Of a stretch of 64,000 bases of DNA, positions 1 through 64,000 are shown one piece after another. Source of the stretch: Planctomycetales bacterium 10988 (GTDB lineage Bacteria; Planctomycetota; Planctomycetia; Pirellulales; Pb10988); assembly GCA_009664345.1 (NCBI GenBank), contig CP043547.1, positions 3,128,709-3,192,708 on the forward strand, read 5' to 3'. A program made the position numbers and the translations under genes. Numbering within the stretch: the stretch's first letter is position 1; every line of letters starts with the position of its first letter. The notes below the pieces were generated by a model, which was given only the letters and a program-made list of their open reading frames with translations, was not told where the DNA came from and searched no databases.

Positions 1-149
1 TTGATAGCTCAGCTTCGGAGACAACCCCGCAAGAAGAACTTCCTTTGGAAAAAATCCAAAAGAAAAAATCCTGGTGGGACGAAGTGGATGAGTTCTATGC
101 TCAATCCGAAGAGATCGACAAACTCTTCAGTGGCCTTGGGATTGAATAG
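1..149 (+). CDS. C-terminal end of a secreted surface protein (partial)
   Basis: Only the last 48 codons are in the window, read from base 3 to the TAG at 147-149. The fragment has a Glu/Pro/Ser-rich linker and then a tail that begins KKKSW and ends EEIDKLFSGLGIE. The ELWxxDGT/FG-GAP protein at 55943-59380 ends in almost the same tail (KKKSWYED... EEIDKVFQGLGIKT), while the linkers before the two tails are unrelated. By inference this is the end of another large secreted planctomycete protein, possibly also an FG-GAP or ELWxxDGT protein. The rest of the gene lies outside the window, so its domains cannot be named. A terminator-like hairpin follows at 185-218. Confidence 0.75.
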   Translation, partial: DSSASETTPQEELPLEKIQKKKSWWDEVDEFYAQSEEIDKLFSGLGIE

Positions 150-184
150 TCGTTGACCACGAAGCTCGAATCCAATCATCCCGA

Positions 185-218
185 AGAGATCGTATTGAAA
201 AATGCGGTCTCTTTTTTT
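185..218 (+). terminator. Rho-independent terminator of the upstream partial gene
   Basis: AGAGATCG (185-192) pairs with CGGTCTCT (205-212) through one G-U pair, with a 12-base loop and then seven T. It lies 36 bases after the stop codon of the partial gene. The rest of 150-406 shows no gene. Confidence 0.7.
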
Positions 219-406
219 GTGGAATGAAAGACCCCTAAAGCGAAAAACGAACTGCATATCCGTCTAGTAGAGAAAGATTTCCTCATTGTTTTTTACCAGG
301 GGTTTGACTAGAATGAGTTTCGCGATTTTGCGAGCTCTGCGGAGAAATCCGCTCTCTTGTTCCTTCCTCCTTATGTTTGGTTCTCTAACCTTGTTGGTCC
401 GTTCCG

Positions 407-1846
407 GTGGGTAAAAAACTTTATATTGAGACCGTTGGCTGTCAGATGAATATGCTCGACAGCGAACTGGCCGTGGCCGCCTTGCGAAAAGAAGGGTATG
501 AATTGGTCGATTCGCCGAAGAAAGCGGATACGATCCTGTTCAATACCTGCAGTGTGCGTGCGCACGCGGAGGAAAAGATTTATAGTGCCCTCGGACGTCT
601 CAAACATACGAAGTCTTACCACCCTGACAAGATCATTGGCGTGATGGGTTGCATGGCCCAAAATCATCAAGAGACCGTTTTCAAGCGGGCTCCTTATGTG
701 GATTTGGTGTTAGGACCAGGGCAATTGCATCAACTGCCGGAACTTCTGCAAGATATTCAAACCAATGGCGGTCGCCGCATCGAGGTGAGTCTCGATCGCC
801 GGGCGGCTTCTCGCAAGACGGTCGAAGCGAGCTTTGAAAGTTACGATCCGCTCCGCGATCCGCAAATGCGACCAACGCCCTATCAAGCCTTTGTCCGCAT
901 TATGATCGGTTGCGATAAGTTTTGCACCTATTGTATTGTGCCTAAGGTTCGCGGCCCGGAACAAAGCCGATCGCCGGAAGAAATCGAACTGGAAGTCAAA
1001 CAGTTGGCTGCGGAAGGCTGCCGCGAAATCACCCTCCTGGGGCAAACCGTCAATAGTTATAAGGTGCGATCGAATGGGCAAACGGTTCGGCTTTCCGATC
1101 TGCTTGTCCGACTGCATGAAATCCCTGGCATCGATCGAATCAAATTTGTTACCAACTATCCGAACGATATGCGGGCGGATTTGGTAGAGGCTGTGCGGGA
1201 TTTGCCGAAATGTTCTCCTTATTTTCACGTTCCCGCTCAAAGTGGGTGCAATGAAGTCTTGAAGGGAATGCGGCGAGGCTATACGGTAGAGATGTATCGT
1301 GATATGCTGGCGATGATTCGGGATCGCATTCCCGAAGCGGCGATCACCAGCGATTTTATCGTCGGATTTTGTGGCGAAACCGACGCTTCTTTCGAAAAAA
1401 CGATGCAGCTTGTTCGCGAAGCCCGCTTCAAAAACAGCTTTATCTTTAAATATAGCCCACGACCGGGAACAAAAGGGGCTGACCAACTTCCGGACGATAT
1501 TCCGGATGCGGTAAAAAAAGAACGCAACAACGCGTTGCTGGCTGTCCAAAATCAAATTAGTGAAGAAGACAATCAACCCTTTATCGGAACTCAGGCGGAA
1601 ATCCTTGTCGAAGGACCGAGTAAAACTAGTCAAAAACGAGGCGAATCAGGACATTCTCTGCAATTGACCGGACGCACAACCTGCGATCGGATTGTCGTGT
1701 TTGATGGAAATCCGCGACAGATTGGACAGATTCTCCCGGTGCGTATTTATGATGCGAATGCCTTTACCTTGTTTGGTTCGGTGATCACCGATCACGTCGG
1801 ACCGCAACTGTTTCAACTCGGTCGGGTCCCCTCTCCTTCGTCCTGA
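407..1846 (+). CDS. miaB: tRNA-2-methylthio-N6-dimethylallyladenosine synthase
   Basis: Radical-SAM methylthiotransferase that converts i6A37 to ms2i6A37 in tRNAs reading UNN codons. The 479-residue length is usual for MiaB. The N-terminal domain has its three cluster cysteines at C12 (VGCQMN), C48 (NTCSVR) and C82 (GCMAQ). The radical-SAM motif is C169-x3-C173-x2-C176 in CDKFCTYCIVP. The C-terminal part, after about residue 400, fits a TRAM domain. The start is GTG at 407: an in-frame TAA lies at 386-388 and no ATG or TTG lies between, so the start is effectively fixed, although no strong ribosome-binding site is visible. The gene ends 20 bases before glnE and is probably cotranscribed with it. 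The related MtaB and RimO families are less likely because of the NTCSVR and GCMAQ motifs. Confidence 0.95.
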   Translation: MGKKLYIETVGCQMNMLDSELAVAALRKEGYELVDSPKKADTILFNTCSVRAHAEEKIYSALGRLKHTKSYHPDKIIGVMGCMAQNHQETVFKRAPYVDLVLGPGQLHQLPELLQDIQTNGGRRIEVSLDRRAASRKTVEASFESYDPLRDPQMRPTPYQAFVRIMIGCDKFCTYCIVPKVRGPEQSRSPEEIELEVKQLAAEGCREITLLGQTVNSYKVRSNGQTVRLSDLLVRLHEIPGIDRIKFVTNYPNDMRADLVEAVRDLPKCSPYFHVPAQSGCNEVLKGMRRGYTVEMYRDMLAMIRDRIPEAAITSDFIVGFCGETDASFEKTMQLVREARFKNSFIFKYSPRPGTKGADQLPDDIPDAVKKERNNALLAVQNQISEEDNQPFIGTQAEILVEGPSKTSQKRGESGHSLQLTGRTTCDRIVVFDGNPRQIGQILPVRIYDANAFTLFGSVITDHVGPQLFQLGRVPSPSS

Positions 1847-1866
1847 CACCGTCCGCTGCGATAAAG

Positions 1867-4800
1867 ATGGAAATCGAAAAACTCGTTCATTACCTTGATC
1901 ATCCTGAGGATGCCGCAGAGTGGTTCACTTCCTGGGGCGTTCAGGATACCCATCGTGCTCATGCGAACCTCACGCAGATGGCGGCTAGTCGAATCTCGCT
2001 CGACTTGCTAGCTTCGATGTGTGAGCAACTCGCCGAGCATCTGCCTTCCTGTCCCGATGCGGACATGGCGCTCAACAACTTAGAGCGATTTCTCACTTCA
2101 CGCCGCAATCCGCTGGTCGTTGCCGGGCTTTTTGATCGAGACCGCCAAGCCCTCCCGATTCTGATTCAAATCTTTTCGACCAGCCAATATTTCAGCGATC
2201 TGCTCATCACCGATCCGGGGGCCTATGAACTGCTGCGAATGACCGAAGGGCAAACGGTTACGCAAGAGTCTCTCATTCAAGAACTCGATGCGGAGATCAT
2301 GTCGATCTCAACCCCGACGGGCGTTGCGGATGCCTTGCGTCGTTTCAAGCGCCGGGAAATGTTACGCATCGGTTACGGAGATATCGTCAAAGAACAACCG
2401 CTGGAGACCGTCACGGCTCAGATTTCTCGGCTCGCCGAAGCGATGATTGAAGCCGCCGTGCGGGCGTCACGATTTGAACTTGAACAAAAGATCGGCGTTC
2501 CCGAAACCCGTTCCGGGGAAATGGCCCGTTATGTAATCCTTGGCCTCGGAAAACTTGGCGGCGAAGAACTCAACTATTCCAGCGATATCGACCTGATTTG
2601 TCTGTATCAAGGCGAAGGCCAAACCAATGGACCGCGGCAGATTACCAACCGCGAATTCTTCACTCGGCTGACGCGGCAAGTGGTGAAATATCTGTCCGAA
2701 GTCACCTCGCTCGGCCAAGCGTATCGCGTCGATTTGCGATTGCGGCCGCATGGGGCACAGGGGGCGATTGTCGTTTCGGTGGAAGAGGCCCATCGTTATT
2801 ATGATTCCTTTGGGCGAACTTGGGAGCGGCAAGCGTACGTGAAAGCCCGCCCCGTCGCTGGAGACCTCATCCTTGGCAATGAGTTTCTCAACGTTCTCGA
2901 AACTTGGATCTATCGCAAATACCTAACCTTGGCGGATATCACCGGGATTAAGGCCCTCAAGCGTCGTATCGAAAAGCGGACCTTGCTGGAAGGGAACGAT
3001 CGCCGCAATGTCAAAACCGGCCACGGTGGCATTCGCGACGTCGAGTTCGTTTTGCAATTCCTGCAACTCCTCAACGGGGCCGATGACCCGCATCTCCGCG
3101 ATAGCAACACGATCCGTACGCTCTCCCAGCTTGAAAAAGCCGGCTGCCTCACAAATCAAGAGCGGGGGATTTTGGAAGAGAATTATCGTTTCCTCCGCAA
3201 AGTCGAACACCGCCTGCAATTTATGTTTGATTTGCAAACGCATCTTTTGCCGGAAAAAAACTCCGAACGCCGCAAGCTGGCCCTCCGTATGGGTTATCAA
3301 GACAAGCCCGAGCAAGAGGTGTTGGAGCAGTTCGAGCATGACCTCGACAACCGCACGGCCGTGAATCGTAAAATCCTTGACCATTTGTTGCACGAAGCCT
3401 TTCCCGATGACCCCAATGTCGAGCCGGAAGTCGATTTGGTTCTCGATCCGGAGCCGGACCAGGAAAAGATTCTGCAAGTCATGGGCCGCTATCCGTTTCA
3501 AGACCCCGAAGGTGCCTATCGCAATTTGATGCGGCTGGCTTCCGAACAAATCCGCTGGCTCTCGCCCCGGCGTTGTCGGATGTTCCTCGCTTCCATCTCG
3601 CCGCGACTTCTGGAAGCGATCGCCCACACGGTTGACCCCGATCAGACCTTAACCGATTTGGAAAAAGTCAGTGCCAGCCTCGGCGGCAAGGCGGTCTTGT
3701 GGGAGTTGTTCCGCTTCAATCCACCGTCGCTTCGGCTCTACGTGGAGCTTTGTGCCTCTAGCCCGTTCCTCTCGCAAATCCTCGTCAGCAATCCGGGTAT
3801 GATCGACGAGCTAATGGATAGCCTCGTCCTCGATAAATTGCCAGAACGAAATAAATTGCGACTGCATTTGGAAGAGCTGACCCGGCACGCGGAAGATATC
3901 GAACCGATTCTGCATAGCTTCAAAAACAGTCAAATGCTGAGTGTCGGCGTGCGGGACATTCTCGACAAGGAGCCGGTGGAAGCGATTACCGAAACCCTTT
4001 CCGACATCGCCCAGCTTTGTTTAGAGCAGGTGGTTACATGGCACTATCCCAACCGCGTTGAGAAATATGGCGAGCCGATGATTAAGGAAGGCCCTCATGC
4101 GAGAGAGGTCTCCGGCTTTGCGATCGTCGGGATGGGGAAGTTCGGCGGTCGTGAACTCAGCTACCATAGCGATCTCGATATGATCTTCCTGTACGAGGGC
4201 GATGGCTCGACGGATGCCGCGCGAAGTCGTTCGCGGGAATCGACCATCAATTCGCATTTCTTCGGCGAAGTCGCCCAGCGGATGATCAAATTCGTCAATC
4301 ATCTTGGGCCTTACGGACGGCTGTACGAGATTGATTCCCGCCTGCGACCGACCGGCAAAAGCGGACCCTTAGCGACTTCGCTGACGGAATTTGAACGCTA
4401 CTTCTTCGAGGGAGAAGGCCAACTCTGGGAACGCCAAGCCTTGTGCAAAGCCCGTGTTGTCTATGCCAGTACGGATCGAATGCGGGAAGCAACCGAAGCC
4501 TCGATTCACCGGGCGATCTACTGCCGACCTTGGCAAGATGAAAACGCGGCCCAGATTCGCGACATGCGAGAACGCCTGCAAAAAACGACCAGCGGAGCCA
4601 ATGTCAAACGCGGAGCCGGAGGCATTGTTGACATTGAATTTCTCGTGCAGATGTTGCAACTTCGCCACGGCGAGCAGGAACCGGCGTTGAATGTTCCTTG
4701 CACGCTCACCGCACTTCAGGCGTTATTCCAGGCAGGGCATATCAATGAACAGGACTTCCTTACCTTCGGTGAAAGTTACCGTTTTCTGCGAAAAATCGAA

Positions 4801-4989
4801 GCCCGCCTCCGCCTGATGAATCCCATGGCTCGCGACGAACTCCCCGAAAAACCCGCCGCCCTCACCAAACTCGCCCGCCAACTCGGTTACGAAAGTTCCG
4901 AGGCATTTCTAGAAGACTGCAACGGCGTGACTCACCGCACCCGCGAACGTTTCAACGAATGGTTCGAAAGCCTCGCCGAAGCCAAATAG
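1867..4989 (+). CDS. glnE: Bifunctional glutamine synthetase adenylyltransferase/deadenylylase
   Basis: GlnE adds or removes AMP on a tyrosine of glutamine synthetase in response to P-II state, tuning ammonium assimilation. The 1040-residue protein has both nucleotidyltransferase halves: GKLGGEELNYSSDID at 228-242 (deadenylylase half) and GKFGGRELSYHSDLD at 757-771 (adenylylase half). Each ends in the metal-binding D-x-D pair (D240/D242 and D769/D771), so both activities look intact. The length is slightly above the roughly 950 residues of the E. coli enzyme. The gene starts 20 bases after miaB with ATG and a weak ribosome-binding site. It converges with the nitrate operon; the 130-base gap holds only a 7-bp ATATCCT/AGGATAT hairpin at 5052-5074 without a T-run. 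No glnA or glnD lies in the window, but a P-II gene does (42504-42809). Confidence 0.95.
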   Translation: MEIEKLVHYLDHPEDAAEWFTSWGVQDTHRAHANLTQMAASRISLDLLASMCEQLAEHLPSCPDADMALNNLERFLTSRRNPLVVAGLFDRDRQALPILIQIFSTSQYFSDLLITDPGAYELLRMTEGQTVTQESLIQELDAEIMSISTPTGVADALRRFKRREMLRIGYGDIVKEQPLETVTAQISRLAEAMIEAAVRASRFELEQKIGVPETRSGEMARYVILGLGKLGGEELNYSSDIDLICLYQGEGQTNGPRQITNREFFTRLTRQVVKYLSEVTSLGQAYRVDLRLRPHGAQGAIVVSVEEAHRYYDSFGRTWERQAYVKARPVAGDLILGNEFLNVLETWIYRKYLTLADITGIKALKRRIEKRTLLEGNDRRNVKTGHGGIRDVEFVLQFLQLLNGADDPHLRDSNTIRTLSQLEKAGCLTNQERGILEENYRFLRKVEHRLQFMFDLQTHLLPEKNSERRKLALRMGYQDKPEQEVLEQFEHDLDNRTAVNRKILDHLLHEAFPDDPNVEPEVDLVLDPEPDQEKILQVMGRYPFQDPEGAYRNLMRLASEQIRWLSPRRCRMFLASISPRLLEAIAHTVDPDQTLTDLEKVSASLGGKAVLWELFRFNPPSLRLYVELCASSPFLSQILVSNPGMIDELMDSLVLDKLPERNKLRLHLEELTRHAEDIEPILHSFKNSQMLSVGVRDILDKEPVEAITETLSDIAQLCLEQVVTWHYPNRVEKYGEPMIKEGPHAREVSGFAIVGMGKFGGRELSYHSDLDMIFLYEGDGSTDAARSRSRESTINSHFFGEVAQRMIKFVNHLGPYGRLYEIDSRLRPTGKSGPLATSLTEFERYFFEGEGQLWERQALCKARVVYASTDRMREATEASIHRAIYCRPWQDENAAQIRDMRERLQKTTSGANVKRGAGGIVDIEFLVQMLQLRHGEQEPALNVPCTLTALQALFQAGHINEQDFLTFGESYRFLRKIEARLRLMNPMARDELPEKPAALTKLARQLGYESSEAFLEDCNGVTHRTRERFNEWFESLAEAK

Positions 4990-5118
4990 TGCTTTTTGGT
5001 TTTATTTAGCCTACGTCGAATCAGTCCAAGTTCGGCAAAGGTTTTCATCGAATATCCTCCGCCGAGAAGGATATCCCATTGGATATGAAAAGACAACAGA
5101 AGGGGCGGATCGAAAGGA

Positions 5119-6564
5119 TCAGACGGCGGGAGCCGGTTCGGGGCGGCGGGCTTTTCCGGCGGCCTGCAAGAGTCGGGCGAGTTCGCCTTGACAGGAACCG
5201 CAACCGGTGCCGGCTGCCGTGCGGTTACCGATGGCCGCGATTGAGTCGCACCCGGAGGCAATCGACTGCTTGATGGTGGATTCATTCACACGGTTGCAGT
5301 TGCAGATTTCCCGATCCGCGTTGGTTCCCATCCCTCGAGCTTCATCGGAGCAGAGCAAGTCAATGCGATTCGTCGGCAGCAAGTCTCCACGTTCGAGATA
5401 CTGGAGGATGGACGCAGCCGCATCTGCATTGCCAACGAACTGAGCCCCGACAAGCCGGTCTTCGCGGATAATCATCTTGCGATAAATGCCTCGGCGGGCT
5501 TCGGCAATTTGAACGACCTCATCTTCATCCACTTCAGGGTGAACGAGTCCCATCGAGGCAACCTCTACCCCCGCCACCTTCAACCGGGTATAAACCTTAA
5601 TCCCTTCGAAGATCGCCTCCGGATCGGTGCCGGTGAGAACTTCGGCCAAGACACGGACCTGTTCCCAAATGGGGCTGACGATCCCGTAACAAACGCCGCG
5701 ATGTTCGCAACATTCACCGACGGCAAAGACGTCCGGAGTTTCCTGCACGGCCAGTTGATCATCAACGAGGATCGCTCGATTCACCGGCAAGCCCGATGCC
5801 TTCGCAACCTCAACACGCGGGCGTACGCCGCAGGCGACGACAAGCAGATCGCAAGGAATTTCCGGTCCGTCCTTCAATTGAATGCCCGTGACGCGATCAT
5901 CACCGAGGACTTGTTGCGTCATGGCAGGCATGATGACTTTGATGCCAAGGGCTTCGATCGTTCGGGCGAGCTGCGTACCGGCAGGCGTATCGAGCTGGCG
6001 TTCCATCAAACCATCGGCAATATGCAAAAGGGTGGTATCAAGCCCCAAGTCCGCCAGCCCCTTGGCCGCTTCCAGACCCAACAGCCCGCCGCCGATGACG
6101 ACAGCGTGACGACCTTCTTCCGAAGCCGCCCGCATCCGGGCACAATCTTCGAGTGTCCGAAAGGCGAAAACGCCGGGTTTTAAGGAACGGTCTTCCAGGT
6201 AAGTGCCGGGAATTGGCGGAATGAACGCATAGCTCCCGGTGGCGATGACGAGTTGATCATAAGGATAGATTTCGCCGGACTCGGTTACGATTTGATGGGC
6301 CTCGGTTTGGAACTCGGTTACTTTTTTCCCGGCGATGAGCCGAATTCCTTGCTCTTCGTACCATTGCGTCGTCTTTAAGGTGATCGTCGATTCGCAGGCC
6401 CCGCCTAAAACTTTGCTGAGCATGATGCGATTGTAACACCCTGTCCGCTCCTCCCCAAAGACGGTGATCTCGTATTGATCGAGGGCCTGGCGTTGCAGGA
6501 GTTCATCGAGCAGACGACCGCCGGCCATTCCGTTCCCGACAATGATCAATTGTTTCTTGGCCAT
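5119..6564 (-). CDS. FAD-dependent oxidoreductase with C-terminal BFD [2Fe-2S] domain, nitrate reductase electron-transfer subunit
   Basis: A 481-residue flavoprotein resembling the N-terminal part of NirB and the NasB/NasC-type electron-transfer subunits of assimilatory nitrate reductase. It opens with a Rossmann fingerprint (IIVGNGMAGGRLL) and has a second one near the middle (VIGGGLLGLEAAKGL) for NAD(P)H. A BFD-like cluster domain follows, with cysteines at about 421, 423, 455 and 458 (ICNCNRV and GTGCGSCQ). It lacks the sirohaem domain of full NirB. The start is ATG at 6564, overlapping the nasA stop codon by one base (TAATG), which indicates translational coupling; a longer reading frame runs upstream inside nasA but has no such support. 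The likely role is passing electrons from NAD(P)H to NasA. It is the last gene of the nitrate operon. Confidence 0.88.
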   Translation of the reverse strand: MAKKQLIIVGNGMAGGRLLDELLQRQALDQYEITVFGEERTGCYNRIMLSKVLGGACESTITLKTTQWYEEQGIRLIAGKKVTEFQTEAHQIVTESGEIYPYDQLVIATGSYAFIPPIPGTYLEDRSLKPGVFAFRTLEDCARMRAASEEGRHAVVIGGGLLGLEAAKGLADLGLDTTLLHIADGLMERQLDTPAGTQLARTIEALGIKVIMPAMTQQVLGDDRVTGIQLKDGPEIPCDLLVVACGVRPRVEVAKASGLPVNRAILVDDQLAVQETPDVFAVGECCEHRGVCYGIVSPIWEQVRVLAEVLTGTDPEAIFEGIKVYTRLKVAGVEVASMGLVHPEVDEDEVVQIAEARRGIYRKMIIREDRLVGAQFVGNADAAASILQYLERGDLLPTNRIDLLCSDEARGMGTNADREICNCNRVNESTIKQSIASGCDSIAAIGNRTAAGTGCGSCQGELARLLQAAGKARRPEPAPAV

Positions 6565-8723
6565 TAGTTTTCTCCTTCGGTTCGATTGATCCACTGTTGG
6601 GCAATTGCCTCGGATAAGGGAGTAATGCGAACGGCACAAACTTTGAATTCCGGCATGCGACTGGTCGGGTCGAGGGCGGGGATCGTCAGCCGATTGACAG
6701 CTTGCATCCCGCCCCAATGAAACGGCACAAAGACCGTATCGTGACGAACATCGGAACTGAGCCAAGCTCGAAAGACCCCTTGGCCACGTGGACTTTCCGC
6801 CATGACCCAACTTTCATCCGTGATGGAGAGACTGCGGGCCAAACGGGGATGAATCTGTATGCGTGGCTCCGGCTGAGCTTGTTCCAATCTTGGCACCATC
6901 CGGGTTTGTGCCCCACTGTTATAATGTTCTCGATAACGGCCGGTGGTCAGCCAAAGCGGAAACTCCTGCGAAGGACACTCGGCGGGAGGGCGATGTTCCA
7001 CGGGAACGAAGCGAGCACGACCGTTCGGAAAAGCGAACTTCTCCAAGAACATCCGCGGTGTTCCCGGATGCTCCACGTTTGGACAAGGCCAGAAGACCCC
7101 ATCGGCTTGATCGATCTTTTCGTAGGTGATGCCGTGGTAGTCCGCGCGAGCCCCGGAAGTAGCTTGGCCAAGTTCATCGAAGACGGCCTCGGTTGAATCG
7201 AAATAAAATGCCTCTTCGAAGCCCAGGCGTTTGCCAAGCTCCGCGAGAATCCAAAGATCGGACCGCGGCCCGTCCGGCGGAAGTTGCGTTTGACGGCGAA
7301 GAATCACCCTGCCTTCCAAGTTCGTCATCGTCCCCTCTTCTTCCGCCCACTGATAAGTCGGGAGAAAAAGGTGCCCTTTATCACTTGTTTCATTGAAAAA
7401 AGCATCGCAGACGACCAAGAAATCCAAGGACTCTAGCCGTGCTTCGACCTTGTTTAAGTTTGGTGATGCCACAGCGAGATTCGACCCCATCACCAGCAGC
7501 CCGCGGATTCCCTCCGGACCAAGATGGTCGATCAGTTCGACGGCACTTTTCCCTTTTCGCGGCAAAGATTCAGGATCGACCCCCCAAATCTTGGCGACTG
7601 CTTGACGATCTTCTTCGTCTTCGATCAAGCGGTAACCGGGGAGTTGATCCGCTTTTTGCCCATGCTCGCGACCTCCTTGACCATTGCCTTGCCCGGTCAA
7701 ACAGCCGTAGCCGGAAAACGGCTTTCCCATTTTTCCCAAGGCCAAAGTGAGATTGATCATCGCCTGGACATTGTCGACGCCTTTGCTTTGTTGCTCGACT
7801 CCGCGACCGCTGAGGACCATCGTGGATTCGGATTGGGCCAGCCAGTGAACGGTCTTTCGTAGTTGACGAAGAGAAATTCCAGTAAGTTTTTCGACTAGTG
7901 CTGGATGATATTGAGAGATGCGACCTTGAAGTGCTTCGAAACCTTCGGTGCGTTGGGCAATGAAATCCCAATCAAGCAGGTCTTCTTCAATCGCCAGATA
8001 GAGCAGGCCATTGGCCAAAGCGAGGTCGCTACCGGGGACAAGCGGCAAGTGAAGTTGAGCCATCTGGGCCGTGGCGGAAACCCGCGGATCGACGACGATC
8101 AGCCGCCCGCCGTTCTCTTGCTGCTGCTGAAACCATTGCATGATCGGAGGCAAGGTGTCCGCGCTGTTGGCCCCCCAGAGAATGATCGTCTTGGCCTGAG
8201 CGATATCGCTGACGGGAAAGGGCAACCCGCGATCGACTCCGAAGGCACGGTTTTGGGCACCCGCTGCGGAGGCCATGCAGTAACGTCCGTTGTAGTCGAT
8301 ATGCGGAGTTTGCAAGGCAACGCGGGCAAACTTCCCTAGTAGATACGCTTTTTCATTCGTCAAGGCCCCGCTACCGAAAACGGCAACCGAGTCCGGACCG
8401 GTACTCTTGCGAATTGATTGCAGTTGTTCAGCACAAAAATCAAGCGCATCTTCCCAAGCAATTTTCTGCCAGACGCCAGTCTTGCCACGAATCATCGGCT
8501 GGGTGATCCGCTCGTCACTATTCAGCATCGCCCCGGCGGAAAACCCCTTGATACACATTTGCCCTCGATTCACCGGGAAGCCGGGATCAGGCTGAATGTC
8601 AGGGAGCGGACTAGTCTCTCCGCCGTGCGTCATCACCATCCCGCACTGAAAAGCACAGTAAGGGCAATGCGTCCGCGTGGCTAACTCGGCGACGGCCGTC
8701 TTGTCGTGATCTAGGCTACTCAA
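6564..8723 (-). CDS. nasA: Assimilatory nitrate reductase catalytic subunit (molybdopterin)
   Basis: A 719-residue molybdenum bis-MGD oxidoreductase that reduces nitrate to nitrite in the cytoplasm. The N-terminal [4Fe-4S] motif is C20-x2-C23-x3-C27 with C57, followed by the conserved lysine in GQMCIKG. There is no Tat signal, which fits an assimilatory rather than periplasmic Nap enzyme. The C-terminal molybdopterin dinucleotide-binding domain is present (PLWLTTGRYREHYNSGAQTR region). It lacks the C-terminal BFD domain that some NasA proteins carry; that domain sits instead on the coupled downstream gene. Formate dehydrogenase alpha subunits are close relatives, but the operon with nirA and nrtA supports nitrate. 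An AT-rich dyad lies at 8741-8760, 18 bases before the start. Confidence 0.92.
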   Translation of the reverse strand: MSSLDHDKTAVAELATRTHCPYCAFQCGMVMTHGGETSPLPDIQPDPGFPVNRGQMCIKGFSAGAMLNSDERITQPMIRGKTGVWQKIAWEDALDFCAEQLQSIRKSTGPDSVAVFGSGALTNEKAYLLGKFARVALQTPHIDYNGRYCMASAAGAQNRAFGVDRGLPFPVSDIAQAKTIILWGANSADTLPPIMQWFQQQQENGGRLIVVDPRVSATAQMAQLHLPLVPGSDLALANGLLYLAIEEDLLDWDFIAQRTEGFEALQGRISQYHPALVEKLTGISLRQLRKTVHWLAQSESTMVLSGRGVEQQSKGVDNVQAMINLTLALGKMGKPFSGYGCLTGQGNGQGGREHGQKADQLPGYRLIEDEEDRQAVAKIWGVDPESLPRKGKSAVELIDHLGPEGIRGLLVMGSNLAVASPNLNKVEARLESLDFLVVCDAFFNETSDKGHLFLPTYQWAEEEGTMTNLEGRVILRRQTQLPPDGPRSDLWILAELGKRLGFEEAFYFDSTEAVFDELGQATSGARADYHGITYEKIDQADGVFWPCPNVEHPGTPRMFLEKFAFPNGRARFVPVEHRPPAECPSQEFPLWLTTGRYREHYNSGAQTRMVPRLEQAQPEPRIQIHPRLARSLSITDESWVMAESPRGQGVFRAWLSSDVRHDTVFVPFHWGGMQAVNRLTIPALDPTSRMPEFKVCAVRITPLSEAIAQQWINRTEGEN

Positions 8724-8740
8724 GCGAAAGGTATCCTTAA

Positions 8741-8760
8741 TATAAAAAGCAGTTTTTATA
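8741..8760 (-). promoter_or_regulatory. AT-rich dyad upstream of nasA
   Basis: TATAAAAA (8741-8748) and TTTTTATA (8753-8760) form a perfect 8-bp inverted repeat with a 4-base spacer, 18 bases upstream of the nasA start. Similar dyads precede the FAD/NAD reductase gene (10441-10460) and nirA (12398-12413). They may be operator sites, internal promoters or intercistronic hairpins; the sequence does not decide. Confidence 0.4.
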
Positions 8761-8800
8761 TGATCATGGGTGATCGGGATCTTTACTATTGCTTTGCAGC

Positions 8801-10423
8801 TTAGTAGACATCACGCATATATCGCTTCTCGGCGGTCAGGTTCGCCACATACTGTTTGGCTTCCTCAGGCGATTTGCCGCCGGCCTTTTCGATGACTTCA
8901 TGCAAGGCTTGATCGACATCACGGGCCATGCGAGAGGCATCCCCGCAGACAAAGAAATACCCGCCCTGTTCCAACCATTGGTAGAGTTCCTCGGCATTTT
9001 CTCGCATCCGGTCTTGCACGTAGACCTTCTTTTCCTGATCACGGCTAAAGGCGGTATCCAAGCGTGTCAGAAAGCCGGCCGTTTTATATTCTTCCAAGTG
9101 GTCGCGATACAAGAAGTCGGTTGCCTGCTGTTGATCGCCGAAGAAAAGCCAGTTGGGCCCATCGGCCCCGGTCGATTTTCGTTCTTGCAAAAAGGCCATG
9201 AACGGGGCGATCCCGGTCCCAGGTCCGACCATGATCATAGGGGCCTTCGGGTCTTGCGGAACAGTAAAGCCGTGCGACGGTTGCACAAAGACGCGGACTT
9301 CTTGCCCAGGTTGAATGCGATCGGAGAACATCGTCGAAGCCACCCCTTTGCGGAGACGACCACGTTTTTCGAATGTGACTTTTCCTACGGTGAGATGGAC
9401 TTCCTTGGGATGAGCTTTCAGCGAACTGGCAATCGAGTAGAGCCGGGGGGCCAGCGGTTCGAGCGTTGCCAAGAAGCGATCCACATCGAGCGAAACTTGG
9501 GGATATTCTTGCAAGAGATCAAGCACATCGAGGTCGTCGATGGCATCCTCTGTATTTAATAAGGTTTGTAAAGCTTCGCGAGCCGCGTCATCGGTCGCGG
9601 ATTCAAGCATCAACTCGGCAAGTTCTTCGGTCGCCATCGAAAGATTTACGTCGGCCAGCAAGGCTTCTTCCAAACTCGTTTCACGACCACGGGGCGAACT
9701 TACGAGTTTCGTGGAAGGGAGTTCCAATCGCTGAATCAACTCCGCGACCAAATCATTGCAGTTGGTTGGGTAAACCCCGAGGGCATCTCCGACATTGTAA
9801 CTGAAGTCGTGCCCATTGAGATTGATCTCAACATGCGAAGTGTGCTTTTTGGATCCTTCTTGATTTAGATTGGCCACGGTTTTGATTGTCGCGGCACAAG
9901 GGTTGGCCCTTGAATACCCGACTTCCGCCGGCGGAGCCTGAGAAACAGCGGTTTGCCCTGCTTGGTCGCTGCCATTTCCCAGACCGGCACCGCCGCCAGC
10001 TTTCTCTTCCTTGATAATCTTCTTGAGCATCTTGGAGGTTTCTTTCCCCCCCGGAGCACAGAGTGTGAGACTTTTTTCGGAGCCATCCGCAATCGCCGCG
10101 CTATACGACTTGCAGAGATATCCACAGGCCCCGCAATCGAGTTGCGCCATGGCTGCCATGAGACGTTTGGGCAGAGGCTTTTCGGCGGCCATTTCCATCC
10201 GCTCATCCATTTGCAGGGCCGGGTCGTGCCAGGGCTCCTCTTCGTCTTCCTCTTCCGCCGCTGCCTCCGGGCCTTCAAGGGCTTGTTGAGCTAGCCCCTG
10301 AACGATGCCGGTAGCGGCCCCGTCCGTTTCCTGTAAATTGAGTAATCCTGCAAAAAAACCATTGAGCCAAGCCCGTTGCTCTTGATCGAACGGAGCACTA
10401 TCCGGTAGCAGCGAAAGAGTCAT
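8801..10423 (-). CDS. CysJ-like FAD/NAD(P) reductase with N-terminal [4Fe-4S] domain, probable electron donor to NirA
   Basis: A 540-residue reductase related to sulfite reductase alpha subunits. The C-terminal two thirds are typical: a FAD-binding part with RLYSIASS, a nucleotide-binding part with GPGTGIAPFMAFLQER, and the family's terminal RYMRDVY. The usual N-terminal flavodoxin domain is missing. In its place are an acidic linker (about 50-65) and a short cluster domain, C97-x2-C100-x3-C104 with C122 (CGACGYLC...LCAPGG), of the Fe-S type found in RnfB-like proteins. The likely path is NAD(P)H to FAD to [4Fe-4S] to NirA. It sits between nirA and nasA in the operon, which favours nitrite over sulfite. 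A function in sulfite reduction cannot be excluded from the sequence. Confidence 0.85.
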   Translation of the reverse strand: MTLSLLPDSAPFDQEQRAWLNGFFAGLLNLQETDGAATGIVQGLAQQALEGPEAAAEEEDEEEPWHDPALQMDERMEMAAEKPLPKRLMAAMAQLDCGACGYLCKSYSAAIADGSEKSLTLCAPGGKETSKMLKKIIKEEKAGGGAGLGNGSDQAGQTAVSQAPPAEVGYSRANPCAATIKTVANLNQEGSKKHTSHVEINLNGHDFSYNVGDALGVYPTNCNDLVAELIQRLELPSTKLVSSPRGRETSLEEALLADVNLSMATEELAELMLESATDDAAREALQTLLNTEDAIDDLDVLDLLQEYPQVSLDVDRFLATLEPLAPRLYSIASSLKAHPKEVHLTVGKVTFEKRGRLRKGVASTMFSDRIQPGQEVRVFVQPSHGFTVPQDPKAPMIMVGPGTGIAPFMAFLQERKSTGADGPNWLFFGDQQQATDFLYRDHLEEYKTAGFLTRLDTAFSRDQEKKVYVQDRMRENAEELYQWLEQGGYFFVCGDASRMARDVDQALHEVIEKAGGKSPEEAKQYVANLTAEKRYMRDVY

Positions 10424-10437
10424 TCTCGATACCCCTT

Positions 10438-10466
10438 GATATCAAAAAACGCTTTTTATATTGATA
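10438..10466 (-). promoter_or_regulatory. AT-rich dyad upstream of the FAD/NAD reductase gene
   Basis: On the minus strand TATAAAAAGCGTTTTTTGAT lies about 18 bases upstream of the start codon at 10423. It shares TATAAAAA, a T-run and a following AAGG with the nasA leader. The inverted repeat is imperfect, with one extra base in one arm. Confidence 0.35.
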
Positions 10467-10515
10467 GGATGAGATAATTCAAAATAAATCAAAAAGCACT
10501 ATTTAGGATTTTTGG

Positions 10516-12351
10516 TCAGGAAGGAACTACCGCGACCGCTTCGACTTTGGAACGTAGTTCTTCCACTTCATGCCGTCGCGTGAACGAGGAGAACGTTTCC
10601 GAATCGTCGGCTCGTTCTTGCAAATACACATGCAAAATTCGCTCGACCAGCGGCGGAACTTCTTCAAACGGAACGGAAGGATAAAGCTCTCGCCCGATGG
10701 CACGGTTTTCTCCCCAGCCTCCACCGACGCAAACGTGATACCCTTCGACCATATCTTCTTCGACTTCGACCTTCGTCGCTTGCAGCCCAAGATCGCCGAT
10801 ATAATGCTGAGCACAAGAGTTCGGACAGCCGGTCAGGTGGATGTTGATCGGATGTTCCAAAGTGAAACGTTCTTCCAAATAACCAGCTAGAATCATCGCT
10901 TGGCCTTTGGTATTGGCCGAGGAAAATTTGCAACCGGTATTCCCTGTGCAGGCAATCAGACCACCACGGATATTGGTTGCCTCGTAATCGAGTCCACAGG
11001 CACGGATGGCTTCTTGGACTGCGGGAATCGCCTCTTCGTCGATATTGGGAATCAGTAAATTTTGCCAAACGGTCAAACGAATGATGCCGGTCCCGAAACG
11101 GTCGGCGATATCCGACAACGCCCGGACCTGATCGGAGGTCATCCGTCCCACTGGCAAAACGACGCCGACATAATGCTTGCCGGGTTGCGATTGAGGATGA
11201 AAACCAAGATGAGCCGTGCGGTCGTCCGCTTGATTCGGCTCGCACTTTTCCATCGGCACACGACGCAACGGAGCGTCCATCACCTTTTCGACTTCGTCCA
11301 GAAATTTATCGAAGCCCCAATCATCCAGAACATATTTCAGCCGGGCTTTCTTGCGATCCGTCCGATCTCCATGGGCGATGAAGACCTGAACAATGGCACT
11401 CGCGACGGCGACGCATTCCTCCGGTTTGAGCAGAACTCCGGTGTAGCGGGCGAAGTCTTTGTGCCCGGTGATCCCGCCGAGGGCGAGTTGGAAATAGACC
11501 CCTTCGGGTAAATCCTCGCTGGCATTCTCTGCGGAAATGCGAACTGCGTGGAAGCCGATGTCATTCGTATCTTCCAACGCGCTGATCGTGCCGCCCCCGT
11601 CGAAAGCGATGTTGAACTTTCGCGGCAATCCGTACATTTCACGATGTTGCAAGATGTAATGATGCATCTCTTTGGCGAGCGGGAGCGTTTCGATTACCTC
11701 GGTCGGGTCAATCCCACTCAGCGGGCTAGCGGTGACATTACGAATGTTGTCGCCACCGGAACCTTGAATGATCAAGCCCAACTCTTGCAATCCAAGCAAG
11801 ACCGGAGGGCCGCCTTCAGGACCAATTTCCCGCAGTTGCAGATTCGCCCTGGTGGTGGCATCGATATAACCACCGGCGTGTTGATCAGCGAGATCGGCAA
11901 TGCCGCGAAACTGCCAAGAACTCAGATGCCCGCCAGGAATTCGCAACCGGCACATGAAGGCATTTTGAGCCGGTGTCACATAAAAAAGCCCGCGAAACTT
12001 ATAGAGAAAGACGTCGGTGCCGGAAGGAAACTTTTTATCCTTGGCGGCTTGGACCATCTGATCCCACATGTCGAGCGGGTTCTTTTCGCGTTTCGCCTGC
12101 TCTTCTTTGGAAAGTTTTTTTCCCGAAGCGATCACCTGATCTTGCACTTCGTAGTGAATCGCTTCGGCGGGTTTGGGGCCGCTGAACGCTGGGGCACTGC
12201 TGCCGCCGACCTGCACCAGGGCGTCATTGGGATTTCCACTACCTGAAAGCACTGGCAATCCCCGGACAGCTCTGGCAACATCGCTCCCCATAACGAAACC
12301 TTGCAGATAGTTTTTCTGCTCAGTGGACATTCCTTTCGATTCCTCACTCAT
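10516..12351 (-). CDS. nirA: Sirohaem/[4Fe-4S] nitrite reductase
   Basis: Reduces nitrite to ammonium with six electrons. The 611-residue protein has the two ferredoxin-like half domains of the nitrite/sulfite reductase family. The cluster and sirohaem cysteines are present as C-x5-C (CTGNTGC) and C-x3-C (GCPNSC). It carries an N-terminal extension of about 100 residues compared with plant NirA. ATG 12351 was taken as the start; GTG 12366 is possible, and ATG 12330 has a better-placed GAGGAA upstream, so the true start may be seven codons later. Its place among nitrate uptake and reductase genes makes nitrite a better substrate than sulfite, although the families are close. Confidence 0.9.
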
Positions 12352-12397
12352 CTTGCTTACTCGCACCTTGAGAAGATGAACTTAGCTTGCTAGTTCG

Positions 12398-12413
12398 TAA
12401 AAAGTAATTTTTA
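12398..12413 (-). promoter_or_regulatory. AT-rich dyad upstream of nirA
   Basis: TAAAAA (12398-12403) and TTTTTA (12408-12413) form a perfect 6-bp inverted repeat with a 4-base spacer in the 73-base gap between the upstream ATPase gene and nirA. It matches the dyads before nasA and the FAD/NAD reductase gene. Confidence 0.35.
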
Positions 12414-12424
12414 GGTTGGAGTCT

Positions 12425-13408
12425 CTAGGATGAGACATGTTGCTCCGAATGGACTTGATCCAATGTTTCACCCAATGGGGTCGTCGGCATGGGAGCGGCT
12501 TCGGCTGAAGCTTCGGCGACTTCTTCAACGCCGACTACTTGCTCTTCTTCGACGGCGGATACGGTTTGGCCATCGCGTTCGGAACGGGCCTTGGCCGCCG
12601 CCGCATCGCGACGATGTCCTTCGTCTTCCAAGAATTGAATCAAGCGACCACGTAAAGGATAGAAGTCCGGGTGTTCCAAAACAGCGTCGCGATCACGCGG
12701 ACGAGCAAATGGCGTTTCGACGATTTCCCCGATATTCGCCCGCGGCCCGGTGGTCATCATCACCACACGATCGGCAACGAGGAGGGCCTCATCGACATCG
12801 TGGGTGACCATCATTGCGGTGGCTTGGGTCTTGTCGAGAAGACCTAAGAGAATTTGTTGCAGTTCCATCCGCGTCAGCGAATCGAGCATCCCGAACGGTT
12901 CATCGAGCAAGAGGACTTTCGGCTGGAGGGCCACCGCTCGGGCAATCCCGACGCGTTGTTGCATCCCATTGGAAAGCTCGCGGGGATATTTGTGCATACT
13001 TTCGCCGAGGCCGACAAGGTGGAGATAGTATTCAACGATCTCTTTACGTTCTTGCTTGGTCGCATGCGGATAGACATTTTGCACGCCGAGCATGACGTTT
13101 TGATAGGCCGTCATCCAAGGCAAAAGACAAGGCGATTGGAAGACGACGGCTCGGTCCGGGCCGGGACCGGTGATCTCTCGGTTATCGACGACGATGCCGC
13201 CGCTGGTGATCGGATTTAATCCTGCGACCATGGTGAGGACCGTACTTTTTCCACAACCAGAGTGACCGATGATGGAAATGACTTCGCCTTTGCGAATCTT
13301 TAAATTGACATCTTCCACGACATTGATCGGGTCCCCATGCGGATTGGGGTAAGCTTTCACGAGGTGGACTAGTTCAACGAATCGTTCGTCTTGTGGGTGT
13401 TGGGACAC
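12425..13408 (-). CDS. nrtD: Nitrate ABC transporter ATP-binding protein, NrtD type
   Basis: A 327-residue ABC ATPase. Walker A is GHSGCGKST (48-56) and Walker B is in [12 protein letters not shown]. The signature reads LSNGMQQR where LSGGM is usual, an Asn-for-Gly change. The end of the ATPase domain (PRDRDAV... [12 protein letters not shown]) resembles cyanobacterial NrtD. About 55 acidic and Ala-rich residues after it have no obvious function. It probably pairs with the ATPase at 13545-14393 to drive the NrtB permease. The substrate could be nitrate, nitrite or, by family, cyanate or taurine; the operon argues for nitrate/nitrite. Confidence 0.85.
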
Positions 13409-13471
13409 GGAATTCTCCTTGAAACCGCCGGGTGACGGATAAGTGTGAGTGGCGACAAGTTCTTCAAGTGC

Positions 13472-13538
13472 GTGGTCAAACGTTATGCGGGAAGCACCTT
13501 TTCCAGGTGGGTACTTCTCTCGAAGGGGTTTTGAACAC
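13472..13538. repeat. Dispersed 67-bp inverted-end element, copy 1
   Basis: Begins GTGGTCAAAC and ends TTTTGAACAC. The middle CACCTTTTCCAGGTG matches the core of the copy at 42865-42931 and the reverse complement of the one at 27413-27481. It lies inside the nitrate operon, between the two ATPase genes. Confidence 0.7.
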
Positions 13539-13544
13539 TTACTT

Positions 13545-14393
13545 TTAGGCGGTCGCGAAAACTTTGGGGCGGATATCTGGGAGAGGGAGGTCGTGAGTCG
13601 GGATCTTGAGCTTCTTCGATTCGGTATTCAGGTCCATTAAATAGTGAGAGATTTCATTTCGAATGTGTTTGTATTCATCAGAGAAATTCAACGTGGCCGG
13701 GTCACGCGGTCGTTCGAGATGGACGTCGAAGGATTTACCCAAAGTCGCTTCAGGACCAGGCGTCAAGGCAATAATCCGGTCGGCCATCAAAACGGCTTCG
13801 TCAACGTCATTGGTAATCATCAAGACCGTGCGGCGTTGTTCTTCCCAAATCTTGATGACTTCCTCTTGCAAGGTCCCTCTGGTGAGGGCATCCAAGGCAC
13901 CAAAGGGTTCATCCATCAACAACATTTCCGGCTGCATCGCCAGTGCCCGGGCAATTGCCACCCGTTGTCGCATCCCGCCGGAGAGTTCGCGAGGTCGTTT
14001 CCAACTGGCATCCGTCAGGTGGACCATATCAATATATTTTTCAATATGGGCCCGCCGTTCGGCTCTGCTGAATTGTGGAAAGACTTGCTTCACAGCCAAT
14101 TCAATATTTCCAAAGACTGATAGCCAAGGAAGTAAGGAATAGCTCTGAAAGATGACACCACGATCAGGACCGGGGCCTTTCAACGGTTTTCCTTGCATGG
14201 TGACCGCACCGTTTGTTGGTTCGATCAAGCCTGCCATCAGCGATAGGAGGGTTGTTTTTCCACTGCCGGAAAAACCGACAATTGCCACAAACTCGTTCTC
14301 TTCAATTTTTAAATTCACATCGTCGAGAACTTGGGTTTTATCTTTGCCGTTGCCGTAACTTTTATCGACATGTCGTAATTCAAAAAAACTCAT
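13545..14393 (-). CDS. Nitrate ABC transporter ATP-binding protein, NrtC ATPase-half type
   Basis: A 282-residue ABC ATPase with canonical motifs: Walker [10 protein letters not shown] (40-48), signature LSGGMRQR and Walker [12 protein letters not shown]. It corresponds to the ATPase half of NrtC but lacks the substrate-binding-like C-terminal half that cyanobacterial NrtC uses as a regulatory domain. It lies 47 bases downstream of nrtB. The gap to the next ATPase is 136 bases and holds one copy of the dispersed 67-bp element (13472-13538). Confidence 0.85.
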
Positions 14394-14440
14394 GAATGTT
14401 TATCCTGCTTCGTATTGAAATTTATTGATTAAACTGAAGC

Positions 14441-15622
14441 TTAGATCGCCATGGCTTGAGCATTGTCAAAGCTGACAGCTCGTTGGAAAATGACCATAAT
14501 GCGATCGAGCAACAAGCCAATAATTCCCACAGTAAACACAGCAACAAACATTTGAGCGAACGTTTGAGAAGAACCATTTTGGAAGGCATCCCAAACAAAT
14601 TTTCCTAAGCCGGGGTTGGTCGCCAACAATTCGGCAGCGATGAGGACCATCCAACCGACTCCCAAGGAAATTCGTAGACCTGTAAAAATTAAAGGCAAGG
14701 AGGAAGGGATAATAATTTTAAACATACGACTCCAAAAACCGAGCCGTAAGACACGGGCAACATTGATGTGATCTTTATCAATCGAAGCGACTCCCAAAGC
14801 CGTGTTAACAAGGGTCGGCCATAAAGAACACAACGCCACGGTGATCGCGGAACTAATGAAAGCAGGAGGCAAGGAAGAGTTATCTGCATTGATATAAGCC
14901 CCGACAATAATTCCACAAATGGGCAACCAAACAATCGGAGAAACCGGTTTAAACAAGGAAATTAAAGGGGTCATCGCGGCCATAAACACTCGGCTGATGC
15001 CACATAAAATTCCAATCGGCAAAGCAATCGCGGTCGCAATCGCGAACCCAAAAAAGACCGTTTTTAAACTAAGAATGATTTGATCAATATAAGTCGGAGC
15101 CCCGGCATATTGTGCTGTTTTTGCATTTTCAATTTGTGCTTCCAAATTAGACACTTGAGAAGCCATCGATTCATAAACGGCTCGCTTGGATTTGGCTCGT
15201 GGTGAATTCTCCGCTTCTAATTTTTCCAGGTCCGCTTTTGTCTTTTCTAAGCGTTGTTCAAATTGTGGAGTTTCTAATTGAGCAAGTTTTTGTTCAAGCT
15301 CCGCCACTCGGACTTCTTGTTTTTTATAAAAGTCAGCTCGTTGCTCACGGGCCGCAAGGTGTTGACTCCACATGGAAGAAGCTTCATGCCAAACAACAGG
15401 AGGCGTGGGAACTTTTCCCGACTTGGTCATAATGTTGTCCGCGACTCCCCACCAAAGGCCAAGAAAAGCGACAAAAGCTACCATCGGGACAAGTATATAG
15501 AGACCGATTTTTTCTAGCTGAACCTTTGGTTCTTCCCCGTAACACAAGCGGACAACGGGTTCTAAAAAATTCAAGGCCGTCACATCAATCAACTTCAGGA
15601 GAAAATATTTAATTTCTTTCAT
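14441..15622 (-). CDS. nrtB: Nitrate ABC transporter permease with periplasmic coiled-coil insertion
   Basis: Inner-membrane permease of the NrtB/SsuC/TauC family. The C-terminal 215 residues are a normal binding-protein-dependent transport domain with about six membrane segments. The N-terminus is unusual: after a cytoplasmic lead and a first membrane segment (about 40-60) comes a Lys/Glu-rich, heptad-like stretch at about 88-168, predicted to be a coiled coil in the periplasm. This makes the protein 393 residues, about 100 more than usual. ATG 15622 was chosen because GGA lies 14 bases upstream; the frame extends 25 codons further upstream without a site. The gap to nrtA holds a stable hairpin (15678-15713). 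Confidence 0.88.
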
Positions 15623-15677
15623 CGTATTTAATATTCCAGTGTGTTTTGTATTGAAGCATTCATGGGAAGAAAAAACA

Positions 15678-15713
15678 TACGCTGCCACCTCACCCACACA
15701 AGGTGACAGCGTA
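15678..15713 (-). other. Intercistronic hairpin between nrtA and nrtB
   Basis: TACGCTG (15678-15684) pairs with CAGCGTA (15707-15713), and after one mismatch CACCT pairs with AGGTG. No T-run follows, so it looks less like a full terminator than an RNA-stabilising or attenuating structure. Such a hairpin could let more NrtA than NrtB be made, as in many binding-protein operons. Confidence 0.5.
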
Positions 15714-15782
15714 GTTCAGGCGTGGAGAGGAACGCACGCTCGTTTAGAATCGCAATTTAAAATCGTAAGAAATAGTCGTATT

Positions 15783-17261
15783 TTACTCCTGATGTCCAAT
15801 CTTATGTTTTGTTAAATATTCCAATGGTTTCTTCCCGTCGTATTCAACGCCGTCGATGAAGTCGGTGGTTGGTTCTTTGTAGCCATCGGTTCCGAAGGGA
15901 ACGTCTTCTTCGGCTAGCTTTCCTTCTTCAATCAATAGCTCGGCGGCTTGAAGATAAATTTCTGGTTGATAAACTTCTTGGGCGACTTCGGCATACCACT
16001 CAGCGGGTTTCGGTTCGGTAATTTGCCCCCAGCGACGCATTTGAGTAAGGAACCAGACTCCATCGCTGTACCAAGGATAAGTACAGTAATATTTAAAGAA
16101 GACATTGAAGTCCGGCATGGGGCGTTTGTCAGATTCTTGGAAGTAGAAGAAGCCGGTCATCGAGTTTTTAATCACTTCAAAATCAGCACCCACATAATTC
16201 GGTTGAGATAAGATTTCGGAAGCTTCTTCCCGATTGACAAGATTCCCTTCTTCGTCGGTGGCGTCGAGCCATTTACCGGCTTGAATCAAAGCCTTGACCA
16301 CTGCAACGTGGGTTTGGGGATTCGCATCCGACCATTCTTCGGTGACCCCGAAGACTTTTTCAGGATTGTTTTTCCAAATGTCATAGTTGGTCGTAACAGG
16401 AACGCCGATCTTTTTAGCGACCGCTTGTTGATTCCAAGGTTCCCCGACGCAGTATCCTTGAATCGTGCCGGCTTCCAGGGTGGAAGGCATTTGCGGTGGC
16501 GGAGTCACGGAGAGCAGAACATCCGCATCGGTTTCCCCCACGGTATCGGATTCGGTATACATTCCCGGATGAATGCCCGAAGCGGCTAGCCAATAACGAA
16601 TTTCATAATTGTGCGTCGAAACCGGGAAGACCATCCCCATTCGCAACGGGTCTCCAGAGGCTTTCTTTTCTTCCACAATCGGTTTGAGGGCATCGGCAGT
16701 GATGGGATGCGGAGGCGTCGGCGAATCGAGAGCGGCATCATTCGCTTGCATCTGTTCCCAAATTCCATTGGACACCGTGATGCCGTTTCCATTCAGGTCC
16801 ATGGTAAACGCGGTAATGATATGGGCCTTGGTTCCGAAGCCAATCGTCGCGGCGATCGGTTGACCCGATAGCATGTGTGCCCCATCGAGCTCGCCGGAGA
16901 TCACCCGATCAAGGAGGGTTTTCCAGTTCGGCTGGGCTTCAAGTTCGACGGTGAGCCCTTCTTCTTTAAAGAAGCCTTTTTCTTTCGCAATCACTAAGGG
17001 GGCACAATCGGTCAGTTTAATAAAGCCAAATTTCAGTTGGTTCTTTTCAACATCCAATAAAATTTTTGTGTTCTCTTCGAAAACTCCAACGACGTCAGGT
17101 TCCGTTGAATTGGGAGTGAGCGAGGTCGGAGAGTCGGTACACCCTGTTGTAAAGAGTGTCAGAAGAGCAACGGAGAAGGCGAGTTTTCCCAAAATAAAAC
17201 GGATCGATAATGTCGATGGTCGCATGAAATTAGAAATCTGGCAGGCACATGACGACTTCAT
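15783..17261 (-). CDS. nrtA: Nitrate/nitrite ABC transporter substrate-binding protein
   Basis: A 492-residue binding protein of the NrtA/CmpA family, first gene of the nitrate operon. The N-terminus has a hydrophobic stretch ending in FTTGC (C41), a weak lipobox, so it is probably a lipoprotein. Family features follow: [32 protein letters not shown] and a [13 protein letters not shown] segment. ATG 17261 was chosen because GAGGAA lies eight bases upstream; an internal ATG at 17225 would give a more compact signal peptide, and the frame extends 15 codons upstream without support. It captures nitrate or nitrite in the periplasm for NrtB. Bicarbonate (CmpA) is the main alternative ligand; the reductase genes argue for nitrate. 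Confidence 0.9.
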
Positions 17262-17362
17262 TAACTTGATTCCTCGGTAAAAAAAGCGGAGTCTCGTTTT
17301 AGGCAACGTGTATTTAGCAAGAACGACGATCTTTTAAATAAACACATAAAATGGATAGTCGT

Positions 17363-17619
17363 TGATCATGATCATTTAGATTGATCGCTCAGCATCAATT
17401 GGAATAAACGTGTCGCTAAGGACATGCCAAAGTCCGAGGAAACTGTTAATTCAGGGCTTTTGGATTCGAATTGAACAACTTGTAAAGAGAGATGCACAGA
17501 TTGAATCCACCTCACTTCCCAAAGAGTGCGCAGGTGTTATGCAAAGGGTGCAACAAAGCTTTGCAGTGTTCCGGCGGTGATCTGATCAATTTTTATCCAG
17601 GTCGGTAAAAAATTGATCA
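17363..17619. promoter_or_regulatory. Three dyads in the divergent nrtA-porin promoter region
   Basis: The 627-base gap between nrtA and the porin gene holds three inverted repeats. TGATCATGATCA (17363-17374) is a perfect 12-bp palindrome. TGCAAAG (17540-17546) pairs with CTTTGCA (17559-17565). TGATCAATTTTT (17583-17594) pairs with its exact complement (17608-17619) over a 13-base spacer. The first and third share TGATCA. They are candidate operators for a regulator of nitrate uptake; the third could also be an RNA hairpin. No convincing sigma-70 or sigma-54 promoter was identified. Confidence 0.5.
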
Positions 17620-17888
17620 CATTCATTGAAGTTGATTTAATTGAATAGACGATAAAGAAAAATTCTTGATGAAAGGGGGGGATTTTAACGCCCTCAAAGA
17701 AAACTCTTCATTTTCATAAAGTTTTTCGTCGAAGTTAAAGACAAGGTTCAGGCTGTAAAACGTACCCACGTTGAGGATCTTTGAACTCTCCTTTGCATGA
17801 ATCGTCTGGGGTTCCAGCACGAGGAAGACTTCCCACAGAGAGTTTCTTGATTGTTCCCGCCCTTATATATGGTCCCAACCAAGTAGAG

Positions 17889-19565
17889 ATGAAAGACATG
17901 AAGTTTTTCCGTATCGTATTATCCTCCGCCGGGCTGGCCATGATGGTCCAACCGGTTGCGTGGGGTCAGTTGACTCCACCAGCCCCACCGCAGATGGAAG
18001 CGGCCTCTTCCGCACGCCGCGTTGCCCCTCAAACGATCCATCAACCGACGTATGGGTATGCCGAAGCCCTCGAAGTTGATTCCACGCCCGCGATTCCGAC
18101 AGCTTTTGGCAGCGAATGCGGCTGCGAACCGGAATGTGAAACCGTTGGCTGTGATCCCACTTGTGAAAGTGTTGGTTGTGACCCGGCAGTCGGTTGCGGT
18201 TGTTGTGACGAAGAGAAGAAAAAGGCCCTCGCCGCTGCGGCTGCGGGTGCCCATAAAGGCGTTTACTATGCCAATGATTTCAGCTATTTGAAGGACCCTT
18301 GTTACAAAGGTTCCGAACTTGGCGATTCGCTCAAAGGCATGAAGATCAACGACTGGCTCACCATTGATGTCGGGGGTGAATACCGAGCGCGTTTCCATAG
18401 CGAACAAAATATGCGAGGTCTCGGCCTGACCGGTCGCGATGATGATTTCCTTTTGCATCGTAACCGCGTTTATCTGAACGCTAAAATTGGTGATCGTGCC
18501 CGTTTTTATGCGGAATATATCGACGCGGTCAGCTTCTATGAAGACTTCGGCCCTCGCCCGATTGAAGAGAATCGCTCCGATGTTTTAAACTTCTTTGCGG
18601 ACCTGACGCTGCTGGATGACTGCAAAGGAAAGTTGATCGGACGGATCGGTCGTCAAGAATTGCTCTATGGCGAACAACGTCTGGTTTCGCCCCTGGATTG
18701 GGCCAATACGCGTCGTACTTTCGACGGCGTCAAGTTAATGTGGCAAGGGAAAGACTGGAATGTCGACGGTTTCTGGACACGTCCGGTCATCGTGGATACC
18801 CACAACTTTGACAATCCCGACAATCAACAACAATTCTACGGGCTGTGGGCGACCTACAAAGGCTTCGAAAACGATCAACTCGACCTCTACTGGTTGGGTT
18901 ATGAAAATTCCGAGCTGAGCAACTTTGCTGTCCGCAACCGAACGCTCGGCACTTTCCATTATCAAACTGTCGGTGCTCGCTACTTGGCCGGGAAAGGCCC
19001 AACCCAAGCCTTGTTGCAAGGGGCCTACCAATTCGGGCAAAACGACGGAGAAAATGACCACTCCGCCGGGTTCTTCGTCATCGGTGCCGGGCATAAGTTC
19101 GAAGATGTCTCCTGGTCGCCGCAAGTTTGGCTCTATTACGATTGGGCCTCCGGCGATGCCGATAACCTTCCTTATAACCAACTCTTCCCGTTGGCCCATA
19201 AATACCTTGGGTTCATGGACTTCTTCTCGCGATCGAACATCGAAGATATCAACGCCACCTTGGCTTTGTCGCCGCATAAAAAGGTCAAACTCTTGGCTTG
19301 GTATCACCTGTTCTATCTGCAAGATGGGGACGACGTCGCCTACAATATTGTCGGTCGACCGATCAGCCCCGTGGCTGGAGGAAGCCAATACTTAGGGCAA
19401 GAGCTGGACTTGATTGCTCAATATACCTTCGGACCGCGATCGAACATCATCTTTGGTTACTCGCACTTCTTCACCGGAGATTGGTACGAAACCAACCCGG
19501 TGGCGAGCACGGGTTTCACCGGGGATGCGGACTTCTTCTATACCCAGTATACGTTGCAGTTCTAA
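17889..19565 (+). CDS. Outer-membrane beta-barrel porin, alginate-export-like, with Cys-rich N-terminus
   Basis: A 558-residue secreted protein with a signal peptide (MKFFRIVLSSAGLAMMVQPVAWGQ). From about residue 155 it resembles the alginate-export/AlgE-like beta-barrel family, including IGRQELLYGEQRLVSPLDW and an aromatic C-terminus ending in TLQF. Between them is a cysteine-rich segment at 77-106 with nine cysteines and a repeated CE(T/S)VGCDP unit. ATG 17889 is used; ATG 17898 is an alternative three codons later. It is divergent from nrtA, so it probably lets nitrate or nitrite through the outer membrane, which is inference from position. A terminator lies at 19621-19659. Confidence 0.82.
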   Translation: MKDMKFFRIVLSSAGLAMMVQPVAWGQLTPPAPPQMEAASSARRVAPQTIHQPTYGYAEALEVDSTPAIPTAFGSECGCEPECETVGCDPTCESVGCDPAVGCGCCDEEKKKALAAAAAGAHKGVYYANDFSYLKDPCYKGSELGDSLKGMKINDWLTIDVGGEYRARFHSEQNMRGLGLTGRDDDFLLHRNRVYLNAKIGDRARFYAEYIDAVSFYEDFGPRPIEENRSDVLNFFADLTLLDDCKGKLIGRIGRQELLYGEQRLVSPLDWANTRRTFDGVKLMWQGKDWNVDGFWTRPVIVDTHNFDNPDNQQQFYGLWATYKGFENDQLDLYWLGYENSELSNFAVRNRTLGTFHYQTVGARYLAGKGPTQALLQGAYQFGQNDGENDHSAGFFVIGAGHKFEDVSWSPQVWLYYDWASGDADNLPYNQLFPLAHKYLGFMDFFSRSNIEDINATLALSPHKKVKLLAWYHLFYLQDGDDVAYNIVGRPISPVAGGSQYLGQELDLIAQYTFGPRSNIIFGYSHFFTGDWYETNPVASTGFTGDADFFYTQYTLQF

Positions 19566-19620
19566 AGTCGATTCCGAAGTCACCATCACGACCTGGCTCG
19601 GTCGCGATCAAGCTACTTTC

Positions 19621-19659
19621 AAAACGCCGGGGAGGCTTCGTCCTTCTCGGCGTTTTTTT
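19621..19659 (+). terminator. Rho-independent terminator of the porin gene
   Basis: AAAACGCCG (19621-19629) pairs with CGGCGTTTT (19648-19656), with an inner hairpin and a run of seven T. It lies 55 bases after the porin stop codon. Confidence 0.85.
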
Positions 19660-20031
19660 GCTGAATGCACTAGTGTCTAATAATCAAGCAGTGTGCTTTT
19701 TTTCTGAGCATCTCCTCAACTTCCGTCCTCAACTCCATGAGCCTTTCTAGAAAACCTTTGTCGGTTAAGTTCTTGAGAAACTTACAGTTAGTTAGACGAG
19801 TCAAAAAAGGAATCAAAAAAATTACATTTTGGTTCGCTATCTGCATATTTAGCCTGGTTTGACAGAAGCTGTGCCTCAATCCTCTCTCATTTAACTGGCC
19901 ATTCTGATCTCATTATAGAAATCGCTCCCGATTTTGGGATGGAGGCATTCACTCGATCACCCACTTCCTCCCTCCACTCTCAAGATCTGTCTGATCGTAT
20001 GTCGTGACGAATAATCAAAGGATTCTAATTG
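19660..20031. other. Intergenic region upstream of the response-regulator gene
   Basis: About 370 bases, AT-rich in the first half, with no coding sequence or strong hairpin that I can support. It presumably carries the promoter of the regulator/kinase pair. Confidence 0.4.
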
Positions 20032-21546
20032 ATGACGGATTCGCCAGAGAGCCGCAAACGGAAGCACCGAATCCTTGTCGTCGATGATGATCCGCTCATC
20101 ACCTTGATGGTCCGGGACTTGCTCAGTTCCCAAAGCTTTGAGATCATCTCAGCGGCCAATGGTCAAGAAGGTCTTCGTTTCGTCAAGGAACGTCGTCCGG
20201 ATGTAGTTCTGCTTGACTATATGCTCCCTGATTTAGAAGGGCTGGAAGTCCTCAAACAAATTCGCGTCAAAGATGCTCGCCTGCCGGTCTTGTTTATTAC
20301 GGCTCAAGGAACGAGTGACATGGCGATTGAAGCGATGAAGCTTTGCGCTTTTGACTTCTTGCCGAAACCATTGAATCTAGATCGGCTGGAACATCAAATC
20401 TCTCAAGCGATTGAAAACCGCCGGTTGATGCGGGTTCCGGTTGAATTGCCTTGCAATCTCACGGAAAATAAACAGATCGGTGATCAACTCGTCGGCAACT
20501 GCGCCGCGATGCAAGAAGTTTATAAAGCGATCGGCCGCGTCGCATTACAAGATGTGCCGATCCTTCTCTATGGAGAGACCGGAACCGGGAAAGAGCTGGT
20601 CGCTCGCGCCATCTATCAACATGGCCATCGTGCCGAAAACCTCTTTTTGAAGGTTAGTTGTGCGGATTTCAGCGGGCCTTGGCTCGAAAGTGAACTCTTT
20701 GGCCACGAGGCCGGGGCCTTCCCTGGGGCGACTGAACAACGAGTGGGACGCTTTGAACAATGTGGCAACGGGACGCTGTTGATCGAGGAAATTTCAACGC
20801 TTTCCTTTAGTTTGCAAAGTAAATTGTTGAGAGTGATTCGTGATCGAAAATTTGAACGGGCCGGGGGAACCACATCGATTCAGACAGGTGCGAATGTGAT
20901 TCTGACCACCAGCGAGGCCCCGGAGGAACTGGTCGCGTCGGACGTATTACGCGAAGATTTGTATTACGCTCTGAGTGGTTTTATCCTGCGACTGCCACCT
21001 TTACGCGATCGAACCGAGGATCTTCCGCTTTTAATCGAACATTTTGTCAATCGATTTAGTAATATAGGACGTAGTTACGGGCCGGAAGTTGCCCGCGTTT
21101 CTCCGGAAGCAATGGAAATGCTGTTAGAGTATTCCTGGCCGGGGAATGTGGCGGAACTTCAAAGTGTCCTCAAACGAGCATTGATCGAAACCAAAGGCGT
21201 GATTCTCCTCTCTGATTACTTGAAAAACGCCCTGCAAGAAGGAATCGAGGACTCCTCCCTCTATCATGGGGAAGCGAACGCCGGGTCAGAACCTCCTCAA
21301 TCCTCTCGCTACCTGACCAATTGGCAAAGTTTCGTGGAGCCTCGTATTCAAGCCGAAACGGATACCCTTTACGCGGATGCCTTGTCGGAAATGGAAAACC
21401 ATCTTCTCAGCCTGATTTTGATTCAAACGAAAGGAAATCAAGCACAAGCAGCCCGCCTCTTGGGGATTACCCGAGCGAGTCTACGCAAGAAAATTCAAAC
21501 ACTCGGCTTGCAAATCGAACATATTGTCAATACGAAAGAAGACTAA
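20032..21546 (+). CDS. NtrC-type response regulator with altered GAFTGA loop
   Basis: A 504-residue protein with receiver, AAA+ and Fis-type helix-turn-helix domains. The receiver has D19/D20, phosphoacceptor D62 and K112. The AAA+ part has Walker A GETGTGKE (181-188) and the REDLYYAL and LPPLRDR motifs. Two key parts differ from sigma-54 activators: the loop is GAFPGA (228-233) instead of GAFTGA, and Walker B reads TLLIEE (248-253) rather than the usual L(F/L)LDE. The GAFTGA threonine contacts sigma-54, so this protein may not activate sigma-54 promoters; it could regulate sigma-70 promoters or act as a repressor. The C-terminal helix-turn-helix is normal (GNQAQAARLLGITRASLRKK). ATG 20032 is preceded by AAAGGA. 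It lies 135 bases upstream of a hybrid kinase, its likely partner. Confidence 0.9.
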   Translation: MTDSPESRKRKHRILVVDDDPLITLMVRDLLSSQSFEIISAANGQEGLRFVKERRPDVVLLDYMLPDLEGLEVLKQIRVKDARLPVLFITAQGTSDMAIEAMKLCAFDFLPKPLNLDRLEHQISQAIENRRLMRVPVELPCNLTENKQIGDQLVGNCAAMQEVYKAIGRVALQDVPILLYGETGTGKELVARAIYQHGHRAENLFLKVSCADFSGPWLESELFGHEAGAFPGATEQRVGRFEQCGNGTLLIEEISTLSFSLQSKLLRVIRDRKFERAGGTTSIQTGANVILTTSEAPEELVASDVLREDLYYALSGFILRLPPLRDRTEDLPLLIEHFVNRFSNIGRSYGPEVARVSPEAMEMLLEYSWPGNVAELQSVLKRALIETKGVILLSDYLKNALQEGIEDSSLYHGEANAGSEPPQSSRYLTNWQSFVEPRIQAETDTLYADALSEMENHLLSLILIQTKGNQAQAARLLGITRASLRKKIQTLGLQIEHIVNTKED

Positions 21547-21552
21547 GAGCCG

Positions 21553-21619
21553 GTGGTCAAAACTGCTCCGAACGAAATGGGCACACAAAGAAGGTGACCC
21601 TCAATTTACTTTTGACCCC
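21553..21619. repeat. Dispersed 67-bp inverted-end element, copy 2
   Basis: Begins GTGGTCAAAA (21553-21562) and ends TTTTGACCCC (21610-21619). In reverse complement it shares GTCAAAAGTAAATTGAG with the copy at 42865-42931 and has the same length. It starts six bases after the regulator stop codon; GAGCCG before it is also shared with the 42865 copy. Confidence 0.75.
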
Positions 21620-21681
21620 ACGCTAGAATCTTTCTAAATCCCTATCTTTTCTCTCTTTTCACTATCGAAAGGAGGCTCTTG

Positions 21682-24024
21682 ATGCCTCCCTCGCCAAAAT
21701 TATCACGCTTGGCCATCCAACAATCGCGTAAGTTTACAACCTTGTATATCCTTGCGTTGAGCATGATCGCGTTGTTGACGTTTTGTGGCTTCGGGATCAT
21801 TCAATATGTCATCTCGACCCAGGAAAACGATTCAAGCGTGATTAACTTGGCGGGTCGTCAACGGATGCTGAGCCAACGGATTTCCAAACTTGCGTTGCTC
21901 TTTCAGCGGGAAGCCCCTCAAGTTCCAAAAGCCTACCTTGATGAATTCGAAATCGCTTTGGAAAACTGGAAGACGAACCACGAAGGCCTTCGCGATCGAA
22001 AGGGGGAAATCGGCCTCGCCGGTGTCAACAGCTCCCAAGTCAAATCGATGTTTCAATCGCTGGATGCTTCTTATCTTCCTATGCGCGATGCAGCGGATGA
22101 GTTACTGGAACGCTTACGTTCCGGGAATGCCAACCCTAAAGAAATCAACACTCTCGTAGAAAAGGTATTGGAACAAGAACAACCATTTCTAACGGGGATG
22201 GATGAAATTGTTTTTCAATACGATGTTGAAGCAACTCAACGCGTCAGTAGCTTGAAACTGTTGGAAACCGCAGTGGTGGTCATCTCGCTCCTGGTACTGT
22301 TACTGGAAGGATTTTTTATCTTTCGTCCAGCGGTTCAGAAAATTCAATCTGGAGTTCAAAGTCTACAAGAAGCGAATGAGTTACTTGGTGAAGCCAAGGA
22401 GAAAGCTGAGTTCGCCAATCAAGCGAAGTCCCGCTTCTTGGCCAGCATGAGCCATGAATTACGAACTCCGATGAATGCGGTTCTCGGTTTAACCTCTGTT
22501 TTACTACGAAGTGAACTGTCAGATCGACAGAAAGAACTCATGAAAACGATTCATCGTTCTGCCCAAAACTTGATGAATCTATTGAACGATTTGCTTGATC
22601 TTTCCAAAGTCGAAGCCGGAAAAACGCTGGAACTGATCGAAAAACCTTTTGCCGTTAAAGTGTTGATCCAAGAGGTCGCTCAACTCTTTCTAATTCAAAC
22701 AGAGAACAAAAATATTGATTTACGTTGTGAAATCAGTAACCGAATTCCTGACACTTTATTTGGAGACACCAACCGAATTCGACAGATTGTCACCAATCTG
22801 TTAAATAACGCGATAAAATTCACAGACCATGGATCGATTGTAGTCGCCTTGGATGTATTTCATGAAACGGACGAAGAAATTGAATTGATTCTAAGTGTCA
22901 AAGACACCGGAGTTGGCATTTCGTTAGAAGATCAAAGGAGGGTCTTCGATACCTTTACTCAGGTCGATGAATCCATTGATCGCCGCTATCACGGAGCAGG
23001 TCTCGGATTGAATATCTGCGTGCGTATCATTCAAGCCATGCAAGGAGGATACGATTTAAGCAGCACCCCTGGCGTTGGCAGTGAGTTTCGTTTCTTCATT
23101 CCTCTCAGAAAAGCCCCGCAAGCGGACATTACTTCAACTCAACCTACAAACACGAACACAATCGTAGCTGAAGAACCAAAAGAGACAAGAAAATTACATC
23201 TATTGGTTGCCGAAGATAATCCGGCAAATCAAATGGTTGTGACAGAATATTTAAACCAACTGGGCCATTCTTGTAAAATGGTTCAAAACGGAATGGAAGC
23301 CAGTATGGTTTGTTTTAAAGAAGTCTTTGATTTAATCTTTATGGACATTCAAATGCCCTATATGGATGGCTTAACGGCTACCAAAAAGATTCGACAGCGG
23401 GAGCAAGAAGAAGGGCAACGACCTCGTATCATTGTTGCGATGACGGCACATGCCCGACCGCAGGATCGTCGTGATAGTGAACAGGCCGGAATGAATGACT
23501 ACATTACCAAGCCGGTTTCTTTTGAACAGATCACTACGTTGTTGGCTAAATATTCTCTCATGAAAGAGGCCGTTGAGACTCAAAACATTTCTGCCGATCA
23601 AAAGCCGCTGCCCACGGAACTTCCCACGGAAAAAACAGACGCTGCACCAAAAGCGGCCCTCTCGTCCGATGTTGGAAGTTCTTTATCTCGTTTGAAGAAT
23701 CGGCTTCCACTGTTAAGACGGTTGGCAACGGTGTTCTTTCAAGATGTACCTGGGCAGTTAAGTGAACTTCGACTTGCCTTAGATGCCCAAGATTGGAAAA
23801 AGGCGAAGTTCCATGCACATCGTATTCGCGGCGGAGCGGCACTCTTTTCGGCTCAAGAGACCATTGACCTGGCCTCGGCGTTGGAAGAGATGCTGGCTCA
23901 ACCTGCTGAACCAGCCGTGATTGAACATCAATTTCAACTCTTCGAAGCCTCTCTCGCAGAACTTAAAGAAACACTGTCAGATTTGTTAACCCCTTCTCCT
24001 TCAGAAGCGGTAGATTCCAATTAA
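21682..24024 (+). CDS. Hybrid histidine kinase with PilJ/NarX-like sensor, receiver and Hpt domain
   Basis: A 780-residue inner-membrane phosphorelay kinase. Two membrane segments (about 21-43 and 193-213) enclose a periplasmic helical domain starting with NLAGRQRMLSQR (55-66), the hallmark of the PilJ-type domain and similar to the nitrate-binding P-box of NarX. Then follow the dimerisation domain with H258 (SMSHELRTPMN), an ATPase domain (NLLNNAIKF, DTGVGIS, GAGLGLNI), a receiver with D555 (FMDIQMPYMDG) and an Hpt domain with H713 (AHRIRGGA). The likely relay is H258 to D555 to H713 to D62 of the upstream regulator. ATG 21682 has AGGAGG seven bases upstream; a TTG just before it is unlikely. 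Nitrate or nitrite as signal is inferred from the sensor motif and the nearby operon. Confidence 0.9.
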   Translation: MPPSPKLSRLAIQQSRKFTTLYILALSMIALLTFCGFGIIQYVISTQENDSSVINLAGRQRMLSQRISKLALLFQREAPQVPKAYLDEFEIALENWKTNHEGLRDRKGEIGLAGVNSSQVKSMFQSLDASYLPMRDAADELLERLRSGNANPKEINTLVEKVLEQEQPFLTGMDEIVFQYDVEATQRVSSLKLLETAVVVISLLVLLLEGFFIFRPAVQKIQSGVQSLQEANELLGEAKEKAEFANQAKSRFLASMSHELRTPMNAVLGLTSVLLRSELSDRQKELMKTIHRSAQNLMNLLNDLLDLSKVEAGKTLELIEKPFAVKVLIQEVAQLFLIQTENKNIDLRCEISNRIPDTLFGDTNRIRQIVTNLLNNAIKFTDHGSIVVALDVFHETDEEIELILSVKDTGVGISLEDQRRVFDTFTQVDESIDRRYHGAGLGLNICVRIIQAMQGGYDLSSTPGVGSEFRFFIPLRKAPQADITSTQPTNTNTIVAEEPKETRKLHLLVAEDNPANQMVVTEYLNQLGHSCKMVQNGMEASMVCFKEVFDLIFMDIQMPYMDGLTATKKIRQREQEEGQRPRIIVAMTAHARPQDRRDSEQAGMNDYITKPVSFEQITTLLAKYSLMKEAVETQNISADQKPLPTELPTEKTDAAPKAALSSDVGSSLSRLKNRLPLLRRLATVFFQDVPGQLSELRLALDAQDWKKAKFHAHRIRGGAALFSAQETIDLASALEEMLAQPAEPAVIEHQFQLFEASLAELKETLSDLLTPSPSEAVDSN

Positions 24025-25247
24025 TCTTCTTTTTTCTCACTAGTGTCGATCGGGTCAAAGAGGGCAAAGAGCGCGCAGGTGTTGAGGGCTAAACAGAGTA
24101 CTCCCATATAGAAGAGTGTAAAGACAATTCCTACGAACACGATACCAAGGTCCTCTTTCACATTTAGCTCATGAACATGAAAGTAGAAAGCAAAGAAAAG
24201 TAAAACTAAATAGAGAATAAGATAAACAGACTGATTTCCGTGAAAAATTCTTAAGCAAAATTGCTGGGATTCCAAGAGTTCGGGAAACATGATTCCATTA
24301 ATGGTCAGCATGGAAACACAAATTAAAGGAATGGCACCGATTGCAAAAATCGCTGAGAAAGTAAAGCCTAAATAAATACTAATAAAGAGAAAGAGATAGA
24401 GAAGAAAATTATAGACAATACAAATTTTCTCTTGAAGATTTAAATATCTTCTCGCCTTTGTAAAGAGAAAAGGGAAGAGGCTTAATGTTTCCAACGATTG
24501 AAGTGCTTGCAAAAACCAAGCATAACACTTTGCCCGAAGTGACCGATTCCTTGGCATCGAATGAACATAAATCGCTCTCCAACGGGCGATGGAAGGTCGT
24601 TTGTTTCTAGCTAACAATAGCCCTCGGCGAAAGTGACAAGACTCCGGCTGCCTACTCAAGAGCCCTTGAAAGAGGTCTTCTGCCTCTGCCCACCTTCCTT
24701 GAACAAGGGCAATCTCCGCAATCATCGACAAAATGTTACGATCATCGGGAAAGAGTTGTAAAGCATGGTCCAACACTTTTCTCATCTTGCGAGTATCTTT
24801 CGCACATAGATAAGCCACGCTTAACAAGGTAAAGTTTGACGTTTCAGTAGGATCGAAACGGATCGCTTGTCGAAAGGCGCCGATAGCGAGTTCAATTTGA
24901 GATCGGCGTAATAAAATGATTCCATGAAGATGGTGATAGCTGGAACAGAGAGGGTCTAAATAAAGTGCATGACGGATCGCTTTTTCTGCCTTGCGATCTT
25001 TGAGATGTGTCATTTGGTAGTGAGCCATGACATAGTAACCGAATGCCAATTCCGGCTCTTCATAAATGGCCCTGCGAATCGCCTCTTTGGCGGCTTGATA
25101 TTGTCGCTGTTCCAGAAAAGTCAGTCCGAGAATTGCATGAATGGCTCCATTGTGTGGATCATAGTGCAAGATTTTATGTGCTTCCCGAACAGCCTCTTGA
25201 TAGCGTTTTCGTTCTAGGAAAAATTGAATTCTTGAAAACTCATCCAT
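24021..25247 (-). CDS. TPR protein with C-terminal membrane segments
   Basis: A 408-residue protein whose first 240 residues are tetratricopeptide-type helical repeats (for example ALYLDPLCSSYHHLHGIILL and AIRFDPTETSNFTLLSVAYL). The C-terminal part has about four hydrophobic segments and is AT-richer than the rest. The TPR part therefore probably lies in the cytoplasm or periplasm next to the membrane and binds a partner protein. It converges with the hybrid kinase and overlaps its 3' end by four bases. No specific family was recognised. Confidence 0.8.
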   Translation of the reverse strand: MDEFSRIQFFLERKRYQEAVREAHKILHYDPHNGAIHAILGLTFLEQRQYQAAKEAIRRAIYEEPELAFGYYVMAHYQMTHLKDRKAEKAIRHALYLDPLCSSYHHLHGIILLRRSQIELAIGAFRQAIRFDPTETSNFTLLSVAYLCAKDTRKMRKVLDHALQLFPDDRNILSMIAEIALVQGRWAEAEDLFQGLLSRQPESCHFRRGLLLARNKRPSIARWRAIYVHSMPRNRSLRAKCYAWFLQALQSLETLSLFPFLFTKARRYLNLQEKICIVYNFLLYLFLFISIYLGFTFSAIFAIGAIPLICVSMLTINGIMFPELLESQQFCLRIFHGNQSVYLILYLVLLFFAFYFHVHELNVKEDLGIVFVGIVFTLFYMGVLCLALNTCALFALFDPIDTSEKKED

Positions 25248-25313
25248 TGCATAGCACCCAATCCCGCCAATCGCTCGTGATTCACTTTTTTCACTCTACC
25301 CTTGCTACGCGCG

Positions 25314-25344
25314 TAAAAAAAGGAGGCCCGAAAACGGCCTCCTT
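25314..25344 (-). terminator. Rho-independent terminator of the secreted protein at 25375
   Basis: On the minus strand AAGGAGGCC pairs with GGCCTCCTT around a 7-base loop (25320-25344) and is followed by seven T. It is about 30 bases past the stop codon. Confidence 0.9.
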
Positions 25345-25374
25345 GATGTTCGTTGTTGACGATCAGATGGTGGT

Positions 25375-27171
25375 TTAATACCCGGTGGCCGGCAAGCCAA
25401 GGGCGTGGAACCGATTGACGCGAGTTTGCCCGAAGTAGTAATTCACCCGAGCACCGATTTGCCAATCGTAGAATTCTTCATCATTGAGCGGGAAGACAGC
25501 TCCGACGGATGAACTGATGCAGTTCTCAATCAGAATCGTCGTTCCCACGGTGACATTCGTCTCTTCGACACTCTCGAAGTTGCCCACAATGATGTTTCCG
25601 GCAACCAGGGCATCACTATCGTCAATGCCTCCGGTGTGATGGATTTCCGCAAACGGGGCAATCCCGCTGATGAATCCGGTCGGATTTCCATACATCCAGA
25701 ACCCAATTTGCCCATCGAGGCTGTAATGAGAATTCGCTTCGACAAAGCCAATCTGTTGTAATCCGGTAAGGGTAGGATTGGCGAGGACCGGGCTCTCGTT
25801 GGCATCATAAGAATATTGTGCCCAGCCTTGAGCGAAGAACATCGGCATAGGTCGCCAAGCGAAAGCCAAGAACGGTTCGACCACCCACGATTCGTTTTCG
25901 ACGCGAACGAGTTCGGTCCCATCAGCGAACGAGACTTGAGTATCATCCGCAGTCGGGAAGTTCACTCCGAAACCCGCCGAGAAGTCCACTTGTTCATTCC
26001 CATAGAGTAAGCCTTTGAGAATCAGCTTAACATTCCCCAATTCCCCGGTTCGAGCGGAAAGATCGTTGGTAAACAGGTTGCTATCCAAAGTCGCCGCGAA
26101 AGGGACACGGAGTTCCAACGAAGCACATCCATTCAAGAAAGTCTTTTCAACCGACGGGGTAAAGCGACTTACGTCATAGCCGCCAAGGCCCAACTTCGCA
26201 TCATTAAAGTAATCGTATTGGAAATTCACACGATCACGAGGGCGAGGATTGTTGTCATCGCTGATGCGGGGGTTGCCGACATTTCCGCCGCTTCCTGGAT
26301 TGCAGGAACAAAGCACAATCGCTCCGACGGCCGGGTTGAAGACCATTACTTGGCTGGCAAAATCCAACGTCAAGGTATAAGTCGTAGTATTGATATCAAA
26401 CGGATCGGCACCGTTGGTTAAGACGCCCGTTCCCCCTTGATAGACAACCGGGCCTACCGTGGCATTTGGTCCACCGAAAGCGGCTTGAAACTGGGGCTGA
26501 AGAGCAGCGGTCGCACCGGCTGGTTCCAACAAAGTAATCGGATTCGGGGCAGGCCCAAACTCTCCCGGAGTCATCGCATCCGGCATCAAGAAGAAGACCT
26601 GTTCCGCACTTTGAATATTTAAAGCCGGAAGTCCAAACGATCCGTTGAACGTTGGAAAGGTATCGAAGGTCACAGGGCCGGTCGAGTTCGTGGGGCCTGA
26701 GGGAAAGAAATCCGGATAGACGAACGTTGTCGTCACGGTATTTCCAGTCAATGAAGCCGGGGTTGGGACAATGATCGAACCGCTTGTCCCGCAACTTCCG
26801 CCGAAGCTTCCCCCAAACATATTCGGGGTAAGATCATTCAAATTCATCGCGGGAACGCAAATGCCGGGATGGCTGATAGATTGCTGCACATTCGGAGGCA
26901 AAGGGGCATAAAAGGGATCACCCTCATAGACCACCGGAGGCATTCCTTGGCTGGGAGGCATTCCCGGACCGGAATCAGGAATAATAAACTCCTGGCCTTC
27001 GGTGATTTGCGGGGGAACCGGCGGAATCGCTGTTTCCATGGGCCCCGGTGGGGAAGGCGGTTGTGGAGTATAATAAGGGTCTTGTGCGGAAAGGGGATGC
27101 TGAAAGCCTAAAAGACTTCCGCCCACTAACCAGAGAACCGCCGTTGCGGGGAACCGTCGAAGACATCGCAT
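25375..27171 (-). CDS. Secreted beta-rich protein, probable outer-membrane barrel
   Basis: A 598-residue protein with a signal peptide (MRCLRRFPATAVLWLVGGSL, cleavage near LSAQ). A Pro-rich stretch follows (PYYTPQPPSPPGP) and then a Gly/Thr/Asn-rich beta region. The last 300 residues have alternating hydrophobic strands and end in YYFGQTRVNRFHALGLPATGY, which fits a beta-barrel. It looks like a lineage-specific planctomycete outer-membrane protein, but I cannot name a family. ATG 27171 was chosen because AGGAGAGG lies just upstream; the frame extends 31 codons further without a signal peptide. It has its own terminator at 25314-25344. Confidence 0.8.
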   Translation of the reverse strand: MRCLRRFPATAVLWLVGGSLLGFQHPLSAQDPYYTPQPPSPPGPMETAIPPVPPQITEGQEFIIPDSGPGMPPSQGMPPVVYEGDPFYAPLPPNVQQSISHPGICVPAMNLNDLTPNMFGGSFGGSCGTSGSIIVPTPASLTGNTVTTTFVYPDFFPSGPTNSTGPVTFDTFPTFNGSFGLPALNIQSAEQVFFLMPDAMTPGEFGPAPNPITLLEPAGATAALQPQFQAAFGGPNATVGPVVYQGGTGVLTNGADPFDINTTTYTLTLDFASQVMVFNPAVGAIVLCSCNPGSGGNVGNPRISDDNNPRPRDRVNFQYDYFNDAKLGLGGYDVSRFTPSVEKTFLNGCASLELRVPFAATLDSNLFTNDLSARTGELGNVKLILKGLLYGNEQVDFSAGFGVNFPTADDTQVSFADGTELVRVENESWVVEPFLAFAWRPMPMFFAQGWAQYSYDANESPVLANPTLTGLQQIGFVEANSHYSLDGQIGFWMYGNPTGFISGIAPFAEIHHTGGIDDSDALVAGNIIVGNFESVEETNVTVGTTILIENCISSSVGAVFPLNDEEFYDWQIGARVNYYFGQTRVNRFHALGLPATGY

Positions 27172-27412
27172 CGCTAACCTCTCCTTGGCAAGCACTAGTT
27201 TGCGTCGTCGGAACCAAAGCAAATCGCTTTGTCTAGACTTCCTACGTTCCGACCTATTCGGCAAGTCCCCGCGTAGAAGCTACCAACATCTGGCAGACAC
27301 ACTTCTTCCACGGGTCGCACTGGTAACTCACCTGAAGAACCTAAAGAGCAGGGGAATTTTCTCGAACTCAATCCGTCCATCCAAGAAATCTCACAACTAA
27401 CTCTAAATGCCA

Positions 27413-27481
27413 GTGATCAAAAAAACCTTTGAAACCAGGTCAATCCCTGGAAAAGGTGATTCACGATCTACTTTTGACCAC
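27413..27481. repeat. Dispersed inverted-end element, copy 3 (69 bp)
   Basis: Ends are GTGATCAAAA (27413-27422) and TTTTGACCAC (27472-27481). In reverse complement it begins GTGGTCAAAAGTAGAT and has CACCTTTTCCAGG in the middle, the same core as the copy at 13472-13538. Confidence 0.75.
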
Positions 27482-28006
27482 AACTCTAAAAAATATTGAC
27501 CATTCTCAAACGAGAGTTCCTTGGCAGGATCGTTGGCTCTCTTCAGGGTGGGATATTCAAAAGGAACGACACAAGCCTCAAACGTGCCTTGCCGAGCAAG
27601 ATCACCTTCTCTGCCTGGTTGAACGAAGCTCCCTTTAAATAGCAGGCGGCTGTAAACTGGGGACAACCTTTTTCTTGTGCTCGGACAAAATCTTCTTTGA
27701 GTGTTTCCGACATTGTCAGAGCTTCTTAAAGTCCTATCGGCACCAATCCGTATGTTGCTTCACTTCGTCTAGATAATTGCAATCGCTTTAGTCGATTTCT
27801 TCGCTAGCCCCCGCAGAACTAGCGAGAAAACGGCGTTTTCAAATCAACCTCCCGAAAAAACAGGGATTCTTGGTTTGTAGAGATTTCCAACTTTTTTATT
27901 TCTTCTCCTAACAGATCTGATAAATTAGGTATTCTGCTTAAGAGTTAAATGTTTATGAGAAGATACTCGATTTTGAGCCGCCCTAACGACGATGAATCTT
28001 TTGAGT

Positions 28007-28044
28007 GTGGTCAGAAGTAGATTAGAGCTTTAGCTCTTGGCCAC
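28007..28044. repeat. Short variant of the dispersed element (38 bp)
   Basis: GTGGTCAGAAGTAGATTAGA at one end and TTGGCCAC at the other, with an inner GAGCTTTAGCTC hairpin. The left arm matches the main element but the middle is missing, so this may be a deletion derivative or an unrelated hairpin. Confidence 0.4.
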
Positions 28045-28290
28045 GAACTCTTCGAGATCCGACACAACTTGATCCCCTCGTTCAGTGTTTGAATGGGGGA
28101 TGTTCCTGGCGAAAAGGAATCTTCTCGTTGAAAAGAAAACGAGCAAGAATACACAAGCAAAATAAATTCGCCCGGCTCAAAACTATAAGCTACCTTTCAA
28201 AACAGATAACTTTCTTCCTAGTTCAAATCGTTTACTTATTAGGAAGAAATTCACGGATTTGTTAAACGCGGCACGAAGCGGAGAATTGAT

Positions 28291-29082
28291 ATGCGGTACA
28301 CTCGTCGAGATTGGTTGCGATTTAGTTTAGGTCTCGGGGCCGGCTCTTTACTTCAGATGAGCATGCCGGGCAGTTGGCTTCGTCAGGCTTCCGCCCGCCG
28401 TCCTCAACTTTCTTCGCAACCCCAGGCAGGTCATGAAGTTGCTGAACTTTTTGCAGCCATGGAAGCAGATGAACTCGAAGCGAAGTTCATTCCGAAAGAT
28501 GTCAAAGAAGCCCGATTGATCCTGACCAATAAAACCCCCCGACCTATGAGTGTGCAACTTCCGGATGCCTTTGCCGGCGTCCCGGTCTTGGCTCAATTCG
28601 ATGATGATTTCGGCGGCGGTGGCGGTGGCGGTGGAAGTCAATCCGGCGGTGGCGGCTTCGATGACGGTGGTGGAGGCGGTGGATTTTTTAGCCTTCCTCC
28701 GGAAAAAACAATGGATATCAAAGTCGGTATGGTCTGCCTGGAACATGGCAAGAAAGACCCCCGTCCGGCGGTTCCTTACGAAATCAAGCCGATCGAAACA
28801 TTCACCCAAGATGAAAATCTGATCGAATTGCTTCGCATGTACGCGACGGGTCGAATTTCCTACAGCATCGCCCAAGCCACGGCTTGGCACTTCAGCGATG
28901 GGATGAGCTGGCAAGAATTGGCTGCCAAAACCATCAAACGACTCAATGGATTTCACGAACCTTATTTCAATCCCCAAGAAATCCGCCTGGCCATGCAGTT
29001 GGCCCATGTTGCCAAACAACGAGCGGAAGAACGCAAAAACCACCTTCCCGAAGAAGCTCCTGCTCCTTATCTTTATCGATAA
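28291..29082 (+). CDS. Tat-signal Gly-rich exported protein, unknown function
   Basis: A 263-residue protein. Residues 3-10 read YTRRDWLR, a twin-arginine signal followed by a hydrophobic stretch, so it is probably exported folded by the Tat system. The middle (about 110-135) is a run of glycines broken by DD and FDDG. The segment after it is soluble, and the C-terminal 80 residues are helical (SYSIAQATAWHFSDGMSWQE). GGAG lies about 10 bases before ATG 28291. I do not recognise a family. A strong terminator follows at 29121-29160. Confidence 0.75.
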   Translation: MRYTRRDWLRFSLGLGAGSLLQMSMPGSWLRQASARRPQLSSQPQAGHEVAELFAAMEADELEAKFIPKDVKEARLILTNKTPRPMSVQLPDAFAGVPVLAQFDDDFGGGGGGGGSQSGGGGFDDGGGGGGFFSLPPEKTMDIKVGMVCLEHGKKDPRPAVPYEIKPIETFTQDENLIELLRMYATGRISYSIAQATAWHFSDGMSWQELAAKTIKRLNGFHEPYFNPQEIRLAMQLAHVAKQRAEERKNHLPEEAPAPYLYR

Positions 29083-29120
29083 GGCATTGCTATCAAAAAA
29101 TTTAACGATTTGAATACTTG

Positions 29121-29160
29121 CCGATTCCTAGCTATTCATGGTCTAGGAATCGGTTTTTTT
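29121..29160 (+). terminator. Rho-independent terminator
   Basis: CCGATTCCTAG (29121-29131) pairs perfectly with CTAGGAATCGG (29143-29153), followed by seven T, after the Tat-signal protein gene. The remaining 260 bases up to 29423 show no gene. Confidence 0.92.
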
Positions 29161-29422
29161 ATGGGAAGTGGTCCCCACGCTTCGAATCGCAACGAATCGG
29201 CTTGGATTGATGGATAAGAAGGGGGAGGCCCCTAGACCATTCGGGTTTTGACGTTTACGATGAAGAAATGACGAAATCACTTCGGCAGGGGAACATTCGC
29301 TAAGAAGCTCTGACATCACTGATTTTAGTTAGCCTAAAGCACTCAAATGCAAGTGATTTTGCTACGAATCAGGAGGTTTTGTCCGAGCCACGAAGATACA
29401 TGGAGAGGGAGAAGGACCGTTG

Positions 29423-32400
29423 GTGAAACTGCCTTGGGGCGAATCTTATGAGCCAGCCCTAGAGCAGGTGCTGGGCTATCTCAACTTTTCGAATGGAAAG
29501 CCGGACCCTCATTTTCAGCGGCACTTCGACACGCTCCTCTCGGCCTTTCCCGTAGAGGACGAAGAAGGCTTTTCGCCGGAAGTCTATCTTCAACCGCTAC
29601 TTACGCATTTAGAATCTCTGCACGAAGCGGGCAAAGCCGCCTTTCAAGATACCACCCAGGCCCGGCAAGCTCTGAAGCTTTTACTCCAAGAGTTTCCCAA
29701 ACGATACCGCGAACATCACCGCGACCTGCTATTTCATCAAACCAACCGCCTCCTTTATACGTCTTTCTTTTTGGTCCGAGTGGCGGAAGCTTTGCTGGCC
29801 CAGGGTGGCCCTTGGGAGGAAGAAGACCGTATTCTCCGCGGGACGATGCAAGTCTTGAATGACTTTGTCGGTCATCGCCCGCTGGCCGTGTTGCACAACG
29901 ATCGGCAAGCTGATCTGTATGGGCATGAGCGCGTTCGGCCCATTCCGCTCTATCTAAAAGATGTCGGTCTTTGCGAGAACCCTTACTTGGTCATCCTCGA
30001 ACCGGCCATGAAGCTCTTGCAGGAAATCGATCCTTCCATCTTGAATGATGCCGATTTTCATTTTGATTGGATGGAAGAACTGGCCCTCGACCCGCGAGCG
30101 TATGACTTTGGCCACCCGGTGAATCGCCGACCGAATTATCAATTCGGCGAATGGGACCCGCACCATATCAATAAGAAGGGCCATTTCACCCGATTTGTTC
30201 TTCGCCAGGTGACCCTCGATGCCTTGCTTGATCGCGTGGAAAATTGTGAAGAAGAGGACCTTGCCACCGAAGAGTTGATCCTCGAAGCCGGAACCGTGCT
30301 GGCCGGGGTGATCTTGATGGCATCCGGCATAAGTGGGAATCGCCCGGAACATTATGATTCCTCGGTGACCTTGGCCACGTTGCTTCCGGTGATTGCTGGT
30401 TATCGCGATCGGTTTTATCTCAATCGATTGCAAAAGTTGGAAGGCCGCCATTACGACCGACTGGCCGAAGAAGCCACCCGGACGCGGCAGCCTTATGGCG
30501 GTGCCCGACAGCATCTCAATCGCTATTTGGCCAAACGCCGAGCCAAGCAGATGCAACATGTGGAACTCGCTCGCCTTTTTGCCGAGATGGGGTATCCTGC
30601 CGCCAGTCGCCGCCAAGCCCGCATCATTCCGGTGGCCCGTGCTCGCTTCCTGAGTGAAATCTATAGCATGATGACCTTGGTTCACCATGATCTTGATCAA
30701 GGGAATCTGGAGTCCGCGGCCAATGCTTTGCCGGAAATTGAAAACCTACTGCATCGGGCCATTGAATGCGGGGCCTTCGTCGATCCCTGGAATATCCTTG
30801 GTTTTCAAGGGCAATTCAGCGTCTTTGCCGCGATGGAAAACAGTGTTCACGACTCCCGCGTGGACGAGCTGATCGACCTGATGGAACGTCTCTTCGCCCT
30901 GCAAGTCCGTTGCGTGAGCGAAACGGCTGCGGCCGGGAATGAGAAACTCCGTGAAAATATCCTCGCTCAAGTCCAAAAGCTCGCCCATTGGTGGGACCGC
31001 TTCGCTACGACCGAGGTGAGTTCCGTCCATCATGTTTCTGGCCAAGAGAGTTGGCAGTCCGCTTCGCACCTGGCGATCACGTTGAAGCGTTGGCACGAAG
31101 CCGGCATCGCCGCGGGCGACCTCACTTTTTGGCGGGAGCAAATCGAACAGTTCCACGCCCCCAAGAGCTACGCCCTCGTGATCGAAGCCCTCATCAACCA
31201 AGGCGATACCGTCGCCGCGATGGCCCTTTTGATTCAATGGCTCAGTCAATCGGAAGAGGTCGCCTTGGCCGAAGGGGAATTTTCTTTCTATGCCTTGGCC
31301 TTGCACTGGATGCAAAACGAGCCGTTTCCCTCTTCCCGAGAAGAAACCGATCTCGCCACGCCTGGCTGGTCGGAACCCGCAAGCTCGCAAACAGGGCGAC
31401 AACCGCACAACTGGAAAACCGTCCGAAAATTCTTCGACTTCTTGGAGGCGAACGCGGAAGATCATTGGCATGTCCCGGGCCTGGAACCCGGCACGCAAGC
31501 CAGCCATCTGCCGGATGAGAATGAGCAAAAGGCCCCAGGTTCCGCTCCATCGGCCGAAGACCCTGACAGCGATAATCCCTACCAAGCCGCTTACGAAGGG
31601 ATGGTCTATGAAGACAGTACCCAAGACGGTTTCGAAGGGGAGATGCTCGAATCCGGGCCGCCGCCGGTGGGCGAAGACGATTGGATCGGCCTCTCGGATT
31701 GGTTGTTGAAACGCCTCCGCTTCCTGGCGATGCTGGCCGATCTATGGCGGGTCGCCGTCGGAAAGCATCTCCATCCTCCGATTGTACAACTTGCCCTGCA
31801 ACGCCAACGTGACGAGGCGGCCGCCGCGGAACATGCCGACGAAGTGGCAGACGAAACCGCCTCGGAGACCGCGGAAACCGAATCAAGCGAAGAACCAGAA
31901 GCGGATCATCCGGAAGAAGAATCGCCACTTGAGCAAGTCCAACTTCCGGAAGACCCCGAAGTCCTCAAGCGGTGGCAAACGGAATTTGAAGATCAAGTCG
32001 AAACCCTTTGCCGCTGGTTCAGTCAGGCGTATCAAAATCAAAAAGACCTGCAACGCCTGTTGATGGCGATTCTCCGCAAGCCGATTCCAACGCCGTCTGA
32101 CTCCACCGATTCGAGGGTGGAATACGAACGCTGCCGCCGCATTCAGATGATGCTCGCTCATCAGGTATTGACCGCTCGCGTGGCAACCCATCGTGCGGCC
32201 CTGGCGATTTTGGCTGCCTTGCCGGAAGAGGCCATTCAACCGCTGTTGCGAGAATACCCCTTGCCCGATTGGCAAGCCGAGGTGGTTCGCCTCCAACGGA
32301 TCATGTGGCAAGGCGATCGGGAAGAGGCTCGCAATCTCTTCGGCCGTTTGGTCGAGCAACTCCGAGAACTTTCGCTCCTTTATGTCCCGCTCGATAAACG

Positions 32401-33673
32401 CGGTGCCCCGGAGCAAGTCGCCGAGGCCCAAATCCTCCATCAAATTCTCCGCGATCTCTTGCGAGCCTTGCCGCGAATTGGTCTCTTGCGTTCGACCTAT
32501 CATCTGCTGCTGACCATTCGCGATATGGAGAAGAAAAATCTCGCCGGCCCGCGTGCCGTGACCGAGTTCGACCGCTTGTTCCAAATTGGCTTTCGTGCCG
32601 TCGTTAAACAACTAATTGCCTCGGCCACCGCCTGGCATAAAGAGATTCCGCCCACGCTTGCCGAACGTCAGGATCGCCCCGCTCAATCGCATGAGCAACT
32701 CGTGGACTGTTTGCAAACGGTGACCGAATCGATGCTCCGCGAGTGGCTGCAACATAGCCGTTCGCTCCGGTTGTCCACACTGGAACGCATCACCGAAGAA
32801 TCGCAATGGGAGTCGCTCGTCACGTTCATTCGTCGCTATGGAGATAGCCTGTTTACGCCGCGTTTTCTCAATCGCGGAAATCTCCTCGGCATTCTCCATC
32901 AAGGCGTTGATAACTTTCTCACCACCGTGGAGCAATCTTCGGAGCTTGTCGAAGAATGGACCCTCTTGCAAGACCTGACAGAGGGACGAACCGACCGGGC
33001 CGAGGCCGTCAAACATTTGGAATTGATCTTCGAAGCGATCATCGACGACTACGAAGAATATAAAGACTATAACGCGATCACCACGCAATCCGATCGCGGC
33101 AGCAACCTTTATATGCTCCTCGATTTTCTCCGCCTTAAGGCGAGTTATGAAAGGGTCGATTGGAACCTGAGACCGCTCGCCATTGTGCATGAAATTTTAG
33201 TGCGAAGTGGCGAAGTCGAAGCCGCCGATGCCTGGCAACAAGTCGTCACCGAGCGGGCCGTTCACCATGGCCGCTGGCACTTGGAACGCCTCAAGGAACT
33301 TGAACGCAAATACGGCATGCAACTGCCGACCGTAGGCGATCACATTCGCGAGCAGTTCGTCAAACCGTTCCAACTCAGCCGAATTCGTGCCCTCGTCAAA
33401 CCTGCCGTCGAGGAAGCCCGCGATGACAAGCCTCGCAATTCCTTCGGCAAGCTGGAAGCGGAAATCAACGAATTCGCCCGCACGCCCACCGGTGCCGGAC
33501 TCGACTTGCCGGCGTGGCTGCTGGCCCTCGAAGAAGAAGTTCGCAAAACCCACCCAACGACCGATCTAGCTAGTCGCTTGCTGGAGTGGATGATCGAAGT
33601 CCCACGGCGTTTTCTCACCTTGGAGGAGATGCAAGCCGAACTCGCCCACTGGAATCGCCGGTCGATGTTTTAA
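29423..33673 (+). CDS. Very large soluble helical protein of unknown function
   Basis: A 1416-residue protein without signal peptide or membrane segments, so cytoplasmic. It is Leu/Glu/Arg-rich and looks almost wholly helical, with possible TPR- or HEAT-like stretches. Two linkers interrupt it: a Pro/Asp/Glu-rich one at about 690-745 and a strongly acidic Ala/Glu one at about 800-843. No catalytic motif was recognised. GTG 29423 was chosen because GGAGAAGGA lies seven bases upstream; TTG 29420 is possible. Codon use matches the neighbours, so it is not an obvious recent arrival. It is probably lineage-specific; a scaffold role is only a guess from composition. Confidence 0.8.
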   Translation: MKLPWGESYEPALEQVLGYLNFSNGKPDPHFQRHFDTLLSAFPVEDEEGFSPEVYLQPLLTHLESLHEAGKAAFQDTTQARQALKLLLQEFPKRYREHHRDLLFHQTNRLLYTSFFLVRVAEALLAQGGPWEEEDRILRGTMQVLNDFVGHRPLAVLHNDRQADLYGHERVRPIPLYLKDVGLCENPYLVILEPAMKLLQEIDPSILNDADFHFDWMEELALDPRAYDFGHPVNRRPNYQFGEWDPHHINKKGHFTRFVLRQVTLDALLDRVENCEEEDLATEELILEAGTVLAGVILMASGISGNRPEHYDSSVTLATLLPVIAGYRDRFYLNRLQKLEGRHYDRLAEEATRTRQPYGGARQHLNRYLAKRRAKQMQHVELARLFAEMGYPAASRRQARIIPVARARFLSEIYSMMTLVHHDLDQGNLESAANALPEIENLLHRAIECGAFVDPWNILGFQGQFSVFAAMENSVHDSRVDELIDLMERLFALQVRCVSETAAAGNEKLRENILAQVQKLAHWWDRFATTEVSSVHHVSGQESWQSASHLAITLKRWHEAGIAAGDLTFWREQIEQFHAPKSYALVIEALINQGDTVAAMALLIQWLSQSEEVALAEGEFSFYALALHWMQNEPFPSSREETDLATPGWSEPASSQTGRQPHNWKTVRKFFDFLEANAEDHWHVPGLEPGTQASHLPDENEQKAPGSAPSAEDPDSDNPYQAAYEGMVYEDSTQDGFEGEMLESGPPPVGEDDWIGLSDWLLKRLRFLAMLADLWRVAVGKHLHPPIVQLALQRQRDEAAAAEHADEVADETASETAETESSEEPEADHPEEESPLEQVQLPEDPEVLKRWQTEFEDQVETLCRWFSQAYQNQKDLQRLLMAILRKPIPTPSDSTDSRVEYERCRRIQMMLAHQVLTARVATHRAALAILAALPEEAIQPLLREYPLPDWQAEVVRLQRIMWQGDREEARNLFGRLVEQLRELSLLYVPLDKRGAPEQVAEAQILHQILRDLLRALPRIGLLRSTYHLLLTIRDMEKKNLAGPRAVTEFDRLFQIGFRAVVKQLIASATAWHKEIPPTLAERQDRPAQSHEQLVDCLQTVTESMLREWLQHSRSLRLSTLERITEESQWESLVTFIRRYGDSLFTPRFLNRGNLLGILHQGVDNFLTTVEQSSELVEEWTLLQDLTEGRTDRAEAVKHLELIFEAIIDDYEEYKDYNAITTQSDRGSNLYMLLDFLRLKASYERVDWNLRPLAIVHEILVRSGEVEAADAWQQVVTERAVHHGRWHLERLKELERKYGMQLPTVGDHIREQFVKPFQLSRIRALVKPAVEEARDDKPRNSFGKLEAEINEFARTPTGAGLDLPAWLLALEEEVRKTHPTTDLASRLLEWMIEVPRRFLTLEEMQAELAHWNRRSMF

Positions 33674-33724
33674 GCTTCCAAGTGAAAGCAAAAAGCACTT
33701 TTAAGAAGTTCGAGAGTGCCACGA

Positions 33725-34195
33725 TCAGGCGGTGCCGACAATCATCTTTTGGCGAATAGCACCGAGGTGATACGTCACTTGCGTCACGGCCCCCAAGGCC
33801 CCGCCCATCGCTTCCTCGCTGCTGGCGGCATGTTGCTCAATCGCCTGCATTAAGTCTTGATAGTGCGTCAGCAAATCCTTTCGCAAACGTTGCCAATCCT
33901 CCGCACTGAATTCCGGGGAAAGCCACGACTTTTCCCACTCTTCCGGATTGCGATCCCCTTCGATCCACGCCTTCGAGGCCGCCATCGAAAAGGTCAGATG
34001 ATAGACATGGGCCGCCAGCGCACTTCCCCCATGCGGCTCAAGTGCCTGGGTGTAGGAAATCTTTTCCAGGTAAGCCAGAAGCCCCTCATCGCTGGCCGGG
34101 TCGGTAAAGTAACTGAGACTTTCCCCACCTTGCATCGCTTCTTTCAAAATGGCCTGGAGTTGATTGAGGACGGTTTCGACTGTCACTTCCGCCAT
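33725..34195 (-). CDS. DinB-superfamily four-helix protein
   Basis: A 156-residue helical protein. The spaced histidines in AAHVYHLTFSM and TYHLGAIRQ fit the metal-binding triad of the DinB/YfiT superfamily, whose characterised members include thiol-dependent transferases (bacillithiol or mycothiol users). No closer substrate can be named. It is convergent with the 1416-residue gene, 51 bases apart, and upstream of it lies the divergent tctA-like gene. Confidence 0.7.
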   Translation of the reverse strand: MAEVTVETVLNQLQAILKEAMQGGESLSYFTDPASDEGLLAYLEKISYTQALEPHGGSALAAHVYHLTFSMAASKAWIEGDRNPEEWEKSWLSPEFSAEDWQRLRKDLLTHYQDLMQAIEQHAASSEEAMGGALGAVTQVTYHLGAIRQKMIVGTA

Positions 34196-34370
34196 GATGT
34201 TTCCTCTTTCTTTGGGTGTTTGGAGTTGATTTTCTCGCCTGAGTTTCTTCTTCTTTTGTAGGCCAAAGCCGAATTTCGATCAGTGTACAAGTTGTTAGAA
34301 TCCAGCGGTTCCACGACTTTTTGGATTCCAATGAATTCGTTCCTTGTTGCAATTCCCCTTCTGTCACGCC

Positions 34371-35918
34371 ATGCTATCACTCTTCGATGCGTACGTTTTA
34401 CGAGGCGTTTCTTCTGCACGACAAGGCGAACCGGTGTTTGAATCTTTGATGTATTTCCTAGCCTGGGAACCGCTAGGACTGATGATCTTGGGGACGATTT
34501 TAGGAATCTTGGTCGGGGCCATTCCGGGGCTGACGGGGGCGATGCTCATCGCGTTGACCTTGCCGCTCACGTTTTCGATGGATTATCGCGATGCCTTGGT
34601 GTTGTTGGTTTCGATGTATGTTGGCTCGATCAGCGGCGGTTTAATTACGGCCACCTTGTTGCGAATGCCCGGCACGCCGGCTTCCATGATGACGACCCTT
34701 GATGGCTTTCCGATGGCGAAAAAAGGGGAACCCGGCAGGGCACTGGGCCTGGGCATCATGGCTTCGTTTGTCGGCGGCATCATCTCATGGGTCTTTCTGG
34801 TACTCCTCGCCCAGCCGATCGCGATCCTTTCCACCAAGCTAGGCCCGTTTGATATGTTCTCGCTGGTCCTTGTCGCCTTGGTGCTGATGGCCACGGTGTC
34901 GAGTGGTTCCTTAATCAAAGGGCTTTTCAGCGGATTGTTGGGAATGCTGGCCACGATCCCAGGCACGTCTCCGGCAACCGGGGCGCTGCGTTGGACCGGC
35001 GGCATGACGGAACTGAACGACGGTTTCGAACTCCTTCCGGTGCTTGTTGGGCTGTTTGCCTTGAGTCAAGTCGTCGATGATATCCTCAAAATCGATCAAT
35101 CGTGGCAGCCGCTCGAAGTCTCCCGCAAAGGGATTTGGATGAAGCTTGCGGACTGGCGAGCCCAGTGGGTCAACATGATCCGCTCCTCTTTCATTGGCAC
35201 TTGGGTGGGAATTCTGCCCGGTGTCGGGGCGAACATCGGTTCGCTGATGGCCTATTCTCTGGCAAAAAGTGGCTCTCGCACTCCGGAGAAATTCGGCGAA
35301 GGTTCCGAAGAAGGGATTGTCGCCTCCGAAGCCGCCAACAATGCCACCGTCGGCGGAGCCTTGATTCCGCTGATCGCAATGGGCATTCCCGGTAGCGTGA
35401 TCGATGCCATCTTGCTGGGGGCCCTGGTCATTCATGGATTGCAGCCCGGTCCGCTCCTCTTTGAGCAAAACCCAGAAGTCGCCTACACGGTGATGATGAC
35501 CTATCTCGGCTCGAACTTCGTGATGCTCCTGTTTATGGTGGTCGCGGTTTCTTGGATTGCCCAACTGATCCGCGTGCCGCGATGGTTGTTGATTCCGCTG
35601 ATTCTTGTCTTTTGTGTCGTCGGTTCGTACGCCCTCAATCACCGCATGTTCGACGTGTGGGTGATGCTCGGCTTTGGGCTACTCGGCTATGTTTTGGAAC
35701 GCTGGAAAATTCCGCTGGCCCCCTTCGTCATCGGCTTCGTCCTTACCCCGACCGCTGAGGAAAATCTGGCCGCCGGCTTGATGACCTCGGGCGGAAGTTA
35801 TCTTCCTCTCATCACGCGCCCGGTGAGCCTCGTCTTTATGCTCATTTCGCTAGCACTCTTCCTCTGGCCTTGTTGGCAGGCTTGGCGAAATCACAAAGCG
35901 GCAGCAAAGGCTGAATAA
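34371..35918 (+). CDS. Tripartite tricarboxylate transporter large permease (TctA family)
   Basis: A 515-residue membrane protein with about 11-12 hydrophobic segments and TctA hallmarks: GAIPGLTGAMLIALTLPLTF near the N-terminus and GVGANIGSLMAYSLAK in the middle. TctA works with a small subunit (TctB) and a periplasmic binding protein (TctC) to import carboxylates with sodium or protons. Neither partner is next to it here. ATG 34371 was chosen to start just before the first hydrophobic region; no good ribosome-binding site is visible, and an upstream start nine codons earlier is possible. The AT-rich gene 20 bases downstream may be cotranscribed. Confidence 0.88.
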   Translation: MLSLFDAYVLRGVSSARQGEPVFESLMYFLAWEPLGLMILGTILGILVGAIPGLTGAMLIALTLPLTFSMDYRDALVLLVSMYVGSISGGLITATLLRMPGTPASMMTTLDGFPMAKKGEPGRALGLGIMASFVGGIISWVFLVLLAQPIAILSTKLGPFDMFSLVLVALVLMATVSSGSLIKGLFSGLLGMLATIPGTSPATGALRWTGGMTELNDGFELLPVLVGLFALSQVVDDILKIDQSWQPLEVSRKGIWMKLADWRAQWVNMIRSSFIGTWVGILPGVGANIGSLMAYSLAKSGSRTPEKFGEGSEEGIVASEAANNATVGGALIPLIAMGIPGSVIDAILLGALVIHGLQPGPLLFEQNPEVAYTVMMTYLGSNFVMLLFMVVAVSWIAQLIRVPRWLLIPLILVFCVVGSYALNHRMFDVWVMLGFGLLGYVLERWKIPLAPFVIGFVLTPTAEENLAAGLMTSGGSYLPLITRPVSLVFMLISLALFLWPCWQAWRNHKAAAKAE

Positions 35919-35938
35919 CCTTTACTTCAGAGGCGCCG

Positions 35939-36397
35939 ATGAAATTCTTTCAGGATTACCTTCAAAAGCTTCAGATTTGGGAAAGTAATGATGGGCGAGA
36001 TCATGGGTGGATTGTAGAAGTTTCAGGCGAGCCTGTACTCCTTTTAACAAATTCACGTTTTGAAGAAATGTTTTGGGATAGCTATGAAATGACTCCTTTA
36101 ATAAAGGATGAGTTACTTATAAAAGCTTTCTACACTCCGGAATTTTGGCACGATTTAGAATCACTCCATTTAACTTGGCGGAACCGAAAGTTTAAAGACT
36201 ACGCTTGTCCAAATGCTTTTCCACCTTACAACCAACCCTTCACAGAGGATGGAAGATTCATTGTAAGAGGATTATATTTTCCAATACGGCACCCAAATCT
36301 CTTTGATAATCTTGTGTTAGGCTATCGAAAAATTTTCCATAAAAACAAAACCACTTTTAAACAAAAGACAAAAAGAAAAGCTGCTGAAGATTTTTAA
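35939..36397 (+). CDS. AT-rich small protein of unknown function
   Basis: A 152-residue soluble protein, rich in aromatic residues (WESNDGRDHGW, FEEMFWDSYEM) with a basic Lys-rich C-terminus. The gene is clearly AT-richer than its neighbours and uses different codons, a sign of transfer. GAGG lies six bases before ATG 35939. I do not recognise a family; the size, composition and isolation resemble orphan immunity or cargo genes, which is speculation. A hairpin overlaps its end (36378-36413). Confidence 0.65.
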   Translation: MKFFQDYLQKLQIWESNDGRDHGWIVEVSGEPVLLLTNSRFEEMFWDSYEMTPLIKDELLIKAFYTPEFWHDLESLHLTWRNRKFKDYACPNAFPPYNQPFTEDGRFIVRGLYFPIRHPNLFDNLVLGYRKIFHKNKTTFKQKTKRKAAEDF

Positions 36398-36413
36398 ATA
36401 CCCACAGCAGCTT
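36378..36413. terminator. Hairpin between convergent genes at 36.4 kb
   Basis: AAGCTGCTG (36378-36386) pairs with CAGCAGCTT (36405-36413), overlapping the stop codon of the AT-rich gene. A second small hairpin follows (AGTGTTT/AAACACT). No long T-run, so efficiency as a terminator is uncertain. Confidence 0.5.
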
Positions 36414-36477
36414 CTATTTAATTTAAATATTTAAAGTGTTTAATAAACACTAACCACTAAACACCAACCCCCAAACA

Positions 36478-37902
36478 CTAACTCGGTTCGATCGCCAAGT
36501 TTTTAAAGGCGGAAAGAATCATACTATCATTTCGGGGGAAGACGGTCTTTAAATCAAGAATCAACTTGTCTTCTTGCACCCGAGCTAATAGCGAAGGCGT
36601 CCCGACACGCAAACGATCTAACAGTTGCGAGGCCGTTCCTGTTTGCGGAGTTAAAGCCACGGTATAAGTGGTTAACATTTGCGTCGGCAACTCGGCCCCG
36701 GTTAAATACGTCACATCTTCTTGAGCGACCGCCGATTTAATTTCCGGCAAGGCCGCCAATTGCGGGGCCAAGCGATCCGCCCGATTTTGTAAATTTGCAA
36801 TCGAAGTACTTAACAATTGATAAAGTGGAATCTCTCGCTTGACCAAGTCCGGGTCTTGATAAAGTCCCAGCGTCGCCGCCAAACCGGCCAGCGTACATTT
36901 ATCCACCCGCAAGGAACGATAAAGCGGGTGCTTTTTCATTTTCTCAATGAGATTCTTCTTTCCGACAATCAACCCGCATTGCGGACCGCCGAGAAGTTTA
37001 TCTCCGCTAAAAAGAACCAAGCTGGCTCCGGCTTTGATGCCGTCTTGTGCGAGCGGCTGACCGAGGAGGCCAAATTCTCCACAGTCGATCAAGGCCCCGG
37101 CTCCCAATTCTTGCAGCAAAGGAACATTCTTTTCCGTCGCCAACCGGGCGAGTTCCGACATGGTGGGGAACGTGGACTTGCCGGCAATCAAGTAATTTGT
37201 GGAATGGACGCGGAGAATGGCTCCGGTCTCTTTACCGATGCCTTGGCGATAATCCTCTAGCGTTGTGCCGTTGGTGGTCCCGACATCTTTCAAACAGGCC
37301 CCGGCGGCCTCGATGATATTGGGCAAACGGTAATCGGAACCGAGGTCAACAACTTCACCTCGCGAAACGAGTACCTCTTTTCCTCCGGCCAAACTCATCA
37401 AGGCGAGCATCGTGGCAGCGGAGCTGTTATTGACGACCAAAGCGGCTTCGGCACCTGTGCGATCACAAAGGAGCTTTTCGACGGCATCAATCCGTGGGGA
37501 CTTGGTTCCCTCGACCAGATCAAGTTCGATGCTGGCATAATCAACACCAACGGCATGCATCGCTTCCAAAGCTGCCAAGGAAAGCGGCGGTCGACCCAAA
37601 GTCGGATGCAACAAAATCCCTGTCGCATTGATAACCGGACGAAGAGGAGATTCTTCGAGCCGAGTGATCCGCTGAACGACGCGGTCGGCCAAATCGTTCA
37701 AATTCGGCATGCGACCTTCCGAGGCAGCCGATTGCACTTCATCTCGCACATCGGTCAGGACCGAACGAACACTCTGCACAACGACCGGCTGACTGAAACG
37801 ATCCACCAACCCCCGCAGCTGAGTTTGGTCCAGGATTTCATTGACTGAGGGCAAATTCTTCAAAAACGAGGCCGCTCGTTGCGTGGGCGATTCTGTGGAC
37901 AT
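36478..37902 (-). CDS. selA: L-seryl-tRNA(Sec) selenium transferase
   Basis: A 474-residue PLP enzyme that converts seryl-tRNA(Sec) to selenocysteyl-tRNA(Sec) using selenophosphate. The PLP lysine is K302 in FSGDKLLGGPQCG. Other SelA features are present: the N-terminal domain with NLPSVNEIL, INATGILLHPTLGRPPLS and VNNSSAATMLAL. ATG 37902 was chosen because it begins the conserved N-terminus; the frame extends 19 codons upstream. No selB, selD or selC was seen in the window. The presence of selA implies that the organism makes selenoproteins, although none is obvious here: the cluster cysteines of nasA are normal TGY codons. Confidence 0.95.
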   Translation of the reverse strand: MSTESPTQRAASFLKNLPSVNEILDQTQLRGLVDRFSQPVVVQSVRSVLTDVRDEVQSAASEGRMPNLNDLADRVVQRITRLEESPLRPVINATGILLHPTLGRPPLSLAALEAMHAVGVDYASIELDLVEGTKSPRIDAVEKLLCDRTGAEAALVVNNSSAATMLALMSLAGGKEVLVSRGEVVDLGSDYRLPNIIEAAGACLKDVGTTNGTTLEDYRQGIGKETGAILRVHSTNYLIAGKSTFPTMSELARLATEKNVPLLQELGAGALIDCGEFGLLGQPLAQDGIKAGASLVLFSGDKLLGGPQCGLIVGKKNLIEKMKKHPLYRSLRVDKCTLAGLAATLGLYQDPDLVKREIPLYQLLSTSIANLQNRADRLAPQLAALPEIKSAVAQEDVTYLTGAELPTQMLTTYTVALTPQTGTASQLLDRLRVGTPSLLARVQEDKLILDLKTVFPRNDSMILSAFKNLAIEPS

Positions 37903-38256
37903 GGTGGCACTCTCATATTTAATAGGATGCGAGGTTCGTCTGCCTGTTCGATGGATCAATGGTTGATAGCATTACAATGACAGCAAACACTTCGCGAATC
38001 AATCCATTCTCTCACTTCTATTGTAGACAGCAAGATCGTTCTGGTAGGTCTCTTTTTTGCAAGAGAGGGCCTTCTTTCAAATTCCTAAGAAGATAAAAAA
38101 AGAATAAGAATTCAAAAAAATATTCCCGCTAATCGCAAAGAGTTGAAAATCATAAGTCATTAATATCAATAGGCTTTTGAAAACACATCATTCTATCTCG
38201 CCAACTTCGCCGTCAGGAATCGGGAAAATCCAATCGAGAGAGCGAACCGAAAAATC

Positions 38257-38365
38257 GTTACGTGCGTAACATTGATATCTCCCCCCTCGATGGGCGTTCC
38301 AGCAAGAACGCTAAGGGATACAGGCCCAAATTAGCAACTGCCCCCCAGTGTGAGTTTGGGCCTGT
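38257..38365 (+). ncRNA. Candidate structured RNA with three consecutive hairpins
   Basis: Three perfect stems lie in 109 bases. GTTACG (38257-38262) pairs with CGTAAC (38265-38270). GCGTTC (38294-38299) pairs with GAACGC (38306-38311). ACAGGCCCAAA (38320-38330) pairs with TTTGGGCCTGT (38355-38365), and its loop contains a nested ACTG/CAGT stem (38337-38349). It lies more than 350 bases upstream of selA and 900 bases before fusA, with no gene around it. It does not match the SRP RNA, tmRNA or cyclic-di-GMP riboswitch motifs I know. The strand is a guess, because perfect stems read both ways. Confidence 0.4.
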
Positions 38366-38511
38366 GTCATCTTTTCGAGAGCGTCACGATTCTTTTCAAG
38401 AACAAATTTCATCCCTTGTCTTTCTGGTCAAAATTCGCTAAGTTAAACCGAATCGATAAGTTAGAGAATTTGCTTACCTTCGAAAGAGAAGAATGGGTGA
38501 CCTAAGAGTCA

Positions 38512-38576
38512 GTGGTCGAAACTAAATATCCCTGAGAAGAACCTCTTCATAGAGAATCTCAAGCATGTTCGACGAC
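38512..38576. repeat. Degenerate dispersed inverted-end element, copy 4
   Basis: Starts GTGGTCGAAACTAAAT (38512-38527); the right end is only a poor match (GTTCGACGAC). CTAAGAG-C before it also resembles the sequence before the copy at 21553. About 65 bases long. Confidence 0.5.
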
Positions 38577-39274
38577 TACCTCCTAGACTTACAAATTTTC
38601 GTTTTGTGAATTTTTGGTCTTTTTTTCGTTGCGTGTGGCGAGAAAATGGGAAAAATTGATCAATTCCACTTTGATCGTTAAAATTGCCCTTCTCTCTTTG
38701 CCCTATTCTTCTTACTATCTAATGAACCAAGGGACGAACCTACCAGCCTTGGTGATCTGATAGCAATCGATCTTGAGAGGGTGCTTCCCTCAATCCCTAT
38801 AAACCTGGACAATGAAGTTCAAAACGCCCTGTTTTGAGCAGAATGGAAAAACTTTCCGATCCAGGAATTAAATCTCGATTTTTCGCCTAGAATTTGTTCT
38901 CTTTAGAAGAACGATCTAAAGGGGTCTTCTAGACGTAGATAAAACATCGCACCATCGGCAAGTTTCTTTGAAAACCAGGGAACCTTTTTTCTGGTCATCT
39001 TGTCTAAGAGAAGAACTTTCCCAGGGAACTGTTTCTTGGGTCGCTCGATGGTTGCTGTGGTGTTGCTTCTTCCCCTTGGAAGGGCCACAACGGCTCTGTT
39101 TTTTAATCCGATGCTCAACTAGTAAAAGACAGAAAAAGATGGAACCGCCCGATCAGTACCTTGCGAATGAAGATCCTTGCTGATTGGCATTCGTATGCGC
39201 GGACGACGTTCTGTTCACCCCATCATTCCGGCAACCCCATCGGGTTTGCCCAGCGACCTTCAAGTGAGAGAGAC

Positions 39275-41362
39275 ATGGACCGGAGGAAAATTCGTAATAT
39301 TGGTATTTCTGCACATATTGACTCAGGGAAAACGACCCTTAGTGAACGTGTGCTCTTTTATGCTGGCCGTATTCACCGCATCGAGGAAGTCCGCGGTGGT
39401 GGTGACGGGGCCACAATGGATCATATGGAACTGGAAAAAGAACGTGGAATCACGATCACCAGTGCCGCAACAAGTGTTTTTTGGAACGATCATACGGTCA
39501 ACTTGATCGATACCCCCGGTCACGTGGACTTCACCGTCGAAGTCGAACGAAGCCTCCGCGTGCTTGATGGAGCGATCTTGGTGCTGTGTGCCGTCAGTGG
39601 CGTGCAAGCCCAAAGTTTGACCATCGATCGCCAAATGAAACGCTACCACGTCCCGCGTTTGGCCTTTATCAATAAGATGGACCGTACCGGAGCCAATCCG
39701 GATCGCGTCGTCAAACAGATCAAGGACAAACTCGGTGCCGATGCCGTTTTAATGCAAATCCCGATTGGGAAAGAACATACCTTCGAAGGCGTCATCGACC
39801 TGATCACCATGAAAGCCATCTACTATGATGGCGAAAAAGGGGAAACGGTCCGTGAGGAAGAAATTCCCGCCGCTTTGAAGGACGAAGCGACCGAAGCTCG
39901 CCAAGCGATGCTCGAAAGCCTTTCGATGTATAGCGACGATTTGATGGAACTCCTTCTCGCTGAAGAAGAGGTTTCCGAAGAATTGATCCATGACATCGTC
40001 ATGAAAGGCGTTCGTCAACAAGACTTGACTCCTGTTTTCATGGGCTCTGCCTATAAGAACAAAGGGGTTCAAACCTTGTTGGATGCCATCGTTCGTTATC
40101 TGCCGAGCCCGATGGAAGTTCCGAATACCGCCTTTGATCCCATGGATAATTCTCCCATGGAATTGCACTGCGATCCGGACAAACCTTTCGTCGGCATGGC
40201 CTTCAAGATCGTCGAAGACCCGTATGGGACGCTGACTTTCGTTCGTATCTACCAAGGGAAGATCGAAAAAGGCGGTACTTACATCAACCAACGAACCGGC
40301 AACAAAGAACGTTTTGGCCGGATCGTGCGGATGCATGCGGACGATCGTGAAGAGATCGATGGTGCCAAAGCTGGCGACATTGTAGCCGTGTTGGGAATGG
40401 ACTGTGCCTCTGGGGACACCTATTCCTCGGAATATCCGTATTGCACGCTACAACAGATTTACGTGCCTGATCCTGTGATCAAAATGGCCATTACCCCGAC
40501 TCAACGCGCTGGTGCGGAAAAGATGGGGAAAGCCTTGAACCGCTTCCGTAAAGAAGACCCCACGTTCCATGCGTCGCAAGACCCGGAAACCGGCGAAACG
40601 ATTATCGCCGGGATGGGTGAACTTCACCTGGATGTGTATGTGGAACGTATTCGCCGTGAATACAAACTCGAAGTCGAAGTCGGTGCTCCGAAGGTGAACT
40701 ACCGCGAAGCTCCTACCAAGAACATTGAGTATAACTACAAGCACAAAAAGCAAACGGGTGGTTCCGGTCAATTTGCCCACGTGGTCGGCGAAATGTCGGT
40801 TCTTCCTGAAGATGGCGAAGAAATGTTCATCTTCGAAGAACATATTACCGGGGGCCGGATTCCCAAGCAGTATTTAGGTGCTTGTGAAAAAGGCTTCACC
40901 AAGTCGCTCGATAAGGGGCCGGTCGCCGGATTCCCGATTGTGCAACTTCGCGTTGATTTGAACGACGGTAGTTACCACGAAGTCGATAGTTCGGATAAAG
41001 CCTTCGAAACGTGCTGTGCCGCGGTCGTTCGGGAGTACTTCCCGAAAATGAAACCGGCCCTGCTCGAACCGGTCATGAAGATCGAAATCGAATGCCCGGG
41101 CGACTTCCAAGGTTCAGTCGTCGGGGACTTGATCAGCCGCCGTGGAATGATTGTCTCGACCGATGTGCAAGGGACCACTTGCTGCATCGAAGGGGAAATT
41201 CCTCTGGCTGAGACCTTCAACTATACGACTGCCCTGCGTGGCATGACCCAAGGCCAAGGGGTCTTCACGATGGAATTTGCCAAGTACAAGCAAGTTCCGA
41301 ACCATATTCAAGAAGAAATCGTGGCCGAACGGAAAGCCCAAATGGCAGGTGCTGGTGCCTAG
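39275..41362 (+). CDS. fusA: Elongation factor G, mitochondrial-like (spdEFG1) type
   Basis: A 695-residue ribosomal translocase GTPase. The P-loop is AHIDSGKTT (13-21), with DTPGH and NKMD also present. The stretch [31 protein letters not shown] carries the longer switch region seen in mitochondrial EF-G1 (human GFM1), and AHIDSGKTT replaces the AHIDAGKTT of common bacterial EF-G. Planctomycetes and spirochaetes are known to have such an EF-G lineage related to the mitochondrial one. ATG 39275 starts the conserved N-terminus with GAGAG upstream; the frame extends 38 codons further without support. It stands alone, away from any ribosomal protein operon, and has its own terminator. Confidence 0.95.
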
Positions 41363-41393
41363 TCACCCAAAACCGTCATAACGATAACTGATG

Positions 41394-41435
41394 CCAGCCT
41401 GAAGGGTCCTTGATCTTTCAGGCTGGTTTTCTTTT
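41394..41435 (+). terminator. Rho-independent terminator of fusA
   Basis: CCAGCCTGAA (41394-41403) pairs with TTCAGGCTGG (41417-41426) and is followed by TTTTCTTTT. Confidence 0.92.
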
Positions 41436-41543
41436 GGCGGTTGTGTTAAGTAATCCCCCCAAGAGAACCCGAAAGAAAGTTACCAGGACGCAGGGGACGC
41501 GGTTGACCTAAATTGCTACGATTGCTACACTTTCGCACACACC

Positions 41544-41626
41544 TTGCCGTGTTTTCCTCCTGGCGAACACGGCAATTGTGAGGACGGGCGGACGCTTCTG
41601 GCCAGGCGGAACGCCGCTCGTCCGTC
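41544..41626 (+). other. Two hairpins upstream of the methyltransferase gene
   Basis: TTGCCGTGTT (41544-41553) pairs perfectly with AACACGGCAA (41566-41575). GACGGGCG (41583-41590) pairs with CGTCCGTC (41619-41626) through one G-U pair. They lie 50-130 bases before the methyltransferase start and could be a leader structure; no T-run follows. Nothing else is seen between 41436 and 41675. Confidence 0.4.
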
Positions 41627-41675
41627 TTCAACTTCCCCGGCATGAGGCCGGTTCCTACCTAGCCGCAAGGATGCG

Positions 41676-42488
41676 ATGATGAAGAACGCAGATTCTCTCC
41701 GCTTGCAAAAGCCCCTAAGTTCTCCTGATTACTCAGGTTCACTACTTCCTCAGCTTGAGAGCTGGCCGAGCCTTTGGCAATCGCTCACTGAGAAGTATCA
41801 ACAAGGGGCCTCTCGTCGCGAACTCTTTGCCGATTGCGTGGCGGAATCCATCCGAGCTTTTCCCGAACCCCCAACGGTTCTTGACATCGGTTGTGGGTTG
41901 GGATTTGATGGTAGTCGAAAAATCCAGGAAGAACTTGCCAAGATTTCCGGAAAGTATTGGGGCCTCGAACCCGATCCGGAAATCGCAGCCCCGGAGTACT
42001 TCGATACGTGGCATCCTTACCTATTGGAAGAAGCCCCCTTGGAAAAGAACTCCGTTCAGGTCGCTTTTAGTGTCTTTGTCTTAGAGCATGTCGAAGACGC
42101 AAATCGCTTTTGGCAAAAGATTTACGACACGCTTTCCCCCGGCGGAGTCTTCTGGGGATTCACGGTTGATGCCCGGCATTATTTCCGCCGAGCCTCGCAA
42201 ATGTTGGAATCTTGTGGATTCAAAGATTGGTATCTCACCCGATTGAAAGGGAAGCGGGGCGAAGACCGCTATGCCAATTATCCCACCTGGTATCGAGCCA
42301 ATTCGCCACAACAACTTGCCCGCGATGCCTCGATGTTTTCGCAATTGGATTGGGGAAGTCTGCACCGAGTCGGCCAGTTGGACTTTTATTTCCCGAAGAA
42401 ACTCCGTTTTGCCAGCCATTTGCTTGATCGAGTGACCTTAGCCACCGGTCGTCCTGGCTCTATCTTCGTCGTGCGATTGCAGAAATAA
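41676..42488 (+). CDS. SAM-dependent class I methyltransferase
   Basis: A 270-residue cytoplasmic methyltransferase. Motif I is VLDIGCGLGFDGS (about residues 69-81), followed by an acidic residue in GLEPDPE and the motif AFSVFVLEHVEDANRFWQK typical of small-molecule or lipid methyltransferases. The substrate is unknown. AAGGA lies five bases before ATG 41676; the next codon is also ATG. It converges with the P-II gene, 15 bases apart. Confidence 0.8.
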   Translation: MMKNADSLRLQKPLSSPDYSGSLLPQLESWPSLWQSLTEKYQQGASRRELFADCVAESIRAFPEPPTVLDIGCGLGFDGSRKIQEELAKISGKYWGLEPDPEIAAPEYFDTWHPYLLEEAPLEKNSVQVAFSVFVLEHVEDANRFWQKIYDTLSPGGVFWGFTVDARHYFRRASQMLESCGFKDWYLTRLKGKRGEDRYANYPTWYRANSPQQLARDASMFSQLDWGSLHRVGQLDFYFPKKLRFASHLLDRVTLATGRPGSIFVVRLQK

Positions 42489-42503
42489 GAAGGGCGAAGA
42501 CCC

Positions 42504-42809
42504 TCAAGGAAGGCAGGATTCGCCGGGCATGACGAAGATTTTTCCATCGCCGATCCGTCCGGTGCGGGCGGCGGCGACCATCTTGCTGACGACTTCTTCC
42601 ACTCTGGTCGTATCCACCCACACGGTGATTTCGACTTTGGGAAGAAAACTGAGGGCATACTCCGAATTCGAATAGTCCTCCAAGTAACTTTTCTGACGGC
42701 CAAAGCCCTTCACTTCATGCACACTACAGGCCTCCATCGGGGCCCGCTTGAGGGCTTCGAGAACCTTTTCGGCGAGATAGGGTTTCACAATGGCAATCAC
42801 TTGCTTCAC
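42504..42809 (-). CDS. glnB: P-II nitrogen regulatory protein, short C-terminus
   Basis: A 101-residue P-II signal protein that reads 2-oxoglutarate and ATP/ADP and signals to GlnE, transporters or regulators. R38, the T-loop tyrosine Y51 (uridylylation site of GlnB/GlnK), K58 and GRIGDGKIFV with K90 are conserved. The protein ends at residue 101 (PGESCLP), so the C-loop segment with R101 and R103, which help bind ATP in E. coli GlnB, is absent. GTG 42809 was chosen because AGGAAAGG lies just upstream and it gives the canonical N-terminus; a longer frame exists without support. No amtB or glnA is adjacent, but glnE and the nitrate operon are in the same window. Confidence 0.88.
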   Translation of the reverse strand: MKQVIAIVKPYLAEKVLEALKRAPMEACSVHEVKGFGRQKSYLEDYSNSEYALSFLPKVEITVWVDTTRVEEVVSKMVAAARTGRIGDGKIFVMPGESCLP

Positions 42810-42864
42810 AGCTTGGCCTTTCCTGGACGACGGCGGAGATGTCTTCCCGAGTCTCTTAGAGTTT

Positions 42865-42931
42865 GTGGTCAAAAGTAAATTGAGCTCTACCTTTTTCAGG
42901 TGTTTACTTGCTTCTAAGCGGTTCTGACCAC
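42865..42931. repeat. Dispersed 67-bp inverted-end element, copy 5
   Basis: Begins GTGGTCAAAAGTAAATTGAG and ends TTCTGACCAC. It contains ACCTTTTTCAGGT, a small central stem. It lies 56 bases upstream of the P-II gene start and is the best match to the copy at 21553-21619. Confidence 0.8.
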
Positions 42932-43017
42932 CGGCTCTCAGAATGGAATCATTTGATCCTTTAGAATACTGCCCACCCGCCCCTCTGTAAAGTTCGCCGG
43001 TGATTGCTGCGATTGGG

Positions 43018-43068
43018 AGTCGAGGTAAATGGATAGCGGTATGAAATGGTTATTCGCTAACCTCGACT
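43018..43068. other. Hairpin downstream of the 821-residue membrane protein gene
   Basis: AGTCGAGGT (43018-43026) pairs with ACCTCGACT (43060-43068), extended by TAGCG (43034-43038) and CGCTA (43055-43059). No T-run follows on either strand. It is in the 380-base gap between the P-II gene and the next minus-strand gene. Confidence 0.4.
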
Positions 43069-43189
43069 TTCTACTAAAAATTACAGTGACCTCTCTATCT
43101 CATGACAGCTGACAGATATATTTAACCATCAAGCTTGGATCAGATAGGGAATTTAATTTACCCTGATCATCTTTTATTTCGCTATAAAA

Positions 43190-45655
43190 TTAACGACTTT
43201 TAAAAGGGGTGGGGGTGTTGGCGGATTGAAGGGTTTGGGAGGTGGGTTCTTCTATGGAAGTTTTTGTTTGACGAGTGTCAGGAACGATTTGACCTAAGCG
43301 GAGGCGTTCTTGCCAACGGCGGATCGATTTTTGATTTTGGTGTTTATTTAATTCCGGTTGATAATGAAGTGTCATACCAGTGATCTCGGTCAAGTTGAAA
43401 AAACTTAACGCACGGAAGGCCAAACGATCATCTTCTAAATAATGGACCAACTCCGCCGAGTACCCTTGTTCCAATCGTTCTTCAGAACATCCAAGCAACA
43501 GTTGATAAAGTTCCTCGGCCTCTTTTCCATAACGATGTTCGAAGGCGAGATAAATTCGCTCACTCCAGCGTTGTCCATAAGCGAGGGACTGACGTAACTC
43601 GGCGATGATCGTCTCCCGCCAATGCGAACGCAGTTCGGTATCGTCAATCAAGCGGACCATCGGAACATAATCACTAAAATTCCCTAGCCAACGGGCCGCC
43701 CAATAACGGACTTCCTCGCGAGGATCATACGCCAAATCGCGAACGGCGGTGTGAACATTTCCGCTTTGCGGCATGGAAGTCACAATCCGATGGCGGGCGT
43801 GGCGGTCGGCCAGCGTGAGTTGTAAAGGCTGCGTTCCCCACAGCGGCCAGGGTAAATTTTCCGGATTCGTTTCCGGTGTCGCCGAAAGGACCAAAGGCCG
43901 GGGGGCTTGAAACTGCCGCACGCCAGCAACGGTTTCAAGTGTCAGATTTCCTCGGAATAAATAGGCGAACAGCTCCCGGGGAGGATCAAGCTGGTTGCGG
44001 CTATCCATCCCCTTTGGCAGATACGGTTCCGCTTCGATTCCCAGGACGGATTCTTTTTCGGCCAAGTCGAAGGAGCCTTGCCAGCCGGTGACTTCCAAGT
44101 GGCAACCAGCCGGGCCTTGTGGAGCTTGAAAGAGAAGCCGGCCATACCAAAGCATGCACTTCGGCGAACCATCGGCCTGCATCGAACCGAGTTCCAAGAC
44201 GGTTTCCGGCAAGATTTCTAAAACCAATCCATTGCGAAAGACGATCTGCGGCTGACATCCTGGCGGAGCAAGCAACAAATCCCCAGCCTGCAGAGGGGAA
44301 TCATTCGCGACTTGTTCCCAACCATGGACCTCCGGCATATAGCGGAGCAAAAGCTGGACATCATCGACGGCATCCCCAGGCAACATCCAAGCGGTCATAT
44401 TCCCCGGTGGCTGAGGTCGGACCAACTCCGGTTGTCTCGGCGGCGGGGTTTGCGAAGCCGGTGCCTGATGACTGGCCGGTAGTACTGCTGGGTCAAGATG
44501 TGGGTTGATGGTGGAAATCGTTTTCGGCGTTTCGGTTTGTTCCGAAGCCATCGGCGGCGAAGGATAACCTACCGGCGTTCGCGGGTCTTCCGATGCTTCC
44601 GCTTCTGTCGCTTGCCGTTGAGCGGAATAGATGGATTCGCTGGCCTTTTCGGCTTCCTCGGTTGGTTGCGGTGGTTCGGTTGATTCGTCGGGAGCCAGGG
44701 AGGAAGGTTGAACGGGAACCGTGATCGGGACATTCGCCTCGCCGGGTGGGGAGAGAAGTTCTTCTGGATTTCGAATGACGAGTTCCTGTTCTTGGGAGGT
44801 CTCGGCGGAGTCGTCGCCAGCCATCATCCCGAAGAAAACCCACATACAACCGACTACCAACAGCAAAACTCCACCGATTCCTGCTCCGAGGGGGAGCCAG
44901 GTACGTTTGTTTTCGCCAGAATTGCGAATTTGACCCACAGGCGAGCGGGTGGCTAGACGTTCCTTATTGTCGGTTTTCTCAAGTTTCTCAACCGCTGGCT
45001 GAGCGGGAGCCGCTTGTTTTGGGGGTTGCGGCGATTCTTTTTTCGAGGCGATTTGCGGCTTCGCTCGGTCTAAAGTTGCTTGCTTGGTCGGCTCAGGTGC
45101 TTGAAGCGGATCGGCCTGCATTAAAGATTGCAGGGATGCAACTGCCTCTGGGTTGGGCAAATGTTTCGATTCGGAGAGAGGCATGGCAGTGAATTTCGTT
45201 TTGTTGGCGGTTCCAATTTCGTAGACCTTTTGTCGGCTTTGCAACGAGACTTCCGCTGGTTCGCCGAGGGCCAGGGCCAAAACGCGGTGGCTCGCGGCAA
45301 CTTCCGCCAGATAGACATCGGACTCGGTGCAATGTTGCTCAAAGTCGGGAACTTCGCGGCGGGGCATGGTGTGATCGAGGTATTCCGCGACAAGATTCGG
45401 GTCCATGACGGGCAACGAATCGCGGCCTACTTGCTGAAATTCCCCAGAGGTTGATTCCGTCGAAGAGTCCGAAGCTGCATTCGGAAGAGACAGATCCGGG
45501 ACGCCGAGTGTCGGACGGCGCATCACGTCGTTCATGCGGCTTAAGAGTTTGCGCGCATTGGAATTACGTTCAATCAGACGACCGATTTGCTTGACTTGAG
45601 TGGGAGCCAGCAGGTCATCGAGATAGGCCAATAAGGTACGTAATGTTAGTCGCAT
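43190..45655 (-). CDS. Single-pass membrane protein with planctomycete N-terminal domain
   Basis: An 821-residue protein. The first 50 residues (MRLTLRTLLAYLDDLLAPTQ...) are a motif I know from many planctomycete proteins. A second soluble part with PDFEQHCTESDVYLAEVAA resembles a zinc-finger-like anti-sigma region. A Pro/Lys/Gln-rich linker precedes one membrane segment (GAGIGGVLLLVVGCMWVFFG, about residue 260), then a long Pro/Glu/Ser-rich linker and a large periplasmic part with FecR-like beta structure. ATG 45655 was chosen for the conserved N-terminus, although no good ribosome-binding site is visible and the frame extends 66 codons upstream. By inference it may couple an envelope signal to the cytoplasm; no sigma factor gene is adjacent. 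Confidence 0.75.
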   Translation of the reverse strand: MRLTLRTLLAYLDDLLAPTQVKQIGRLIERNSNARKLLSRMNDVMRRPTLGVPDLSLPNAASDSSTESTSGEFQQVGRDSLPVMDPNLVAEYLDHTMPRREVPDFEQHCTESDVYLAEVAASHRVLALALGEPAEVSLQSRQKVYEIGTANKTKFTAMPLSESKHLPNPEAVASLQSLMQADPLQAPEPTKQATLDRAKPQIASKKESPQPPKQAAPAQPAVEKLEKTDNKERLATRSPVGQIRNSGENKRTWLPLGAGIGGVLLLVVGCMWVFFGMMAGDDSAETSQEQELVIRNPEELLSPPGEANVPITVPVQPSSLAPDESTEPPQPTEEAEKASESIYSAQRQATEAEASEDPRTPVGYPSPPMASEQTETPKTISTINPHLDPAVLPASHQAPASQTPPPRQPELVRPQPPGNMTAWMLPGDAVDDVQLLLRYMPEVHGWEQVANDSPLQAGDLLLAPPGCQPQIVFRNGLVLEILPETVLELGSMQADGSPKCMLWYGRLLFQAPQGPAGCHLEVTGWQGSFDLAEKESVLGIEAEPYLPKGMDSRNQLDPPRELFAYLFRGNLTLETVAGVRQFQAPRPLVLSATPETNPENLPWPLWGTQPLQLTLADRHARHRIVTSMPQSGNVHTAVRDLAYDPREEVRYWAARWLGNFSDYVPMVRLIDDTELRSHWRETIIAELRQSLAYGQRWSERIYLAFEHRYGKEAEELYQLLLGCSEERLEQGYSAELVHYLEDDRLAFRALSFFNLTEITGMTLHYQPELNKHQNQKSIRRWQERLRLGQIVPDTRQTKTSIEEPTSQTLQSANTPTPFKSR

Positions 45656-46231
45656 GGTGGAATCCGTTCCCCAGGCGTGTCTTCTCTCGTCAGGGAGGTC
45701 AGCCATTCGGACCTCCGCATGGGCCGCGGCACCGGCCGCCGCCATGAATTCGCCTTGTTGTACGAAACTTCCTGGTTTCTCAAAAGAGCAGTTCAGAGCG
45801 TGTTGATTCAGATTTCGGAAAATTCCCTGAAAGATTCCCCGATTTTCTCTCAATAGATCTCATAAACTGGCCGGATTCCTCTGTTTAGAACGAACGTAGA
45901 GTTTGCGGCTTATCAGGATAAAGGAGATGCTTTCCAAGTCACTAGTGAAGAAGGTCGATGAAAAAGAAGACCAAGAGGCTTTCAAATCGGTGAAGATCAT
46001 AGAATCCTTGGGAACCTGCGAATAATAAAAAATTTGATTGAACTTTTTCCTGGTTTTCTACGTCTTGTAAAGTGGGCAATTCACTGAAAACTCATTTCGG
46101 GAACGAAAAGTGCTTCCCTGAAATGGCAGCCCGCTTGGAATCACGATTCATTTAGTTAGAATAGAAACTGTGTAGTTTTGAGAACCTATCGAGATTCGCA
46201 TGGAAAAGGCTATAACAAGGAGCCATTCGCG
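45656..46231. other. Intergenic region with a stable hairpin
   Basis: About 575 bases between divergent genes. No gene was found. CATTTC plus GGGAA (46093-46103) pairs with TTCCC plus GAAATG (46114-46125) with one bulged T, giving an 11-bp stem about 105 bases upstream of the TPR gene. Confidence 0.45.
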
Positions 46232-46786
46232 ATGACCCTTCTCGTCCGCCATCTCCGCATGAAACATGTCGTGAATGAAGCGGAAGGCTATCTAGAGCTA
46301 GGAATGCCGGAGCACTCCCTCAAGGCGATTGCTCGGGCGACTGACTTGCTCTCTCCTGAAGAAGATGGTGAGCGGCTTCCCCGTTTTCATCGCCGTCTGC
46401 TTCTATTGAAAGGGGAGGCACTTCGTCTGTTGGAGCGCTATGAAGAGGCACTGGTGCCACTTGAAGAGGCAGCTCAACACGACCAGCAGAACCTGGAATT
46501 ACGAATTTCCATCGCTTGGTGTTACAAACGCGTCGATCAACTCGATCGGGCCATCGAAACCCTGGAAGGCTTTCAGGTGCTCGATCCTCAGCATGCCATT
46601 ATTCCTTACAACCTTGCCTGCTATTGGAGCTTGGCCGGAGATAAGGAACGGGCCTTGGCTTACTTGGAAACCTCGTTTCAAATGGATGAGAGTTTCCGCC
46701 AATTGACCGCTGAGGAGACCGATTTCGACGCCATTCGCGAAGACGAAGGATTTCAGTCCTTGACCAAAGGTTCGCTCAACGGATAG
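46232..46786 (+). CDS. Small TPR protein
   Basis: A 184-residue soluble protein composed of tetratricopeptide-like repeats (for example YEEALVPLEEAAQHDQQNLE and IIPYNLACYWSLAGDKERAL). It ends with ETDFDAIREDEGFQSL, a segment typical of TPR proteins with a final half-repeat. ATG 46232 has AAGGAG eight bases upstream. The partner is unknown. It has a strong bidirectional terminator downstream. Confidence 0.82.
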   Translation: MTLLVRHLRMKHVVNEAEGYLELGMPEHSLKAIARATDLLSPEEDGERLPRFHRRLLLLKGEALRLLERYEEALVPLEEAAQHDQQNLELRISIAWCYKRVDQLDRAIETLEGFQVLDPQHAIIPYNLACYWSLAGDKERALAYLETSFQMDESFRQLTAEETDFDAIREDEGFQSLTKGSLNG

Positions 46787-46852
46787 CCCGCTTTGATCCG
46801 CTTTGTGCTTCCCTGAGAAATGATTGCTGTCCGCCAACAAACCTACTGAATT

Positions 46853-46890
46853 AAAAAAAGGCAACGCTCAATGGAGAGCGTTGCCTTTTT
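46853..46890. terminator. Bidirectional rho-independent terminator
   Basis: GGCAACGCTC (46860-46869) pairs with GAGCGTTGCC (46876-46885); A-run on the left and T-run on the right serve both convergent genes. Confidence 0.95.
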
Positions 46891-46914
46891 GTTTGGCGTT
46901 TCGATAGAAATGAC

Positions 46915-48984
46915 CTATTCCGATAAGGCCCCTGATAATGGGGGAAGGGGCGGAAGTTTTTCGTCATTGCTGGTCGGCGGGCTGACGATCCCCGGATCGA
47001 GTTCATTTTCGAAATTATTCACTTCCGCCAACGAGACGTGCATGTTCATCATTTCATAAAGCACGAACTGATTCTCGGCAGGCGAGATACTTTCCGGGAA
47101 GGCCTCCACCAGGAGGCGGCGATTCACTTGACGCAAGTCGCTCAAAGTATAGCCTTGGCAGTCTGGGTCAAACTCTTCCGTATTGTAGCAATTCAAGACC
47201 TTTTGATCTTCTTCACTCGGCTTGATTTCGCCAAAGCGGTCTTCTTGATAGAAGTCCTTTTTTTGCAGCAGATCGTTGACCTCATCTAGGAGAAGAAATT
47301 GATCATCTGCCGAAAGTTCTTTTCCCTCGGCTAGTTCTTTCCAAAGGGCTTGGTTCTCTTCGGAGAAAGTCTGCCAAAGTCGCCCCGCCGGAGTAGATTC
47401 CTCAGAGGCTCCTGCGGTCAATTTTTTCGCAAGCTGTTGCCAGTCTTTGATTTCCAAAATGCTGATCAAACCGTAGCCTTTCGGTAATCGCACTGGGGGA
47501 ACCATCAATTGTCGCAGGACTTGATCGCGATAATCGGCCAGCAGGTCATAGACTTCTTGCCCGGTGATCAAGTCTTTTTTCAATTCCGGGAAACGATCCA
47601 AGACAAGCCGCCAGTATTCCATTCCCAGTTCATAGGAATCGCGGGCAGGCTCCAAATCCGCCTGAGCCGCCAACTTCTGACCTTGATAGAGATCGTGCCG
47701 AGCGGTCATCGCCTGATCGGTGAGTTCCGCTTGAGCACGTTGTTTCCAATAATCGAAGTTGACGATTTCCCGGTAGGTTTTGATCATTCTCGATCGAGCA
47801 TCCAGGTCTTCAATTTCCGTCACTAACGTAATCGCCTTGGCTTGTTTCTCTTCCGGCATCGCCATGGCGACGGTGCGATCGGAGACTTCCAGATGATCGC
47901 GGAGTTGTCTCGCTCGGCCACGTTGATCCTTCGGCAGAAGCCAAGACTTTTCACTGAGGATTTGTTTATCGCCTCGGGGGAGAAGATCGAATCGTTGTTG
48001 GGAAATTTCTTCTCGTAAGCCGGGGGCCATCTCTTCAAGTTCTTCGCGACGTTCGGCGAGCAGCGACTGGAGGCGTTCGAGTTCGTTCGCTCGGATTTCC
48101 CCAGATTCCGTATGGAAAACTTCTTCCCCATAGGAATCCTCGTCAGTGGACCATTCTCGATAAGCCCGGTCCCATGCCTGTTGAACAATTTCGCCGGTCA
48201 TACCGTCATTTTGTAAGGCCATTGAGTAGTACATATTGTTCAGCGGAGCCCGCGAATAAAAAACCATATCCGACGTTCCGCTGAAAAGACCAGGTCGGGC
48301 CTCCTCGGCAGCTACCGATTCGTTGTAATATTCCTTGCCCACCAGCCAATTGTCGCGTTCTTCGTAGGAGCGTTCTTCCGGGTGGATATCTGGATCGTTC
48401 TTGAACATCGATCGATAGAATTGCGTCTCGTCGGATTTTCCAATCTTTTGCGAGATCGTCCAACCCGTATCGTAGAGCAAAGAGGGGTGGTTATTGTTTT
48501 GATCAATGCCTTCTTTGAGGAAAGAGATTCCTCGCATAATCCAGTGATAGCGATCGCGATAGTCATCCCATTCGACCGAAACATTGTAGGAAACATTCCA
48601 CGATTGGAATCGCCAGACGGAAATAAAGTGCGGTTGCAAGCGGACAATGCTGTCAATCGCGGCCATCATGTTGGCCCAGTCTTCCTTCTTTTGGAATTCA
48701 TGGGCTTGCTTCCAGAGCAAATTGACCGCGACGCCACGCATTCCGAGAAGTGACAAACGTAAGGCATCGCTGGTGGGATCGAGCTCGCCCAGACTGCTTT
48801 GATGCAGTTGATATTGATGCCGCAATTGGGTGAGCTTGCCACCACTTTGCTGATCGAACTGCCCGTTCTCACTACTGGCCGGCATACTCAACCAAGCGAT
48901 GGGGAGCATCAAAAGGACCAAAATCCCCAGATAAACCAACTTGCGAGTAAAGCCCCGACGTTCCGTCAATGCTGTTTCACTCAT
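46915..48984 (-). CDS. Membrane-anchored protein encoded with an ABC-2 exporter
   Basis: A 689-residue protein with one N-terminal membrane segment (KLVYLGILVLLMLPIAWLSM). The large remaining part is mostly helical and Glu/Gln/Arg-rich, with several Trp-containing patterns such as FISVWRFQSWNVSYNVSVEWDD. It probably lies in the periplasm or paryphoplasm. No family is recognised. It is 17 bases downstream of the permease gene and clearly part of the same operon (ATPase, permease, this gene), so it may be a substrate-handling or coupling subunit of the exporter. Confidence 0.78.
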   Translation of the reverse strand: MSETALTERRGFTRKLVYLGILVLLMLPIAWLSMPASSENGQFDQQSGGKLTQLRHQYQLHQSSLGELDPTSDALRLSLLGMRGVAVNLLWKQAHEFQKKEDWANMMAAIDSIVRLQPHFISVWRFQSWNVSYNVSVEWDDYRDRYHWIMRGISFLKEGIDQNNNHPSLLYDTGWTISQKIGKSDETQFYRSMFKNDPDIHPEERSYEERDNWLVGKEYYNESVAAEEARPGLFSGTSDMVFYSRAPLNNMYYSMALQNDGMTGEIVQQAWDRAYREWSTDEDSYGEEVFHTESGEIRANELERLQSLLAERREELEEMAPGLREEISQQRFDLLPRGDKQILSEKSWLLPKDQRGRARQLRDHLEVSDRTVAMAMPEEKQAKAITLVTEIEDLDARSRMIKTYREIVNFDYWKQRAQAELTDQAMTARHDLYQGQKLAAQADLEPARDSYELGMEYWRLVLDRFPELKKDLITGQEVYDLLADYRDQVLRQLMVPPVRLPKGYGLISILEIKDWQQLAKKLTAGASEESTPAGRLWQTFSEENQALWKELAEGKELSADDQFLLLDEVNDLLQKKDFYQEDRFGEIKPSEEDQKVLNCYNTEEFDPDCQGYTLSDLRQVNRRLLVEAFPESISPAENQFVLYEMMNMHVSLAEVNNFENELDPGIVSPPTSNDEKLPPLPPLSGALSE

Positions 48985-49001
48985 GTTCTATCCTACCGCC
49001 C

Positions 49002-50798
49002 TTAGGCGACTTGTCGTAATTTAAGACAGAGATGGCCAATGATGATGACAATCAACGAATAGGTCACCCCACAGACAATGTTCGAGGCGAGTTGGCTGGC
49101 GTTGATATTGAATCCTTGAGCCACATAATCCGCCATGTTGTAAAGTCGAAAATCAGGCACGATATAAGTAACCGCGTTGAGCAACCCTCGCATGGCCGCA
49201 TCGAACATCTTCGTTGGGCCAAGATAAAAGCCGTTTGGCAATTCTACCATCAAGTTGCGATTGGTTAGAATCCGAATGAGGGCTTCCAACGGTCCACCGC
49301 CGTAGTTTTCCCCTTGAGCCAAGGTCTTGAGAGAATCCAAGAGATGACCACTCAGGGCAATTCCAATCGTTAAGGCCATGGCCACCGAACCACGCAAGAC
49401 CGTACTGGCCGCCACCCCGACGGAGAGAATCAGCAGCATTTGCAACCAAATTCCCGTCAGCCCTTTGACGAAGTTTAACGAAAAAGGGGCATCGCCAGCC
49501 CGGGCATAAACATCATAGCGGGCCATGCAGAAATACTGAGCACGCTCCTCACACCGGACTTCCATTTCCACTTTGCCATCGACGACAAAGTGCTTGAACA
49601 GATCAAGCGGGCCTTCTGGACTATCAACCGTTCGAGGAATGAACAACCGGTCGGTATAATATTCCTTAGCTCGGAACAAGATCGGGTTACTGGTCCGTCC
49701 ATCGGTCGGATTTCGCAAGCGAAGTGACCCCAGAATCCCGGAGTCGATGTCTCCCTTATAACTACGGTAGACCCCCAGGGTTAGTTCGAGTGGGACGCCG
49801 TTGGGGAATTCCTCTTCGTAAAGATCCTCAAAGGTCCAAATCCCCGCCGACCGCGTTCCCCCTTCGATGCAGGTTTTGTACTTCCATTCGGTTCCGACGT
49901 TGATCCCTTTGTCTTGCAATTCACCATTGCGATCGCGGAAGAGCAACGTTCCATAGCGAGGAACGCGGGCACGGAGGATACTCAACGGTTCGCCGAGTTG
50001 GACGATTTCTTCGCCTTGTTGGTTGGTGCGGACTTCTGCCCTGTGCGAGTGACCCGGTGTATCTTCCACATAGATATCGCCATTCTTATAGAAAAGCACT
50101 TCATGGCGATGCCCGTGTTTCATGGCGGTTCGACCCCGTTTGACGATCGGGTTTTCAGCCGTCGGGTCATAGTCCTCCAAGGCGATTTCCGACTCCCGCA
50201 AGACATGGGTATGATCCAACCCCCGCGAGACGAAGAAATAGCTAATGCCGCCCATCACCGCCAGCAAGATCGTTCCAGTCGCCAAAAATCCCAAGACTCT
50301 GCCTAAGACAATCTCATGCCGCCGTACGGGTTTGGCCACGATCAGCAGAATGGTCCGAGAGTTCAAATCGCTAGGTAAACTAAAAGCACTGAGGACCACC
50401 GAAAGGACAATCACCAGCACACTCATGGAAGTGAAGACGAAACTTAGATACATCTTCGCGGCGATATCGCCCCGGTTGTCAAGATACCACCCTGCAAAGA
50501 GGAGCAAGATCAGAAAAATCACCGCGACGACCAACACTCGGCGGTTGATCGATTCCTTCATCGCCAGCCAGGCCAAGGCCAGCACGCGACGCGGCGAGGT
50601 ATAAAACCAATCGCGGCAAATCTCGGAGAGAAAATTCTTGAGTTCACGACCCCCGGCGATCGGGCCATAAAGTGCCGTGGCCACCAGGTAAGCAATAATG
50701 AGACTCAGCACTCCCAAAATGCCCAAGGCAAGGAGCATTTGAAGGCCATAATGCAGAATGCCTTCGATTAACGGCAGGGTTTCTTGTTCGATGACCAT
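49002..50798 (-). CDS. ABC-2 type transporter permease
   Basis: A 598-residue permease with about six to seven membrane segments in two blocks separated by a large soluble domain (roughly residues 190-420). That large insert between membrane segments is unusual for ABC-2 permeases, and its DPTAENP, HRHEV and RVPRYGTLLFRDRNG segments look extracytoplasmic. It starts 87 bases downstream of the ATPase gene. The likely role is export of an envelope component or a regulated transport event; the substrate is unknown. Confidence 0.85.
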   Translation of the reverse strand: MVIEQETLPLIEGILHYGLQMLLALGILGVLSLIIAYLVATALYGPIAGGRELKNFLSEICRDWFYTSPRRVLALAWLAMKESINRRVLVVAVIFLILLLFAGWYLDNRGDIAAKMYLSFVFTSMSVLVIVLSVVLSAFSLPSDLNSRTILLIVAKPVRRHEIVLGRVLGFLATGTILLAVMGGISYFFVSRGLDHTHVLRESEIALEDYDPTAENPIVKRGRTAMKHGHRHEVLFYKNGDIYVEDTPGHSHRAEVRTNQQGEEIVQLGEPLSILRARVPRYGTLLFRDRNGELQDKGINVGTEWKYKTCIEGGTRSAGIWTFEDLYEEEFPNGVPLELTLGVYRSYKGDIDSGILGSLRLRNPTDGRTSNPILFRAKEYYTDRLFIPRTVDSPEGPLDLFKHFVVDGKVEMEVRCEERAQYFCMARYDVYARAGDAPFSLNFVKGLTGIWLQMLLILSVGVAASTVLRGSVAMALTIGIALSGHLLDSLKTLAQGENYGGGPLEALIRILTNRNLMVELPNGFYLGPTKMFDAAMRGLLNAVTYIVPDFRLYNMADYVAQGFNINASQLASNIVCGVTYSLIVIIIGHLCLKLRQVA

Positions 50799-50885
50799 CT
50801 TAGAATCGGGCTATTTCACTCTCTGGGGGGAACCAATCGCTGGGGTAAGATTCAAATCACTCTCAAGGGGAGAAATCTCAACACG

Positions 50886-51887
50886 TTAAGATTCGTCCGT
50901 TTTCTCAGGGGAACCGTTTTCGGAGGCCGTCTCGGTAGGCAATTCCCGCACCACGCGACGGCCAAGATGGTCATCACTTTCACGGACAATTCGCAAGAAG
51001 AGGTCTTCCAAGGTCGCCTTCGGATGATTGACGCCGACGAGTTCGCCATGGTGTTTGCGAAGGACGGCTTCGATCTCTTCTTGGGCTTCGTCGGAAAGGT
51101 CTTTGATCTGAAGTTGTGTAATATCCGTGACTTGCAACAACGAATCGACGCGACCAAGTTCCTTCAACTCCCCGCGATGCAAAATCGCGATCCGATCGCA
51201 AATGTCCTGCATATCGGCCAAGAGGTGACTGCAAAGAACGATCGTCTTGCCGCGAGCCTTCAATTCAAGGATGAGGTCCTTCATCTCTCGCGTCCCGATC
51301 GGGTCCAGGCCGCTGGTCGGTTCATCCAACAAAATGAGTTGCGGATCATTGATCAATGCCTGAGCCAACCCAATCCGCCGCGTCATCCCTTTCGAATATT
51401 CCTTCAAAGGACGGCGTTTTGCCCCTTCCAGCCCGACCAAATTGATCAGCTCCGCCGCGCGTTGCTTGCGAACTTTGGCAGGCATATTGAAGAGACGCCC
51501 ATAGAAATCGAGCGTTTCCACGGCATTCAAGAAGCGATAAAGATAAGACTCTTCCGGCAGGTAGCCGATTTTTTCGTTCTTGGCTTCATCAGTCGCCGGT
51601 TTGCCCAAGACCAGGGCCTGCCCATGCGTGGGGAAAATCAGCCCCAGCAGAAGCTTGATCGTGGTGGTTTTGCCGGAACCATTCGGGCCAAGCAAGCCAA
51701 AGATTTCTCCTTGCCGCACTTCCAAGTCGAGCGATTTCAACGCCCTGACCTTGGCTCGGCCCCAGAAGTCGCGATAAATTTTGGTAAGATTCCGCGTCTC
51801 GATCACCACTTCGGCCTGGGCTGGTCGCTCGGGTTCGGAAGAGGAGGCTGCGGTCATTTCAGGGGGGTCCGCCGTCTCGTTCGCCAT
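50886..51887 (-). CDS. ABC-2 type transporter ATP-binding protein
   Basis: A 333-residue ATPase with Walker [13 protein letters not shown], signature [15 protein letters not shown] and Walker [14 protein letters not shown]. The last 100 residues carry the C-terminal extension common in ABC-2 exporters ([10 protein letters not shown]... [15 protein letters not shown]). It heads the operon of the permease and the 689-residue membrane protein. A polysaccharide, lipid or gliding-related substrate is possible, but nothing in the sequence chooses. Confidence 0.9.
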
Positions 51888-51995
51888 TCTTTCCCCTTTA
51901 AAATAGTAAAAGCAAAATGAGCAGGGTGTCAGTATATCCTAAACACCCAAGGGAAGACAGAAAGCAACCCCTGGGAGGTTCCGTGTTAAACGCCC

Positions 51996-52059
51996 ATGAT
52001 CAAAACCCGCCGGAGCGGAGCATGACTTGTTGCAAACAACATTCAAACATTTTGATCAT
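51996..52059. repeat. Dispersed inverted-end element, copy 6 (64 bp)
   Basis: Perfect 10-bp inverted ends ATGATCAAAA (51996-52005) and TTTTGATCAT (52050-52059). The middle differs from the other copies. Confidence 0.55.
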
Positions 52060-52347
52060 AAATATTAAATACAGTGTGGATCGCGTAGTTTAATCTGCTT
52101 TTTGGAGAAAAGCCAGTCGCCCCCAGCAAGCGCGACCAACTTTTCCTACGTTTTCCTAGACGAGTTCGTTCGCCAAATGTCGGGAACTTTTCTCAAGTTT
52201 AAAGGGGAAAGCAAGGAAGAACAGGAGCTTGTCGGCAAAAGCGAATCTGATCTTGACAATTTTTCCGACTTTTCTCAGAATACACCTGCCTCAAGCTGGA
52301 CGCATCTTTCGAGAAACGGATTCTCGAAACTCCAGGCCTCGGAGCCA

Positions 52348-52412
52348 GTGGCCAAAACTCGACCAATCAGGAACCTCCCAACCCAGGGAACCGGCCTGCA
52401 AGTTTTGACCTT
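52348..52412. repeat. Dispersed inverted-end element, copy 7 (65 bp)
   Basis: Begins GTGGCCAAAACT and ends TTTTGACCTT, preceded by GGAGCCA as in copies 2 and 5. It ends 42 bases before the alpha-CTD gene start. Confidence 0.6.
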
Positions 52413-52454
52413 TATCCACAATAAGATTTCATCCGCTTCATGGGAGGGAACCCA

Positions 52455-52745
52455 ATGGCCCGCACTCGCATTCCCCTCAGTCCTGCCGAAACCTACCAGC
52501 GAAACCTGACCGAACGCCTTGCCATGAGCACCGCGGAAATTGGTCTTTCGGTTCGAACCACCAACTGCCTGGAAGACCGCGGTATTTTCACAGTCGAAGA
52601 TTTGCTCAACTGCGAACCGGACGACCTGCTGAGCATCTCCAACTTCGGCGAAAAGACCCTCGAAGAAGTCTATCGCGCTTTGGAAACTGTCGGTTTCTAC
52701 CGCGACACCAAAGACCGCCAAACCCTGCTCAGCAGTGAAGGCTAG
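52455..52745 (+). CDS. Free-standing RNA polymerase alpha C-terminal domain protein
   Basis: A 96-residue protein that is almost wholly an alpha-CTD helix-hairpin-helix domain (about 25-82). Residues matching the UP-element contacts of E. coli alpha are kept: R34 (R265), N37 (N268), C38 (C269), G65 (G296), K67 (K298) and E71 (E302), with T68 for S299. It lacks the alpha N-terminal domain and cannot assemble into polymerase as an alpha subunit. ATG 52455 was chosen because GGAGGG lies six bases upstream; ATG 52440 overlaps that site. By inference it binds AT-rich DNA or competes with alpha at promoters. A strong terminator follows. Confidence 0.88.
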   Translation: MARTRIPLSPAETYQRNLTERLAMSTAEIGLSVRTTNCLEDRGIFTVEDLLNCEPDDLLSISNFGEKTLEEVYRALETVGFYRDTKDRQTLLSSEG

Positions 52746-52818
52746 ACAATACAAAATAAACACAAAGGCACAAAAAAAGCTTCGATGCCCTAGAAGCAAA
52801 CAACCTTCTCGACCAACC

Positions 52819-52862
52819 AAAAAAGTCCGCCAGCGAACCCCTTCTCGCCAGCGGACTTTTTT
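52819..52862. terminator. Bidirectional terminator after the alpha-CTD gene
   Basis: AAAAAAGTCCGC (52819-52830) pairs with GCGGACTTTTTT (52851-52862), with a smaller inner hairpin. It serves the plus-strand gene and the convergent one at 52946. Confidence 0.92.
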
Positions 52863-52945
52863 CTTTGACAAGGTGTTGTTTAGTTATGAACGCGGCCTAT
52901 TGATCACAGGCATAAGCAAAAAGCTTTGATTACTATTTAAAGAAA

Positions 52946-53431
52946 CTACTTTATCCATTTGGCCAGATAAATCCGATCGGGATCGATGATATCAAGAATC
53001 TCTTCCGTAGCCTCTGCGTTTTCGGCTAGCTTTTTTGTATTGAAAAGCCAGACTTCTTCTCGCACTGCTTGCTGACAATCTTCCAATAAAGAATGGCTTC
53101 CAGCTTCCATCTCTTCTGCCGAAACGCCTCCGTTCACCATTTGAAAGATCAGTTCTAATGCTGCTACTTTTACGAAGAAAGGTGGGTCCGAACCGATTAA
53201 CGCTGCAAGAAGTACTTTGATTGTTGGAAGGGCAGCTTGATAAAGTCCCCCTTGTACAACTACCGAATTTTCGATTCTCCAATAAGCTTCATCAACTTCT
53301 TTCACGGTCTTCGCTTGAATTAGCTTTCGCAGAGCAAAAGGGACATGCGTTGCTTTCCTGCACATGATTCTTAAGTTCTGCCAGTCATACTTTTCCAGCT
53401 CTCTTTCAAAGAGTGGTTTGGCTATTTTCAT
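52946..53431 (-). CDS. Helical repeat protein, possible immunity protein
   Basis: A 161-residue soluble protein with HEAT-like helices. Segments such as NSVVVQGGLYQAALPTIKVLLAAL and LLEDCQQAVREEVWLF resemble small proteins found beside polymorphic toxins as immunity proteins. No toxin gene is adjacent, so it would be an orphan. The gene is somewhat AT-richer than its surroundings. It lies 24 bases downstream of the cREC-like gene and may form an operon with it. The immunity idea is inference from resemblance. Confidence 0.68.
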   Translation of the reverse strand: MKIAKPLFERELEKYDWQNLRIMCRKATHVPFALRKLIQAKTVKEVDEAYWRIENSVVVQGGLYQAALPTIKVLLAALIGSDPPFFVKVAALELIFQMVNGGVSAEEMEAGSHSLLEDCQQAVREEVWLFNTKKLAENAEATEEILDIIDPDRIYLAKWIK

Positions 53432-53455
53432 TTAAAGTATATCCCGTTCCCTTGG

Positions 53456-53788
53456 CTACACCGCTTCTTGCTTTTTCCAGAATCGATCTGCATTGGACAA
53501 GGCAATCCGCATGTTGCGAGCCCCTTCAGGATTCGCTGAATGGATGGTCCAACGGAACCGTTTTAATTTTCCGTGATAGGCACATTCTTCAATCCATTTT
53601 GCAACATCATATCCGGTTTTCTCTGTTCCCAGATCGTGATCAAGAGAAATCCAGCAGACTGTATTTGTTTCTAATTTTTCAAGAGCCTCTTCTACGGTTA
53701 TCACCCAAGCCATTCCTGGAACGGCCCCAAACTTCTGCTGAATTCTGAAGTCTTCAGGGTCTCGTTCATCATCAAGCCACAGGTTCAA
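53456..53788 (-). CDS. Cyclic-phosphate processing receiver-like (cREC) domain protein
   Basis: A 110-residue protein with LWLDDERDP at the N-terminus and WISLDHDLG in the middle, the aspartate pattern of the receiver-like cREC family thought to act in processing of cyclic phosphates on nucleic acids or nucleotides. IHSANPEGARNM near the end is also typical. It starts with TTG at 53788: the frame has a TAG just upstream and no ATG or GTG. Codon use is AT-rich like the gene downstream. Function in this organism is unknown. Confidence 0.75.
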   Translation of the reverse strand: MNLWLDDERDPEDFRIQQKFGAVPGMAWVITVEEALEKLETNTVCWISLDHDLGTEKTGYDVAKWIEECAYHGKLKRFRWTIHSANPEGARNMRIALSNADRFWKKQEAV

Positions 53789-53920
53789 TTTATTATCTTT
53801 CTAAAGGTTCACCACTTGAAGGTTGCTTTTTTTGGCCCGGTGGGAATGATAGAGTAATCAAGTATTTTTGCTTTCCGTTTCGACACCAACCAAGAAATTC
53901 AACTTTCCAGGAGCTTAAGT

Positions 53921-55258
53921 ATGATGCGATTGTTCCTCGTTCCGGCGGTGTTTTCGGTCCTTTGTGTTGTGAGTTTCGCCCAGGAAAGCGTCTTCGACTC
54001 GGACACTTCTTCCTCTGCCGAGGTTCCTCTGACGCTGGCCATCAATGATGTAGCAGAAGAAAATGGAGAGCAAGCGAAACCGCTGCCGGCTTGGACGGGA
54101 TGGCTGGGGCCGGAACGAAATGGCTGGGTGAAGAACTTTCAACCCCCGCAAGCATGGCCGCAGGAACTCACCAAAGATTGGCAAATCAAGGTCGGCACCG
54201 GCTACGGTTCTCCGCTGGTCGTGGATCATCGCGTTTATCAACATGCCCGGCAAGGGAACGAGGAGGTCTTGTGGTGCCTCGATCTTTCCACTGGAAAAGA
54301 AATTTGGCGAAAGAGTGTCGAAACCCCGTTTAAAATCGGCGGCGGAGGCGAAAAACATGGCAAAGGCCCCAAGTCGAATCCTATCTACGCCGACCGAAAA
54401 GTCTTCACGCTCAGCATCACCGGAGTCCTGACCGCTTGGAATGCAGTGACCGGCGAGCAGATTTGGCAGGTCGACGAAAGCCCTCAGTTCGGCAAAAATC
54501 AACCATATTGGGGCGTTTCGACTTCGCCGATTATTGATGGCAATCGCATCATGGTTCATTTCGGCACTGACGAGACGGGTTATCTCACCGCACTCGATTT
54601 CGAAACCGGCAAGGAAATTTGGAAACACGGCGACGACGGCACTTCGTATTCATCGCCGGTTTTAGTGGAAATCGATGGCATTCGACAAGTCGTTGAATGG
54701 AACCACCGGGTGATTGTCGGCGTCGAAAGCAAGACTGGCAAGTTTCTCTGGGAGTTTCCTTTTCCGCATGTCGGTTCCAACCAAAACATGCCGACGCCGA
54801 TCTTCCATGAAGGTCAAATTCTCGTCGGGGGCGAAAACCGGGGCATTCTCAAGATCGAGCCGAAGCAAGAAGGAAGCGGCGAATGGACCGTGGAGCAAAA
54901 GTGGTTCCAAGAACGGGTCGCCCTCGATATGAGTACCGCCGTGATGAACGATGGCCTGCTTTATGGTTTTTCGCATTATAAACGCGGTCAGCTCTTTTGC
55001 CTTGATCCAGCATCGGGCGAGATTCTTTGGACCGGCCCCGGCCGCTTGGGCGATAATGTGATGTTCCTCTCGATTCCTGGCCAAATCGTCGCCCTGGTCG
55101 ATACCGGGGAGTTGATTCTCTTCGAGGCAACCGGTGAGGAGTACAAGCCTCTTCAAACCTATCAAATCGCCGAATCAGAAACATGGGCCCCGCCCGTGGT
55201 TCTCAAAGATGGCTTTCTCATCAAGGACCACGACACACTCACCTACTGGAAGTTTTAA
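53921..55258 (+). CDS. Secreted PQQ-type beta-propeller protein
   Basis: A 445-residue exported protein with a signal peptide (MMRLFLVPAVFSVLCVVSFAQ) and six to seven WD/PQQ-like blades, each with the pattern A-x-D-x-x-TGKEIW or similar (LDLSTGKEIWRKS, WNAVTGEQIWQVD, LDFETGKEIWKHG, LDPASGEILWTG). Lacks the cofactor cysteines of true PQQ dehydrogenases as far as I can see. In planctomycetes such proteins are common and mostly uncharacterised. AGGAG lies eight bases before ATG 53921; the next codon is also ATG. Confidence 0.88.
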   Translation: MMRLFLVPAVFSVLCVVSFAQESVFDSDTSSSAEVPLTLAINDVAEENGEQAKPLPAWTGWLGPERNGWVKNFQPPQAWPQELTKDWQIKVGTGYGSPLVVDHRVYQHARQGNEEVLWCLDLSTGKEIWRKSVETPFKIGGGGEKHGKGPKSNPIYADRKVFTLSITGVLTAWNAVTGEQIWQVDESPQFGKNQPYWGVSTSPIIDGNRIMVHFGTDETGYLTALDFETGKEIWKHGDDGTSYSSPVLVEIDGIRQVVEWNHRVIVGVESKTGKFLWEFPFPHVGSNQNMPTPIFHEGQILVGGENRGILKIEPKQEGSGEWTVEQKWFQERVALDMSTAVMNDGLLYGFSHYKRGQLFCLDPASGEILWTGPGRLGDNVMFLSIPGQIVALVDTGELILFEATGEEYKPLQTYQIAESETWAPPVVLKDGFLIKDHDTLTYWKF

Positions 55259-55288
55259 AGCTCCTTCCCAATTATCATTTGTTCTGCG

Positions 55289-55735
55289 TTAGGATTTGGG
55301 CCCCAAGTGCTCCGCAACGAGTTGCCAACTTCCCTCTTCAAGTGTCAGTGTCGAGGTGCCTCTCCCGCCTCCTGACATTTGTTGACCATTGATCTTTCCG
55401 GACCAACGGTAGGAGTAAGTAAAGACTGCAAAATTCTCTCCTTTGAGGACCCAGTGCAAATCGGAGATGGAATATTCTTCGTCCTTGATTAAATCGAAGT
55501 TCTTTTGAAAGGCCTCGCGAACCTTATTTTTCCCTTGATGGCAGCTCCCATTGGAGAAAGTAACCGTGCAATCCGGGTGGATCAAAGGGTCCACCTGTTC
55601 CCAACTTTGCGTTGCAAGCGCCTGCTCATATCGAGCGACAAAATCTTCAGGTTTCATCTTCTTGGAATCATTCGCTTGGGCTGCCCACGGCAACGTTAAG
55701 AAAAGGACAAAAAACCATGGTAGGAGCGACTTCAT
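55289..55735 (-). CDS. Secreted NTF2-like (SnoaL/DUF4440-type) protein
   Basis: A 148-residue protein with a signal peptide (MKSLLPWFFVLFLTLPWAAQA) and then one NTF2-fold domain: a helical part (VARYEQALATQSWEQVDPLI) and strands (CTVTFSNGS, FAVFTYSYRWSG, TSTLTLEEGSWQLVAEHLG). Proteins of this fold include ketosteroid isomerases and binding proteins; no catalytic residues can be assigned here. It converges with the PQQ-type gene, 30 bases apart. Confidence 0.8.
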   Translation of the reverse strand: MKSLLPWFFVLFLTLPWAAQANDSKKMKPEDFVARYEQALATQSWEQVDPLIHPDCTVTFSNGSCHQGKNKVREAFQKNFDLIKDEEYSISDLHWVLKGENFAVFTYSYRWSGKINGQQMSGGGRGTSTLTLEEGSWQLVAEHLGPKS

Positions 55736-55942
55736 TCTTTGCAGACCTTGTTTCTAGAATGACCAGGGTAACACGCATTGATTCAATGATTGTCAACCTT
55801 TTGGTATCAGTAGGATCTTCAAGTGTCAAGCATCTTCGCAAGCGCCTCGGTAAGGTGCCGCCTTTACTGAACGAGGTCCGCTGCCGAGGAACGAACACTG
55901 GTTTATTAAGAGCTTCAGTACGGCTAACAAGTAGATCGCAGG

Positions 55943-58900
55943 TCAAGTCTTGATGCCTAATCCTTGAAAGACCTTGTCGATTTCTTCGGCGGACTGGAAG
56001 AAAGCTTCGGTATCTTCGTACCAGGATTTCTTCTTCGTTGGGCTTTCGATGGTGATCGCCTCTGGGCTTTCATTTGATTCCGCGCTAACGGAGTTGGAGA
56101 GCGGAGCCGACATCGGGGCAGGGTCTTCAATAGGGACAAGGCCGATGCCTGCGGCAATGAAGAGACCGTCGAGATTGCCGGCAGCTCCTGAATAGAAGTT
56201 GGCCAAGTCCGCTAAATTCGTGCCGTCGAAGACTCTGGTGTGCGGCCCCCCGGAAGCACCCGGTGTAGTGATGATATCCGCAAAGTTATCTAGGTTGATG
56301 TCCGCGGCTGCGACCTTGACCCCACCGAGAAAACCCGGATCGTAAGCATAAAAGTTTTGCAGAAGTGCGGCATCTTCCGAGCTAAAGACCTTCACATGTG
56401 GGCCACCCCCGGCACCGGGAGACGTGATGATATCATCTTTGCCGTCGCCATCGACATCACCAGCTGCGACAAACACCCCGCCGGTGAAGTTGGGATCATA
56501 GGCATAAAAATTCGTTGCCGCACCTGGAAGCGGAACGCCGGTAGAAAACGAGCCGTTAAACACTTTGATATGCGGCCCGCCGCCGACTCCCGGAGAAGTG
56601 ATAATTTCCGCTAGCAGGTCGCCGTTGATATCGCCCGCCGCGACGCGTACGCCTCCAGTGAAGCTGGCATTGTAAGCAAAGAACTCGGTGATGACGGCAC
56701 CCGTCTGGCCATTGAAGACTTTCACATGCGGACCGCCGCCGGCATCCGTCCCCGTGATGATATCGTCGAAGCCATCTCCATTTACATCGCCGACCGCGAC
56801 ATTCACTCCGCCATTAAACAACGGATGGTAAGCATAAAAGTTATTCACTCCGCCGGTGATCAGTTGTCCTGAAAGACTATCAAACACTTGAAGATGCGGC
56901 CCGCCACCCGGTCCAGCCGCGGTGACAATATCGAGAACCCCATCTCCGTTGATATCCCCCGTCGCGACGCGAACCCCGCCGGTGAACCCATCGCCATACG
57001 GCAAGAAGTGATAAAGTTCCGAACCTACCTCATCAAACACTCGAACCGTCGCCGCCTCACCCGCTTCACTCCCAGAGATGATACTTGGAGCATCCTCAAA
57101 CAATTTCCAGACTGCTAATTCTAAGCCATTGGCAGAATTTAGATACTCCGTGAAGTAGTTCCCTCCAATTTTCACGGCATTCAAGACGATTGTTTCAGGA
57201 CCAGTATAGATAAAAGTCCCCGCACTTGATCCGTCCGAAGTCCATAGGTGTTGAGGAGTTCCATCCTTCTCGATATCCGCTTGAAAATAAAGCTTTCCAC
57301 GAAAATTTGACAGTGATCGAGGATTGGAGCTTTGAGAACCTGGATAAATATCTTTGACAAGCTGAGTTCCCAAGGAGGTACCATCGCTCATCCAAAGTTC
57401 ATAACCATGGCTTCCGTCATTCGCACTAAAGAACAGCGTTCCGTTGACATTCCTTAAGTTTTTGGGCTTGGAGGATTGGGTTCCAGGGCGAATATCCTTC
57501 ACTAAGTACGTTCCTAATGAAGTGCCATCGCTCCTCCACAGCTCTTCACCCTCAGCTCCATTTGCATTGAAAAATAAAGTCCCACTAACATTTTCAAGAT
57601 ATGCAGGAGCTGAGCCTTGAGGACCAGGTACTATATCTTTAACAACTTTGGTTCCTTCAGCGGTTCCATCACTCTTCCATAATTCAAATCCAATGGATTC
57701 GTAGCCCGCTGTCCCCAACGCAAAGAATAGAGTCCCATTGACATTTTGTAAAAAACGAGGATTAAAAGCGCCACCGCCAAGCCTCTTGACTAGGACCGTT
57801 CCCTCGTAGGTTCCGTCAGAACGCCATAGAGCCCTGTCATATTGCTCTGCTTCCGCTGAAAAGAAAAGGGTTCCATTTAAATTCTCCAAATACTTGATGG
57901 AAGAATCTAAATAACCAGGTCGGAGGTCCTTCACGAGTTGGGTGCCTTCAACGGTTCCATCACTTCTCCAAAGCTCTCGGGCAAGGTCACCTTCGGTAGC
58001 ACTAAAGAACAGCGTTCCATTGACGTTCGTTAAGTATCTTGGGATCGAGTTAAGTGTTCGGGCTCGAATATCTTTGACTAGCTCCGTACCTTCGGAGGTC
58101 CCATCTGTCGACCAGAGTTCAATACCATGACAGCCGTCATTTGCCGAAAAAAAGAGGGTCCCTTGGACACTTAGAAAATTGCTGGGACTCGAAAACTCTC
58201 GACCAGGCCTTATATCACGTACAATCGTGGCTCCTTCGGAGGTCCCATCACTTCTCCATAATTCCTCTCCATAAGCATCAATATAAGTTTGAAAAAATAG
58301 ATTCCCATTGAGATTAGTAATCAAGGATGGAAATGAACCCGTGATCCCTTCAACTATATCTTCGACTAATTGTGTACCTTCCGAGGTTCCGTCACTTTTC
58401 CACAGTTCGACACCGTGAATACCATCGTTCGCAGCAAAATAGAGTGTTCCGTTCACGTTTGTTAAGGAGGTGGGATTTGAGCTTTCGCTTCCTGAGTAAA
58501 TATCCTTAACAATCTGAGTCCCTTCCATGGTTCCGTCTGTCATCCACAGCTCACCAACCCAACCCTCTGGATCGGTTGTGTGGATCTTATTTCCTCCGGA
58601 GAAAAACAAGGTGCCATTCACATTTGTAAGTGAGAAAGGTCTGAATCCGTCATGCGTTGCAAATGACTCGGTTATTTGTTCGGTACCTGCCGAGGTTCCA
58701 TCTGTCCTCCAAAGCTCTCTACCTGTTGGATTGTCCTGAGCGGAAAAAAACAAAGTCCCATTATGGTTCAATAAGTCTCTTGGTCTTGAGTCACTAAAGC
58801 CTTCTAGGATGTCCTTCACCAATTCAGCACCAGTCAGGGTTTTGTCAACCTTCCAGAGTTCTTCTCCAAAGCCTATCGTATCAGCTCGGAAATAAAGAGT

Positions 58901-59380
58901 TTCATTGACCTCCGTAAATTCTTTGCCAATCAACTCAGTTCCATCTTTTGCTAAAAGCTGCGCCCTTTCCGTGCCGGAAGAGGTTCCATCGCTCTTCCAT
59001 AGGGACCTCCCATTCGTTCCATCATCCGCAGAAAAGTAAAGTGTCCCATCGATATTGATTAAACTACTGGGGCCTGACGATCGTGAGCCATTAGGGTTGG
59101 TATTGATATCTTTGACAAGTTGGGTTCCTAGAGCCGTCCCATCTGATTTCCAAAGTTCGTACCCAATGGAGCCATCGTTGGCGGAGAAGTAAAGGATTCC
59201 ATCAACATCAACGAGTTCTCGGGGGGAAGAGGACCGGCTATACTGATTGATGTCGATGATCATTGGTTCGACAGACAAGAGGTTCCGCTTTTCCAAGGTT
59301 TCGAGTTGGAGAGGGGTTTCTTTTTGTTCTTGGAGTCGGGTGCGTTCGGATTGCCGGGGGAAGAGGTCGAGCCAAGCCAT
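55943..59380 (-). CDS. Secreted ELWxxDGT/FG-GAP repeat surface protein
   Basis: A 1145-residue protein. The N-terminus carries LETLEKRNLLSVEPM, the planctomycete LLS-type motif that marks exported repeat proteins. About 14 ELWxxDGT units follow (for example ELWKSDGTALGT, ELWRSDGTSEGA), to about residue 700. The next part has five to six FG-GAP-like units with calcium-binding signatures (DINGDGVLD, DVNGDGFDD, DVDGDGKDD). The last 30 residues, from KKKSW to GLGIKT, match the tail of the partial gene at 1-149 and follow a Glu/Ser linker. Function is unknown; the build suggests a calcium-stabilised adhesive or surface protein. The ATG at 59380 has only a weak GGCGGA upstream. Confidence 0.9.
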   Translation of the reverse strand: MAWLDLFPRQSERTRLQEQKETPLQLETLEKRNLLSVEPMIIDINQYSRSSSPRELVDVDGILYFSANDGSIGYELWKSDGTALGTQLVKDINTNPNGSRSSGPSSLINIDGTLYFSADDGTNGRSLWKSDGTSSGTERAQLLAKDGTELIGKEFTEVNETLYFRADTIGFGEELWKVDKTLTGAELVKDILEGFSDSRPRDLLNHNGTLFFSAQDNPTGRELWRTDGTSAGTEQITESFATHDGFRPFSLTNVNGTLFFSGGNKIHTTDPEGWVGELWMTDGTMEGTQIVKDIYSGSESSNPTSLTNVNGTLYFAANDGIHGVELWKSDGTSEGTQLVEDIVEGITGSFPSLITNLNGNLFFQTYIDAYGEELWRSDGTSEGATIVRDIRPGREFSSPSNFLSVQGTLFFSANDGCHGIELWSTDGTSEGTELVKDIRARTLNSIPRYLTNVNGTLFFSATEGDLARELWRSDGTVEGTQLVKDLRPGYLDSSIKYLENLNGTLFFSAEAEQYDRALWRSDGTYEGTVLVKRLGGGAFNPRFLQNVNGTLFFALGTAGYESIGFELWKSDGTAEGTKVVKDIVPGPQGSAPAYLENVSGTLFFNANGAEGEELWRSDGTSLGTYLVKDIRPGTQSSKPKNLRNVNGTLFFSANDGSHGYELWMSDGTSLGTQLVKDIYPGSQSSNPRSLSNFRGKLYFQADIEKDGTPQHLWTSDGSSAGTFIYTGPETIVLNAVKIGGNYFTEYLNSANGLELAVWKLFEDAPSIISGSEAGEAATVRVFDEVGSELYHFLPYGDGFTGGVRVATGDINGDGVLDIVTAAGPGGGPHLQVFDSLSGQLITGGVNNFYAYHPLFNGGVNVAVGDVNGDGFDDIITGTDAGGGPHVKVFNGQTGAVITEFFAYNASFTGGVRVAAGDINGDLLAEIITSPGVGGGPHIKVFNGSFSTGVPLPGAATNFYAYDPNFTGGVFVAAGDVDGDGKDDIITSPGAGGGPHVKVFSSEDAALLQNFYAYDPGFLGGVKVAAADINLDNFADIITTPGASGGPHTRVFDGTNLADLANFYSGAAGNLDGLFIAAGIGLVPIEDPAPMSAPLSNSVSAESNESPEAITIESPTKKKSWYEDTEAFFQSAEEIDKVFQGLGIKT

Positions 59381-59696
59381 GAAAGGTTCCGCCTGTGATG
59401 AGATAGATGTAGCGTGGGGGTTTGTAGCATTTCTCCTCAGTTTAACTCATTTTTCTCAGGAAGGATAGTCAGATCATCTTTGAATTTCATGAATCTTTAA
59501 ACAATGAATCGCTTGTTTTCCCTGGTTTTAGTGAATTGAAAGGGAGTCAATGCGATACATGTCGTGGGCCAACAGGGGTTCCGCTGTCAGAAGTTTGAAG
59601 CGTTTCGGAGAGGGAAGTGCAACCGGTCTCTGACTGTGGTACATTCTTCGGAAATGGGCTCCAAACTCCTCGTTCTGATCGAAAGGAACCTCTCCT
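59381..59696. other. Divergent intergenic region
   Basis: About 315 bases between the surface-protein gene and the first sulfatase. No gene, hairpin or dispersed element was seen; it should contain both promoters. Confidence 0.45.
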
Positions 59697-61433
59697 ATGT
59701 TTCGGTGGATGGCTTTACTCTACGTGATTTTGTTGTGCCCGGCGATGAGCTTTGCGGAGGCGGCTCGCCCGAATGTTATCTTGATTATGACCGATGATCA
59801 GGGGTATGGGGATTTGGCCTGTCATGGGAATCCGGCGCTGAAGACGCCGAACCTCGATCGGCTCTATCGGGAGTCGGTGCGGTTGACGGATTTTCATGTA
59901 AGTTCGTTCTGTACGCCGACCCGTGCGGCCTTGATGACAGGGCGGTATCCCGCAAGAACGGGGGCTTACCGGACAAGTTCAGGACGAACCTTGCTTCACA
60001 CGGATGAGCGAACGATTGCCCATCTCTTTGCCGATGCCGGGTATGTCACCGGGATGATTGGCAAGTGGCATCTGGGGGATAATGCCCCGCATCGCCCTCA
60101 GGATCGAGGTTTTCAAGATGTTGTTTGGCACCGTTGCGGCGGGATCGGACAGGCTTCGGATTACTATGGGAACGATTACTTCGACGACACCTACGAACGC
60201 AACGGGAAGTTTGAGAAGTTCGAAGGTTATTGCACCGATGTGTGGTTTTCCGAAGCCATGCGGTTTGTTGAAGAGAATCGCGAGAAACCCTTCTTCCTTT
60301 ATCTGGCCCCGAATGCCCCGCATGGGCCGTATCGCGTCGATGCCAAATGGAGCGAGCCTTATCAAGATACGATCAAGTGGCCGAATGGGGCGAATTTCTA
60401 CGGGATGGTTGCCAATATCGATTACAACTTGGGCCTGCTCCGCCAGCGGCTGGAAGAGCTGAAACTTTCAAAAAGTACTCTTTTGATTTTCATGACCGAC
60501 AACGGCACGGCGAACGGGGCGAAGTTTGCGGACCTGACCTCCGAAGCCGTGGAAGGCTACAACGCTGGGATGCGAGGCAAGAAGTCCTCGGTCTATGAAG
60601 GGGGCCATCGCGTGCCGTGTTTTCTTCATTGGCCTGAAGGTGGTTTAGTCGGAGGGAAAGACATTCCCGGCCTTGCGGCTCATCTCGATCTCTTGCCGAC
60701 CCTGGCGGAGTTCTGTGAGGTCCCCGTGCCCGAGTCCCACGCAAGCGATGGCATTTCCTTTGCTGCTCACTTGCAAGATGCGAACACTCCGCCGCCTCGC
60801 GATCATCTGGTCGTCCAGTTTCAAGGCGGTCCCTATTTCAATGCTATGCCCAAAGCTTGGGAGTTTTCCTGTGTACTTAAAGATCGTTGGCGATTGATTG
60901 ATGGGAAAGAGCTTTATGATCTCGACGCGGACCCCGCGCAACGTCACGACCTTGCTGCCGAACACCCCGAAGTCGTGAAAGAACTGCGATCGCTCTATCT
61001 CCCTTGGTGGGAATCGGTTTCTCCCCGCATGACGCCAGTGTCGATCGATCTTGGGAACCCTGCCGAGAATCCGACGGAGCTTTGTTCCCAAGACTGGTAT
61101 CTATCGAAGGGAAATCCGCCTTGGCACTTCGGAGCAATCAATCAACTCGTTCGCGTGACGGGTCCGTGGATGGTGGATGTGCAACAGGCCGGACACTACC
61201 GCTTCACCCTGCGACAATGGCCGGCCGTCGCCAACAAACCGGTACAAGCCGTTCGAGCCAAAATTGAAATCGCCGGGCAAGAGCGAGAAACCGAAGTCGA
61301 TCCGGAAACGATGGGAGTTGTCTTCGAAATGAAAATACCTGCCGGAAAAACGAAGTTGGAAACGTGGCTCTTCGACGAACAGGGCGAAGCTGGCGGGGCC
61401 TACTTTACCGAAGTCGAATTGCTTTCGAACTGA
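59697..61433 (+). CDS. Secreted sulfatase (type I, Cys)
   Basis: A 578-residue exported hydrolase with a signal peptide ending near FAEA. The sulfatase signature is C72-T-P-T-R76 (FCTPTRAALMTGRYPARTG), in which the cysteine becomes formylglycine. Metal and active-site residues are visible: D33/D34 (MTDDQGYGD), GKWHLGD and FMTDNG. About 120 residues after the core form a separate beta-rich domain. The likely substrate is a sulfated polysaccharide. AGGA lies about 11 bases before ATG 59697. No formylglycine-generating enzyme or anaerobic maturase lies in the window. Confidence 0.93.
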   Translation: MFRWMALLYVILLCPAMSFAEAARPNVILIMTDDQGYGDLACHGNPALKTPNLDRLYRESVRLTDFHVSSFCTPTRAALMTGRYPARTGAYRTSSGRTLLHTDERTIAHLFADAGYVTGMIGKWHLGDNAPHRPQDRGFQDVVWHRCGGIGQASDYYGNDYFDDTYERNGKFEKFEGYCTDVWFSEAMRFVEENREKPFFLYLAPNAPHGPYRVDAKWSEPYQDTIKWPNGANFYGMVANIDYNLGLLRQRLEELKLSKSTLLIFMTDNGTANGAKFADLTSEAVEGYNAGMRGKKSSVYEGGHRVPCFLHWPEGGLVGGKDIPGLAAHLDLLPTLAEFCEVPVPESHASDGISFAAHLQDANTPPPRDHLVVQFQGGPYFNAMPKAWEFSCVLKDRWRLIDGKELYDLDADPAQRHDLAAEHPEVVKELRSLYLPWWESVSPRMTPVSIDLGNPAENPTELCSQDWYLSKGNPPWHFGAINQLVRVTGPWMVDVQQAGHYRFTLRQWPAVANKPVQAVRAKIEIAGQERETEVDPETMGVVFEMKIPAGKTKLETWLFDEQGEAGGAYFTEVELLSN

Positions 61434-61539
61434 ATTGCGAAACCGATCCGGCGGCCTTATTATAGACAGACACAAAATGAACAAACCACTGACAACAGCC
61501 ACTTGGGCTTCCTCCCTTCACTTTCAGCCACCAGTGACG

Positions 61540-63051
61540 ATGATGAATAAAAAACTCCTGCTGACACTCGCCGTTCTCTTCATTTGGGTTCCCTTTGCCT
61601 TTTCCGCGGAGCAGCCCGAGCGTCCTAACATTCTCTTTCTCTTTGCGGATGATCAGCGGGCCGACACGATCGGGGCACATGGCAACCCCCACGTTCAGAC
61701 GCCAAACCTTGATCGGCTCGTCTCGGAGGGCTTTAGTTTTCGCCGCAATTACTGTGCGGGTTCCTTCAGCGGAGCCGTTTGTGTGGCCAGTCGGGCGATG
61801 TTGATGACCGGGAAACATTGGCTCAATCTGCCGGAAAAGAAACCCGCCACGAACTGGGACGATGCGACGACCTTGCCTTCGGTGCTGACCTCCGAAGGCA
61901 ATTACAATTCGTTTATCATCGGGAAGTGGCATAACGGCAGCGCGATGCTGGATCGATCGTTCGCGAATGGCCGCTCTGTTTATATGGGCGGAATGGCGAA
62001 TCACGCTGACTTTCAAGTACAGGACCTCACCGATGGCACCCTCAGCCCCAAACGAGACGCCGGCGGATTTTCAAGCAAAGTCTTTGCCGATGAAGCGGTG
62101 GACTTCATTCAATCAGCAGGAACCGACCAGCCGTTCTTCCTCTATGTCGCGTTCATGGCTCCGCACGATCCCCGCAATCCTCCGCGGAAATATCGGGAGA
62201 TGTACTACAACAACCGGCCTCCGCTTCCCGAGAACTTCTTGCCACAGCATCCTTTTAATCATGCGGAACATGCGATCTTTGGCCGAGACGAAGGTCTCGC
62301 CCCTTGGCCGCGAACGAAGGACGTCATCAGCGACCAACTTTGCGAGTACTATGGCCTTATTACCCATCTGGATCAACAAGTCGGACGTGTGTTGAAGGCC
62401 CTTGAAAAGAGCCCTCATGCCAAAAATACTATCGTTGTCTATACCGCCGATCATGGACTCGCGATGGGTAGTCACGGGCTGCTGGGCAAGCAAAATGTTT
62501 ATGAACAAAGCATGCGGTGCCCATTGATTCTCCGCGGTCCGAGCATTCCGCAGCAGCAGTCAAGCGAAGCCTTCACCTACATTCATGATCTGTACGCTAC
62601 CATTTGTGACTTCGCTCAGGTCAAAAAACCGACAGGGATTGATTCGGAAAGCCTCCTCCCGATTCTCGATGGCGAGTCCGAAAGCGTTCATGAAACCGTT
62701 TTTCTGCCTTATAAAGACAATCAACGCTCCGTCAACGATGGCCAATGGAAACTGCACATCTACCCACAAATCAACCACCGCTTGCTCTTCCATCTTGCGG
62801 AAGACCCGCATGAAATGAAGGACCTCGCCACCGATCCGGCTTATCAAGGAGAGATGGAACGGATGGAGCAGCTGATGGAAGCCGCCCGGCAGAATGGGAA
62901 CGATCATTACCCGCTTCACGTCGAGAATCCAGCTCCGAAAGAAGTGGAATATGACAATAGCAAACGCGTCCTCGACGTGTGGCAACCCAAATGGATTCGC
63001 GAGAAATACTTCGGCGGTCGAAGCAATCCCGATCATGGCAAGAAGTCCTAA
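61540..63051 (+). CDS. Secreted sulfatase with CVASR active-site motif
   Basis: A 503-residue exported sulfatase. The signal peptide is MMNKKLLLTLAVLFIWVPFA. The active-site motif is C81-V-A-S-R85, the C-x-A-x-R variant rather than C-x-P-x-R, which still fits formylglycine formation. D37/D38 (FADDQRAD), GKWHNG and YTADHGLAMGSHG complete the site. ATG 61540 was chosen for the signal peptide; the frame extends 35 codons upstream, and ATG 61477 is less likely. It lies 106 bases downstream of the first sulfatase and probably shares its transcript. The ending (KYFGGRSNPDHGKKS) resembles iduronate- or choline-sulfatase-like planctomycete enzymes, but the substrate is not certain. Confidence 0.9.
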   Translation: MMNKKLLLTLAVLFIWVPFAFSAEQPERPNILFLFADDQRADTIGAHGNPHVQTPNLDRLVSEGFSFRRNYCAGSFSGAVCVASRAMLMTGKHWLNLPEKKPATNWDDATTLPSVLTSEGNYNSFIIGKWHNGSAMLDRSFANGRSVYMGGMANHADFQVQDLTDGTLSPKRDAGGFSSKVFADEAVDFIQSAGTDQPFFLYVAFMAPHDPRNPPRKYREMYYNNRPPLPENFLPQHPFNHAEHAIFGRDEGLAPWPRTKDVISDQLCEYYGLITHLDQQVGRVLKALEKSPHAKNTIVVYTADHGLAMGSHGLLGKQNVYEQSMRCPLILRGPSIPQQQSSEAFTYIHDLYATICDFAQVKKPTGIDSESLLPILDGESESVHETVFLPYKDNQRSVNDGQWKLHIYPQINHRLLFHLAEDPHEMKDLATDPAYQGEMERMEQLMEAARQNGNDHYPLHVENPAPKEVEYDNSKRVLDVWQPKWIREKYFGGRSNPDHGKKS

Positions 63052-63119
63052 ACGCGACGAACCCGCCCGACTTTCATCGATTTCAATGCAATGAACTTTC
63101 ACGCCCAAGCAAGGGACGC

Positions 63120-64000
63120 ATGATGTACCGATCTCATTTCCTCCTCCTTGCCCTCTTCGGGTTTCTCTATGCCTCAACTCCATCAACAACGAAGGTTGAA
63201 GCCGCAGAGAAACCAAACCTCCTCTTTATCTTCGCGGACGACTGGGGCTGGGGAGACCTAAGCTGTCATGGGCATCCTTATGTAAAAACCCCGAACATCG
63301 ATCGGTTAGCAGCGGAAGGAACGGATTTCTACCGCTTCACTGTCGCCAGCGGCGTTTGCTCACCGAGTCGAACCGCGATGATGACGGGACATTTTCCGGC
63401 ACGCTATAACATTGATGGTCACTTCGCATCGGTTACCAGCAATGCGAAGCGGAACATGCCCGATTGGCTAAGCCCACAAGCTCCGCTCTTGCCCAGGTTT
63501 CTACAGCAAGCCGGGTATCGAACGGCCCACTATGGCAAATGGCACCTCTCGAACAACATGATCCCGGATTCCCCGCTGCCGAGCGAATATGGCTACGACG
63601 AGTACGGAGCGTTCAATTGTGCCGGCCAACAAATGCCTTACTTCGAAGACGCCCAACATGCCATCGCTTTCATGAAGAAGAGCCATCGGCAGCAGAAACC
63701 GTTCTTCATGAACCTTTGGATTCATGAGCCGCATACTCCGTTTCATACGCTGCCGAAGTATCGCTGGCGTTTCCGAGAACTCAAAGACGAACGCGACAAC
63801 ATTTATGCATCGGTCTTGTCGCATGCGGATGACCGTATCGGCGAAGTGCTGAATGCCTTGGACGACCTTGAGATCGCCGACAATACGCTTGTCATCTTCA
63901 CTTCGGACAATGGCCCAGCTAGATCGGCCAGCCCTGCGGAACTAGAGTTAAAGCATGACACGGCAACCGGGGCAGGCTACGGCATTGCCGCCGCTCGCGG
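63120..64000 (+). CDS. Secreted sulfatase (3' end beyond window)
   Basis: The first 293 residues of a third sulfatase, cut by the end of the window. It has a signal peptide (MMYRSHFLLLALFGFLYAS), FADDWGWGDLSCHG, C80-S-P-S-R84, GKWHLSN and FTSDNGPARS. AAGGGA lies before ATG 63120 (the next codon is also ATG). It lies 68 bases after the second sulfatase gene, in the same direction, so the three form a cluster. It looks intact as far as it is visible. Confidence 0.9.
   Translation, partial: MMYRSHFLLLALFGFLYASTPSTTKVEAAEKPNLLFIFADDWGWGDLSCHGHPYVKTPNIDRLAAEGTDFYRFTVASGVCSPSRTAMMTGHFPARYNIDGHFASVTSNAKRNMPDWLSPQAPLLPRFLQQAGYRTAHYGKWHLSNNMIPDSPLPSEYGYDEYGAFNCAGQQMPYFEDAQHAIAFMKKSHRQQKPFFMNLWIHEPHTPFHTLPKYRWRFRELKDERDNIYASVLSHADDRIGEVLNALDDLEIADNTLVIFTSDNGPARSASPAELELKHDTATGAGYGIAAAR

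Follow-up and report, generated by a model that had tools for sequence, protein, structure and literature searches.

The question raised by this locus is whether a short C-terminal sequence shared by two large planctomycete proteins acts as a sorting signal or simply marks the common ancestry of their genes. To our knowledge, only an N-terminal motif has so far been proposed for the export or retention of very large planctomycete surface proteins. A C-terminal companion signal makes the question testable by providing a short peptide for receptor fishing and residues to change, and we found none described for the N-terminal LEPR motif in the open-access literature searched.

The sequences were noticed in a 64,000-nucleotide stretch of DNA (the window; positions 3128709-3192708 of contig CP043547.1, assembly GCA_009664345.1) from Planctomycetales bacterium 10988, the genome of which is one 6.65 Mb contig. 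The window opens with the 3' end (1-149, + strand) of a 2149-codon open frame comprising a LEPR motif, ELWxxDGT repeats, FG-GAP repeats, a linker, and a tail; the remainder of the frame lies outside the window, at approximately 3122408-3128857 of the genome. The first tail copy, KKKSWWDEVDEFYAQSEEIDKLFSGLGIE, occupies 60-146 (+ strand), is followed by a TAG stop at 147-149, and has a predicted helix over the tail. The second terminates a 1145-aa protein of the same LEPR, ELWxxDGT, and FG-GAP type (55943-59380, - strand), in which the following elements were delimited from the N-terminus on the - strand: the LEPR-type motif LETLEKRNLL (59276-59305), which is PF07595-like with a match under the cut-off (E 0.011); an ELWxxDGT repeat region with the approximate limits 57134-59203 (TIGR04534, E 1.7e-224, 14 stretches); an FG-GAP-like repeat module common to all tail proteins, at approximately 56147-57133; a variable, acidic, Ser/Thr/Pro-rich linker (56036-56146); and the second tail copy, KKKSWYEDTEAFFQSAEEIDKVFQGLGIKT, at 55946-56035 (with stop, 56035-55943).

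The initial annotation had described the two tails as nearly the same. Both were recovered at these positions, and the second was retrieved with an E of 8e-7 when the first was used as the query in a whole-genome search. Their likeness is far above chance, although the wording was slightly strong for an identity of 16 of 29 positions. The same search returned 56 tail copies at E 2e-5 or better, and a profile of 47 tails (A1) recovered these 56 copies plus one fragment. The tail, about 28 residues long, is thus carried in one planctomycete by no fewer than 55 large proteins that are probably exposed at the surface, and in all 55 intact copies it forms the final 24-40 residues before the stop of frames ranging from 271 to 2407 codons. 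The 56th copy, at 6259812, contains an internal stop, and the copy at 3069543 terminates early within the tail.

The 55 proteins are long and repetitive, with many acidic D-x-D-x-D-G-like repeats, and without exception they show the order FG-GAP-like module, linker, tail. Upstream of the module, most carry ELWxxDGT repeats and a few carry Big_12 Ig-like domains, while in 4758116 and 1659739 the FG-GAP module alone was recognizable. The linkers span 31-80 residues with a median of 37, and their composition over the 55 proteins is 17% acidic, 2% basic, and 37% Pro/Ser/Thr. Tandem copies occur in clusters among the tail genes, indicating duplication. At 863145-863346, a full tail is followed after about 75 bases by a partial one, and at 6259812-6260418 a tail copy together with its FG-GAP end is interrupted by a stop; both are duplication relics within the family.

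Pooled pairwise pN/pS counts over the 55 paralogues, with the FG-GAP module represented by its final 80 residues, indicated that the tail and the linker evolve very differently. The tail had a mean identity of 68% and a pN/pS of 0.25, close to the 66% and 0.30 of the FG-GAP residues, while the corresponding values for the linker were 28% and 0.68. Synonymous sites were saturated in all three segments alike (pS 0.75-0.79), so that recent duplication alone is insufficient to explain the conservation of the tail. The tail is kept by purifying selection and is constrained like a folded domain despite the near-neutral linker in between. The linkers themselves had been called unrelated, which does not hold: they are poorly alignable, yet a degenerate frame, SAPFSS...PED..LE.L, is common to the 55 paralogues, and they are consequently homologous and fast-evolving.

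The tail is not part of the FG-GAP domain. All C-terminal FG-GAP modules of the genome carry it, and the modules without it are found in four giant LEPR proteins (7563, 3540, 5941, and 7658 codons), plus one weak case at 1695716. In these giants, the module is close to the N-terminus, and other sequence follows it. The clearest tail-less case, at 437766, is closely related to the module (E 1e-81); it reads ...GGSYIAGGSNGVNDPPTF and has neither linker nor tail. FG-GAP proteins from elsewhere in the order have the module itself or DUF4214-like sequence as their C-terminus, with one ending in a PEP-CTERM-like sequence, and among the planctomycete homologues found in a scan with the module whose ends were read, none had the tail. 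Common ancestry, which had been named as the alternative to a sorting signal, is therefore true of the C-terminal half of these proteins, in which the FG-GAP module always directly precedes the tail. The domains further upstream differ, so that restriction of the tail to homologues of one protein family, which had been put forward as grounds for rejecting a sorting role, was found in half of its sense only.

Two observations on the FG-GAP proteins may be added. LEPR giants with the module near the N-terminus, 5941-7658 codons long, lie at 414000-440000, 627000-651000, and 702000-722000, and some of their C-terminal regions are RHS-like or variable-end-like in appearance. The PEP-CTERM-like case (L143, in genome G146 of the same order) is an FG-GAP protein with the end IPEPSALLLAASAVAIVAPLRISPRAKRRR, and judging by its sequence, it looks like a known sorting tag placed where the tail would be on the same kind of module.

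The full tail was found in a single genome. Within the class, its own genome was the only one of 347 with a match at E 0.001, no full tail being detected in the other 346, and within the order it was the only one of 396, where the other 395 gave only chance-level matches with E > 0.03. Among 84,980 species represented by one genome per GTDB species, a set that possibly does not include the source genome, there were 48 pattern matches, none of which was confirmed. The wide searches capped the number of candidates scored in each genome, and a weak form of the tail could consequently be missed by them. The source genome alone represents its family among the genomes searched. None of the 47 tail members matched an NCBIfam model at E 1 or better, and against Pfam the same members gave just four scattered single-member matches at chance level. 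No shared partner gene recurred in the neighborhoods of the tail genes.

A weaker form of the tail core was nevertheless detectable near the C-termini of LEPR proteins in related genomes. We scored the last 80 residues with a broad pattern, [AVILG][DE].[LVIMA][FLY]..[LWMFI], to which the tail core I-D-K-L-F-S-G-L conforms, and with a strict pattern, [VIAL]D.[LVA][FL]..[LW], the summary form being [VIA]Dx[AVL][FL]xx[LW]. In a first set of 36 LEPR (PF07595) proteins from nine other genomes of the order, the broad pattern occurred in 10 proteins versus 1.1 expected from shuffles, and in 15 of 570 internal stretches; it had first been written after part of this set was inspected, and it was fixed before the fresh set of 56 LEPR proteins from 38 genomes. 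In the fresh set, 14 of 56 proteins carried it versus 2.5 from shuffles (none of 1000 shuffles as high), with 11 of 267 internal stretches matching, and the strict pattern was found in 10 of 56 versus 0.56 from shuffles and in 2 of 267 internal stretches. The controls without a LEPR motif, mostly neighboring ORFs rather than a curated secretome, were reduced from 157 to 109 by removing C-terminal fragments of LEPR proteins. Among these 109, the broad pattern matched five (p 2e-4 against the 14 of 56) and the strict pattern none (Fisher p 1e-5 against the 10 of 56). Examples of the motif include AVDKALANL*, DAIDAALADLL*, AVDEVFAEW, and AIDKALCSLLF.

Unguided motif discovery, run on the two sets separately, returned the same motif from both, [AV][VIL]Dx[AV][FL]xxL, and the motif of each half predicted the other half (p 4e-7 and 2e-5 versus controls). 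The EM motif likelihood was above that of shuffled C-termini, but not above that of internal stretches, probably because internal repeats such as dockerins also give strong motifs. Consequently, the motif claim rests on the fixed-pattern and cross-set tests.

PWMs trained on the other genomes only placed their best site in the whole protein within the tail in 51-53 of the 55 tail proteins, the median protein having 1185 residues. PWMs from the first half alone found the tail in 46-54 of 55, and those from the second, validation half alone in 15-41. Null PWMs from shuffled C-termini scored 0-3, with one of ten reaching 17, and those from internal stretches scored 0-2. Because of the lower values of the second half and the null outlier of 17, the identity of tail and motif is of moderate strength, and the link appears good but imperfect. 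We infer that the broader motif and the core of the tail represent one element. The strict motif lies 0-83 residues from the C-terminus in the other genomes, and its position is nearly fixed in the source genome.

Most tail proteins also carry the N-terminal motif of PF07595 (Planc_extracel), or LEPR-XLL, of the type RRLxxExLExRxLLA, from which the tail differs in its C-terminal location. For R. baltica, a role of this motif in export was proposed, and the motif has been studied in T. immobilis (PMC8567305). By pattern, LExLExRxLL was found near the N-terminus of 50 of the 55 tail frames, after a short basic hydrophilic leader, and it was missing from the other five because the open frame starts downstream of it. 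The PF07595 cut-off was passed at 16 loci of the genome, with the 1145-aa protein of the window falling under it. A Sec-like hydrophobic stretch was seen in none of the 50 leaders; none reached 1.8, the maximum 12-residue Kyte-Doolittle mean being 1.01, and a membrane-like segment after the LEPR motif (19 aa, KD >= 1.6) was present in one of the 55 proteins. The initial annotation called the two proteins secreted, a description best read as presumed export. Roughly 20 more LEPR-type loci in the genome have no tail and end in quite different C-termini, and the tail is thus dispensable for whatever the LEPR motif does. The five tail ORFs without a LEPR part in frame are located at 407511+, 486568+, 5186102+, 5945934-, and 5568053-, and some of them have a separate, short LEPR frame (78 or 225 codons) a few kb upstream (402973, 5574405, and 5180125). 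They look like frameshifted or decaying, and possibly switchable, members of the family.

Structurally, the tail has the features of an amphipathic helix. Its hydrophobic moment peaks at 100-110 degrees and amounts to 0.41 at 100 degrees versus 0.18 for shuffled tails. AF2 predicted a helix for a 48-aa peptide of the window with a pLDDT of about 90 over the tail, single-sequence helix predictions being cheap evidence; the 377-aa C-terminal part, modeled from a single sequence, had a mean pLDDT of 35. The conserved hydrophobic positions are W5, F12, I19, L22, and F23, and D20 is near-invariant. These five residues and D20 may form one docking face, corresponding to the conserved core (I/V)-D-x-(L/V)-F-x-x-L, with the preceding KKKSW segment as a putative lineage-specific extension. 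The tail would then be a short, amphipathic helix that serves recognition at the very end of the protein, with the disordered acidic linker as its tether. While the N-terminal LEPR motif would serve export, the tail may address LEPR-type proteins to one cell-envelope receptor, or hold them there, and a receptor of the same type may serve the broader motif elsewhere. Because some LEPR proteins have no tail, the tail would act as an extra address, with sorting or surface retention as its most likely purpose. We consider a recognition helix that sorts LEPR proteins or retains them at the surface to be the best explanation and give it about an even chance; as parts of it, we infer LEPR-driven export, the existence of the receptor, and retention rather than export as the role of the tail. 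More tentatively, and at somewhat less than an even chance, there may be an undescribed two-signal pathway in which the N-terminal LEPR motif directs export and a C-terminal LD-like helix directs sorting or retention, with an extended and amplified version in the source genome.

The initial proposal of a sorting-type tail is supported by an element that is discrete, C-terminal in 55 of 55 proteins, under purifying selection behind a near-neutral linker, and preceded by differing upstream domains, but the invariable FG-GAP module directly before it weakens the last point. That module and the tandem clusters are also what would be expected if the tail had no separate function and were only the conserved end of one recently duplicated paralogous family. 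This reading is largely refuted, and we regard it as very improbable, given that the tail has stayed 68% identical beside a 28% identical linker at saturated synonymous sites, that it is absent after internal FG-GAP modules, and that its core is found again close to the C-termini of other LEPR proteins. The tail might instead be an uncleaved C-terminal secretion signal for a type I (ABC-transporter) or other one-step exporter, which would suit long, repetitive, acidic-repeat proteins without a Sec-like N-terminus, the strictly C-terminal amphipathic helix, and the occurrence of the core at the C-termini of other LEPR proteins. Type I signals are likewise uncleaved amphipathic C-terminal helices on large proteins without a Sec signal, but they are usually far less conserved in sequence than this tail. 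Moreover, none of the three full-length fused ABC exporters of the genome scored above the cut-off of TIGR03375 (LssB-type), the sole type I family searched; all three match it from position 180 on only, with no obvious adaptor or outer-membrane partner genes adjoining them. The RTX nonapeptide typical of such substrates is essentially absent, with one match in the 55 proteins, and LEPR proteins without the tail exist. We consider export by this route possible but unlikely.

A further alternative is a docking helix for extracellular assembly into a scaffold, matrix, or complex, with a cohesin/dockerin-like logic, or for self-association. LD motifs (LDxLLxxL) are docking helices of paxillin-type proteins, which are eukaryotic and cytoplasmic. 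They are short helices in disordered regions with an Asp/hydrophobic spacing identical to that of the tail core, and many copies on adhesin-like proteins would suit display on one scaffold. The resemblance would be convergent at most, and the only profile match in the PDB, the short peptide entry 3zdl chain B, was insignificant (E 0.52). No scaffold was identified, and the finding of the core in other genomes, on LEPR proteins that are unrelated, suits a general address better. We judge an assembly role to be rather unlikely. Sorting or surface retention through a recognition helix stays our preferred explanation.

In kind, the tail would belong with the C-terminal sorting tags, and it would be new among them in having no membrane anchor. 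As in sorting tags generally, it is C-terminal throughout (55 of 55), behind ELWxxDGT repeats, Big_12 domains, or neither, with FG-GAP always directly before it. It resembles PEP-CTERM/exosortase, GlyGly-CTERM, and MYXO-CTERM as a short C-terminal homology element found in tens of copies per genome on varied domains. PEP-CTERM copies are much more alike within species than between species (PMC1569441), and the tail likewise shows greater within-species than between-species similarity. In contrast to these tags, it lacks a PEP motif, a membrane helix, and an invariant Cys, and its amphipathic helix is soluble and preceded, not followed, by the basic cluster. A Pro-Glu-Pro motif was found in none of the 55 proteins within the last 40 residues, and an LPxTG-like motif in none within the last 60; a C-terminal membrane helix with a following basic cluster is absent, the tail being hydrophilic and amphipathic. 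A tag found in 55 copies, together with the weaker core near C-termini in related genomes, suggests an undescribed protein address label, and a sorting tag in the form of a soluble helix without a membrane anchor would widen the known kinds of bacterial sorting tags.

Other C-terminal ends were observed among the tail-less LEPR proteins of the genome. In three giants, at 502840+, 6180045+, and 4177929+, a hydrophobic segment near the C-terminus is followed by a basic cluster and then by a short terminal helix in which the spacing is W-x3-V-x2-F-like, as in LLGVGAATALSLGRLRPNWESEVEDFMAGTYK; with three cases only, these ends are perhaps a membrane-anchored relative of the tail. At 3343441+ and 2974392+, the latter with a start resembling the ELWxxDGT family, LEPR proteins carry a DUF4214-like C-terminus in place of FG-GAP and tail, as if the two were interchangeable C-terminal modules.
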